From Aldrovandia affinis (taxonomy: Eukaryota; Chordata; Actinopteri; Notacanthiformes; Halosauridae): 64,000 bases of DNA. Under the pieces are notes generated by a model. The model searched no databases. It was not told the DNA's origin and saw only the letters and a program-made list of their open reading frames with translations. Location: the NCBI GenBank assembly GCA_029706075.1, contig JAINUG010000070.1, positions 186,001-250,000 of the forward strand, written 5' to 3'. A program made the position numbers and the translations under genes. The first letter of the stretch is position 1. Each line of letters begins with the position of its first letter. This document shows positions 1-64,000 of this stretch, one piece after another.

Positions 1-3000
1 AAAACTCTTTTCTTGCAGGGGAAACTGGTGGAACATGTTGTTTTCTGAGTATTCTGGCAAAAGGAGGTGTGAAGAATCCTCAGACCACTGTACAAGGCTT
101 TGATAAAGGCAGTGTACATATCTGTGGTAGTACACATACTCGGCACTGCTCTTCAGAAGCTGCCAATAAGGACCCAGAATTTTACAGTAGACAATGGCAA
201 GAACACAAACAAGAGCCTGGACAACCTGATCATTAGCATCATCTCTGACACTTTCCTGAATCACATTCAGCTGGTCAAATGTGGTGGATAGCATAGGATC
301 CAAAAAGAAATGGATGATGTCAGCATAATGGTGAATGAGACCTGCAGCTCCTTCAAAGAAGTTGTTGAAGCGATTGGACTGACTAACAGCTAATCTGGAA
401 GGCTTTTCTCTTGCCTGACAGAAATGAAGCCACTGCTTTCTACAACTGTGCTTTGTTTCACCACGTGGACTCAAGACATCACAGGCCATTCGGACATAGC
501 GTGAAGCTGCACTCTCTGAAAAGTTAACAAAGTTGGAGAACTTAGGATTCTTGTCCCGTCCTAGGTTCTCTCCAGTTGACAAAATAATCTCTCTTTCAAA
601 TGCAAGCATCTGCTGTTCTACTGCATCACTCATCTCATTAAGAAAATGAGCATTGCAGTCAAGAAAATGTACTGGGGAGGTCAGTTTTTGAAACTTCTTG
701 ACCTTCTCATTAAACTCCTTCATGACAGGATCTTCATCCAACATTAACATAAAATGCTTTTGGAGGATATCCTTGGAAACTTGTTTGGATTCTTGGGTTT
801 TCTCTCCATAAACACATGATAGCTTTTGAAGTGAAAGCATAGAAACATCGAGTAAAGTTAAGGCCTCTGCTTTAGGTGCTTCCGGATTTCCTACCGAACC
901 TATAGTTACTGGTCTTGTTGCTTGAGGACGATCATTTGTTGTGGAAACACATTCCTCTTTTACCTCAAGTAAGTTGTTTGGTTGAGAGGACTGAAGCGCA
1001 CTGACTGGTTCAGATTTTACAGGGAACTTCCAAACTTTTTTTGCATTCTCTTCAGACTTCACCTTCAGCTTTATTCCACCATCAGCTTGAGATAAAGAAT
1101 CCCTAAGCATCTCTTTTGGTGTGCCAACGAGGACTTCATTTTCTCCTTGAAATCCTTCTTTCAAATGCACCTCACTCTTCCGGTACTTTGAAAGGAAGTG
1201 TTTCTTCATTCGATTTACACCAAGTGGTTTCCTGATTTGAACATTAAGTGCTTTGGGAACCAGTTCAAATTCAGCCTGAAGAAACTTTTCCATCATACTC
1301 TTTCTCCGGGATCTGCTTCGCTGATACATCCGATAGTTCAACTTAAATTTCTTGAGTTTAGTCTGAAGGACTTTGTTAGCATTCTGAATTTTGCCATCAC
1401 TACAAAACTGTGGATTGAAGTTCCTTAACCAAGACACCAAAACTATTGGGTCCATTTTCTCGCTTGTGACAAAATGGCTTAGTTCCAGTATCAGGCCGTT
1501 TGTGACCTCCGTGCATTTTGCCCGATCAGAAAAGTCTGACATTTCCAATAGATCTGTTCTTCCAATTCCAAGGGTATCACATATTGGACCAACAAATTCC
1601 AAGTTTACATCTGAATCTAGAAAATATTCTCTTGCATCTCCACTCAAACTCGAAGCTATCGCAATGCTCCTTTCAATCAAACTACGGAAATCAGATGAAT
1701 GATGCATGGGGAAGATATTCTGAAGCCATTTAACTACATTTCCCCAAGAAACATGGTTGTCCTCTCTCATAAGTCCCACTTGAACCAACAACCGGTTTTT
1801 GCATGGTCTTAAATCAAAATTTAGGCTCTCTCCACACTGTGATCCCAAGATGTCATCAACAAGTTTCAAGAAGTTGTCATCTCCTAAAAAAACAAAAGAA
1901 AATGTGTCAATTTTAAATGTGAAATACATTTGCACAGGTTTTTTTTTTTTTTTAAAGGTAATTACATTATCTAAATAATTTATTTTACAGGATACAATCT
2001 AGCTTAGAAAAAAAACCTTCCCTCTGGAGTTTAGCCTCAACTTATATCAAAACATTGGATTGGATCATACATGCACATGCACACGCACAACACAAAATGC
2101 AAGTTAAACTGACAAGCCTGTAGTTCCCTGGGTCAAGGGGGACCGTAATGACCCAGAGAACTACCCATAGGCCAATGAGTTTAACTTACATCGAATGTTA
2201 AATACTGGAATGTATTATTTTGGGTTATTATTCAAGTTGGAATTATTCCTTGAAAATAACAGTACCTTAAAAGATAGCAACATTTAATTTTTACAGTGGG
2301 AGGTCATGCCTAATAAATTACCTGGATTTATTTGAGGAAGCTACAAAGTGTTTCGACTCGAACAAGGCTTATGATATTATATGTTTGGACTTCCAAAAAA
2401 CATTTGACAAAGTACAATACGAGAGATACATTGTCAAAATGCAATATGTAGGAATTACATTAAATTGGCTGCAAGGTACAATACAAAGAGTAAATGTAGG
2501 AGGGATCATATTGTACAATGGTGCTCTGGGCAGTGGAGTCCCACAGGGATAAGTGTTGGGACCTCTGATTTTCTTCATTTACATAAATTATCTGGTTAGG
2601 GATCTTAGTAGCAAGATAGTTACATTTGCACAAGACACAAAACCTTTTAGCAAACAGTTTGAAATCTACTAAGGTAATTCAAGAATAATGAAAAGAATCC
2701 ACAAGTGGGCAGAAACCTGACTTGACAGATGATTCAATATAGCTATATAAAGTTCTGCATGTGGGATTTCAAATTTAAGACAGGAGTCTTTTATGGGAGT
2801 AGCAAAATTAGAATGTGTTCAATTTTAAAAAGACTGGGGAGTAGTGGGGGCGGAGAGATTTGATCGAGGCAATTAAATTCATACATAAGTAATATTTTCC
2901 AATGAATGAAGATGAGTAAGGTGGTGTGAGCTAGCCAGTGGTATTTGAACAATACACTTAACATTCTGAACAATGCCCCATTTCATATTGGCAAGGGTTT

Positions 3001-3621
3001 TGATTGTAATATAACAGTCAGGTTTCAGTGAGTGGAGAACAGTTTTATGAGCAAAGAAGTGGAGACAAGTGAGAGGAATACATCTTTGTGAGTACACAGA
3101 AATGTGAGCAACTCAAGAATAGAACTCAAGTGTGAACACTGTAACATGTGCTCACGCTTGGTGGTGGCACACTTACCATTATTGTTTGCAAAGATGGATT
3201 TACAGGTGTTCAAACTTTTTTTATTCATACCTATTTAAAAGCTGACCACATGCTCATTGCACAAAGTTCGATTTACAAATGCTCAAATGTTGCTCAAGGT
3301 CTGACAAGAAAGAAAGACATAAAATAATATATTTCCAAACCATTTTTGGTACTTTCCATCATGTTATTATTTTTATACTCAGACTTGTGATTAAAATAAA
3401 AGCTAAACTGATCATTTCACTCTACTGGTTCTTTAAATGAATAGTTCTTTCAGCATGTCAAAAATTACACAATATGCAGTGGTGTAACAAAGCAGGAACA
3501 ACAATTCCTACATTATTCCTTGTGAAATCAAAATGTTAAACTAATACTCACTCAAATCTTCGGTATCAAGCGGACTGCACCCTTTGTCTCCTGTGAAAGA
3601 GGAGTCTTGCTCTTCATCCAT
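1..3621 (-). CDS. Unrecognised two-exon protein, C-terminus beyond window edge
   Basis: I do not recognise this family. Exon 1 (3621-3552) starts at an ATG opening MDEEQDSS and ends at a consensus donor (A|GTGAGT). Exon 2 starts at 1883 after a pyrimidine tract ending TTTTTTTAG and stays open for 627 codons to base 1. The split codon (A|GA, Arg) joins the exons in one frame, giving 651 visible residues and no stop. The protein begins acidic, has a basic Arg/Ser/Lys patch near 1270-1330, and carries three psi-K-x-E sumoylation-like motifs: VKSE at 1051-1062, VKSE at 1009-1020 and VKEE at 952-963. The downstream half is hydrophobic/aromatic and probably helical. I saw no zinc finger, DDE triad or signal peptide. 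A nuclear protein is an inference. A domesticated transposon protein is possible. The gene model is well supported; the function is unknown. Confidence 0.8.
2352..2640 (+). pseudogene. Non-LTR reverse-transcriptase fragment in intron of the first gene
   Basis: The plus strand reads as a worn reverse-transcriptase core. It has LDFQKTFDKV (finger/palm region), then SGVPQG followed by an in-frame stop and VLGPLIFFIYINYL. The order and spacing match the RT domain of LINEs; [14 protein letters not shown] is the familiar consensus. Only about 100 codons survive and the catalytic YADD is not readable, so it is a dead fragment. It lies antisense inside the intron of the flanking gene. The clade cannot be assigned. 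Confidence 0.75.
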
Positions 3622-5430
3622 TACTGAGCACCAAGATGGATTTGCATGGAACGTAGATATTTAAAACTTCTGGAGGAACAGCAGCTTCCAAATAAAGGTT
3701 GAATCAGTTTTAGTTTGTATCACAGAAACCTAATACATTGTACCATAGTCATTGTCGTTCAAATGTGAATTGTATAAATTCAATGTATTGTAGATAAATA
3801 GATAAATAGATAAAGACAACAAGAGTTGTGTCTACAAATGCAAATTTAGATGGACATTTAAGAAAAATGTGCCGTAGTGCCGAGGTTGTTAGTTTACATG
3901 GCACTCAAGATTTTGTTTGAGGAGGGGGCTCCATATTTACACTCCAATGCTAGGTAATGTAAAAGAGGATGCCGACGTAATGACTCGCAATAATTCCACT
4001 AAATGATAAGCAATGTCATGAGAACACAATGGAACTGTAGCCTTGTTTTGGATTAATGAAAACAATGACAGGAAGGGGGGGGGTCAGGGGAAGGGGCTTA
4101 AGTGGTATGGCAAAATCATAGGTCTGCCACACAACTTTGAAGTGGTATGGCAAAAACAGCTGTGCAACACTATGCAAGGAATTACAACTATGCGATTTGA
4201 AATGAACCAATACCCATATTGGTTATTGCTCTGTTTCCCAGTACAACAAGGGCACAAGAAAATTACCTGGTGATATACAGTTCAGAACACACACAATAGC
4301 TACTGGAGAGAGCGTGGTTCTGTTGCTATATTTGCTGGCCGAAATGTATGAAAGGAAAATTTTACCATGTTGCACTTATAGCCACACATTTTTAAAGGTG
4401 CTGCTTGCATCTCGATTTCACTTGAGAATTGCAAACCATCAATCTCCATCCCTGTCTCAACCTAATACTCTCACCGACACTGGTTCCTTGTTCTCCCATA
4501 GCAAACAAATTATTTCTAGTTTGCAAATCTGCCTCTGAAGTTCTGAAGCTCCGATGTCCCAAATTACTCACTTGTTCCCCTTTTCCAGTTAATACTGTGG
4601 ATATTATATAGTATGGTGGATGTTATATAGGTTTCAAAAACTTACATTATGCTTTTATTTTTTTTGGTTTCTTCCCTTTCTCCTAATTTGGAAGTCTCAA
4701 TTGTGGTTGTAGGCACTTTTCATGGCTGCAACCCTTTCTGTCAGTTGCAGATGGTGCTCAAACATTTGCTCAGCAACATTTTTAAATCAAACATCATGGC
4801 TGTCATGGCTATACGTTGTGTTCTTTCATGACATACACAGTTACTGTTGTGTTCGCGCTGCCCGGGCAGCTAAAAGTTTTACTTTTGAGAAGAGTGATGT
4901 AATCAAAAGCGATATCACTCGATTTCTGAATGGTATTCAAAAATAATAACCATACAGAAGTTATGAACAAACACCTGATAAAATGTAACCGCAATCCACA
5001 CATTACCTTAATTGTAGGCAGTTTTTCTGACAATATGGTGCACGATTCTCATTTTTAAGTTAAAATATTTTCATTGATTGGATAACAAATTGTTAATCAA
5101 GTTACTTGTGCTGTGGAAGTACACAAGGATTCCCTTGAAGAATAATCCCATAACAGTGCACTTTCATGCGCCAACAATAAGAACTGCAAAACATACAAGC
5201 TTGTATAACCAGAACATGCATGCAAGTTGCTATGGCATAACAGAAAGCTGATCCTGAACAAGTGCTTAAGGCACTTCCTCTCCAAATCATGTGCTATTTA
5301 CACTTCCAAGCTAGATGGCAACATAATTTAGGCAGGAGGATATTTGCCAACACCCTTCTATGTGAACAGTCTGTGCCTGCCTGAACTCATGCTGTGGGGA
5401 GGTCGTTTTGTAGGTTTACTTTTGTTATTT
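3622..5430. other. Non-coding stretch upstream of the first gene
   Basis: No gene or transposon was recognised here. The sequence is AT-rich with short ORFs that look random. There is a small GATA-type run near 3795-3812 and a G-run near 4073-4093. Any 5' UTR exon of the first gene would fall here or just beyond. Confidence 0.5.
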
Positions 5431-5976
5431 CCAGCCAGAAATATACTTGATTCGGTGCGGTCACAAACGGCGAGCCCGGTCTCTGTAAACATCAGTGCAT
5501 TAATAGTTGTAGCACTCCAACCAGCGAGGTACGTAGTTACACTCCGAAACAATGGGTGGCGGTATCGATGATTTATAAATGAAGTACCGGAAATACGTAA
5601 AGGAAAACCCGCCTCCATCTTGCTATTCAACCAATCACCGTCTGTGTATCGAACACGGGCTCTTTGGCGCTGTACGCAGCTTAAAAATTTGAGGTGCACG
5701 GGAAAGCAGGCGGACCCCGATTTTTACCGTAATTGCGTTCGCGCAGCCTCTGCACCGTGAAAGCCGGATCTAGCGTAAATCGTGCTTTATAGTTAACACA
5801 GGCTGAAATCCGCTATACATCGGACGAATTCTGCGCAAGTGTATACGGGCCAGCAAGGCAGTAATCCGTATGAAAATGTACTAAATCCTGCGGTGTGTTC
5901 AGACTTTTTTGGCGCACATGCCGCTACTTTTGCTAATATCCCTTTTACACTACAAAATGGCGGATGCCATAAAGGT
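5431..5976. promoter_or_regulatory. Candidate CpG-bearing promoter region
   Basis: CpG dinucleotides become frequent between about 5440 and 5870, in contrast to the flanks. On the plus strand, an ATG in strong context (AAAATGGCGG, at 5956) opens the short frame MADAIK, followed at once by a GTAGGG donor-like site. That is what a first coding exon can look like. No downstream exon was found, so this may be a bidirectional promoter for the minus-strand gene, or chance. Confidence 0.3.
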
Positions 5977-7202
5977 AGGGAAGAGTCATTTAGGACATGG
6001 CCTCAACATTAATGGCCAATACATTAATTTGGCTAACCTTTTACTCCTTTATTTAAACTTTTCAAAACTGCCTCAAGGTAACATTCGTGTTATGCGAATA
6101 CATGTCATGGATACCCACGACTTTCGATCGTTACAATTTCGTGAATGATGTGTGTCGAATGCTTTAAACCCACGAAAACTAGGTGGAGAGAAGTTGCATT
6201 TCGGTGCATGATTTGTTACACCAACGATTGAATCATCGGTAATTAGATGGAAGTTGTATGAGGATAATGATATATCAATAGTGGCATACTATCGAAGTAG
6301 CGTTAGCTAACGTTCGATAGCCTTTTAACAATATAGAAACTAGATAGGAAAAGGAGGGCGAGTACGCAGCTAGTTTGCTAAATAGCTAGATACGTAGCTA
6401 GTAACGTTAGTATGTGTACACATAATCCAATAAACGAACTTTACATTTGTTGGTTGTCATTTTCACCATTGGCTAGCTAGCTAGCTAGTTCGTTATCTAG
6501 GAAGACCATGCCGGGAAACAACATTAGCCAAAAACGTGTTAGAAATGTGACGTCTGTATGAGTTACCTAGTTATTTACGTGAACACTTTTCATGAGCAGC
6601 AGTTATATTTGTAAGTTAACTCTTGAAGACCGCTAACATTAGCACGGTAGCCAACTTTTACATTTTCGAGTGTTAACGTTAAGTAGTGAAATACTTGGGC
6701 TGTTGCTAACATAGCTACCTTCTTGGCTAGTTAACGTGTTAGCTAATGCGATTTTATAATGTGACTCACAATATGTGGTTTGCACACTATTAGCTACTCG
6801 TAACAGAATGAAGGTGTGTTTCCTTACCGCGTCTGTCTTCACAAGGTGTAAAATGCGAGCCCCGAATTCCAAAAGCGCACAACTACTCCTACATCAACGC
6901 ATGCAATCCGCGGGTAGAGACCAGTCCCAGCATAGATCTTCTTCTTGTGGTTTGTGTGGGATACAACGTCACGAGGCATATTGCTGCCACCTACTGGATA
7001 TTCTCGTACTCGGCCTGTGGTATTAAAGGGGCGCCGTAACCCAATAGACGCCCCTTTCTATCACGTAACCGCTGTCCGTATGTTGTGAGAGTGGAGGTGA
7101 CACTGGTAGCTGTGGTTGTCTTTCCTTAGTGGCTCGAACAGCCAGAACCTTTTTCAATTATACCATGCCATTTAGACCAATGGAGTGAAGAAAGTTCCAG
7201 AC
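5977..7202. other. Intergenic DNA, no gene recognised
   Basis: The stretch is AT-rich and full of short GCTAGC/GTTAGC-type words, which are common in teleost intergenic DNA. No protein or RNA gene was recognised. It ends at the target duplication of the next element. Confidence 0.5.
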
Positions 7203-7205
7203 CAG

Positions 7206-8050
7206 GGGCCTGTCTCACGAAATAAGTTCAAAATAGTCAGGGTATCTTTGCGTTATCTGGCTACACAAAGCTTAACAAAGGCAATTACGGCTAACCTGTC
7301 TCACGACAGTGGTTATCAACTCGCTCTGTAAACCCTGTTTTTTTCCAATCAAGCTATGAGCGTGTGCACACAAAAGGGGCGGTGTTTGTAACATAGCCAA
7401 TCGCATGCAACATGAACAGATCCAGAGCACTGTTTCACAAAGCAGAATTGATGGGTTAGCGATCTAACTTTGGGTTTAACTCTGGGTTTCCGGTCTCACG
7501 ACTGTGGCTCACCCAGGGCTGCGGAATGGGAATGTTGGTGCAATCACTCTCGGGACTCCTATGAGAAAATTACACTGCACTTAATATTCGACAGTAAATT
7601 GTATTCATTATTGATAACTATATATACATCACTATATGAACTGTATGTTTGCTCAGGTTCTCCATATCACCAACAGAATACGTATGTACCAGTGGCTAGA
7701 AAATGTACAGTTTGCTGCACAGTGATTGCATGGCTTCGACAAGTGGCATTTGTGACATTCGGCTCTAGAATCTTGCAAAGATACAATATTCCCTCCGCGG
7801 AGAATCTATCTGATATAAAAATCAGATTACGCAATTCTCTAGGATTGGTGAGGCCATTTCCAGAGAGTTTATTGGTAAGGGGAGGGGCTTTTTATAGGAT
7901 TGGATCCGTTAGCCTGAACTTAACCTACTCCGGAGCAGGTTAGGTTCGCGGCATTAGTTACCTAGTGAGCCAGGGTCTGAGACCGAAAACCCAGGGTTAA
8001 GCCCAAAGTTAGCTCGCTAACCCACCAATCCTGCTTCATGAGACAGGCCC
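7206..8050. mobile_element. PIF/Harbinger-type non-autonomous element
   Basis: The ends are inverted copies (GGGCCTGTCTCACGAA at the left, TTCATGAGACAGGCCC at the right). They are flanked by the 3-bp direct repeat CAG at 7203-7205 and 8051-8053. A CWG or TWA 3-bp duplication is typical of PIF/Harbinger transposons. A second, inner inverted repeat pairs about 7430-7510 with about 7965-8045, and its left arm begins with a related terminus-like word (CTGTTTCACAAAG). The element may therefore be composite or have duplicated an end. The 157-codon ORF at 7470-7943 resembles no transposase I know. Confidence 0.8.
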
Positions 8051-8053
8051 CAG

Positions 8054-8600
8054 ATTAGTAAACTCCATTTGTTGTTCTGTCAGACCTAGTAATGTTTTTA
8101 GCAAATGTGGTCACACCACTCTTGTCATTTTCCCATACAGAGCTTGCCTTTCTGCTGCATATGTCTTACATTGGAAAAAAACATGAGGCAGTCCCAAGGA
8201 CCCCACGCTCCTGACACATCCCATTGGGATGCTTCCCCAAAAGCTTCATACCTGCCCCTAGCGCACAACTTCCCAACCTATGTCTAGCCATTAGCACCTC
8301 CTGCTGCCCCCCACAGATATTATTTTTGTTTTTACCCGTGGCTGTATCTACTACAGATTCCACTTTTTCTGCCACCAGAGCCCCAATCTCTCTGCTATCT
8401 GACTGTTCAGCTCTGCCCGCAAGAAGGAGATATTTAATACTTATTTAATACTAGTTATTTTGCCAGTGAGTCTTTACTAATCTGGTTCGCCATCTAATTT
8501 CCTCACATCCCCACATGCGATCCATAAAAAGGCCACCTCAAGGCGGGCAGCGGCTGGGTGGCAGACCTGGTTAAGGCACTTGTGCCGGTTGCCCACTACA
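8054..8600. other. Intergenic DNA flanking the L1 insertion
   Basis: No gene was recognised. The last 70 bases form a GC-richer, tRNA-SINE-like sequence that continues past the L1 at 15025, so it was contiguous before the L1 landed. Confidence 0.4.
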
Positions 8601-8949
8601 GGGAGGCCTCTTTTTTTTTTTTTTTTTTTTTTTTTAACCCACCACTACCCCCCCATCAATGGAGGTCTAATCTTTATTAATACTTTATTTTTTATTATTA
8701 TTTATTACTTTTCTTCTCCCTCCTTCCTTCTTCTCCTCTCTCTTCTTCCTCCCTTTTCCCCCTCCTTTCCTTTCTTCATTTATTTTCCTTTTTGTCTGCC
8801 CTTCTCCTTTTCCTCTCCTTATTTTCCTTCCTTCTTTAATTATAACATTAATGCCCTGCCCTACCCTCGCATTAGTGATTTAGTCTTACCAATCCTCATA
8901 AATGCTTAAAATTTGCCATTTATTAGTTAAGATGTCATTCTCATTTTGC

Positions 8950-11900
8950 CTAGCAATAATTCCTTCCAACATATAATAGTGTTTTACATATTTCATTAAC
9001 ATTTTGTGCTTTGAAAACGAACGCCTTGGCTAGTAGTATTAATATATTGTGCAGATTGTTACCACCCTTTCCAAAATCTCCCAGTACTACAACTTCAGGT
9101 GAAATACTAAAATTATTTAATATGGGGCATAGCCAATTTTGTACCGAGAGCCAGAATTGAGCCACTACCGGACAATATCAGAAAAGATGTAATAAATCCT
9201 CTTCCTCTATTCCACAAAAGCGACAAAATCTTGAGTCTTCAATACCCCAAATATTTAACATTTTCCTTGTAGGAAGAAATTATAAATCTTTAACTGGAAG
9301 ATTCTTAGTTTAGAGTCAACTGTTGTGCTATAAATTGAATTAAATACATTACTCCAAGGAATAGGAGTATCAAAATGTTCCTCCCAAAAGTTACAAAACT
9401 TATGTGGAATGGCACTCAAATCCCTATTATGCAAAAAGGAATTATAAAATTTTTGATTAATTTTACATTTTTTTAACCATTTATATTCTCTAATCTGTGG
9501 TCTACAAACAAATAACTTCCCTTTAGTCCTTATTATCTTCTGTTTCCAATTACTTGGAATTGCTGCTAGCAATTGATTGTATTGGTGCAAAGAACACAAT
9601 TTCCCAAAGATATCACAAAGTTTTAAAATAGTAAAAACGACCATTTAAGTCAACCAGGTCATTCAGAAAGATAATTCCCTTATCAATGAAGGTCCACCAT
9701 ATAAAAGGTTTTCCCTTTATCAATATATTTGAATTCAACCATGGTATCTGACTTAGGATCTCATTTGATGTATCGGGTGGATAGTATTGAAAATGCAACC
9801 ATGCCATTATTGCTTCGTTTGTAAAGACTGATACTTTTTTTAAAAATACCTTGGTAAACCATGATAAGTGCACTTCTTTCAACTGAATAAAAGGGAACAA
9901 TTTAGTTGTAAAGATAGGTTGAAGACTCTAAAACTTTACAATAAGTCCAGCAGTCATTTAAGTATAGTTTCTGAATCCACGAGGCTTTCAAAGATTGATT
10001 CAGAGCCTCTAGGTTAATTAGATTTAGCCCACCTCTATCCTGTAAGTTATAAATATATTTTCGCTTCATTTTTTCAGGTTTGCCATTCCATAAAAGGTTA
10101 AAGATTTTGGTCTCATACTTTTTATAAAACCCTTGATCAGGTGAAGGTAGGGATGACAAAATGTAAACAAATTGGGACACAACCAAGGTGTTAATTAGAG
10201 TTACTCTACCATAAAGAGACAGTGCTTTCCCCTGCCACGGCAAAAGTATCTTTCAATCTTATTCAGTTTTTTGTCAAAGTTAACTTTCACCAATTCAGCC
10301 ATATTTTCTGGTATTGTAATCCCAAGCATAGTCACAGGATCATCGCTCCACAACACTGGAGCCAAGGACGGCAACTGCAGCTTTGAATTTTTTAGAGAAC
10401 CTAACCTTAAAATAGTACATTTATCATAGTTGGGGTTCAAACCGGATATTGCTGAAAAATGATTCAGGTCTTCAATAAGAGCTTCAAGTACTAGTTGTTT
10501 AGGTTGTATAAAAAAAGTTGTATCATCAGCATATAATGAAATTTTAGTTTCTAACCCATTAATATTTAATCCATGAATATTACTATTGCTTCTAATTCGA
10601 TTAGCCAATGTTTCGATGGCAATAATAAAAAGATGGAGAAAGTGGACAGCCCTGTCTAACACCCCGTGACAGCTCAAAACTCTCAGATAAATATCCATTA
10701 TTGATCACTTTACTGCAGGGTTTTAAAGTTTAAGTTTTGAAGACATCTATCAATATAATCCCACTTTATTTTATCAAAGGCCTTTTCAAAATCAGCCACA
10801 AATAACAACCCCTCCATTAATTCCTTTTCATAATACTCAATAATTTACAAAACGTGGTGAATATTATCCCCAATGTATCTGCCTGCAATAAAACCAGATT
10901 GTTCAGTTTGTATAATTTTGCTAATCACCTTTTTTGTCCTTAAAGCTAGGGATTTTGACAGGATGCGCGTATCACAGCATAATAGATTCAGAGCTCTCCA
11001 ATGTTTCAAATATATTGGATCCTTATCTTGCCCATTTACATCCCGCTTCAACAACAATGAGATCAATCCTTCCCTCTGTGTGCGAGACAATTCACCTTTC
11101 ACACACAAATAGTTAAAACAAGCAAGAAGTGGGGCTTTGATCTCTTCAAAGAAAACTTTGTAAAATTCAATAGGAATCCCATCTAATCCAGGGGATTTTC
11201 CAGTCTGAAATGAGTTTATAGCTAGAAGCAGTTCTTCTGTTATTAAACCTTCGCAGCTAGCTTTTTGTATTTCATTTAATTTGATGGTATTATCTGGAAA
11301 GAATTTACTATAATTTGACTCTGCCAAGGGCATTGGTTGTTGATTATAAGAGAAAATATACCTAAAATAACATACTTGTTCTGCTGAAAATCTGTTGGGG
11401 AGATGTTAAATAAAGCTTTTCTGAAGATAACAATTTTACTAAATTTTTCCTATTATTAAATCTAAGAAAGAAGGCTGTACACTTTTCCCCTTTTTCCATC
11501 CAGATGGCTTTAGATCTCTGAATAATTGCATTCACTTTTTCCACATGTATCCTTTCCAACTCATTTTGTTTATCTTTTAATTGAAGAAGCATTTCCATTG
11601 GAGGATCAGTTACTGTGTCTATTTGTTGACTTAATTTCTCATCAATTAGCTCACTCTCTTTTTTGAGACAATTCTTTTTCTTCCATGATGACCATTTTAT
11701 GACATGCCCTCTAACTACACATTAAAAGGCATCCCAAACCATATGTGGGTCAGCTGTACCCTCATTTATTTGAAAATATGTAGAGATAAAATGTCTTGTT
11801 ATCTCAACAAATTCATGGTCTTTAAACATTTGTTGGTTAAGTTTCCAGTAACCTTTACCTCTGGGAAATTCACTTATAGTTAATTGTAACATAATGAGAG

Positions 11901-12598
11901 CATGGTCAGACCTAAAACGATCCCTAATTTTAGCTTGTGACACTCTACCAGCTAAGGCAAATGAAATGAGAAAGTAATCAATCCTACTGGCTTGTTTATT
12001 CCTCCGCCATGTATATCTCTTTAATTCTGGATTCCTGAGTCTCTAGACATCAACCAGATCTAATGAAGCCATACATTCTGATAAAGCCTTAAATGCTTTT
12101 GGGTGGTAATTATATTGACAGGACCCCTGTTTGTCTAAATCTACATTTAATACCGTAAAATCCCCAACAATTATAACATTTTCATGATACATATTCTCAT
12201 TCAAACTAGAATTTGTATCTTCAAAAAAAACAGCATCATCACTATTTGGAGCATATATATTCAAAATAAAAAATACATCTTATTTCATCAATTGACATAT
12301 CCATCAAAATCCATCTTCCCTCCGTATCGTTTCTAATTGAATGTAAAGTGTATTGAATATTACCATCAATTAAAATAATTACCCCTTTTTTATTTCTAGA
12401 ACCATGACTAAAGTAAATCAGTCCCCCCCATTCTTTCTGCCATACTATTCCATCCTCTAATGCTGTGTGTGTCTCCTGTAAACATATTATACCATAAGAC
12501 CGCTTATCACAAAGCCACATCAAGACTTCTTTCCTTTTGAGAGAGTCCGCTAACCCATTGCAGTTGTAACTTGCAATTGATATAGAATTAGTGGTCAT
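8950..12598 (-). pseudogene. L1 ORF2 endonuclease/reverse transcriptase, broken
   Basis: The reading frame starts at 12598 and is split into at least nine pieces by stops and frameshifts. The AP-endonuclease domain shows SIASYNCNG, the catalytic LQETH and, later, SDHALI. The usual GDFN motif reads GDFT, so the catalytic Asn is lost. The RT domain has SPGLDGIPIEFY (11160-11200), SGFIAGRYI (about 10870-10900) and the catalytic YADD (about 10525-10535). Near 9170-9240 a CRFCG-x(n)-C cluster matches the L1 C-terminal Cys-rich knuckle. Domain order and length fit L1 ORF2p, which nicks target DNA and reverse-transcribes its own RNA. This copy is dead. Confidence 0.9.
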
Positions 12599-14099
12599 GA
12601 AAATATTAAGAATTTAATCATAATGAAATATAAAAAGTGTAATAATAATAATAATAAAAAATAATAAGTGTTCCTCAGCACCTGTAACCTAGTATTTATC
12701 AAGATATTTTTATAATCAAGATAAGATTTGAAACAGGCAAAAATAAACATAAGGCAGGACATAGACAAACATAATAAACATAACTGAATATAATAAACAT
12801 AAAAAAAAAAAAGAAGAAAAACCAAAAAACCAAAAAAAAAAAACAGTAAGATAAGAAAAAAGCAAACCATTGACCACCCGTGTTTAATCTAGTTCCCAAT
12901 CCCCTTCTACCTCACCCCCATTGTCCTGCACTCTCAACTCCAGCGCAGCACAAAAATGGTTTGTTCCACGAGCATAACACTAATCTACCTATATGCATGA
13001 ACATACATACATACGCACACACACACACACACATACATATACATATACCTAAAGATTGCTGTATAATGTGATATGGATAATATCGAAGGAAAAATAAGTA
13101 AGACTCCTTCTCCCATTAGCCACTTTCTCTCCCCTTGTCCCTTTCAAATTACAATATATAGTACCATTTCCTAAAGGCTGTCATCCAACCCACAGGTCCA
13201 CAACACCACAGCCCCAGCGCAGTCCCAACCATCCCGTCGCCACAGCCCCACATCAAGTCAGCAGCCAACACCCATCACGCCCCGCAACACAGGCACCAAC
13301 AAATACAAATGAAAAATAAAAATAAAAAAACAATGGAAGGAGTAAATAAGATAAAGATAAATTCTTGCCCAACCCTGGCTCGAGGCCACGCCGCACCTCA
13401 CCTGTGGTCATAGGCACCGATTTATGTTTCTGCCCGTGGGTGCCGCGCAGCGTATGCTAGGTGAGTTTGCTATCAAATCAAGATAAATTTGGCTGCCATA
13501 ATTTCCCCTGTGCTCGGCCTTCTCCGTGGGTGCCGGGCCCGGAGCACCTCACCTGTGGTCTGCCTGTGGTACTTTATTTTTTTAAAGAAGTGGCTTTGAT
13601 ATAAGCGGGAGAGGCTTATATTCATTGGTACATTCATGCATTTGAGTGTGCGGACCGTCCTGCCTTAGGTTGTCCCATTATCTCCGTAGGAGCATGAGAA
13701 AGGATCGTACCCGTCATTGGATCAAAGCCCTCTCAACACCTCCTGCATTACCATGAGCAGAACAGTCCCACATTTTGAGGTGGCAGTATAAACAGGGTTT
13801 AGCAATAAATATTGTGTATAGGCTATTTCTTTCCCCCTTCTCTCCCATCCCCCCCTCCATCGCCATTAGAGCACTGAGCAACAGGAGCAGCCTAGGCTTG
13901 AAGCCGCCACGAGATGAGGACTCAGCGACGGGTCCGTCACCAACCACCCAGGGCCGCAGCGCCACGAACCCATACATTCAAAAACAGCCAGGAACTTCGT
14001 AATACCATGGGTACAAATCTTAAAAGGTGTAGGGAAGGGACAAGGAGAGAAACAGAGCGAGCGAAAGCAGTTTAATTCAGAAAAGCCGCAGCATATCAG

Positions 14100-14875
14100 T
14101 ACCAGGTTATACTTGGTTCTCTGTACAGCTGATTGTTCACATAGCGTATCCACTACAATGCGTGCGTATTCGCCCTTAGATCGCCTCTGTTTGACAATCG
14201 GAAAGAGTAATCTCCGCCGTTTTATAATTTCCCTAGGGAATTGATCGTTGATTGAAAGTGCCGTACCTTTTAGCTCTCTTCCCCTTCCGAGTAAAACCAT
14301 TTTCATTTTGAAATTTGTTAGCTGCGCCAAGATAGGCCTAGGTTTATAAGATTTATTTTGACCGATGCGATGCACGCTCTGAAAGTAAATCTTTTTGACC
14401 TGTTCGTCGGACATTCGTAACTGTTCCTTCATAAACTCATTGACTTTGTTTTCGGTCACCATATAATTTTCCTTAACCTCTTCTTTTATCCCCATTATTA
14501 ATAACTAAGTTATTTCTCATACTTCTAGTCTTTAAATCAAGCAGTTCTTGTTTCAATTTTCTATTTTCCAGCTCTAATCTGTTTGTGGTATTCACCAAAG
14601 ATTCCACCGTTTTACTCAATTTTTTGTTCTCTGTTCTTATTTCTTCCAACAACGTATTATTGTAAATTGTTTTGAGCTTTCTTTAGAACCTCCACATCTT
14701 CCCTAATGGAATCCAATATTTTCAATTTATTGTCAATTTTTTAAAACAACGCATTTGTGTCATCTTCCAATAGAGGCTCCATTTCTGTTCTAAAATGCTT
14801 TGTTACTGGCTCTAAATCGTCTGTCTCGCTAGAGGACCAATCTGATCTGAGTCTCACCCTTCTCTCACTAAACAT
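14100..14875 (-). pseudogene. L1 ORF1 RNA-binding protein, broken
   Basis: The frame begins at an ATG (14875-14873) opening MFSERRVRLRSD. It passes through a heptad-rich region likely to be a coiled coil, meets a stop, and resumes at 14495 for the RRM and C-terminal domain. IYFQSVHRIG, RPILAQLTNFKMK and the INDQFPREIIKRRRLLFPI block are landmarks of L1 ORF1p (transposase_22 family), a trimeric chaperone that coats L1 RNA. The tail of the open frame beyond about 14100, down to 13866, no longer looks like ORF1. The stop in the coiled coil makes it a pseudogene. Confidence 0.85.
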
Positions 14876-15149
14876 ATCACCACAAACCTCAATGCATTAA
14901 AAAGTATTTAAATCGGACAACTATTTAAAACAAATATGCATACTTACCTTACTCCTGGAACAAACTACACCCTACCTCAGCATGCCGCCATCTTGCTTTC
15001 TGGCACCCTCTTGGGAGGCCTCTTGATGCCTGTAAATCTTTTAATAATAATTATAAGTGGGTTTGACATAGAGTGGCATATAATCAGTGGTGGGCCGTCA
15101 GGGCCTGCAAGGCCTTCTCTGCTGGCCTAAAAAATATCTGAATCACAGA

Positions 15150-15645
15150 CTGATGTTAATTATATTTTTTCCATGAATACTTATTAAATAATTCCAAATG
15201 GTCTGTCCGCTTCCTTTCATAGCTTTTCTGGTTGCGCTGCTTCCAGATGTGTATTTTCATATTAAAGCATTTAACCAATCACATTTCAGCCATCATTTGT
15301 TGCCAGGGTCAAAGAAATCTGCCTGGAGGCCTTCACAATCAGTTCTGCAGGCCCTGTAGCATAAAATAAGTGTTGATCAAACTGTTGCTTCAACCAATCA
15401 GATTTTGAGTTGGGGACACGAAGGTCTTCTAGAAGGCCTAGGTAACGTCAGCGTATTCACACCCTTTGATTGGATAGTCAGAGAGTGTCTGACTATGATG
15501 TAATGTGGTTGGTTAAATGCTTTAATATGAAAATACACGTCTGGAAGCAGCGCAATCAGGGGAAAAGCTATGAAAGGAAGCGGACAGACCATTTGGAATT
15601 ATTTAATAAGTATTCATGGACAAAATGTAATTAACATCAGTCTGA
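15150..15645. repeat. Foldback inverted repeat inside the hAT element
   Basis: About 140 bases at 15150-15290 recur as the reverse complement at about 15505-15645. Shared words include AATGGTCTGTCCGCTTCC against GGAAGCGGACAGACCATT, and TATTTTCATATTAAAGC against its inverse. A roughly 210-base loop separates the arms. The right arm runs into the transposase tail, so the left arm is an inverted copy of transposase-adjacent sequence carried next to the terminus. The short copy at 63150 has only the left-arm version. Confidence 0.85.
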
Positions 15646-15854
15646 TTCAGACATTTGAGCAGACATTTTCAGCCCTAAAGCAAATTAAAACTTATGCCAG
15701 AAATATGACAGGGCAGGCTCGACTTTCAGCATTAGCTTCGATGGCGATAGAAAAGGTCTTCTTGATGGAACTGAAACACACGGATAATCTGTACGACAGA
15801 GTAATTGAACTCTTTTTGAGGAAAGAAAGGGGGATGGATTTTGTGTACAAATAA
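15630..15854 (+). pseudogene. hAT transposase C-terminal dimerisation fragment
   Basis: The frame reads FEQTFSALKQIKTYARN, then GQARLSALASMAIEK and a basic tail to a stop at 15852-15854. This matches the hAT C-terminal (Dimer_Tnp_hAT) region as found in ZMYM1/TTF-type fish transposases, where ERxFSALKRIK and RLSALASMAIE are landmarks. The catalytic DDE and zinc-finger parts are missing. Upstream of about 15600 the open frame runs into the subterminal foldback, so the listed ATG at 15570 is not a true start. Confidence 0.85.
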
Positions 15855-16904
15855 TAAGGATTTTTGGTGAGTAAAATGTTTTTACTATTTTCCTAAATAA
15901 TTTTGCAATTTTATGAGGTTATTATTGATGATTTTTTATGTGTGTCGCAGCTGTAGCACCCCGGGTTTGTTTCTTCAGTAAAGGCATTTATTCTGGATAC
16001 ACGAGTTATCTATCTTCGATGCAACAGCAACAGGTGTTTGTTCGGTTTGTTTTTGCACTTTGTTTATTTATCTTTCTTCAGTCATGTTTCATTCTCGTTC
16101 TGTTCCACGTTTGTCATTGTTCCTGTTCGAGTTCCTCTCCTTGTCTTGTCATGCACTTCGGGAAATTCTATGTTTCGGTTTTTTAGGGAGGAGGAGGAAC
16201 GCATAAAGAAATCTGCGTGCGAATAAAGCGGAACGTGAGAAGCGTACAGAGATAGGACGAGAGAGAATGACAGCGATAGTTAGAAGTGTAGCGCCCCCTT
16301 GCTATCTATGCTTAATGAGGGAACTACCCTGAGTTCTATTTATAGGGACGATATGTTATCGTCTTTAAAATTATAATAATAATAATAACTACTACTCACT
16401 TGGTACTGACTTACTTATGAGATTGAAATGGAAATAACCAAATACAAGGAATCACTGTAAAATTAGTTGAACCATTTACTAAAAAAGATAGCAATACAAA
16501 CATAAATCATTCGGTTTCACTTTTTAAACAAACAAAACATCTGTCCTCTGACAGGGTAAATCACAACACTGTGTTGACTCAACTCAGATTACATTTCACA
16601 TGTTTTCTTATACTTTCCAAAACCCAAACGGTTAAATAAAAGAGCCTTAATACTTTTAGGAAAAGAAAAGCCGGCAAAATAAAATACCCCAACCACTTGC
16701 GTTGCAGGCCTGATGCGGTGCTCGCGTGCGTTGTAGCCACCCTATGGCGACCCCTTCACTCTACTGAGCAGAAAGATAAAAACCAGCGCACTCACAGTTT
16801 CACGAGATAACAGCGCTCACGGCTGCTTTCTCCTGAGTCTCGTGCTGTAGCTAGAAGGAAAGTTTGACGAAACACCGGGAAGTCTCTTTCGCCACGATCT
16901 CCTC

Positions 16905-17225
16905 CGCGTTGCTCAAACACTTTCAAGTTCCCCGTGTTGGCGAACTGCAAAATCCTTTGAACCTTACAGAAAAATCAGCTAGCTAGCAAGCTCACTCGCT
17001 CAAACACTTTCGAGTTCCCTGTGTTGGCGAACTCACATGTACTGAACAGTCCAGCAAAATCAGCTAGCTAGCAAGCTCACTCACTTGCTCAAACACTTTC
17101 GAATTCCCCGTGTTGGCGAACTCACGTGTACTGAACAGTCCAACAGAATCAGCTAGCTAGCAAGCTCACTCACTTGCTCAAACACTTTCGAATTCCCCGT
17201 GTTGGCGAACTCACGTGTACTACAC
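16905..17225. repeat. Minisatellite, 89-bp unit, about 3.5 copies
   Basis: The unit begins AATCAGCTAGCTAGCAAGC and contains CTCAAACACTTTCGA and GTGTTGGCGAACTCACGTG. Consecutive copies start near 16973, 17056 and 17147, with a diverged partial copy before them. Copies differ by small substitutions and a 6-bp indel. It lies inside the hAT interior. A separate 43-44-bp direct duplication carrying ATTGG/CCAAT words lies at 17532-17618. Confidence 0.85.
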
Positions 17226-18345
17226 TTGGCTAATTCAGATGACCGGCTGACAGAACGTTGACTTCTTGCCGAAGAAATTGTTCATAGTCAGATACAATAA
17301 CTTACAAAGTCCTCGGGTTGAGCACTTAACATTATTATATCATTCCAGCATCCTAAAAATACGTGAGTGACGCATTTTCTTTTAACTCAAAACTCTAGCA
17401 CATTAGCTACTTCTCAGCGTTCTCGTTAAAACTCCCTTTCGATCGGCCGGGGCGACCGAGGCCATCGCCCCCCTCCCGCTCCGGGATCTGAACCAGACTC
17501 CCTTTTAACTTCCCAAACGCCTGACCTTCAACTCAATTCTGATTGGTCAATACAATCACACCATATCACATCACCTCAATTCTGATTGGTCAATACAAAT
17601 CACACCATATCACATCAACTCAACAGTGAACAATTATCAGTCAGGCAATCATTTTACTTGGACCTGGAAAAATAAACAATTTACAAAAATACAATACACA
17701 TTAAAATATAAAATAACATAAAATACACATTCAAGTATGTTTCTCTATGTGTACAAATCAAATTATTACTACAGCCTTTCCATCCATATAAATAGAATAT
17801 TTTAACAACCAAAATGTACTTCAGGTCATGTGACTAATACATTCCAGGAACTTCACCATAAATGAATACATTATGTAAACACACTGAATATTTGTAACCT
17901 TTTAAATCTATTTATATGCATCTATTTATTAAACTTATTAACTATATTGCCCACAGGGCTACTGAAGCGTGAGATAATTAGTGATTAGTAGTGTTAGTAA
18001 CTTAATCTAAATCCCTAATGTTAGTAGATTAGTTGGTTAGTACTATATACATCTAACTAATATATACAAAGTGTAATTAGAAAGTAAGAAGGAAGTAAAA
18101 CGAGATTAGAAACGAAGATGGAAAAACCGAAACAGAATTTCCCGAAGTGCATGACAGAACGAGAATGAAACATGACTGAAGAAAGATAAATAAACAAAGT
18201 GCAAAAACAAACCGAACAGACACTCAAAACATAACAATAAGATGGCTTTTATAGCCATAAAATAGTTATTGAGGGGTGGATTGATTCAGACGGAGCACTA
18301 CTGAAGGCCTAGGTGTGAAATGCACGGCCCGCCACTGCATATAAT

Positions 18346-19060
18346 ACATTCCCATTATAAACCTAATATATATCCAAAAAGTTCACATTCTAAACTGAAA
18401 TTAATAGAACCCATGGGATTCCAGCACATTCCAGAACATTTTTCAATTCCAATTCAGTACCTTGCAAAGCAAAAAAATGTAATCAAGGTATCGTTTGTAA
18501 AATAAAATGTTGAGTAAAAGGATTGTTATTGTGTCTGTGTTCTAGAAAGTCCATGAAAAGATTGGCATAATAATGGGGCAAAGGTAGCCCCCATTGCTGT
18601 ACCATGAGTTTGCAAGAAGAATTTGTAAAATGAGTGGAGCTTCTAGTCCTACATCATTAGGAATTGCTGTGTAAAGGCTGGTTGCATGAAGTATATCATC
18701 TCTTTCTAGGGTTAACTCTCATCTCTGGTTCTGGGTGACTCAGTAGGTAGAGCATGGTGCTGACAGCGCTTAGGTTGTCAGCACCACATATACTGAAAAA
18801 TGTATGCATTCACTACTGTAAGTTGCTTTGGATAAAAGCGTCAGCTAAATAAGAGTATGTTACATCAGGTTGATAAAATCACTAAGGTGAACTCATGTTG
18901 AGTGGGAGACTTTGGTAAAAGCTCCTGGAAACCGTGAAAAATCTGTTTATTCTTTCAAGTGATGTTTCTATAAATTATCTTAGATCTCTACAACATTTAT
19001 GTGCTGAAATTATGTTGGAATGTATAATTGTTTAAAAACTATAGCTCTTCAAACATGCAA
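18346..19060. other. Intergenic DNA with one SINE
   Basis: No gene was recognised. Apart from the tRNA-like SINE at 18728-18850 the sequence is AT-rich and featureless. Confidence 0.4.
18728..18850 (+). repeat. tRNA-derived SINE
   Basis: A tRNA-like head (GGGTGACTCAGTAGGTAGAGCATG, split as A-box-like GACTCAGTAGG, then CTTAGGTTGTCAGCACC where the B box has decayed) is followed by ATTCACTACTGTAAGTTGC and GGATAAAAGCGTCAGCTAAAT. That tail is common to many fish SINEs and resembles L2-type 3' ends. A second member sits at 48250-48850, split by an L2. Confidence 0.75.
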
Positions 19061-19478
19061 AGTCCCCCCTCCGTGTTTTGGGCAGGAGTCAGGTAGAGTA
19101 GGACAGTTCATTTGGTAGAGTAGGACAGTCATTCTTTTAGTTAGTTAGTAAAACAGGCATCATACTATTCATAATGAATTAAAAACCTTTTATTCAACAT
19201 TAAACCATCTTTTTTTTTGTTGAAAAAAACAATACAATAAAAAAATGTAATGTATTAAAATTTGTATTTTCCCCCAACCATGTAATGAGCACTATAATAA
19301 TGGCAGCTTAATTTATATGAATTATTTTAATCACCATTTGATTTCAATAATTTCAACACAGGCTAGCTATTAAAAGGTTATAAAGTGAATGAACATATTG
19401 TAGTGTGTGTGTGAGAGAACAGGATAACATGAACAGGACAGGATAACATGAACTAGGCAGTGGGTCATGTTATTCCTC

Positions 19479-21760
19479 CTAAAGACAGTCTTTGCAGACG
19501 AAAGACTCATCATCAAAGATTCCATTCTCTTCTGCACAGGTGTGGTGAAACCAGCCATTGCATCTCCCACAGCAAATCCACTCCTCTGTCCTTCTGCTGC
19601 AGGCTTTGCAAGGTTCCTTGTCTGCATTCTTTACTTTTTTTTCTCTTTTCAGCGCTTTGGCTGGTTTTGCAGCTGGCCTTTTGGACTATCTTGCAGTCAC
19701 ATACTCAATGTGCTCATTGCTTGTCAGATAAAAACTTGGGGGTTTGTTGCTTCCTCTCTTTCTCTTTGGGACAGCAACCAGGGCCCGTATTCACAAATAA
19801 TTTTATCTTACCACTAGGAGTACTTCTAAATCACACTAAAACCTTTTAGTTAGGAGTCCCACCTTAAAACCTATTCACAAAGCTCCAAAGACAAACTCTT
19901 ACTAAGGAATTCCTAGAATTGTGAAACTAAGAGTGAGGGCGGGGTTGACGTCGTTGCTAAGGATGATGTTGTTTCTCATGAACGAGCTTACTCAGAATGC
20001 CCACAGTGATTGGCTGATATAGGGGATGGGTCTCTCCCCGCGTACGGATCAACCCCCACAGTTCGGCACGCATATGATCCGCGGATTAATAGCTAAATTG
20101 AACCATCATAGAGAAATACAAATACAGCCGCTGTTATATAAACCATATATGTTTTGGTTTGCTTTGTTTTTCATACTAAATGCCTTTCTGGGAGGCATGT
20201 TTTTAGAAAAACCGAATTAAATAGAATTGAAACATTATTTTTTTATTACATTAATTCAGGCATAAGACCACCATAGTTACATCGCCTAAGGCGTACTGAA
20301 TCTAAAAATGTATTTTGTGAAATTTTCGAATAAAGATTTAGTGAAATAACTTAAATTGAAAAACTTAAATTATCATTCATTAAATTCCTTGAGAATAGTT
20401 CCTGGCAATTTTTGGTGGAAACGCGCCTTTGGTCGCCGTTATTATTATTTTTTGCTGATCCGAAAAATGATCTGATGCACCCCTATTATATTCTAATAAA
20501 GATTCTAAAATACAAATGTACGCTACGTGTCACTGATTTAACATGAAACCAAGAATACCGACTAGTCAATTGGTTACATGTCTGCATCTAAGTAAACAAT
20601 CACCGGGTATCTATATATAATATATATAATATTATATATATAATACCTCGCGATTGAGGCGGTACCTTTTATGAGCTCTGTATCATTCAATATCTCCAGT
20701 GTTGACGCGATTGCGACAACGATTGCCGCCAGCAGCAGATTTTCGGATCGCCGTGAGTAGGTCTTTAGCGACTTAGAAGTCCTCTTGCCTGCTTCTAACT
20801 TCTCCTGGACTTAGGAGCTGTTTTTAGCTCTCAAACCCTTTGTGAAATACTCTTATCCCAAAAATGTAGGACTCCTAAATTTATGAGTGACACGCCCATT
20901 ATTTTTGGGACTTGCTCCTAAATTTCGCAGTTAGGACCAACTTTTACCCTTAAAATTCTTTGTGAATACGGGCCCAGGTTACTAAATGTGACCAGTCTTG
21001 TGGATTCTGCTGATGTGGAAGACAAAAAAAAAGAGAAAGAGATGTTGCACTTAGGCGATAAATGTTTTATAGAATGAAAATGGTTGTCTGTGATGGTGTG
21101 CGGGTTATCTACCTACCTTAACAGATGTTGATGGCTGCTCATCATTGTCGTCCTGGAGGTACTATTTGAAACCACATTCTCTTCAATGAAGCCAATGCCC
21201 TCCTCAATTAAGAATGCCCTCCTCACTCCCTTCCAGCTGAAGCTCAACCACTGCAGCCACTTCTCTTACTGCATGATTATGCTCCGGCAGTGAGACTTGG
21301 GGCAAATATCTCAGGGGGGATAATTTCTCCGTTCACAGGAAACATTCCTGTTCCTCTAAATCCTGCTTGAGCATTTTATGTGGTGGCAGTCTTTGCCCAT
21401 GCTTCTGCGAAGAAGGAAAGGAAGAGACACTTTGGCAGCTTCATCCTTCCTGTCTTCCTTGTCCACTTCCGTCCAGCTTCAGTCCAGTTATGTTTCAAGC
21501 TCTTGAAGAGAGACTTATCCGCTGGTTGAAGTGCATGTGTAGTATGTGAGGGATAACACATGACATGCACATTATGTGCTTTCATGAAGTTCAAGAAGTC
21601 CAGGTTATATACATGGGAGAACATTTGACGTCTACCTGCATAGTGCCTTGAGCCTTTCACCATCCCCTTTACGCGCCTTTGGAGCGTGGATTTGAGGATG
21701 ATCCAGGCTCTGGCCAGCAACCTCAGGCCGGGACTCCTGCATCCACTTGTTTTTTAAACT
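19479..21760 (-). pseudogene. pogo-type DDE transposase remnant with C-terminal PHD-like finger
   Basis: Read on the minus strand, 21600-21376 encodes the second half of a DDE_1 (pogo/jerky type) catalytic domain, with CYPSHTTHALQPADKSLFKSLK. Next, 21372-21300 gives GFRGTGMFPVNGEIIPPEIFAPS, split here as GFRGTGMFP and IIPPEIFAPS, a standard pogo post-catalytic signature. Downstream, 19640-19479 encodes Cys-rich CKACSRRTEEWICC, then CNGWFHHTC and FVCKDCL before a stop. The spacing fits a PHD-type C4HC3 zinc finger. A Harbinger element (19782-20974) interrupts the gene between these parts. Frame breaks and the missing N-terminus make it a pseudogene. The family assignment is from motifs only. 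Confidence 0.75.
19782..20974. mobile_element. PIF/Harbinger-type non-autonomous element (1.19 kb)
   Basis: Inverted ends GGCCCGTATTCACAAA and TTTGTGAATACGGGCC are flanked by CAG at 19779-19781 and 20975-20977. Subterminal sequences also pair (CTAAATCACACTAAAACC-like and CTCTCAAACCCTTTGTG-like words), as is usual for MITEs. No transposase was found inside. An AT palindrome sits at 20611-20644. The element lies inside the pogo remnant, so it is the younger insertion. Confidence 0.85.
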
Positions 21761-24650
21761 CCTCTATCACTCCTCTCATTTTCTCTTCCCTCCACTGATT
21801 AATTTATCTTCCTTTCCTTCCACTTTCCTTTTCCTTTCCTCTCTTATCACTTCACTGTCTTGCCTTGTCTTTAGGTGCCATTGTATCTGAAATGAATTTA
21901 AAGATGGTATCAACAACTAGCCTAAACCTACACTGCCTGTCAAAGGTTTGGATAAGCCTGCTTGAAACCATATTATTCATGAATATCCATGCTTGAAATT
22001 ATATAAACTTAACTATAAACGCTTAATACTTAATTATATGGCATATGAACTTGTACATGTGCATATAATCATTAAGTGAATTGCATTCAAAATTGTAATT
22101 TTAAATGAAAATAGCACTGTCCCACTCGACCTGAATGGGAGATAGGTTTTTAGCTGAAAAAAGTGCCCCACTCTAGCTGAAAAACTCTGTTCCATTCAAG
22201 CTATAGCTGTCAAGTAGAGTGGGAGAGTGCTATAAATCAGTTTTTCATAAAATCTAGTGTCAATTTACAAACAATATATATATATATATTTGTTTACATT
22301 ACTGATCACTTTTCATTTAACACCAAAATTAAGGTTGTTGCACAAAAAATGACACATACACAGCCATATCATTTTAGAATAGCTTTCCATATGCCAGCAT
22401 GCTTACCATGTCATTCAACCGCTCAGCCGATTTTAAAAATGAGACCAAGCCCACTACAGTGATGTCACACCAATCAAAACGAACCTCTTACATGTTTAAG
22501 TGAATTTATCAAAAACGCCCAAAAACGACATACCCAAAAGTAAATTAAAGCTGCTCTTCAACCGCTTGCAGTATATGCATGGTTTTGGTCTACACTAACA
22601 AGATAACACTCTGAATTTTTGAATTGCAAAACAGTCAGAATCACTAAGTGCCTCTGGCACTGTGTAATAGTGGTCTGAATGTGCTGAATTTGAAGGATAT
22701 AAATTCCGCCTGGAATTTTTTGTAGAAACAGATGCCTGCAGGTGACTATAGCTGGTAGGTATAAGCTGGAAAACACCATAGGAACATAGCATGAAGTGTT
22801 ACCAAGTTCAGGTTCAAATTTCAGAACAAAACCTCAAAAAATGAACATATTACACAGTTTTTTGAAGGGTACCACCAGGCGTTCCCAAACTGTGCCATTT
22901 GGAGACTCCAAAGGGGCCTTTTCTTTCTTGTCTGAACAAATACAATTTTGAAATAAAAATAAAATTTGCATTCAAAAAGTATAGAGCATAAATAAAACAC
23001 AGCAAACATGAACTATTTACAAAATCCCTGAGTGAGGTTATAGTGTCCTTTCTGTATTCTTTTTTACAGCTCATCTCACATCAGCAGTTCAGTCACACAA
23101 TGAAACACAAAGGGGGGGAAGACACACATACACTTTCACACTTCCCTAGTCAAACAAAAGAGCGAGGGCACAAAGGGGGGGGGGGACACACACAGCACAC
23201 ACATACAATTCACACTTCACAGTCAAACAAAAGACAAACACAGGCACAGACTAATTTATAAGAAACTACCTTTTAGAAGTTAGTTTCACTTCACAGTCAA
23301 ACAAAAGACTAAACTATAGTTTATTTATGTCAAAATATACAACAATATATGTTATAATATAATGAAATACTTGAATATTTCAAATTTTCACTCCGTTTCG
23401 CCATTACTAGATTATTCGCATAGCTGCGTAATCATAGGGATGCGCAATTACGCGTGGCCACTGGTACAATAAACCTATCCAGAAGTGAGTTTATATAGGA
23501 CCGCTCAACCAACCAAATGTCGTTAGCTCATTGGATTAGCTAAACAATGATATGTGTCAGTTATCAGCTAAATCGGCTTCGATTTGATAAGGCTATCGTA
23601 AATCAAAGATAAGAAGGTAATCGCGGTGAACACAGACACGCATTGGCTATTGACGGCTATTGAGGCCGCTTGGGAGCTCCTATTTGGTCAAATGAGGTGT
23701 CATTCAAAAGGTCAGACCTGTCAGACATTTTTGTAGTAAAATATGGTAATTCTGAGATCCTGACCCGGAGTTAGAAGCTGAAAACTTGCAAGATTACGCA
23801 TGTCTGTAGTGAAGCGCGTATTTTTGCTCCAGCGGTTCCTGCGTGTTTTTGAAGGAAAAATGAGGTTTGGACTATATATTTTACTGGATTGGATCGCCTG
23901 GACTCTTTGCCAATGTCACATAAGCGTTTTAGTCGGATTGTAATCGATCGGTGGATTACAATATGAATTTATAGGTGAGTTGACTAGAATTTTTTTCGTT
24001 TGTTGGTTTGTTGTAGGTCTGACATAGCGGCTGATTGTACCTGCTGTTGTGATCTTATCTTGGAATAGTTTATATCATTCGAATCACAAGAATCGTAGCT
24101 TTCTAGCCATATAAGGCATGTGCACTTTTGTTAACGTAACTTTTCTGTATTTGGCCGAATTCGCGCAGATCGTATCTATGTCCCGCCGGCGGGACGTCCG
24201 ATTTTTAAAAGGTTTTATGTTCAGCACCTATACAGCTACAATTCAGTAACATCTGGTCAATGAGCTGTTGGTCGACAGAGATTTGTTTTGGTCGAGCAGT
24301 CACGTGGAAAAAATATTTAAAAACTTCTCCACGCAGCATGAGACACCTAGATTCGCTCCACGGTTCAGCGCGCTTGTCAGTATAATAATCCATTATGGAT
24401 GCTGTGGGTATGGCAGTGACAGTCCTTCACTCTTAACATAGCTAGGCTTATATATGTTCTCTTTAAATTATATTAGGCATTTAAGGTAATAATAATGTGA
24501 ATAATTCAGCAAAACTAATAAAAGTAACATTTTATAATAAATGTGTTTTGCTAATTGTATGGTTTATATATTTATAACTAACATGCGTAACACCCCTTTT
24601 CATGTAGCCTATATTGTATCCTTCTTGTTTTAGACACGCGAATGTGCATT
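21761..24650. other. Repeat-rich non-coding stretch
   Basis: No gene was recognised. Near 22105-22230, two GTAGAGTGGGACAG-like words on the minus strand mirror the pair at 19090-19135, and may be the outer ends of the pogo element. A short AT run lies at 22277-22290 and a purine/CA-rich patch at 23105-23260. CpGs become commoner at 23400-23960, with the foldback-like pair TCGGATTGTAATCGATCG and GTGGATTACAATATG near 23930-23965. About 30 bases near 24270-24300 resemble the end of the BED-hAT at 26335-26375. Confidence 0.45.
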
Positions 24651-24653
24651 TTA

Positions 24654-25634
24654 ATTGACCCATCGCTAAGGCCCGCCCCCCTTAGTTACTGTTGCTAAGC
24701 CCGTCAAGCTTTCGGAGCCAGCATGGCGCTCCCACTGTCGCTAACTGCACTCCCTGGAGAAATATTGTCCAATTTTTGGAAAAACGAAAAAACTATTTCA
24801 GACAGAAGCAGACAGAAGGGTCTACAAAATGCATTTGAAGGATATATTCAGGATGTCAAACTGACTCAGCAACGAAATCACGTAAAAAAAATAAAGATAG
24901 AACCACCGCATCACCGGGCGATTGAGACAAAGGACAACGACATTAAGGAGCAACACTGTTCCTGTAAAGCTGGGTAGGTCTCTATTCACTATTACAATCA
25001 TTAAAAAGCAGAAGCAGTAGGCCTATATAAAGTTACATTCAGTAGTAAGTTAGCTAGCATTAGCTAACTAACGTAACATTAGTAGCCTATAGTGTGCTGT
25101 AACGACATTACTCTGGTTAGCTCCACAGGTTTCTGCACCCATCTCATCGGACTTATCCATACCCTGGACCTCTGTAAAGGAAAAAATATCAGCAGTGTGT
25201 CAGCCCAGTCCTCCACAAGCTTGCCACAACAGTGGCATAAGCCAAGGGATGTAAAAATAATACCACAGCCCGTAACAGCTGTTGTGGTGGCAAAGGCCAA
25301 GACGAACCGACGTTAGTAGCGTACTTTACGATAATTTAGGTTAACCAGCTAACATCTGATAACAACAGCATAACATTATTTTACGGTTGATAAGAGTAAT
25401 TACTACCTTGGAGCAGACAAAGCTGTGCTTGTTGATCTTTGAGGTGTTCAACTGGGTATGAGGACGTCCACATAGCTTTATCCACAGCCTACACTTTTCA
25501 GGGTTTGATTTTGGTTTTGGAAAGGGAAAAAAAACGTATATCTCCTTCCAACCTCTCCGGGTAACGAGTGTCTCCTGTGCTGCGTTGTGATTGGTCAGTC
25601 TGCGTTTCGGGGGCGTGGCTTAGCAAAGGGTCAG
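24654..25634 (+). mobile_element. Putative DNA element carrying a SWIM-finger gene module
   Basis: Imperfect inverted repeats bracket the SWIM module: TTGACCCATCGCTAAGGCCC near 24654 and, inverted, CTGACCCTTTGCTAAGCCAC near 25634, each followed inward by GCCCCC. About 20 of 25 positions agree. The left end abuts TTAA, but no clear target duplication is visible at the right. The pair suggests a transposon of about 1 kb carrying two exons; superfamily unknown. The inverted repeats could be chance GC-rich promoter elements. Confidence 0.45.
24723..25316 (+). CDS. SWIM zinc-finger protein fragment, two exons
   Basis: Exon 1 (24723-24973) opens MALPLSLTALPGEILSNFW and ends at GG|GTAGGT. With the acceptor TTAG at 25117-25120, exon 2 (25121-25316) continues in frame. 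The junction reads CSCKAG-STGFCTHLIGLIHTL, a SWIM zinc finger (CxC-x7-CxH). It is followed by SSTSLPQQWHKPR, a block I associate with fish SWIM-plus-YqaJ-nuclease proteins. The frame stops at 25314-25316 after about 149 residues, but GTTAGT at 25310 could be a donor to a lost exon. No YqaJ nuclease domain is present downstream. SWIM fingers bind DNA or protein; the role here is unknown. Confidence 0.6.
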
Positions 25635-25714
25635 TAGCCTAAGATTTGCCTACAGTTAAGATTAGTGATATACGCATCCTTTAATTACTCATTCCGATAT
25701 AACCTAAGAACATA

Positions 25715-26390
25715 ATGTCAAAGAAAAAATCTGGAGTTTGGCAGCATTTCGTTTTAATCGCAGACGATCCCAAAAAAGTGGAATGTAAACTTTGCAAGCG
25801 TGTTTTCCAAGGCAGGGTTTATCGTTAATAAGACGAGGAGCAGCCTTTTGCCAAAAAATGTGGACAAGCTAGTGTTCCTGTGCCATAATATGAAACGACT
25901 GGGAAAGTAGGCCATCGGTTAAGACATTAGGCTATGTGTGATCATTCGTTTGTTAGCCTATTTTTTTGCAAAATAGATTTTAGATCCCAATGAGACCAAC
26001 CTGGTTAATTAAATAAAACATAGCCTACGCATTAGAACGTGTTATGGTTGTGGTCAAATAAAAGCATCAGCCTATTATGTGGCCATACCGCAACTTCACA
26101 AGCCCAAAGGCAGAATCTGCAAGGGCAGCATGAAGAGGGTTTTTTTTCCTTTCAAGTAATCCCTGAACTACAGCTCCATAAAGTTATTAGCCTATTGTTA
26201 GTCATTTGTGTCATTCACTTAAGAAAGTTATAAAACATGAGACAAGCGCAGTGTACATATGGTTGTATTTATTCAAACAAATAGGGTGTGTCATATAGAA
26301 GAAGAAAAAAGTTTCAACCAATCGTAAAAAACTGACGACTGTTGGTCGACCAAGATTTGTTTTAGTTGGGGACAGCCCTAAAAGGTACTG
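25715..26390 (+). mobile_element. BED-finger hAT deletion derivative
   Basis: An ATG at 25715 opens MSKKKSGVWQHF, then DPKKVECKLCKRVF, the first half of a BED zinc finger as found at the N-terminus of many hAT transposases. The frame stops at 25826. In another frame, 25848-25910 reads LPKNVDKLVFLCHNMKRLGK and a stop, the usual hAT C-terminal tail. The catalytic core has been deleted between them. The right terminus (26335-26380), read inward on the minus strand, is AGGGCTGTCCCCAACTAAAA then TCTTGGTCGACCAACAG, a terminus type common in fish hATs. The left end is not clear. Confidence 0.7.
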
Positions 26391-26677
26391 ACTCACCTCC
26401 GTGTCGGATTCGTTCCTTTGGTTAATCTAAAATTGCCATTAGTTGAAACGGCAGCGTCTCCTCCTATTTAACAATGTATTGTAGTAGTCTGCTAATTAAT
26501 TATCTTAGGCTACGTTTGCAGGCCTTTCCGATTTTTTGGACCACCTGTTTACTTTTACAAATGACCCATATCCGATACCTGTGTTTACATGGTTTACGCG
26601 TACACGAGGGTTTGGTTGCCGATACGGAAGTAAACAACAACCACGTCGGCACAGCCATACTGTATATAGTCGTATAT

Positions 26678-27848
26678 GGGGCATTCTACCGAATTAGTTC
26701 AAAGTGCGGTCCCACAACAAGAAAAACTATTTAACAAAACAATTAAGTATTCAGACATAGATATTTACTAAGAATATGTTATGATCTATTTAAACCCAAG
26801 GCATTAAATGAGATAGTGATAAGCTAAATTTAAAAAAAAACATCATTTATAGGGTACTTTCTATTGGGAAGTAGCTGTCCCAAACCCTGACCCCTAAATT
26901 TAAATGTATGTAAATAACACTTAAAACATTTTTTTAGATTTTGTTCAATAGTGTAATTTATTTAGATTTATTGTGGGTTTAATTTTTAAATAAAAAAACT
27001 ATACTAAAAAAATCTTGTCCCAAGTTTTCATGTCACTAGCGAAACACAAGAGTTTTAGTCCATTGGCTGAGCCTGGTTTTTAGCCACACCCCTGCATTTT
27101 TGACCAGGCAGTGACACTGCCTCCCTGTCCCTCATGGCTGCATGGTAAGTAGCTAAATCCCATACTTTTGAAATAAATGTGTTCCAAAGTCTGGAAATCG
27201 GTGTGTAACTTTAAGAATTGTCACCACCAAACACATATTCTCTTCAATTAAGTAAACTTTTTGGGGTTTTATGCAAAATATTATGTTTTTATGTGTGTAC
27301 ACATCTTCAAAGATGTGTATGCTAGCCATGTGCTTGCTAGCATTCTTTAGTTATCTTGAAAGTTAGCTAGAATTGTAGAATTGTCACTACCGAAACATAT
27401 GGTAAAGTTTCAGTAGTGACAAAATGGAATGGTAAGTAGTTAAATCCCATCATTTTGAAATAAATGTGTTCCAAAGTCTGAAAATCAGTGTGTAACTTTA
27501 AGAATGGAACACATATTCTCTTCAATAAAGTACACTTTTTGGGGTTTATGCAAAATATTATGTTTTCAAAGCTGTTTGCTAGCCATGTGCTTGCTAGCAT
27601 TCTTTAGTTATGCTAGCAAAATGGAATGTTCAATCATCTATTTTCAGTGTTTCCTTTACCATTGCCTTGGAGGGACCTCCCGTCCATCCTGAAAGACCCC
27701 AAAAGCAAAAAATACCGGACTTTTAGATCGCTAACAATTTTAGTTTAACATAGCGAAAATTAGCATCGCGGCTAGCGGACATTTTTGACTGAGTGAGAGA
27801 TTATGAAATCTTTTGACACCTCTTTTGACACCTTTGCATAGATGTTTT

Positions 27849-27894
<46 letters not shown>

Positions 27895-28871
27895 CGCGCA
27901 AGAGATGAAATTTGTGTTCATAATCAGTTCATTCATTCAGATTCAACTGCATATCACTTTCTGGTGTATTTTTCTTTAAGATGTTGAATCTATTTGTTAC
28001 AGACCTTTCGAGGATACATTAGTTAGCGTTCAGAAGCCTGACAGCAACAGCATAGTATCAATGTTATTTGTCAATGTTTTCTTCTTCTTCTCTTTTACTG
28101 AACCCACTTGGTTAATTATTTTCCATTGATAAGTAATGTTTGTACTTTAAATGGTTATGGATGAACAATTGTTATGTCTTCAAAAATAAAATTATTTTAT
28201 TGACCACAAAACATTTGTGTTTGTAATATTCCCAACATAAGGCATGTTATGAGTTAAGATTAAGCAATAAGGTTGAGGGAATATGATACAACCTTGCAAA
28301 CAAGGACCCTGTGGTCACTACCGAAACAGTGCAGTCACTACCGAAACACTGGGTGTTTTGTAAAAAATAAAGTATATTGAGTTATAAACTAAAATGTTAT
28401 GATACTGATTGGTTAAATGTATGTTCAATTTCATCAATCATTAACTCTGAAATCAATATAATCAGTGTTATGCATTTTACAGAGAAAGATTGCATTTAGA
28501 TTTTGATTAATTGTATAAATTGAACTTTGAAATTTGGTAAAAATGTCATTTTTATTGATTTAATTGTGAAAACCTTCAAGAAACATTTGTAAAAATACTC
28601 TTTAGAGAAGGGAAGGAAACACAATCTTAACAGGTTAATATAATACTTTTTTACTATAGTGTATTACTATGTTTCGGTAGTGACCATTTTTGGGAGAGGA
28701 AAAACATTCCAAAAGAGTCTGAAAATACAATATAAAAATTGACTGTACTTTTACTAGATATATGTACTTTAGATATGGTACAATATATATGCGGACAACG
28801 TTTTGGAATAAAACATACAAAATTTCAAAATATTTTCAACCTGACTTTGGACCAATTCGATAGAATGGCCC
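26678..28871. mobile_element. Inner nested element with repeated 15-bp motif
   Basis: Inverted ends GGGGCATTCTACCGAATTAG (left) and, inverted, GGGCCATTCTATCGAATTGG (right) continue to match inward through GTTCAAAGT/GTCCAAAGT. Flanks are GTATAT and ATATAC. The interior is AT-rich with no convincing ORF. It contains the word GTCACTACCGAAACA at 27383, 28314 and 28334, its exact inverse at 28670, and near matches at 27032, 27220 and 27407 (inverse). A segment of about 140 bases (27140-27285) is repeated at 27430-27565. The superfamily is unknown. Confidence 0.7.
27847..27890. repeat. (TG)n microsatellite
   Basis: About 19 uninterrupted TG dinucleotides are followed by a short CG/CA alternating run. 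It lies within the inner nested element. Confidence 0.95.
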
Positions 28872-29596
28872 ATATACAAATGTAAAGAGCACTGGCAAAT
28901 GTAAATGCAAATTTAAGTTTTATATTTGGAAACATTATATTTAAAGACGCAGTATGCAGGATTTATTTATTTAATGTATTTAAAAGGGACAGCACATAGT
29001 AATCAACATATCCGCAAAAAGCGTCGATGGGTACAATGCTAGAGTTAGCTCGAGAGCCAATATAGGAGAGTATAAAAAGAGTGTAGGCCAAATAAACATG
29101 AGCAAAAAAACAAAACAAAAAGTTCATAATCAGACACTTCCTATTTACAACATTACAAGGTTCAATGAGAGTAGCTTTGATTTTCTTTCAGCCAAGACTT
29201 AAGTTTATTTGTGTCGGTGTGATAATTGTTGCTTGATCATCTGATATCTGTCGAAATCTCTTCAAAAACGGTTTTGTGGACGATACATCCCCTGTATATT
29301 CCTGGTTGTGCACGTGTAACGTTACACGTCTATCAAATGCGAAAAAGTATAAGTGTCGCATTTTGAATGACGTGCGAATCGGAATGACAGGGAAATTCCG
29401 ATCTGTGCGTTTAGATGACAATCACATCGGATTTATTTCCACATATGAATGTGGCCCAAAACGGATCTGAAAATATCCGATTCCATGTGCTTTTTTCCTG
29501 TTTACACGTTCATAATAAATATCGGATGTGTGCCACATCTGAGCAAAAAAATCGGAATTGGGTCACTTTTGTCAGACGGTGCAAACGTAGCCTTAG

Positions 29597-29980
29597 TATT
29601 TCGCTGTTTATGTAGTATTCATGCCCGGTGTCTATTTTGGTTGAAAACTTGATAATAACCTACCCACCTTATATGATGATTACACTATGTATTGCTCTTA
29701 TCTGACGAGGTGTGAACCAACTTGTTTTGAGTTTGTTGAGACATGACAGCAGTTTGTTTGCTGCTATTTTCAGTCATTGAGATTATTGGGATTGTATATT
29801 GATGTTTAACACCAAAAGGGGTAAGAGGATTTGTTCTCAAGGTTAACTTTTGTTGCCGTTGGGGGACAGTGAGTGTGGCATATTGCCTTGTATTAATATG
29901 AATTGTTTGATGTCATGTGACCACCTGTTATATTGTTGATGCGCAGCCCCCCTTGAGGCATTCCATTCATGGACTACATT
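29597..29980. other. Intergenic DNA, nothing recognised
   Basis: No coding or repeat signal was recognised between the DNA transposon and the L2 tail. Confidence 0.4.
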
Positions 29981-29984
29981 TTAC

Positions 29985-31670
29985 ATTTTAAGCATTTAGC
30001 AGACGCTCTTATCCAGAGCGACTTACAAGATGTGCATTAATACAAGGTAAGAACAATCATAGTTAGCGCACAAGATCAGTGCAGTAAAACAGCAATAGAC
30101 ATCATTGCAGGCGTCTGCGTATCATACCTGTAACACTGGGAAAGAAAAGGTTTGTGGGATTTTTTTTTTTTTTAAATGGTGTAGAACAAGTAAACAGTGG
30201 TAACGACAGATTGACTAGATGGACAGTGTTCAGTGGTAGTGGAGTCTGAAGAGGTGGGTTTTGAGTCTCTTGCGGAAGATTGGAAGTGATTCCGCAGTCC
30301 TGACCGATTGCGGGAGGTCGTTCCACCAGCGAGGGACCAGGACAGAGAAGAGGCGAGACCGCGAGGAGCGGCTGCCAGGCGCCCGGAGGGATGGGGCAGT
30401 CAGTTTGCCAGCAGAGGCGGAGCGGAGGGGTCTGGGCGGGGTATAGGGAGTGATGAGTGACTGGAGGTATGGGGGAGCAGTACCTCTGGCCACTTGAAAA
30501 GCAAGCACCAGTGACTTGAATCTGATGCGTGCTGCGATGGGGAGCCAGTGCAGAGAGGAGAGTAGAGGGGTGACTTGGGTGAACTTCGGCTGGTTGAACA
30601 CCAGGCGAGCGGCAGCGTTCTGGACTAGTTGCAGTGGAAGGCCTGCCAGCAAGGAATTGCAGTAGTCCAGACGTGAGATCACCAGGGCCTGGACCGGGAG
30701 TTGAGTGGCCTCTTGGGTGAGGAACGGTCGGATGTGGAGGGAGAAACGGCAGGTCCGAGTGATCGCTGCAATATGGCTCGAGAAGCACAGCTGGTTGTCC
30801 AGGGTTACCCCAAGACTCCTGGCAGACTGGGACGGAGACACTATGGAGCCTTCCACGGTGATTGACGCATCAATCATCGGGGAGCCCTTCGCTGGGAGGA
30901 AGAGCAGCTCTGTCTTCCCCAGGTTCAGCTTCAGGTGGTGGGTGGACATCCATGCGGAGATGTCAGCCAGGCATGCAGAGATCCGTGCCGGGACCTGGGT
31001 ATCAGATGGAGAGAAGGAGAGAAACAGTTGAGTGTCATCAGCATAACAGTGATAGGAAAAACCATGAGCAGAAATAACAGAGCCAAGTGTACAGAGAAAA
31101 TAGGACGGGGCCTAGCACCGAGCCCTGCGGGACTCCGGTAGAGAGGGTGTGGGGAGAGGAGAGGGATCCTCTCCAGGCCACCTGGTAGGACCGGTCAGCC
31201 AGGTAGGACTCAAACCATGTCAACGCAGATCCAGAGATTCCCATCTCGACGAGAGATGAGAGCAGGATCCGGTGGTCCACGGTGTCGAATGCCACCGACA
31301 GGTCGAGGAGGAGGAGGACAGAGCTAAGGGATCTTAGCCCCGTGAAGAGCCTCAGTGACCGCAAGGAGAGCAGTCTCTGTGGAGTGGCCTGCTCTGAACC
31401 CAGATTGGTTGGGATCAAGCAGGTCGTTCTGTAAGAAATTTGCAGACAGTTGATTATAGACAGCCCGCTCTAATGTTTTGGAAAGGAATGGGAGGAGAGA
31501 GACAGGTCGGTAGTTAGAGATGACAGCAGGATTCAGAGAGGGTTTTTTGAGGAGGGGGACAACATGAGCGCATTTGAGGGAGGAGGGGACAGAGCCAGAG
31601 GAAAGAGAGGAGTTAATGACATTGGAGACAAAGGGGAGGACTGACATGAGATGCACTGAAAATCTACGGT
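29985..31670 (-). mobile_element. L2-clade LINE, 5'-truncated
   Basis: The minus strand carries an L2 reverse transcriptase from about 31656 to 30230, then a 3' tail ending with GTAAGTCGCTCTGGATAAG and AGCGTCTGCTAAATGC (29990-30030). The RT starts mid-protein, with [67 protein letters not shown] and the catalytic CYADDTQLF at about 31030-31055. It ends at the usual [14 protein letters not shown] and [11 protein letters not shown] frameshift near 31340 and a break near 31050 inactivate it. No endonuclease domain remains. Confidence 0.9.
30230..31656 (-). pseudogene. L2 reverse transcriptase ORF, frameshifted
   Basis: Three open segments in different frames (31656-31324, 31418-31038 and 30949-30230) together cover the RT fingers, palm, thumb and C-terminal region. 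The palm Asp residues (FDTVDH and YADD) are intact, so loss of function comes from the frame breaks and the missing N-terminus. The last 65 residues are nearly identical to the L2 piece at 48340-48548, evidence of a recently active family in this genome. Confidence 0.88.
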
Positions 31671-31744
31671 TTTAATTCTGAATAAATACAAGTTTACTTT
31701 AACTCAAGATTCCATTATTTATTGCTGAAGCAGATACAACAGAG

Positions 31745-31925
31745 AGGGAATTTTCCATTTTGCAAGCATTTAGCAGACGCTCTTATCCAGAGCGACTTAC
31801 AATATGTGCATTTATACATGGTATGATCAATCATTGTTCGCGCAAGATATCAGTGAAGTAATACAGCAATAGACATTGTTGGCAGCTATACACCGTACCT
31901 GTAACACAGGGAAATAAATGGTTAG
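31745..31925 (-). repeat. L2 3'-tail fragment
   Basis: A second copy of the L2 3' end. AGCATTTAGCAGACGCTCTT and ATCCAGAGCGACTTACAA match 29990-30030, and the sequence stays similar through CCTGTAACACAGGGAAA. It is a 5'-truncated insertion in the same orientation as the L2 next door. Confidence 0.85.
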
Positions 31926-33275
<1,350 letters not shown>

Positions 33276-33434
33276 CAGACTTAACCTGGATTGCTTCAGT
33301 AAATATCCAGCTGTATAAATGGATTGTATGTAAAGAAATGTGAAATTAGACATTGTGAAATGTTAAATTAACAAGTACGAGTTGTTTACACAAGGATAAT
33401 TGGACCCGAGTGTACCATCTAGAAGGACAAAATC

Positions 33435-34250
33435 GTATTCCCTATACTATACGCACCACACTGCATCCATGCATTATCCTGCTGGAAGTAGCCATTAGAA
33501 GATGGGTAGACTGTGGCCATAAAGGGATGCACATGGTCAGCAACAAGACTCAGGTAGACTGTGGCATTTAAATGATGCTCAATTAGTATTAAGGGGCCAA
33601 GAAAACATTCCCCACGTCATTACACCACCACCAGCCTGAACTACGCAGAATGGATGCATTTAATTAATGTTGTTTACAACAAATTCTGATCCTACCATCT
33701 GCATATCACAGCCCTCAGGACTGCCGCTCACTGGATGTTTTTAGTTTTTCACACCATTCTCTGTAAACTCTAGAGCACAGGTGTCAAACTCATTCCATCG
33801 AGGGCCAAGTGTATGCAGGTTTTTGTTGCAACCAATGCACTACACCAGGTGATTTCACTAATTAGCCCACTTCTTCAACCAAGGGAGGGACCTAATTGAA
33901 ATCACCTGGAGTAGTGCATTGGTTGCAATAAAAACCTACATACACTCGGCCCTCGATGTAATGAGTTTGAGACCCCTGTTCTAGAGACTGTTGTGCATGA
34001 AAATCCCATGAGATCAGCAGTTTGAGATATTCACACCACCTTGTCTGGCACTCGCAATCATTCCACGGTCAAAGTCACTTAGATCACATTTCTTTCCCAT
34101 TCAGATTTTTGGTCTGAACAACAACTGAACCTCTTGACCATGTCTGCATGCTTTTATGCATTGAATTACTGCCACATGATTGGCTGATTAGATAATTGCA
34201 TTAATGAGCAGGTGTACAGGTGTACCTAATAAAGTGGCCACTGAGTGTAT
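33435..34250 (-). mobile_element. Tc1-like transposon, internally deleted
   Basis: The right end holds the well-known terminus-proximal sequence AGGTGTACCTAATAAAGTGG. Read from there on the minus strand, the sequence follows a Tc1-like transposase gene: a start region near 34085-34110, then a helix-turn-helix part up to the embedded MITE. The 33440-33640 part corresponds to the DDE catalytic region (CATTATCCTGCTGGAAGTAG, the complement of a YFQQDNA-type segment). The central part is deleted near 33700-33720. It is non-functional. A 203-bp hAT MITE is inserted at 33776-33978. Confidence 0.75.
33776..33978. mobile_element. Palindromic hAT MITE
   Basis: The sequence is almost one palindrome. 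CAGGTGTCAAACTCATTCCA with TCGAGGGCC at the left pairs with GGCCCTCGATGTAATGAG and TTTGAGACCCCTG at the right. Flanks CTCTAGAG and TTCTAGAG are an 8-bp duplication with one mismatch. CAGGGGTGTCAAACTC-type ends are a widespread vertebrate hAT MITE type. It interrupts the Tc1-like element, so it is younger. Confidence 0.88.
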
Positions 34251-34514
34251 ATTATATATACTGGGTAGTCAGGTTTGTTTCGCTACATTCATTTTGCCAG
34301 CAGATGGTAATGTGCATTCTCTCATATGAAGCTCCAAGTTCTGAACCTATTTTCGACACAGTGTGTCGAAAACACGCAATGCTTCAGAAAGCTCCATTTC
34401 ACCATCATTACTTGTAGCCTTGAGATTGTCCATGCTTGTGTAGCGGATGGGCTCAGTGAGCACCCGCTTCAGAGTGACGTGGATAAGAGTGTGATTAGTT
34501 CCTGGAGTTAGGAA

Positions 34515-34590
34515 CTTGAGTCTTTAGCTCAGCGAGCTTAATCGCTCTCTTGTCGCGTCGGAGATCCCCTCGGTTCGAAACTCACTGCGG
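34515..34590 (+). repeat. tRNA-like SINE head
   Basis: TTTAGCTCAGCGAGCTTAAT resembles an A box and CTCGGTTCGAAACTC a B box, with spacing close to a tRNA. No tRNA-like 3' end is intact, and the sequence runs into a Tc1 fragment. It is more likely a SINE head than a functional tRNA gene. Confidence 0.5.
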
Positions 34591-34599
34591 GCAGAACCA

Positions 34600-34810
34600 A
34601 CACCGTCACACTTGGCTACTATCTTCTGTCTGAGCTCCTCAGACAATTCTCTGCTTTTCTTTCTTTTCTTCATGCTCAGTGTGGTACACACAGTGACACA
34701 AAACAGCAGAATAAGTACTTTTCTCCATTCAAACTGGTTGAATGAGTGATTATTAGATTGCAGACACCTGTGACTGACTACAAGTGAGCTCAATTACTAA
34801 TTAAAGGTGA
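34600..34810 (-). pseudogene. Tc1-like transposase N-terminal fragment
   Basis: The minus strand from an ATG at 34672 reads MKKRKKSRELSEELRQKIVAK (given as MKKRKKSREL and SEELRQKIVAK), the first helix of the Tc1 paired-like DNA-binding domain. It breaks off after about 25 residues, where the tRNA-like sequence starts. Confidence 0.65.
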
Positions 34811-34814
34811 ATCG

Positions 34815-36505
34815 CCTGCTTGAGTGTCAGACCACTGTGTGCTGTCTTTCTCTCCCCCTCCCCTCTGTGCCTAAACCCTCTTCACCCGACCCCACTGTCT
34901 CTGTCCGTCACAACCTCCACTCTCTCTCCCCCACAGCCCTGTCAGCTACTGTTCTATCATCCCTTCCCCTTACTGATGCCTTCTCTCAGCTACTTGCTGA
35001 GGAAACCTCATCAACCTTACTGTCCTCTCTCTCCTCCTTTGATTCACTCTGTCCTCTCTCCACTGAACCTGCTCGTCTCCGACCCCCCACCCCCTGGCTA
35101 ACTGACTGCATTCGGGCTGACCCTCTCAAACTACGAGCGGCAGAAAGGAAATGGAGAAAATCCAAATCCCCTGGGGCCCTGACTGACTTCTGCACTCTCC
35201 TGGCTACTTTTTCCTCTAACCTCTCCTCTGCTAAATCTTCTCCAAGATTAAATCTTCTGCTTCTAATCCTCACAAACTGTACTCTATGTTTTCCTCTCTC
35301 CTCACCCACCCCCTCCTCGATAACCGTGGATGACTTTGCATCCTTCTTTCGCAAGAAGTTCAATGACATTCGCAACTCCTTCTCCCCATCCCCTCCTGCA
35401 CCTAACCCTCCCTCACCCATCTCGCTACCAAAACCTCTCGCCCCCGTCTTCCTTCTCACCCCTCCCTAACTCTGACATCCTTCAACTTGTTCACTCCCAC
35501 GGTGTGGATCTCTGCATGCCTGGCAGACATCTCTGCCTGGATGTTCACCCACCACCTGAAGCTGAACCTTCCTCCCAGTGAAGAGCTCCCTGATGATTGA
35601 TGCTTCAATCACCATGGAAGGCTTCATAGTGTCTCTATCCCAGTCTGCCAGGAGTCTTGGAGTGACCCTGGATGTCCAGCTGTGCTTCTCACGCCACATC
35701 GCAGCGATCACCTGGATCTGCCGATTCTCCCTCCATAACGTCCGGAGGATCTGACCATTCCTCACCCAAGAGGCCACAAAACTCCTGGTCCAGGCCCTGG
35801 TTATCTCACGTCTGGACTACTGCAATTCCTTGCTGGCAGGCCTACCGGCCTGTGCCATCAAGCCACTGCAACTGGTCATCCCAAGTTCACGGATGTCACC
35901 CCTCTACTCACCTCTCTGCAGTGGCTCCCCATCACAGCAAGCATCAAATTCAAATCACTGGTGCTGGCTTAACAAGCGGCTAGAGGCTCCCCCCCTACCT
36001 CCACACATTCATCACACCCTACAGCCCAGCCAGACCCCTTCGCTCCGCCTCCTCTGGCAAACTGACTGCCCCATCCCTCCGAGTGCCAAGCAGGAGCTCC
36101 TCGCAGTCTTGCCTCTTCTCTGTCCTGACCCCTCGGTGGTGGAACGATCTTCCACACTTGGTCAGGACCACGGAATCACTTGCAATCTTCTGCAAGAGAC
36201 TCAAAACCCACATTTTCATACCACTGAATTTTGTACATCTAGGCAGTTGTCATCACAGCTGCCTACATGTCTAATATTGCTTTTTTGTGTATACTTGTTT
36301 AAAACTTCCTCAAAAAAATAAAATAAACCTTTGCCTTCCCGGTGTTACAGGTATGGTATGCAGCTGCCAACAATGATGTTTATCGCTGTATTACTGCACT
36401 GATCTCTTGCGCAAACAATGATTGGTCATACCATGTGTTAATGCACATCTTGTAAGTCACTCTGTATAAGAGCGTCTGCTAAATGCTTAAAATGTAAATG
36501 TAAAA
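34815..36505 (+). mobile_element. L2-clade LINE, deletion copy
   Basis: The plus strand gives L2 pre-RT sequence (PWLTDCIRADPLKLRAAERK then WRKSKSPGALTDF, and VDDFASFFRKKFNDIR at 35325-35370). It then jumps at about 35480 to the post-palm region (SARSLGVTL-like at 35645-35670), followed by broken C-terminal sequence and the L2 3' tail at 36340-36500. The RT palm with YADD is deleted. Several stops and frameshifts are present. It is an older copy than the L2 at 30-31.7 kb. Confidence 0.85.
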
Positions 36506-37002
36506 TGTAACTATGTCTTACAACTTCTAGAAGGTGCCAATAATATTGAGCGGGCTATTTTAAGATCTCTATGTGGAATAAGCCAAGATTCTGTATTTTT
36601 TCTGCTTTTTTGTTTTGTTCCACTGCAAACCAAAGAAATACATATGTGGATACCAAAAGATGTGGGTGGCACCCACCCACCTGTACTCCCAGACATTGCA
36701 CAGCTATCTCCACCCTCCCACTCCAGGCAGACATTGCATGCAGAGCCATTGAGGGTCGGGCTTTACCTGTGGATTGTCCGATGAAATATTTTTCCCCTCC
36801 CACGGTGGTGCAGTGGATAGCAGGCATGATGATTTGCGGAGTTTGCATGTTCTCCCGTGTCCGCGTGGGTTTCCTGTTTCCTCCACAGTCCAAAGACACC
36901 GTTAGGCTAATTGGAGAGTCTAAATTGCCCGTAGGTATGAGTGTGTGAAAGAACAAGACTGTCCAATTCCTGCCTTATTGGGAGGCTCCAGACCCTGACC
37001 AG
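36506..37002. other. Intergenic DNA with SINE fragment
   Basis: No gene was recognised. Bases 36795-37000 are a truncated copy of the SINE that is complete at 59630-59986. Shared words are GGTGGTGCAGTGGATAGCA, GGAGTTTGCATGTTCTCC and CTAATTGGAGAGTCTAAATT. The tRNA B box has been deleted. Confidence 0.75.
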
Positions 37003-37482
37003 GGCTGTGTCGAAACCACTCCCTATTCCCTATTTAGTACACTAGAGCCATTTTTGAGGGTCGAATTCTAAAATGTGAATTTTACCTAAATGAAAATGTG
37101 ATTGTCATCGATGAAATTGATTTTCCATACGAAGGAGAGAAGGGAAAAATGAAATGTTTTTGTCTCCAAATTTTGTGTATAAATGGAAATTAATGGCTAG
37201 CCTGGCTTTTGTACAAAAGCCAATTCCTTACTTACGCACAAAAGCCAGGCCGTGTTAAATACAGAAAAGGTAGCTAGCTTAACGTTACTTACATTTATTT
37301 ACATTTCAAAATTTTGCCCGTCTTTGAAAATCAAAACTTTAGCTTTAAACCTGCCGCCATGAGTGCTCGGTTTGTATTAGATCCGCTTGCGTCACCTGAA
37401 TATCCTACTTTTTTTTTTTGCAAATGCCAAGCAATACTGTTCTCTAAATAGAACACTAGGGAATAGATAGAGAACAACACAG
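37003..37482. mobile_element. Probable MITE
   Basis: The left end GGCTGTGTCGAAACCACTCC with CTATTCCCTA and the inverted right end (TTGTTCTCTATCTATTCCCTA on the other strand) form an imperfect inverted repeat. This type is common in fish genomes. A hairpin (CCTGGCTTTTGTACAAAAGCC with GGCTTTTGTGCGTAAG opposite) lies inside at 37201-37252. No target duplication could be defined. Confidence 0.45.
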
Positions 37483-37738
37483 GAATAACCAGATTCGAAA
37501 TTTAGCGGAAGTTTTTACTTTCAACGAGGATGTTTTTGACCAGATTAGCTTTTTATGGATTTAGTAGCCAGCTTCACATTTTTACAAGCAGCTGGTATAT
37601 CTTCTAAACTGGTGGGTTTTAGATATAGCTTGCTCGCCACGGCGTATTTACCTTCTATAGTTCGTAAATTCGTGGTTTGTAGGAATTACTAGATACCTGA
37701 CGTTCGCTATCTGCATATCAATGGCGATCGAAGTAAGT
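37483..37738 (+). promoter_or_regulatory. fbxl6: Candidate FBXL6 promoter and 5' leader exon
   Basis: The FBXL6 start codon lies 2 bases after a splice acceptor (39863-39864), so a leader exon must exist upstream. A fitting candidate ends at 37732 with a strong donor (GAA|GTAAGT), preceded by a GGAAGT ETS-like word at 37507. This leader would contain an ATG at 37721 that reads across the junction for 19 codons in another frame and overlaps the main start. The TSS is not defined, and other donors are possible. Confidence 0.4.
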
Positions 37739-39864
37739 AACATTAGCGAGATAACTAGCTTGGTAACGTTAGGCACTAACATTACTTGTTCAACTAGGTA
37801 AATTAACGTTACCGCTAGATTACAAGGAAAACGCGCTAGTTAGCTAATTACTGTTGTTCGATACATGTTGGTAAAGCCTGTTGGCTTCGTTCTACTTTAA
37901 AATTGTGTGATATTTCACTAATCTGACTAGTTATCTTAATTACATACATGCCGGCATCACGTTAACATTATAGCTTTACAATGGGTTGACACCATGTTGC
38001 CAATGTTATCGTTACTGGCTGGCTGGTCCTTGTATCACTCCTATATAGTACTGAACTAATTTAGCTAGCTAATTTGCTTTAAATTGTTCCCAATGTCTAG
38101 ATGGCTAGTGCTATCTAAGTTTCAGTTCATGCCCAAATTCGCTGACACAAGACCGAAACCTTGTGAACGATATTGCTAAACCAGCAAGAAAGCTAGTTGT
38201 ACTAATTTGGCTGCAGAGTGCTAGAACCCTATGGTTAGAACATTCGCTAGCTAGCAGTGACACTAGCTTGATGAAGTGACCGACTGCTCTCTAGCTCTCA
38301 CGAGAACTACATATTGTACATGGAAATTACGTGTACGAATTTAATGAAATAAGTGAACGTTGGCTACATTGTTTGAAGTCTGTTGACTGATGGGACCGAT
38401 GTATATTTTCGTATTTCCTACCCTTTATAATGGTTTCGCCATGTAGAATATATCCCTTATAAAAATGAAGCCAAAGTAAGCTTTAACTGACGCCATTACA
38501 TTTCACTATAGTAGGCCCACGTACGTAGTGAGCTCGTGCATGTTTTAAGCGCGAGAGCATGTTCATACTTGCTCTCGACCGCGAATTGCAGAAATTGCTT
38601 AACTGACCTCAAGCAACACACATTCCTCTGGAAACCGGTTTTGGTGTAAACCCTTAGACGTGACTTAATTAATGACAAAGCACGGCTTTTTTATACAACC
38701 GTTACTACATATTTAAACCAATTATAAGGACTACGTTTGATTAAAACATTTTAATAAGTCAATTAATTTGATTTCATCCTTCCACCAGAGTATATATTAT
38801 CTCAGCCCGGCAAACAATAAATGGTTTCTATGCAATAATGAAAAAGGCACCAACTTGGCAGTTTAATGTGTAGCTAGCTAGCTAACATCAGCCAGTGCTT
38901 GACCAGTAGTAGGCTAGCTAGTTATGTTATTTACTACAGCACTAACATTTCTAGTAGCAGCCAGCTAATCCCTAAAAACAAAGCCACATGTCAACTTCTT
39001 GGCATCTTAAAGAGAGGAAAGGCCCAACCTGAGCTATATTCCTACAATGAAATAATGTTTTTGACTCTTTCAGATTTAAAACTCTGTTCACTCTAGAATT
39101 ACACCCAGATTTTTCACCAGGTTTGACCTGTGCCGACTTTGTTATTCCCTTTTTCCACTGGAGCCAATTAAGTGAATTTCAGTTTTAGCTTAAGAACATT
39201 TTGGTTTATCCAGTCACCCAATTCATTTTTTCATGAATGTTGTTATTAAAGTATTCATTAAGCTGTTTAGAGACACCCTTTTCTAAAATCTTACTTTAAA
39301 AAGGAAGCTTTGAAATGGGTCTGAAATTGCAGAATTCAGAAGCGGTTTAACTATGGCAGTTTTCAAAGCTGGGAAAATGCCTATCTATGGAGCAGTTCAC
39401 TATATGTAACATATCAGTCACTAGGCTATCAAGAACTTATTTAAAGAGGCCAGTTGGAATAGGGTTGAGGTCGCAGGTAGAGGATTTTAATTGAGTAGCA
39501 ATTCCACAGTAATTGAATATATTAATTGAATAAGTATTTTCATTAAATTAAAACCGACCTGTATGTTAGCATCCAACCACGCGGTCACAATTGTTCTTCT
39601 CTTTTGGGAGTCCATTTGGCTCGGAAGGACAGATTTCCTGCCAACGATTGTATATATGAGGTTGCTTGGCAATGAATGCTGCCATGCCGACTGGTACAAC
39701 AAATATTAGTCATACTATCAGGTCAAGACTTTTTGACCAGGTCGCAGTGTGATTAAACCACATTCGATCGATTATACGTCTCACCAACCTAACATTTTGG
39801 TTTATTCAGCACTCTACATTGTTAAGATTAGCTCAAGCTATGTACTAACAATGTGTCTTTGCAG
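37739..39864. other. Likely first intron of FBXL6
   Basis: Non-coding, AT-rich, with many GCTAGC words. No transposon was recognised with confidence. It ends in the acceptor TGTGTCTTTGCAG before the coding exon. Confidence 0.45.
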
Positions 39865-39866
39865 CC

Positions 39867-42800
39867 ATGGAGGACTCAAGCCATAACGTATCCAGCGTTA
39901 AAGTGGAGCTGATGGAGGTGGGGGAGGAGGTCCTGCCAAAGGTTGATTGCAGAGCTGAATTTGCAGGGGCTGGCAGCTCAGACTCCTACCCACCCGGGAT
40001 GTCTGGGAGAGGAGCTATGATCAAGAAAAGCACTGTGAAAATATCCAGCCTACATATAGACGCAAAAAACAAGAGGAAGAAGAAATCAAAAGTGAAGCGC
40101 ACACCCACGCTTGGTTACACTGTCCAACAAGGAGAGGACATGCTTCTCATAATCTCCAATAACCTGCAGACAAAAGCATGCAAGAGAAGGAAAATTAGGA
40201 AAGTCAGAGCTAAACTCCCAACTGCTAAGGTGAAAAGGAAGACCTCAAAAGCTGTGTTAAAAGACAAGGTGTTTGCTCAGGATAAGGAACTCAAACCAAT
40301 TGGACATCATTCACACGAGGGCTATGGCAGATGGGGTCAGAATCTGCCAGTGGAAGTTTTAGTGAACATATTTGAGTTGGTTGTAAAGCAAGAAGGAGCC
40401 ATACCATTTCTTTGTCGGTAACAATTTTATTTTCTTTCAATTTAATATTTCAAAGTGTTTTCACAAACACATATTTTACCACTGTACATATTTTGCATAG
40501 ATTTTTTTGTTGTCCATTTCTAATTACATTTGCATTCATATAAATAAACTAAATGAGTATACAGTGCTGTAATGCAGGTTATAAATCACATTGTTCAGTT
40601 GTTAGATTTAAACAGAATTAGGTTTGGCCATAAATATTAATGCCCAGATTGTTCTCATTGATATTACAGGGCAGCAAGAGTTTGCCAACTGTGGAATGGT
40701 GCTGCTGCAAATCCGGCTCTGTGGTGCAGTGTGACAGTTGGCTACTGCTGGATTGAGCCTGGGAAGACACAGTCACCCAAAACAGAACTAAAGGTCCAGG
40801 ACACTGTAAGATGGTTAGCTCAGAACAGGTCAGTAATACTGGTGCATTGTCAAACAAGTTAAATATTGGGAAGTTTGTTCCAATTTGTATAAAGGTAGTC
40901 TTCTCCTAAATATATTTTTAGTAAAGAGATGGTGAGAGGTGTGAAGTGCAGCTGAAGACCTGGTTTCCCAATTAGAGACGCATCAATCTGGCAAGATTAA
41001 AATCACCCTTGTGTGTATCAGTGATGAAGATATGGATGTCTTATGGTATGGTGGGGGCAATAAAATGGGTCAACTTTGAGCACACCTTGTCTCCTAAACG
41101 GTTGGCCATTCAGGTCCAGAAGTCACACTTTAACCATTTCTTCTTTCGGAACAGTGAGAATTTGAATAACAAAATGCCTATTCTCTGAATCCAGTGGCCT
41201 TAATACTCAATTTCCCTTGTTTAAGATTCAGCACTCTGGGCCTCCCGGGGTGGTCTAGCGGTTACAATGTTCGACCCTAGCCACTGCGATTGGGGTTCGA
41301 CCAGTGTGGCCGGGAGTGCCACAGGAGGATGGCAATTGGCTGTCTGCCCCAGGGTGGGGGGAGGGAAGCCGATGCGAGTTTGCTGAGTATAGGAGGGGCC
41401 CTGTGCGCGCATACCAGGGTTTCCCAGCTGAATGTTGCTGCCGGTATCAGGACGACGGCAGCGAACTCATAAGATATATGAGGGAGTGGGGTAGTTGATG
41501 TGAAAAATTCTATGTATAATTGGATACAAAAAAATGCAGAGAAAAACTGCAGAAAAATAAGAAAATATTGAATACAAGTGATATTATGTATTAAACCCCC
41601 TCACTTATCCTACATGTAAAATATATTTAATTTAATATAGTAATTACTGCACAGGATACCAATCATCAATTAAATCACTGAATTCGTTGAAAGGCAGAGA
41701 AATCTGGTGGATCAACGTTCATCAAAATATACAACTCAAATTCAATTAAAATTAAGGTCTGTTACAACACTAAGACAATTTAATGTCAGGGCCGTATGTA
41801 TCAAGCCACTCAAAGTCAAAAATTTGTCTCAAGTGTAATGGTGACTTTTACTCCTACACTCACATGTAAGAATAAAGGTGATTTATAAAATATCTCTTGG
41901 CTTAAAAATACTCTTAACCTGTCAGGTATTTAAGAGACCTCTGGAGCTCTCTTAACTCTTTTATTCACAAATTATTTTGATTACAGCTACAATACTTTTA
42001 TAATTGAGTACCAACTTTAATACAGTCTGCAGTTTGAGTAGTCCAGCATCCTGACAGTCTCACTCCACCGATTATGGCATTATCTTCTCAGAGGATGTGG
42101 AGCAATAAATGCGCATCATAAATAAATAAGACTACGAACCAGTGCCAGATGTTGCCTTCTTGAAAGCGGCGATTTTCCTGATGCGCTTTGGATAGAAAAT
42201 TGTGCAATATTTTTCCGCTTTCCTCTGGGTTCTGAATGGTGGAGGCGAAGCTTGCATTAATGTTGTCTGCGATCTGCCTCCATTCCTCTTTTTTATGACG
42301 ACTTGTAAGTGTGGGGCTAAATTTTCCCATAATTATTTCCTTTTTCGCATCTACCTCCTCTACCAACATCACCGTTTCCTCCACTGTCCGATTCGGTTTT
42401 CTTTTTACATCATTTTTTCTTAGCCTAACATTAGCCAACAAGGCAGCTTTTATAATGAGAGTTTGTTTAAGTGTGAGCTGCTTGATAACTACGTTTTACC
42501 GACCACTCCAAAGTAAGCTCTTAGGAGGCCTGTTAGGGTCAGGGTTAGGGTGAGACACCCAATAAAATGTACATTTTTGGTCCCCCTATGAATTTTCAGA
42601 TTTTTTTTTCAGATCTATTTTATCACACTGCGTAATTCAAAATGGCCAAATAACAATAGATCCGTGTATTTTTAACATTTTATGACATGCCGATCAATCA
42701 ACAATGCCAATCTTTGATAGCTGTTTTTTCAAAACTAGATTTTTAGCTCTTACTTTTTCAGTTCTCAACTTGTGAATAAGTTATTGTCACCAGATTTTAA

Positions 42801-45800
42801 GAGATGATTCTTGGATGTATTCCTAAGAGGGAAGGGACAGAGGGAATTGTTGATATCCTGTTTATTTAATATTTTGTGAGCAATTATATCCCAAAAAATA
42901 GGCAAAAATGCATTTTTATTTGCATACAGTTACATGTTGCATATGTAATGAGTTTCTGCCTAATTTGGATATTTACATCTACATTTTCAGAAAAGTAAAC
43001 TGACCAAAGTTCATTAAGATGTGACATTAGGATTTTCTTTCCAGCTATACCTCGGGTGCCTTAAGTGTAATTCTTAAGATATTTGATACATACGGGCCAA
43101 GATCTACAGACATATATAACTACATAATACATATAAAACTATGCCAGGTGCTACAAGGGCTGTCACAGTTTTTGCCACTACCCTGCTGATGGTGGTTTGT
43201 GATGGTCCCAAATCATCAGCATTACATAATTGCATTTTCCTGTCGTGGAAATTCTACTATTCAAAGGAAGCGAGACTGTGTTCTCAATTTTCAAATCATG
43301 TTTTATTACTGTTTCGAAACGGGAGCAGTCTAACACTCTCGCATGAAGAATGTCAGAGTATCTCCGATGAGATAAAGGAAATACAACAGTATATATCTTT
43401 TACATTCGAGGTGACCATCGCCCCTTGGAGTTTCACCCATTGGTCATGGTTGAAACCCCTCCTTTATTGATGGGTCCAGACACATTTTACCCTCCCAACA
43501 TACACATTTCTTGCATACATTCGGATGGGGCAACTCTCACCCATCACCCAGTATCAACTTTCCATCCGTGCTATTATGATTTATACAGCACAATAATCAA
43601 ACTAATTCTCAGGGAACCAACCTTGACGTTTCCTGCTCTCCAACCCAAACATCTTAATGTTTCTCATTCCTTCACATGAGTTGTCTCCCACTTCTAGCAA
43701 CACTTGCTTATCTCTTCCTGAATGGTACACCATATCCAGACAATGTTTGACCCGTTAGTGGAAGCATAAACAACTCATTCAGCAAGCAGGAAACGGCCTG
43801 TCGGAAGGCCTAATTAAATTTTTCCCTCACATTCCCAGTGGCTAGGAAGCGTAGTGTTAAAATAACTTGCATCTCTGCTGTAAGTGTGCTACTTCTCAAA
43901 GTTGCTGGCGATATTACATCCCACACAAGATCAGTGACAAAGATGATTCCCTGAGGATCTAAGCGATAACGTTTGATTAACTGCATCATCAAACATTTGG
44001 AAGGGGGAGGGAGGTTTTGCTCACTGATCGGACCTGGGGAAGACCGCTTGGTTTAGATGTGGTTGAGCTGATATTTGGAGAGACATAATATACTTAGGCA
44101 AGGAATATTGCTACCACATGACAAGGCCAATTATAACACATTGGACCTCTGCTTATAATCTGGTTGGCCTGAATTATTTTCAGCTCATAGGTAGAAACCC
44201 AAAATTGTGGTGTGTGACATAGGCATGGAAGTTAGGTGTGCTGATCCAATATCCACCTAGGACTAGGTGACAAACGTATATGCCCAAGTGCCCTGGTTTC
44301 AATTAAGGGGTAATAAACCTGTCAGTGAAGGCACCGTGTTTGTTTATAAGCATTTTAATTAGGCCAGGCCATATTCTATTTGCCTGCACAGGATCAAATG
44401 CACCACCCCGACACTTCCATGAGAAGACATTTATGAATTTATTTGTGAAAATTAAAAGGGGTGAGGTTGACAGGTTATTGATTTGATATGGAATGGCCCA
44501 TAATAGTTTTTTTCTGCCTTCTAGATTCTCTCAGCTAAGGGAGTTTGGTCTTTGTCACTGGAAAAAACATGTGGACTATGTTGTCCAGGTAAGCTTTGAA
44601 CAAATGTATTTTCTATGTCAGGCATTTCTTAGTCATGGTTTCTTTATTTCTATATTCTTTTCTGAGCCGTTCTCAAAGTCAAATAATTGCATAAATAATT
44701 GTACATTTTATGTGAAATTCAAGATCACTTTTCATTTTAGGGCAAAGTAAATCCATCTAGAGTGCTGATTTAAAAGGCTGTCTTTTTGGGGGGAGAATAC
44801 TTTTATTTAGGTTATTTAGTAGGCATAAACAATCAATTAAAAACAAATATTAAAAATGATCAGTGGATGCATTTCTTGAATACTAAAATAGAGAAATGAT
44901 CTTATGGTGTCATGATAATATTTGGGTTAGAATGGCTGTACTGTAAGATGTGCTGCTTAGTACTATTTCTATGTGGAAAGTAACCCAACCTTTGTGATGT
45001 GTAACAGGTTGTTTCCCAGCACTGCCCCCAGCTCTCTGCACTGAAGCTGTCACACTGTTCAGGTGTGACTGAGAAGGCCTTTCAGAGCCTTGGAAGAAAC
45101 TGCCCATCACTTGAAAGCATCGACATGCAGTACTCAGAGGTGTTATTCAGAATACTTCATTTTACTTCAAATTAACTGTAGATCTAACACCAAATATACT
45201 AGATCTTATACCAAAACTGATCTAATGTCAGATTAGTTGTTGATCTAATAACAGAAACTACGGTACCACAAAGTATTACAACCCTGATTTGTCATTAGGC
45301 TGTTGAGTGTGATTGTTGGTACAGTAAAAAAAGAAAAAGATTGAAATTCCAAAAAACTATGTGTTACGTTACCATAACAGTTTATAAAATACATTGACTG
45401 TTAATACATTGACTGTAGTCCCTGGGTTAAATGACTGAACACAATGCCTCATACAGTGCTGATACATTTATCATGCTATTAGGGGCTTCTTTCTGCAGCT
45501 TGTATAAATTACAAGCTTCTTGCAAGATGTGGATATGTGGCTATGTAGATAATACATCTCCACATAGGTGGCGCTATAACAGTACATTTAATTGAAAGTG
45601 AATTTCCTATATTTCAAAAATTAATAAAAAATCACTAGTATATGGAAGAGGTCTCAAATTTTACAGTGGTTCTTCTCACAAGGAACATACTTGCCTAAAG
45701 ACCCATAAGGTATGCCATTTTGCCGATGTGTAAAAATGTATTTGTAGATTTAATTAGAATAATGGATTTTTCCTTCATGCTCCCATGACATTCTTGTATA

Positions 45801-48800
45801 GTGAACTTTGTACATTTAAATCTCAGAGGTTCTGAGACACATTTGACTCATTTCTCATATGACAAGATTCATAACATTCATGTTTTTGAGTAAAAAAACA
45901 AGAAATGTCTTAGATATTTCCTCATTTTATGCTTGTATTTATATTTTCATGGTACACATGACATCTTTTAAATTCTCAGGATCCTTTTTTAAGTGGAGGA
46001 AAAAATAATGTATTGCAGTGTTTAAATGCTCCCAGTGATTCAATGACAAACAAACATTTTGACCTACATGGTCTTCATTTTTTCCCTCCTCTTTACTTAC
46101 ACATTACATATTTACCGTGCACACTACTGGATGTGTGCATATTTGTCTTTTTTCCTTTTAGGACTGGATTGTATTTATAATATACAGTGAAGTGAATATT
46201 ATTAAATTGGTTATATTGTTAAATGGCATTAGATCACACAATCCCTTCTGGAGAAATTGGCAATATTTGTTTCTATATAGGTACAGACTGAAGGCCTGGT
46301 CAGTTTTCTGGAAATGCATGGGAGTCGAATAAGGAAAATCCTATTTACCTATGGAGTTAAAAGCGACAGACTTCTGTCCGTTCTTGCAGTAAGTTGGGCT
46401 GTTTCTTTTCTATTATATGGTTCATTATTTGCCCCTCTGATCAGTGTTGCTGAGTCTGTTGTGTTTTCCTTAGGGAGGATGCAGCCCTGAGCTAAAACTG
46501 TTGGAAATTAATACTAAGTTGGACAGTGGATATTGCCAGCTTCCTATCTGCATACAGGCTTTGCAAAGTGGCTGCCCTAAACTACAGGTAAATATAAGTT
46601 AACCGGCTGTGAATTAACAGTATGGCTCCGGACTAAAAGTGTGTGCAAGGAGCCTTTACGAGGAGTATTTACAAGCTCATTTTGAATCTTTGGCTAACAA
46701 ATACCTGTAAGTGCCAAACAGAATAAAAGCACTCATTTCATTTTTTACCTATAATAATATATATTACTACAAAATTACTACAGGAAAAAACTACAGCCAC
46801 TTGTTTTTCAAAATGTTTTAGAAAAACTCCCAACTTCTAAGGGAGATTGTTAGTGGCACAGTCATGTAACTTTTGAAACACAGAGCCAGAAATGGCAGTA
46901 AAATGGCAGTAAACTGGCTTAACTGGCTTAACGTTGACCTGCCCATGACATGCCGTTTCCATGCTTGCCTCGCAACAGTAAACATAAACTTGTGCAGTAC
47001 GTCCCATCACTGCATGTTCATGCAGGTGATAATGAATGCACATTCTTTGTTGATAGGATAAGAATGGATGTTGGCAGTCTGATTTAATGTTCAGACTCCT
47101 TTAGCTGGTTAGTTACTCATCGAATGGGGCATTTTCTTCTTCTCTGATGCACCTCTTAAGATGATACAGAATTTTGAGTTGCTGGTGACCTGCACATTAG
47201 GTTCTTGTAGTCACATTTTAGGTGCAGTCTGGAGCCCTGGTAAATTCATTTCAATATTGTCATCCATTTTAAATATCTCGACAGGAGCCACTGAGTTCAT
47301 TTTGGTCATTTCATAAAAAATCACGTCATTGAGGAAGTTGTTATTGTGTTTGAGTAGAACAGTTGTTTATTTACAGCCATAAAAATAAATTGGTTGTAGA
47401 TGCTGCACCATTTTTGATATGGTCTGCTCTTGCTTTTTTGTTTGCCCACATTGTGTGTCGGGTTGTAGGGGTGCGTGTCACCATCTGCAAGTTGTCATAA
47501 TTACCGCATTTCCACATTAAATCACATACATTTAATATAATATGGTAGTGACTGTATCGATATGTGCATCGCCCATAGATAAATTGTGAAATATCACTGT
47601 ATCACTATTCTGAGTGCAGCCCTATTGGGATGTATATGTTGATGCACAATGACCTTCAAATACATATTTACATCTCCATTTACATAAGCCTGTATTTGGG
47701 GTGTGTGTAAGACTCTGAAGTATGTGTTGTGTGTTTTTGCATATTTATTAGTCTGTATTTGGGGTACATATAAGAATACCAGTTAAGTATGAGCCTGTAT
47801 GTGTGGTACGTTTGATATTTGTGGTATGTATGAGCAAACTGTGGTTACGTATGAGTCTGTATGTGTTAGGTGTGTAACGGTACATGTATTTGTACCAAAC
47901 CGTTCGGTACAGGATTTTCGGTTTGGTACACGCTGTGAACCGAACGAATGCAATCTTGCTTTAACACACGTGCAGAACTTTTTTGTGTGTGGAACATAAT
48001 TCAAAACTCTGAGTCCCCCCCCAAGATATAACTATGGCGAACGCAAATGAGAAGCCAGAGCTTGAAGACCCTCCCATATCATTCAAGTCTCCTGTTACGG
48101 ATTACGGTTTAACTACAGTTACTAATGGACAGGTGGATGTGGATGTGAAGCTGAAAGCTGCTGATGTGAATATAAGTACAGCACAGTTCAAGTACAGTTC
48201 ATTTTCAAAATGCTGCACCTTAATGGATATTTATTTTAGTATATTTATACATGTAATTTAGCAGACGCTTTTATCCAAAGCGACTTACAGTAGTGAATGC
48301 ATAAAAATAAAAAAATTCACTATGTGAAGTCAGTCAGTGAAGGCAGTCAGTTCCGCTCCGCCTCCGCTGGCAAACTGACTGCCCCATCCCTCCGGGCGCC
48401 TGGCAGCCGCTCCTCGCGGTCTCGCCTCTTCTCTGTCCTGGTCCCTCGTTGGTGGAACGACCTCCCGCAATCGGTCAAGACCGTGGAATCACTTCCAATC
48501 TTCCGCAAGAGACTCAAAACCCACCTCTTCAGACTCCACTACCACTGATCACTGTCCATCTAGTCAATCTGTCGTCACCACTGTTTACTTGTTCTACACT
48601 GTACTTAAAAAAAATAAAAAATAAAAACCCACTAACCTTTTCTTTCCCAGTGTTACAGGTATGAAATCTTGTGCTCTAACTATGATTGTTCTTACCTTGT
48701 ATTAATGCACATCTTGTAAGTCGCTCTGGATAAGAGCGTCTGCTAAATGCTTAAAATGTAAAATGTACTATATGTGGTCCCAGTGGGAATTGAACCCACA

Positions 48801-50770
48801 ACCTAAGCATTGCCAACGCTGTGCTCTACCAACTGAGCCACAGAGAACCAATATATATATATATTTTTTGAGAATCTTCAGATTCACTTTTCTTTTTTTG
48901 TTTATGATTTTATCCCATTTTCTCCCAATTTGGTAGCCAATTACGCCCGCTATTTCCAAGTCAACCCCCCCCCCCCTCGTAATGTGAGTTAGCTGCCATA
49001 GCCCTGTGACTGGTAGTGACGAAGGCAAAGTATTGGGACTCGCCAGGCCGTCGACTGTAACCCGGTGTTACAGAGCCACTCCTGTGTGCAGCGAACATCC
49101 TGCTAGCTTCCCTCCCCCCTCCCTTGGGCGGACAGCCAATTGCCCCCGGTGGCACTTGCGGCCAGAGCCGAGTCTGGCGCGGCCGGTCGTCGTGGCCAGT
49201 GCTGAACGTTGTAACCACTGGGCCACGTGGGAGGCCACATATTCACTTTTAAGTGTTGTTAGTAGGTTGCAGCAATATTGACGGACATAGTTTTTTATTT
49301 AAGCAAGAAAGATGTGCCATACTTTGTTCAGTAAATTATGGCCAATTAGCCACAGTTTACAAAGTTCATAATAATGTTTCTCTTTTTCCCTGCTGTACCA
49401 AACCGCGACTTCAAAACCAAGGTACGTACCAAACCGAGATTGTTGTGTACTGTTACATCCCTATGTGTGGTATGTATGAGTGTGTATAGTTACAGTGTGT
49501 TTAGGTTTTCAGAATGCTGAACGTCACCGCAATGCCCAAAATGGCCCGCAGGGGTCCCTGCTCCGCCTCTGGTTTTCCGGATCTGGAGGAGCTGTGCATG
49601 GCGTCGTCCTCTGTGTCATTCTTTATGGACCATGACCTGAACACTCTGCTCCACGGCTCCCCCAACCTGCGTGTTTTAGACCTGCGTGGTTGCACCCGCA
49701 TCACCCCTGCTGCTCTCTCCATGCTGCCCTGTCCAGGTTTGTGTACTTCACACTTCAGATGGAAATGCTTTCGTTTTAGCACTGGGTACAGGTGGGAGTG
49801 CTTTATTTTTAGCCCTGGGTCCTGGGTTAACAGATGTCTATGTGACCAGAGATCTCCTCTAAGCTTTAAGATTTACCGCTGCATTCTCCCCACCGGACAT
49901 TATCACGATCATTGCTTAGTCACAAATATTGATGATTTACTTGGTGAATTTGCATATTTTATTGAGCTAATGCATTAACATGCTTAATTTGATTAAGTTG
50001 CATATATTTATGACTGAGCTGATAGATTCGAATGTTTTGATTGAGTTCATGAATTCATACAATTGGAATAGTTTTTTCATAGTTCCAATGACCTGGAAGG
50101 TAGGGGAAATAATTCACACAATGAGATCACATTGTAACCCTAAGATGATTGAAGCTCTGCTCTCGGACCACCACAGAGCTGGAGTGTCTGTACTGGGGGC
50201 TGTACTTCAGTAGCAACAGCATGCCATCATCCAAGAAAGGCATCCACCTGCTGACAGAGAAGTGGAGCCGCACCCTGCAGGAGCTGGACCTCAGTAGCCA
50301 GCCCTTCTCTGAGCAGGACTTGGAGGTTGCCATGGGGGACCTGGCCCACAGCGGCGGGGCAAAGAGACTGCGATCTCTAAATCTCAGCGGCACTAAGATA
50401 ACCTCAAATGCCCTCAGGTGCGTCCCACAGAATGAGCTCCTCCCTTCCCTTGTAATGCAGGCAACACTGACATGATGGCATTTTTAATTAATGTGATCTT
50501 TGTATGTATCGGTTTTTGGTTATTACAAAGGTTTATGATTTCCAAAAGGGCTCAGATGTATATAACCTAATGTAATGTGCTTTTCTCAATTAAACATTAA
50601 TAAAACATGAATATTAAAACCTTTTCATGGTGTTTTGCAGGTCACTTATAAGCCAGTGTTCAGGACTCAACTATTTAAATCTGTCATCCTGCCGGTATCT
50701 TCCCAGAGGACTGAAGAAGGTGTATCGTAGCCAGGAGGATATCCAGCAACTACTGGACAAATTACCATGA
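39867..50770 (+). CDS. fbxl6: F-box/LRR-repeat protein 6 (FBXL6)
   Basis: Nine coding exons: 39867-40417, 40670-40828, 44525-44588, 45008-45139, 46281-46388, 46474-46587, 49505-49736, 50177-50417 and 50641-50770. All join in frame at GT-AG sites to give 1731 nt and 576 residues. Order: acidic and lysine-rich N-terminus (residues 1-155, with [10 protein letters not shown] and [10 protein letters not shown], likely nuclear localisation), F-box ([14 protein letters not shown] through AARVCQLW, about 167-200), then leucine-rich repeats to the end ([49 protein letters not shown] and the terminal [13 protein letters not shown]). The F-box binds Skp1 and the LRRs select substrate in an SCF ubiquitin ligase. 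The human orthologue is about 539 aa. No frame damage. Introns 2 and 6 are enlarged by transposons. Confidence 0.96.
41236..41505 (+). repeat. tRNA-derived SINE (intron 2)
   Basis: GGTGGTCTAGCGGTTACAAT is an A-box-like start and TTGGGGTTCGACC a B-box-like element, typical of a Pol III SINE. A GC-rich body follows (GGCAATTGGCTGTCTGCCC). A related copy lies on the other strand at 48955-49235. Confidence 0.75.
41790..43098 (-). mobile_element. PIF/Harbinger element with Myb-like ORF (intron 2)
   Basis: Inverted ends GGCCGTATGTATCAAG (left) and, inverted, GGCCCGTATGTATCAAA (right). The flanks are CAG (41787-41789) and AAG (43099-43101), close to a CWG-type 3-bp duplication. Inside, the minus strand from 42441 encodes the Myb/SANT-like second protein of Harbinger elements: [21 protein letters not shown], then [14 protein letters not shown]. 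No transposase lies between these ends. Confidence 0.75.
42150..42441 (-). pseudogene. Harbinger Myb/SANT-like DNA-binding protein fragment
   Basis: About 85 residues from an ATG at 42441. The tryptophan/hydrophobic helices [11 protein letters not shown] and [14 protein letters not shown] fit the trihelix/Myb-like domain that Harbinger elements use for nuclear import and terminus binding, also seen in NAIF1/MSANTD host proteins. After about residue 95 the frame looks random, so the C-terminal part is missing. Confidence 0.7.
43105..43995 (-). pseudogene. Harbinger transposase N-terminal fragment, split by insertion
   Basis: Minus strand, two parts. 43992-43830 reads [20 protein letters not shown] then [19 protein letters not shown]. 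After a 579-base insertion, 43240-43125 reads [20 protein letters not shown] and [13 protein letters not shown]. Together they give the N-terminal and helix-turn-helix region of a PIF/Harbinger DDE transposase. The catalytic part is absent. It lies directly beside the Myb-carrying element. Confidence 0.75.
43241..43819. mobile_element. Insertion of unknown class in the Harbinger transposase
   Basis: The insert starts TGTCGTGGAAATTCTAC. TTTTCC occurs on both sides (43235-43240 and 43820-43825), consistent with a 5-6-bp duplication as made by LTR elements. The far end does not finish in CA, so a solo LTR is only a possibility. The 109-codon ORF inside resembles nothing known. Confidence 0.5.
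48245..48850 (-). repeat. tRNA SINE interrupted by an L2 insertion
   Basis: On the minus strand a SINE head (CTGTGGCTCAGTTGGTAGAG, B box GTGGGTTCAATTCCCAC, 48845-48775) is separated from its tail (ATGCATTCACTACTGTAAGT then GGATAAAAGCG, 48300-48250) by a plus-strand L2 of about 460 bases (48306-48769). The intact relative at 18728-18850 shows head and tail adjacent, so the L2 landed inside the SINE. Confidence 0.85.
48340..48765 (+). mobile_element. L2 LINE 3' fragment
   Basis: Encodes the last 65 residues of the L2 ORF (LRSASAGKL-like start, [29 protein letters not shown] and a stop at 48546-48548). The L2 3' UTR follows, ending GTAAGTCGCTCTGGATAAG and TGCTAAATGCTTAAAATG. Close identity to the L2 at 30 kb implies recent activity. 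Confidence 0.9.
48955..49235 (-). repeat. tRNA-derived SINE, second copy
   Basis: Minus-strand GGCCTCCCACGTGGCCCAG, TGGTTACAACGTTCAGCACT, GGCAATTGGCTGTCCGCCC and GGGAGGGAAGC follow the same order as in 41236-41400. This copy is more complete at its 3' side and includes a C-run at 48965-48976. Confidence 0.7.
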
Positions 50771-51087
50771 ACTGGATGAGTCCGAACTTAAAGATTCATA
50801 GTTTTAAATTCTCAAATTGTGTCTGTTTACTGTTTCTGTTTGATTAGGTCTTTCACAGTGCAGTAACTACAAGAAAGTAACAAGACACATGATTGGTCAA
50901 TTTTAAGTACATATAGCAACCAAATACTTAATTGTTTTCTAATCGACTTCACTTTTCTAAATCCTGCATTCCATGGGAAATTGTGTCAAGTACTGGTTAA
51001 ATGGATTATGTATGCATTTTTTATCTCTTTCCTGTATGTTTTAACTGTATAATACCCATGATTAGCCTATGTTACTTTTACCAAATA

Positions 51088-51093
51088 ATTAAA
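51088..51093 (+). terminator. fbxl6: FBXL6 polyadenylation signal (ATTAAA)
   Basis: ATTAAA lies 318 bases after the FBXL6 stop codon in an AT-rich 3' UTR with no AATAAA before it. The choice of site is inferred. Confidence 0.5.
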
Positions 51094-51884
51094 AACAAAT
51101 GAACAAAGAACGTTCAGGTTGACTTCTGTCAGTAGAACAAGAGGGCTCAGGTGGACTTAGTTAAAGGTAAATTCCACGCTGATATTAGGAGTTTTCAATG
51201 TATGGAACAGCTTGCCAGTTCCTGTAGTAGAGGCAGAGACACTTTGGGGTGTTGAAGTCCAGGCTTGATGCAGTGCTGGATATTCTCTAGACTAGACTAG
51301 AGAATACAGGCTTAATGCAGAGCTGGATATTCTAGAGACTAGAGAATATCCAGTAAATAACAACAATGGGCTGTTCTCTCCTCATTATGTATTCTTATGT
51401 TCTTATAAATATTGTATTACACTTATTACACAATTAGGATACTGAGAGGGAGAGAGGAGGACTATGACAACACATTTTGAGCTAGCCAAGTAACTAATGA
51501 GCACAGACTTTGGGTCATCTTTCAGTGCCCTCCCATTATCATGTCTAACTTAAACCATTGCAGGTTATAAAGTGCAAAACTTGATTATGCTACTAAGCAC
51601 ATGGCGTTTTCTAATCTTCTTGATTAACCCCATTTGCACTAGCATCTGGGTACCCACTAAGTGATAGGGATATTGTAGGGATGCTTAATGCTGCATTTCT
51701 GTTAAATCTGGGAATCCATCATATCCACAAAATCTGAGCTTGGGTGGCGATGTCACTGCAGTTCATTGGAAAGCATTGGTCAAATTTGTGGTGTAGACAC
51801 GGTACAGGTAAAACATTTACTTTAGAGACAAATCTAAAATGACATTGTCACACGTTGTCCAGAAACACTCCACTGCAATAGTGC
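51094..51884. other. Intergenic DNA between the convergent genes
   Basis: No gene was recognised. An imperfect tandem of AGACTAGAGAATA-type words lies at 51280-51350. Confidence 0.4.
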
Positions 51885-52300
51885 GAGTTCTCTTCACACC
51901 GAGGGAGAGAGGCGGACACTCTTCCAGTGCGCCCTCTCTCTCTCTTTCCCACACACAGGAAGCACCCTACTCAGTCACTTAATGAACACACACAAACTAC
52001 CCACTCACATTCTCACACACAACCAGGTAAGTGAATAATCACTTACCATTCACACCAATCAACACCAATTAAATACTGATAATTGGGACCTTTGGAACTA
52101 GAATTCCGGGTACCTGCCAGCAATCTCGCCAACTGTGAGATTGCCAAACCTGGCCCCGGAAAGTAAAACTGTTTCAAAGGTCCTCCACAGCAACACCGCG
52201 GCAAAAGAGAGGCAACCCTGCAACTCCCCTGCCACAGAGACCGACTCCCACCAGACATACTCCATAAAGGCTTAAATGGGTTTATGAAAAACAAGCTAAT
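51885..52300 (+). repeat. Dispersed repeat family R1, copy B (short)
   Basis: Shares with copies A and C the blocks TCCAGTGCGCCCTCTCTCTC, ACTCACATTCTCACACACAA with CCAGGTAAGTGAATAAT, GGGACCTTTGGAACTAGAAT with TCCGGG, and CTGGCCCCGGAAAGT. It lacks the roughly 300-base segment between the CA-rich and GGTAAGTG blocks that copies A and C keep. Confidence 0.75.
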
Positions 52301-53170
52301 TTACCAAACAAATCCTGGTTGCCCAACTACTGTACCACACCAGTAAATTAGTCAAGGGACCGGTTATCCATAGCAGCACAATATTAAAAGCATTATTTGG
52401 AACAGTATGCAGCCTACTGTACAAAACATTTTTTTGTGATCCTGCCACATTTCCATATTACTTGCATATTAAAGTGTTGATTTCAAAACGTCTTTTATAG
52501 CCGAAACCTATTGGTAATAAGTGTTGACATTAATATGAAGCACGGGTAGACTTCTTTTTAATTGCGATTTACTTACTTCAAAATGCAAGTCCTTTTTCAT
52601 TTTGGGTTTCCATTATTTTATCTGCCCCCTGTATGTGATCATTGTTGAGGGGTCCCTGCAGCGTGTGCTCACAAATACGTCATTTGGAATATTAATAATG
52701 GAATGTTCTCGTTCTGACACAGCGATCACATCTGATAATTTTAGATTTCTGTTATATGCACATTTTGCACTGATGAATAATAAAGGATTTTGCAACTCCA
52801 TTGGTCAATTCAACAGTTTATTGCAGATTATCAATATGCATGCAGCAAGCCAAGCACAACATAGAACACATACAGAACCAATTAACCCGTCTCAGTTTGA
52901 GATAACCTGTTTGTTTTCTGTCAGCGTTAACAGACTTGTACAATCATCTAATATAAGCATGTCCAAATTGAGCACATAAGAAATCTATATTGCTCAGAGA
53001 GAAGCAGCAGCTGTGCTAAGCTGAAAGCTATTTTATGGTTAACTACTTACGTTAAAAGAATGTTATGGCTGCTCCCGGAATAGTATAGAGCCTAGGCATC
53101 CATGCAGAGGATGAGATGCGATTCGAGATGTGATTAGCCTGTTGTTTTATTTTTATTTTACAGTGCGCAT
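52301..53170. other. Intergenic DNA
   Basis: No gene or known repeat was recognised. The 125-codon ORF at 52602-52979 has no family resemblance and no splice context. Confidence 0.4.
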
Positions 53171-53175
53171 GACTG

Positions 53176-53725
53176 AACCCTAACCCTAACCGTAACCCTA
53201 ACCCAATGTATGTCCCACTCGTCATACACCTCGTGGTGTTGGACGGGTATTTGGCCAAATAGCGAAGTTATGCTACCTTAGTTTAATATAGCTGGAACAC
53301 TAAATTAGATGTACATAAACTTAAGTAACATTAAAAATCACCGAATCTAACCTTGACCTTAACCGTAACCTTACCAGCAGAGGTTTTAACCATACCCTAA
53401 TTCCTAACCTTAATTCAGAGTGCTTCACCCTACCTTAATTCCTAACTCTAAGCGTAACCCTAACCCTGGCAGCAGAGGGCTTAACCCTACCCAAATTCCT
53501 AACCGTAACCCTAACCCTAATTCCTAACCATAATGACCAGCCCTAACATAACCGTAGTGTACTTGTGTTAGATTAGCAACTAAAATGGCTCATGCTCCCC
53601 TTGTTTTACACAGGAGGCTCCCTATTTTTCTCAGGGGGAAACCGGTGGAAAGCAGTTTCTTTCCTAAACCTAACCCTACCCCTACCCCTAACCCAAACCC
53701 TAACACCTAGACCTAATTATAACCC
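53176..53725. repeat. Degenerate telomere-like (CCCTAA)n patches
   Basis: Several short clusters of AACCCTAACC-type repeats occur at about 53176-53205, 53340-53400, 53450-53535 and 53665-53705. They are interspersed with AACCGTAACC, ATTCCTAACC and GGCAGCAGAGG words, the last one repeated. All have the same strand orientation. This is an interstitial, diverged telomere-like array rather than a chromosome end. Confidence 0.8.
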
Positions 53726-54587
53726 AAACTGTCAGTTATGATAGTCAATTTTGCGCATTTGACGTTGCGCGTACTTTCCATCTTTGTCCCCCCATGGGGG
53801 GCATCTAGCCTCTACTCTTCCGGAATGCTGTAAACAATCATAAATATGAACACAAAAAAAAGTATCAGTTTATAAGCCATTATGTTGACAGTGATTTGTG
53901 TGACACAGATGACAACGACAAATAGTAGGCTACCGGTAACTATGGTAGTGGCGATTAGGGATGTCTACTACCAAGCAAGGTTTGGCTGGTGTGGCTGTCT
54001 GGACTCCTGCTGAATAAATCCTTTGGTTGTAATATAAAATAGTTTTTTTCAATATGATGTAACCATCAACGGTAAATTACTAATCACGAGTTGAGGGAAT
54101 GTAAAAAAAAATGTCCAATCACAAAACATACCAGGGCAATCTTATTGAAAAAAGTATCTAATAATAATGATTGTATATAATAATGTATAATAAATTATTA
54201 TACAATTTCAATATGACAGATGTGTTACATAATAGGGAGCTGCACAAACCAACTCATATTTCCGATTTCAATGAAACGGTGTTCCATGAGTGCTAACTAT
54301 TTGAGAATGGAAAAATGCTAACTATTAAAGGAGTTTAGAAAAAGAAAGACCAACTTATTGCAGATTATGCAATAGTTTGAATATTTTATTTATAAGGTCT
54401 GATCAGAAGTGAAGCTTTCATTACAAAGTTCTGTAGGGACCTGTTTTTCTCCATTATTTATTTCCAAACAGCACCTTTTTTTATTTTTATTTTATAATTT
54501 AAAAATAGTTGAAATTGTTAAAAGTAATCTATATAAATGTTTGGTTGTTTTTTATTTTAAAATCACTAATATATATCTTAAAGTATC
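53726..54587. other. Intergenic DNA before the plakin gene 3' end
   Basis: AT-rich, with no gene recognised. The plakin 3' UTR, if longer than a few bases, lies here. Confidence 0.4.
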
Positions 54588-57500
54588 TTATTTATTCAGA
54601 GAGAGCAGGCTAAGGCCAGTTTCAGGATCTCTCACACACCTCTCCACAAGCTGCAAGTAGGTGAGATTCTCCTGAGTGTTGGGATCAAAAAAGCCTTTGG
54701 TGTCATCAGTGGGGTCTGAAAGAATCTGGTTCATTTCCTCATCAAAGTATCCTCGCTCGTATGCTACTTCCACAGGCACCCGATGACTATGTACTGGATC
54801 AATGATGCCTCCAGTGGCAATCTGTGCCTCCAGGAGGCGAATGCCATGATTCTTGACGATCAGATCCTTCTTCAAGGCCTGGAACAAGGAGATGGTGCTT
54901 TCTGTGTAGGGATCAGTATAGCCTGTGACCGCCCTCTCTGCCGACAGCAGTTTATTCTTCCACTCCACCCCGACTACACCTGCAGCTACTGCCTCTTCTA
55001 CAGTGAGCTTCCTGTTCTTTACCGGATCGATCATAAACCCAGTGGCAGCCTGCGCCTCTAGCAGAACAAGAGAAGTTCCAGGAGTCAAGAGCCCTTTGGA
55101 TTTTGCTTCAAAGATGCTCATGACCTGCTTGGTGGACTGCACGAATACACCTGCAATGCTGTTTGTACCCTGTAGGTAGTTACGCACCGAGTCCATTTTG
55201 CTTACGCTTTGGACCGTAACTTTCCCGGCACTGAGATCGTCATACAGTTTCTTATCAATGATTTTTGGACTGAAGCAGCTCATTAGCAGTTACGTCCTTC
55301 CTGATCCCATGGAAATTTGTGGTGCACTTTGTTTCAGTTGTTGTGGTTGATGTCTTCTGCTCAATTATTGTCAGTATGATCTCCATAAAGCGCTCGATTC
55401 TAATTTCCTTAGATGAATACTGCTGCACGAGCTCCCTCCTTTGTTCCTCAGTGATGTACTTAGAATAGACGAGTTCCCAAAGGGACACCACTCGTCCATG
55501 AAATTTCCCCCCTGCTGCAGTTGTGGTGGTGGATTTTAGCACGGTTTTTGTTTGTTCATCAATAAAGAAGTAGTTCTCTCCTTTTTGCACAATAACAAGT
55601 AAGCTAAGGCCAGTTTCAGGGTCTCTCACACACCTCTCCACAAGCTGCAAGTAGGTGAGATTCTCCTGAGTGTTGGGGTCAAAAAAGCCTTTGGTGTCAT
55701 CAGTGGGGTCTGAAAGAATCTGGTTCATTTCCTCATCAAAGTATCCTCGCTCGTATGCTACTTCCACAGGCACCCGATGACTATGTACTGGATCAATGAT
55801 GCCTCCAGTGGCAATCTGTGCCTCCAGGAGGCGAATGCCATGATTCTTGACGATCAGATCCTTCTTCAAGGCCTGGAACAAGGAGATGGTGCTTTCTGTG
55901 TAGGGATCAGTATAGCCTGTGACCGCCCTCTCTGCCGACAGCAGTTTATTCTTCCACTCCACCCCGACTACACCTGCAGCTACTGCCTCTTCTACAGTGA
56001 GCTTCCTGTTCTTTACCGGATCGATCATAAACCCAGTGGCAGCCTGCGCCTCTAGCAGAACAAGAGAAGTTCCAGGAGTCAAGAGCCCTTTGGATTTTGC
56101 TTCAAAGATGCTCATGACCTGCTTGGTGGACTGCACGAATACACCTGCAATGCTGTTTGTACCCTGTAGGTAGTTACGCACCGAGTCCATTTTGCTTACG
56201 CTTTGGACCGTAACTTTCCCGGCACTGAGATCGTCATACAGTTTCTTATCAATGATTTTGGACTGAAGCAGCTCATTAGCAGTTACGTCCTTCCTGATCC
56301 CATGGAAATTTGTGGTGCACTTTGTTTCAGTTGTTGTGGTTGATGTCTTCTGCTCAATTATTGTCAGTATGATCTCCATAAAGCGCTCGATTCTAATTTC
56401 CTTAGATGAATACTGCTGCACGAGCTCCCTCCTTTGTTCCTCAGTGATGTACTTAGAATAGACGAGTTCCCAAAGGGACACCACTCGTCCATGAAATTTC
56501 CCCCCTGCTGCAGTTGTGGTGGTGGATTTTAGCACGGTTTTTGTTTGTTCATCAATAAAGAAGTAGTTCTCTCCTTTTTGCACAATAACAAGTAAGCTAA
56601 GGCCAGTTTCAGGGTCTCTCACACACCTCTCCACAAGCTGCAAGTAGGTGAGATTCTCCTGAGTGTTGGGGTCAAAAAAGCCTTTGGTGTCATCAGTGGG
56701 GTCTGAAAGAATCTGGTTCATTTCCTCATCAAAGTATCCTCGCTCGTATGCTACTTCCACAGGCACCCGATGACTATGTACTGGATCAATGATGCCTCCA
56801 GTGGCAATCTGTGCCTCCAGGAGGCGAATGCCATGATTCTTGACGATCAGATCCTTCTTCAAGGCCTGGAACAAGGAGATGGTGCTTTCTGTGTAGGGAT
56901 CAGTATAGCCTGTGACCGCCCTCTCTGCCGACAGCAGTTTATTCTTCCACTCCACCCCGACTACACCTGCAGCTACTGCCTCTTCTACAGTGAGCTTCCT
57001 GTTCTTTACCGGATCGATCATAAACCCAGTGGCAGCCTGCGCCTCTAGCAGAACAAGAGAAGTTCCAGGAGTCAAGAGCCCTTTGATTTTGCTTCAAAGA
57101 TGCTCATGACCTGCTTGGTGGACTGCACGAATACACCTGCAATGCTGTTTGTACCCTGTAGGTAGTTACGCACCGAGTCCATTTTGCTTACGCTTTGGAC
57201 CGTAACTTTCCCGGCACTGAGATCGTCATACAGTTTCTTATCAATGATTTTGGACTGAAGCAGCTCATTAGCAGTTACGTCCTTCCTGATCCCATGGAAA
57301 TTTGTGGTGCACTTTGTTTCAGTTGTTGTGGTTGATGTCTTCTGCTCAATTATTGTCAGTATGATCTCCATAAAGCGCTCGATTCTAATTTCCTTAGATG
57401 AATACTGCTGCACGAGCTCCCTCTTTATTTCCTCAGTGATGTACTTGGAATAGACGAGTTCCCAAAGGGACACCACTCGTCCATGAAATTTCCCCCCTGC

Positions 57501-59342
57501 TGCAGTTGTGGTGGTGGATTTTAGCACGGTTTTTGTTTGTTCATCAATAAAGAAGTAGTTCTCTCCTTTTTGCACAATAACAAGTAAGCTAAGGCCAGTT
57601 TCAGGGTCTCTCACACACCTCTCCACAAGCTGCAAGTAGGTGAGATTCTCCTGAGTGTTGGGGTCAAAAAAAGCCTTTGGTGTCATCAGTGGGGTCTAAA
57701 AGAATCTGGTTCATTTCCTCATCAAAGTATCCTCGCTGGTATGCCACTTCCACAGGCACCCGATGACTATGTACTGGATCAATGATGCCTCCAGTGGCAA
57801 TCTGTGCTTCCAGGAGGCGAATGCCATGATTCTTGATGATCAGATCCTTCTTCATGGCCTGGAACAAGGAGATGGTGCTTTCTGTGTAGGGATCAGTATA
57901 GCCTGTAACTGCCCTCTCTGCCGACAGCAGTTTATTCTTCCACTCCACCCCGACTACACCTGCAGCTACTGCCTCTTCTACAGTGAGCTTCCTGTTCTTT
58001 ACCGGATCGATCATAAACCCAGTGGCAGCCTGCGCCTCTAGCAGAACAAGAGAAGTTCCAGGAGTCAAGAGCCCTTTGGATTTTGCTTCAAAGATGCTCA
58101 TGACCTGCTTGGTGGACTGCACGAATACACCTGCAATGCTGTTTGTACCCTGTAGGTAGTTACGCACCGAGTCCATTTTGCTTACGCTTTGGACCGTAAC
58201 TTTCCCGGCACTGAGATCGTCATACAGTTTCTTATCAATTATTTTGGACTGAAGCAGCTCATTAGCAGTTACGTCCTTCCTGATCCCATGGAAATGTGTG
58301 GTGCACTTTGTTTCAGTAGTTGCTGTTGTTGTGGTTGATGTCTTCTGCTCAATTATTGTCAGTATGATCTCCATAAAGCGCTCGATTCTAATTTCCCCAG
58401 ATAAATACTGCTGCACGAGCTCCCTCTTTTTTTCCTCAGTGATGTACTTGGAATAGACGAGTTCCCAAAGGGACACCACTCGTCCATGAAATTTTCCCCT
58501 GCTGCAGTTGTGGTGGTGGATTTTAGCACGGTTTTTGTTTGTTCATCAATAAAGAAGTAGTTCTCTCCTTTTTGCACAATAACAAGTAAGCTAAGGCCAG
58601 TTTCAGGGTCTCTCACACACCTCTCCACAAGCTGCAAGTAGGTGAGATTCTCCTGAGTGTTGGGGTCAAAAAAGCCTTTGGTGTCATCAGTGGGGTCTAA
58701 CAGAATCTGGTTCATTTCCTCATCAAAGTATCCTCGCTGGTATGCTACTTCCACAGGCACCCGATGACTATGTACTGGATCAATGATGCCTCCAGTGGCA
58801 ATCTGTGCTTCCAGGAGGCGAATGCCATGATCCTTGATGATCAGATCCTTCTTCATGGCCTGGAACAAGGAGATGGTGCTTTCTGTGTAGGGATCAGTAT
58901 AGCCTGTGACCGCCCTCTCTGCCGACAGCAGTTTATTCTTCCACTCCACCCCGACTACACCTGCAGCTACTGCCTCTTCTACAGTGAGCTTCCTGTTCTT
59001 TACTGGATCAATCATAAACCCAGTGGCAGCCTGCGCCTCTAGCAGAACAAGAGAAGTTCCTGGAGTCAAGAGCCCTTCGGATTTTGCTTCCCAGATGCTC
59101 ATGACCTGCTTGGTGGACTGCACAAATACACCTGCAATGCTGTTTGTACCCTGTAGGTAGTTACGCACCGAGTCCATTTTGCTTACACTTTGGACCGTAA
59201 CTTTCCCGGCACTGAGATCTTCATACAGTTTCTTATCAATGATTTTGGACTGAAGCAGCTCATTAGCAGTTACGTCCTTCCTGATCCCAAGGAAATTTGA
59301 GGTCTTATCCTCTTTTACCATGGGCTGACTGATTAAATCCAT
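54588..59342 (-). CDS. eppk1: Epiplakin/plectin-type plakin-repeat protein, five tandem units, four frameshifts
   Basis: One exon starting after an acceptor at 59355-59357. The ATG at 59342 is a possible start, but the frame is open to the acceptor (TGKN before M), so coding may continue from an upstream exon. Five units start with [14 protein letters not shown] near 59285, 58284, 57290, 56298 and 55305. Each has a linker, then a plakin-repeat domain: [85 protein letters not shown]. These closely follow human plectin/epiplakin repeats, which bind intermediate filaments. Epiplakin is the likely orthologue because it consists only of such near-identical repeats, but it is far longer (about 5,000 aa in human). 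The last unit ends SLLSLNK-stop. One-base indels near 58490, 57666, 57084 and 55264 break the frame. Confidence 0.88.
54591..54596 (-). terminator. AATAAA overlapping the plakin C-terminus
   Basis: The last two sense codons, AAT AAA, directly before the TAA stop spell a canonical polyadenylation hexamer. Use of this one would place the 3' end just after the stop; another signal farther downstream may be the real one. Confidence 0.35.
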
Positions 59343-59357
59343 GTTCTTTCCAGTCTG

Positions 59358-59615
59358 TGAATTGAAAAGAAAATTCAGTTAAAATTCTCTTTTTGAAATA
59401 TAACCAGTAACTTATATACACTTGTACCCAATGCTCAACTTCAGCTTCATATAGGTCACATATTTAATTTGGTTCCAATTTACTTCAAGTTATGTGATGA
59501 CATTTTGTGAATGTGAAAACATCAATGGCAAATTATTTGTGACAGTCTGTTCTGAATAAAAATCAACCCACATTACAGCCTACTGTAGTTTGTATGGAGC
59601 TTGTTAGCCAGCGAT
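59358..59615. other. Intron/upstream DNA of the plakin gene
   Basis: A pyrimidine tract and acceptor on the minus strand (TTCAATTCACAG) mark the end of an intron, so an upstream exon must exist to the right. None was recognised. Confidence 0.5.
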
Positions 59616-59629
59616 ATGTAGATAGCTGG

Positions 59630-59986
59630 CAGGGCGGCACGGTGGTGCAGTGGATAGCACTGTCGCCTCACAGTAAGAAGGTCTCGGGTTCGAATCCAGG
59701 CCGGGGGCCTTTCTGTGTGGAGTTTGCATGTTCTCCCCGTGTCTGCGTGGGTTTCCTCCGGGTACTCCGGTTTCCTCCCACAGTCCAAAGACATGCACGT
59801 TAGCCTAATTGGAGAGTCTAAATTGCCCGTAGGTATGAGTGTGTGAGTGAATGGTGTGTGTGCCCTGCGATGGATTGGCGACCTGTCCAGGGTTTATTCC
59901 TGCCTCTCGCCCCTATGCATGCTGGGATAGGCTCCAGCCCCCCTGCGACCCTGACCAGGAATAAGCGGCTTAGACAATGAGATGAG
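59630..59986 (+). repeat. Complete tRNA-derived SINE with perfect target duplication
   Basis: A tRNA-like head (GGTGGTGCAGTGGATAGCAC as A-box region, GGGTTCGAATCC as B box) is followed by a conserved body (GGAGTTTGCATGTTCTCCCC, GGTTTCCTCCCACAGTCC, GGATAGGCTCCAGCCC) and ends TAGACAATGAGATGAG. The 14-bp repeat ATGTAGATAGCTGG flanks it at 59616-59629 and 59987-60000. The perfect duplication indicates a young insertion. It looks like one of the fish SINE families with a long conserved body. Confidence 0.92.
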
Positions 59987-60079
59987 ATGTAGATAGCTGG
60001 CTAATGTTAGTTACAAGCAAGCTAGCTAGCCAGTTATCATGTCCATGTTAGCTATCTAGACACACCTCACCTTACCCGC

Positions 60080-61240
60080 TGCGAGGCTTTCGGGCAAAAA
60101 CAATCAACTAAAACAACAAACTAAAATAAACTAAACTAAATTAAAGCGCGCCTCCTCCGAGGCGGTAATCACCTTCTGGGGAAACACAAAAAAAAAACAG
60201 ACAATCAGCGGCTTTCCACACTGCTTCCATACATTCACATTTAACAAGTCTCAACACTTAACGGGACAGGGTAGAACTCTACGCACTGTCCCTACACACA
60301 CATATCACACATATCAACAGGACACTGCGCCTCCTCACTCCGTTCCACTAGAACCTCACCAGGCACACACATATTCAGTTACTTTTCCAGTGCTTACCAA
60401 ACCCATGCACACAGAGACACTCAAACTTTTCAGTCCGACTTCTCTTTTAACACAAACACAGAGAGACCCTCGCCACTCATCACAGTGAGAGTTCTCGGGC
60501 CACTGTCCAGAAACACTCTCAACTCTCAACCAGAAACACTCTCTTCCAGTGCGCCCTCTCTCTCCCTCTTTCACAATCACACAGGCAAACACTCTTTCAG
60601 TGTCTCTGTCTTTCCCACTCACACAAGAAGCTCTCTACTCAGTCACTACTGACAAACACACACATAACTCAACAGACTCCACATCCTTGCGGGGAACACA
60701 CACGAACACAACACTTCACACCTGACATTACACTAACACTACACGGCACGCGCACACGAATGACAAGACACAGACACAATAGCACACACGCACAACGAAT
60801 GACAACAACTGACTACAACTTCTCAAGACGGACACATGAATGACAAGACAAAGACTAACTGATCCCCCACTTGGCCAATCTGCTCTTAAATAGGCTTACT
60901 TTCTGCCTGGCTCAAGTGGGACTCGTGTGGCATCACCTGTCTATCATTCACACACCTAATCACAATACACCAAACGATTGACAAACTACACCCACTCACA
61001 TTCTCACACACAACCAGGTAAGTGAATAATTACTTACCATCCACACCAATCAACACCAAATAAATAATGATTAAATAATTGGGACCTTTGGAACTAGAAT
61101 TCCGGGCACCTGCGAGCAACTTCGACCTGGCCCCGGAAAGTACAACTGTTTCAAAGATCCTCCACAGCAACACTGCGGTAAAAGAGAGACAACCCCCGCA
61201 ACTCCCCTGCCGCAAAGACTGACACCCTCCACAGTCACGT
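60080..61240 (+). repeat. Dispersed repeat family R1, copy C (longest)
   Basis: Longest of the three copies. It runs from a lysine/arginine-poor AT-rich start through CA-rich sequence with TTCCAGTGCGCCCTCTCTCT, ACTAACTGATCCCCCACTTG, TTTCTGCCTGGCTCA, CCAGGTAAGTGAATAAT, GGGACCTTTGGAACTAGAAT and GGCCCCGGAAAGT. It ends near CGCAAAGACTGACACCCTCC. The ORFs are low-complexity and not convincing. No terminal repeats could be defined by eye. Confidence 0.75.
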
Positions 61241-62049
61241 ACACTCAAACAACCATCATTCGTACGAGGGGAAAAGGGGCTTTCACTCAAACATCATCTT
61301 AGTTTCCATATTTGAACATTTACGAACATAACTAGCTAAACAATCCAAGTTTAGCTGGCCGCAAGGGCCCCTGGGACATGTGGTAGCTTTGTAGCCTGTG
61401 ACTACCTAGTTTAGCCACCTAGCATACTACACACAAACTAGATGGAGGGCAGCTAGCATTCCTGTAGCTAGGCTAGCTGCCCACCATTACAATACATTTC
61501 TGTTAAGCTCCTGTGTGTGAGCTCCTGTTGCTGGTGACTCATGTTTGTTGGATTGAAGTATGATCTATATCATATGTAAATGACTTACATTTCTTGTTCT
61601 ATTGTTATATAGCCTACACTTGACATGACACTATCAGTATGATTTGATAGTTAGACTATGCTAAGAGGCTACTGCATAGTTTCATTTCTGAATTGTTGCT
61701 CTGGAGTCTCAGTGGTAAAACTACAGAAAAGCATCTTGTTCATACCTTGAAAAAGCTAACTGAAGATCAGGAAAATCTGGGAAACTGATATAAATGCTAG
61801 TGAGGTATGGACGATTTAACGTGTGAAATTTCTTCACAAGTTTGACTATTGTTTGAGCCAGCTAGGAAGAAATTTACAGCGTAGCCCACAAGTAGGCTAT
61901 TTATCCAATTGACTGATTAACATGGATTACTGTATGCCTGTACTGTATTAAGACGTGTATGCCAAACTATCATGCTTATTCCATATTCTGAAACGATAGC
62001 AAGCCAACATTAATACGCGAGTTCGGAAACATTAACTAAATAACGCGAG
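61241..62049. other. Intergenic DNA
   Basis: No gene or known repeat was recognised. GCTAGC words are frequent at 61330-61480. Confidence 0.4.
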
Positions 62050-62652
62050 GTGCAACTTTTATCAGCTGAAGCTTTTGCCACTACACCATTACTAGGTCCC
62101 TCAAGCTCGTCTCCGAGCTCCAGTTCCTTGGAGGATCAGGACGACAGCCTCTACCTGCCCTACAGGAGGGCGAGGGGCGGGGCCGAGCGGCCCAGGGCTC
62201 AGACTCCGCCCAGGAGGGCGCGGTCCAAGCGGCGCTCTGCCCTGCAGGGGGCAGGGCCGGCGAGGGACAACGCTGCTTTCCCAAAACCAGTGGCTCCCTG
62301 CGGATCCAGAGAAGGGGGGCAGCACCAGAGACAAAGGGGTGCAAGCGCCCGCATGCTGGACAAGGAGAACCAATCAGCGTTCAGTTCTCTGTCGACTACA
62401 AAGAGCCCCATCCTCAACCTCGACTACAAAGAGCCCATCCTCAACCTGAAGTTGCGTCGCGGGGACAAGTTCACCGACACCGCACAGAAGAAAAGATTTG
62501 AGCCAGACGTCTCGTTAATAATAGTGGGGTTGCCACAAGCGGACGATGAGGATTTATTGTTATTAATAGTGATAAAACACAGATTATACATTTTAGAAAG
62601 CAATGTGAACAGCAGAGCAGCTATATATTTCAGTTTGGATCAATGCCCTTAA
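62050..62652 (+). CDS. Unrecognised Ser/Pro/Arg-rich ORF, possible exon
   Basis: Not recognised. The frame has a serine run (SSSSPSSSS), an acidic patch (LEDQDDSLYLPY), a basic/proline stretch (RAQTPPRRARSKRRS) and RMLDKENQSAF. It then has an internal duplication (SPILNLDYKEPILNLK; the DNA repeats AAAGAGCCCATCCTCAACCT). A possible acceptor (TTACTAG) at 62090-62096 precedes the CpG-rich part, so this may be an internal or terminal exon of a nuclear protein gene. GC and CpG content are far higher than in neighbouring DNA. After about 62510 the sequence turns AT-rich and merges with LINE material, so the end is doubtful. It could also be a processed fragment. Confidence 0.35.
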   Translation: MQLLSAEAFATTPLLGPSSSSPSSSSLEDQDDSLYLPYRRARGGAERPRAQTPPRRARSKRRSALQGAGPARDNAAFPKPVAPCGSREGGQHQRQRGASARMLDKENQSAFSSLSTTKSPILNLDYKEPILNLKLRRGDKFTDTAQKKRFEPDVSLIIVGLPQADDEDLLLLIVIKHRLYILESNVNSRAAIYFSLDQCP

Positions 62653-63990
62653 AGTACACTTCTTATAAATATCTTGGTTTTATTTTTAATGAAAACATGA
62701 GTTTTGTAGAAGGAAGAAAGCATTGGCAGAGTCAGCAGGAAGAGCGTTAGGGTCTGTGATGAATAAAATGAAATTGTGTCCTGACCTCGGTTTTTCAACA
62801 TTTTCAAAACTTTATGATTCAATGGTTGGCTCAATTTTATTTTATGCTGCAGGTGTGTGGGGTTTTGAGGATGCCCCTGACTGTAATGCTATCCAGAGTC
62901 GAGCCATGAGGTGCTTTCTTGGGGTGCATAAATATACTGCAAAGGGGGCTATTGAAGGGGACATGGGATGGGAGTCATGTCTTGGAAAGCAGAGATGTGA
63001 AATAGCTCGGCTGTGGAACCGCCTGGTCCAGTTGGATTTTTAATTGGGACCGAGCACACAGCTATCCCTGGTCAAGAGAGGTCTCTGCAATATTTTCTCT
63101 TTCTGATTTACATATAATTTTTAGGAAAAATGTGCACTGCAATATAAATCAGTGGTGGGCCGTCAGGGCCTGCAAGGCCTTCTCTGCTGGCCTAAAAAAT
63201 ATCTGAATCACAGACTGATGTTAATTATATTTTGTCCATGAATACTTATTAAATAATTCCAAATGGTCTGTCCGCTTCCTTTCATAGCTTTTCCCCTGGT
63301 TGCGCTGCTTCCAGACGTGTATTTTCATATTAAAGCATTTAACTAATCACATTTCAGCCATCATTTGTTGCCAGGGTCAAATAAATCTGCCTGGAGGCCT
63401 TCACAATCAGTTCTGAAGGCCCTGTAGCATAAAATAAGTGTTGATCAAACTGTTGCTTCAACCAATCAGATTTTGAGTTGGAGACACCAAGGCCTTCTAG
63501 AAGGCCTAGGTACGTCAGCGTATTCACACCCTTTGATTGGATAGTCAGAGAGTGTCTGACTATGATGTAATGTGTTCCCCGTCCGCGGAAAATAAAACCG
63601 GTGAAAGGTTGGGCACCGTTACGTTACTGCGCTACGCCACTGGGCGGAGCACTACTGAAGGCCTAGGTGTGAAATGCACGGCCCGCCACTGATATAAATA
63701 TAGTCAAACAAAAATTGTTAAAGATCCATAAGGAACAATGGAAGGAGGAGATCTGGAATAAGCCAAAGCTTAGAAACTATGTTCAAATTAAAGAAGATTA
63801 TTTCACAGAACCTTATATAACATTTAATTTAAAGAGAAGGCAGCGGTCCTTATGTGCTCAATTAAGAGCGGGTACCTTGCCTCTGGCAATTGAGGTAGGC
63901 GGATATAAAGGTATTCTTGAAGAGATGCGTTTATGTGTCTTTTGTGATCTTGGTGTTGTTGAGGATTAATTTTATTTTGTGTTTCACTGC
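62640..63990 (+). mobile_element. LINE ORF2 C-terminal region, split by a hAT MITE
   Basis: 62650-63043 reads YKYLGFIFNENMSF, then (after a frame change at 62713) LYDSMVGSILFYAAGVWGF and NAIQSRAMRCFLGVHKYT. This is the post-RT region of a non-LTR element. After the MITE, 63700-63969 continues INIVKQKLLKIHKEQWKEEI, RQRSLCAQLRAGTLPLAIE and CVFCDLGVVED, a Cys-containing C-terminal tail of the same protein type. The clade is not assigned. It is truncated at its 5' side and probably older than the MITE. Confidence 0.8.
63150..63691. mobile_element. Short hAT MITE related to the 15-18 kb element
   Basis: Ends CAGTGGTGGGCCGT and, inverted, CAGTGGCGGGCCGT, with a perfect 8-bp duplication ATATAAAT (63142-63149, 63692-63699). 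The left 430 bases are nearly identical to 15085-15500, and the last 45 to the right end of that element. It has no transposase, so it would depend on one supplied by a relative. Removing it and one duplication copy rejoins the LINE frame (CNINIVKQK). Confidence 0.93.
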
Positions 63991-64000
63991 CCCATGTAGG

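Follow-up and report, generated by a model that had tools for sequence, protein, structure and literature searches.

The window analysed here, a stretch of 64,000 nucleotides from the genome of Aldrovandia affinis, contains at positions 24656-25633 on the plus strand a 978-bp copy of a mobile element that is almost certainly a non-autonomous, internally deleted cut-and-paste DNA transposon of the ISL2EU type. As a derivative of a known fish transposon type that carries the stubs of two genes, the element is ordinary; the full-length relatives found elsewhere in the genome, whose two genes appear to be interleaved, are more unusual.

Boundaries and copies of the element

A search of the 1.22-Gb source genome with window positions 24600-25700 gave 2496 first-look candidates, and all 40 that were scored matched the query, the window itself counted. 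Boundaries were analysed in 38 copies fetched from the other 39 matching places. The first matched piece begins at query position 46-60 in 35 of these, the match starting later in L043, L044 and L045; at the other side a matched piece ends at query 1024-1034 in 32 copies, and matched pieces end at query 973 in six (L011, L019, L025, L032, L038 and L042). No match in any of the 38 fetched copies runs beyond query position 1034 (of 1101). Query positions 57 and 1034 are the outermost bases of TGACCC and GGGTCA, the two mirror-image words that the initial annotation had tentatively read as the ends of an element bearing a SWIM zinc-finger gene. Similarity among the copies thus stops where that annotation had proposed to look, and the two words turn out to be the outer part of a terminal inverted repeat of 25 bp. 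Its arms agree at 21 of 25 positions, compared with a best score of 17/25 among 60 random pairs of window pieces taken at the same spacing, and a pattern scan of the window brought up no further word of this kind. The distances quoted for the words (about 70 bases upstream of the ATG and about 290 after the stop) are close to those measured, 67 and ~300 bases respectively. Thirty-five copies gave a majority consensus of 1155 bp. At one locus (L024, C757:738700-741228) a short element has a second, partial, inverted copy beside it.

Target preference and empty sites

The copies share a target. Among the 34 of the 38 fetched copies with both ends placeable, 30 are preceded by AAT and followed by ATT, the four departing flanks being AAT/CGC, ATT/ATT, AAT/ATC and AAC/ATT, one each. 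For ISL2EU, PMC4482050 gives the target as A|AT|T with duplication of AT. The window copy itself is without the right target half ATT, and its terminal GGGTCA runs directly into GTAGCC. It lies within another repeat, of which copies lacking the insertion are at hand: a search with the right flank produced 1295 first-look candidates, of which 40 were scored and 11 host-repeat paralogues were cut out and examined. In ten of these eleven the two flanks of the window copy are contiguous or a few bases apart; the eleventh, L053, has a different upstream sequence. The site reads AATT in eight of the ten, AGTT in L048 and AATC in L050, and AATTGTAGCC is the reading in most empty-site paralogues. Flanks and empty sites agree with duplication of AT in an A|AT|T site, a 4-bp reading being possible as well: because the TGACCC...GGGTCA ends sit in AATT, duplications of 2 bp (AT) and of 4 bp (AATT) are indistinguishable at perfect sites. 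Copy L029, flanked by AAT/ATC, favours the 2-bp duplication, unless its flank mutated later. The mobility previously suggested for the element is supported by its multiple copies and by the empty site.

The host repeat contains a zf-BED fragment at 25715-25825 (E 3.1e-5) and is presumably hAT-like, its right end resembling a hAT end; a search for paired ends of this repeat yielded no more than a 9-base match between the two end regions. Elsewhere the window holds a tandem array with an 89-bp unit in 3.5 copies (16909-17221) and several short AACCCT/CCTAAC-like arrays, internal to the contig (53176-53709).

Table 1. Features of the element and its surroundings (window coordinates), and transposase exons of the full-length relative at locus L089 (locus coordinates)
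Feature	Position	Strand	Basis or remark
Host repeat holding the inserted element	24254-26380 (approx.)	.	Flank search and empty sites
Left half of A|AT|T target (AAT)	24653-24655	.	Read from empty-site paralogues
Left terminal inverted repeat	24656-24680	+	21/25 vs right end
SWIM gene exon 1	24723-24973	+	33 bp (in frame) shorter than consensus
SWIM gene intron	24974-25120	+	GT...AG at same columns in 35/35 aligned copies
SWIM gene exon 2	25121-25316	+	Completes CxCx7CxH finger; truncated by the deletion common to the family
Internal-deletion junction of the family (approximate)	25311-25319	.	Consensus 688-698
Stub of THAP transposase exon 1	25407-25571	-	Pfam THAP; consensus exon
Right terminal inverted repeat	25609-25633	-	21/25 vs left end
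L089 transposase exons 1-5	1791-1991, 2248-2351, 2677-2786, 3697-3889, 3932-4778		GT...AG at each junction

Two gene stubs

The two exons of the SWIM gene splice in frame through GT...AG, as had been proposed, and give a joined product of 148 amino acids. The SWIM zinc finger is defined by the pattern CxCx(n)CxH, which the product contains as CSCKAGSTGFCTH. Of the canonical finger announced in the initial annotation the CxCx7CxH motif stands; since no Pfam family is hit at E<=1 by the joined product, the name SWIM is owed to that pattern. Exon 2 ends in a stop just beyond the deletion breakpoint, and the frame is open for 159 codons in the consensus. Seven of 35 copies, the window copy included, keep it intact. 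Unique substitutions in the frame are synonymous in 63 of 226 cases, where 61.5 +/- 6.6 are expected if the changes are redrawn at random among like bases, and the ratio of nonsynonymous to synonymous change per site is 0.90. Change in the SWIM frame is consistent with neutrality, and a test for selection across the 35 copies saw none. Since its frame changes neutrally, the SWIM stub of the short element is probably not a working gene.

A second stub, overlooked in the initial annotation, belongs to a THAP transposase. The minus strand at 25341-25619 reads a partial THAP domain (Pfam E 4.1e-5, narrowly above the curated cut-off), and the consensus exon reads MVKRCAWGTC...CSK followed by GTAAGT (E 3.4e-7, 31.4 bits). 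A 145-bp deletion at ~25572/25573 took the start and the first cysteines of this exon from the window copy, which is not among the 21 of 35 copies in which the exon is open. The per-site ratio of nonsynonymous to synonymous change in the THAP exon is 2.35.

Full-length relatives and the internal deletion

When the genome was searched for DDE_Tnp_4, 152 matches came up and 30 loci were cut out; SWIM-like sequence is present in three of them (L068, L070 and L077). Extension of L070 to L089 (C1799:617500-627400) uncovered at 1621-6803 (C1799:619120-624302) an element of 5183 bp that has the same ends as the short form and the flanks AAT/ATA. Its THAP exon 1 lies under the curated cut-off of 23.9 bits (E 3.4e-4, 21.8 bits). 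HTH_Tnp_4 (1.4e-12) is found together with DDE_Tnp_4 (3.5e-40) at 3906-4775, and the SWIM exons lie on the opposite strand, as does a YqaJ exon (2935-3597; 1.7e-21). The copy in C1136 (L093, C1136:733650-739150) is 4923 bp long, has the same ends, is flanked by AAT/ATT and matches YqaJ at E 1e-21; of 11 exon-edge motifs from L089 it shows 10, a SWIM donor being the exception. Both copies are blemished: in L089 some 335 bp absent from the consensus interrupt SWIM exon 1 and the YqaJ frame is broken near its end, and in the C1136 copy the transposase frame is broken within the DDE exon.

The short-form consensus matches the end regions of these two elements and not their middles. Consensus 1-688 (as pieces 1-324 and 320-688) is 82% and 96% identical to the right-end region of L089 and consensus 698-1155 is 88% identical to the left-end region; the C1136 copy is matched at 89% by both consensus 1-688 and consensus 701-1155. 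About 3.7 kb is present at the deletion junction in the full-length relative. Because only both end regions are matched, the short form is structurally an internal deletion of such a full-length element; because identity to the consensus is only 82-89% (96% in part of L089), neither full-length copy is its direct parent. The initial annotation had offered a choice between a mobile SWIM gene that is cargo and one that belongs to the transposon itself; the full-length relatives, with the same ends and a YqaJ exon downstream of the SWIM exons and in frame with them, decide for the latter. The SWIM gene of the window is the truncated second gene of the transposon, and the YqaJ nuclease exons suspected to have been lost are indeed present in the full-length relatives and gone from the window copy.

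Probable interleaving of genes in the full-length relatives

The five transposase exons of L089 (201, 104, 110, 193 and 847 bases) join into one open frame of 484 codons plus stop, and the first four exons of the C1136 copy likewise join openly over 202 codons. On the opposite strand of L089, SWIM exon 2 (to ~5729), a middle exon (5377-5233) and the YqaJ exon (from 3597) run for 345 codons without a stop, as they do in C1136. Transposase exons 3 and 4 lie on either side of the YqaJ exon, and the interval from the middle exon to the YqaJ exon holds transposase exons 4 and 5. From splice signals and phases that fit on both strands, the full-length relatives are likely to be an ISL2EU lineage with two opposing, interdigitated genes, the YqaJ exon lying inside a transposase intron and the last two transposase exons, including DDE, within a SWIM-YqaJ intron.

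Judged by match positions alone, the same geometry recurs in all four close-family loci that have both exons (C1799:620k, C1799:5k, C1136:736k and C127:29k), where YqaJ lies 5' of DDE on the opposite strand, ~300-309 bases apart. By the same measure, all eight more distant loci with both exons (C1324, C343, two in C1997, C2051, C846, C1989 and C125, the exons of the last ~3.7 kb apart) have the plain convergent order. A tandem duplication of a [DDE> <YqaJ] block, with complementary loss afterwards, could account for the interleaved order. If the interleaving is real, excising either gene would disrupt the other as well, so that nuclease and transposase would be bound together. A thin literature search for interleaved genes in DNA transposons found none, and one for interdigitated genes and exons brought up a single paper, on ParaHox clusters by its title.

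Origin of the short element and alternative readings

A full-length element of ~5 kb has two genes, one for a THAP/HTH/DDE_Tnp_4 transposase and the other for a SWIM-YqaJ protein, each beginning close to a different end and running towards the middle. The short form lost ~3.7 kb from the middle but retained both ends, together with transposase exon 1 and the first two SWIM exons, the second of them cut short; its SWIM frame ends immediately beyond the breakpoint, and its THAP exon leads nowhere. Transposase supplied by full-length relatives may have recognised the ends that remained and in this way carried the short form to further A|AT|T sites.

It is very unlikely that the truncated SWIM gene is instead kept by selection, with a short SWIM peptide, and perhaps a THAP one, binding the element ends and either repressing or helping transposition. 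The model for such a role is KP, the truncated product of the P element. The deletion did spare the exons for the two fingers predicted to bind DNA, the SWIM frame of the consensus is open over its 159 codons with GT...AG retained in every aligned copy, and the THAP exon is open in the majority of copies noted above. Set against this, few copies keep the SWIM frame, its substitutions fit neutrality, the ratios for the SWIM frame and the THAP exon are 0.90 and 2.35, and the start exons of both genes adjoin the ends, so that an internal deletion retains them without selection.

The THAP domain also occurs in the P and Kolobok superfamilies, and an assignment to one of these rather than to ISL2EU might be considered; we regard it as highly improbable, since the catalytic exon with DDE_Tnp_4 and HTH_Tnp_4, together with YqaJ in the second gene, forms the ISL2EU pair and the target AATT differs from the sites of both superfamilies, an 8-bp site for P and TTAA for Kolobok. 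A host SWIM gene, single-copy or tandem, with unrelated flanking repeats has next to no probability, for although the window copy has two exons with good splice sites and an unbroken frame, the sequence recurs at 40 sharply bounded places, most of them flanked by AAT/ATT, its flanks are contiguous in 10 of 11 host-repeat paralogues and its full-length relatives carry a transposase. The host-gene reading and that of chance repeats were dropped on the evidence of copies, flanks, empty sites and the random-pair control.

Implications

The idea that a transposon could account for multicopy SWIM genes in fish fits the source genome, where the multicopy, intron-containing pieces of SWIM genes are transposon debris. 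Counts of SWIM/YqaJ genes in similar genomes should be made with ISL2EU masked beforehand. With its apparently interleaved genes, the full-length relative lends itself to testing how an accessory nuclease gene stays linked to the transposase of the element that carries it.

Comparison with known transposons

The two-gene make-up of ISL2EU (PHIS superfamily), with YqaJ, is described in PMC9179366, which deals with teleosts, and in PMC4482050. The full-length relatives share this make-up. A DDE_Tnp_4 transposase with HTH and THAP is present in L089 (its THAP exon under the cut-off) and survives in the window as the THAP stub only, and a second gene with a YqaJ nuclease domain is present in L089 and L093 and lost from the window copy. 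Terminal inverted repeats and an A|AT|T target with AT duplication are further points of likeness, as are lengths of 4923 and 5183 bp against a published mean of ~4840 bp. Unlike most ISL2EU elements, those described here have ends that start with TG instead of GG; PMC4482050 calls the GG start usual, and it was not treated here as defining. Their second protein carries a SWIM-like finger, and in the full-length copies their two genes appear to interleave. The word SWIM is absent from the main text of PMC4482050 and PMC9179366, and in the available part of PMC4746887 the letters stand for Swimmer elements and the swim bladder. Literature searches for SWIM with YqaJ and transposon returned nothing on topic by title, and for SWIM zinc finger with Zisupton nothing at all. 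Non-autonomous internal-deletion derivatives of DNA transposons keep both ends and lose the middle. The window element does the same, and its short form is apparently commoner in this genome than the full-length one; it differs from such derivatives in that recognisable first exons of both parental genes are kept, one of them with its intron.
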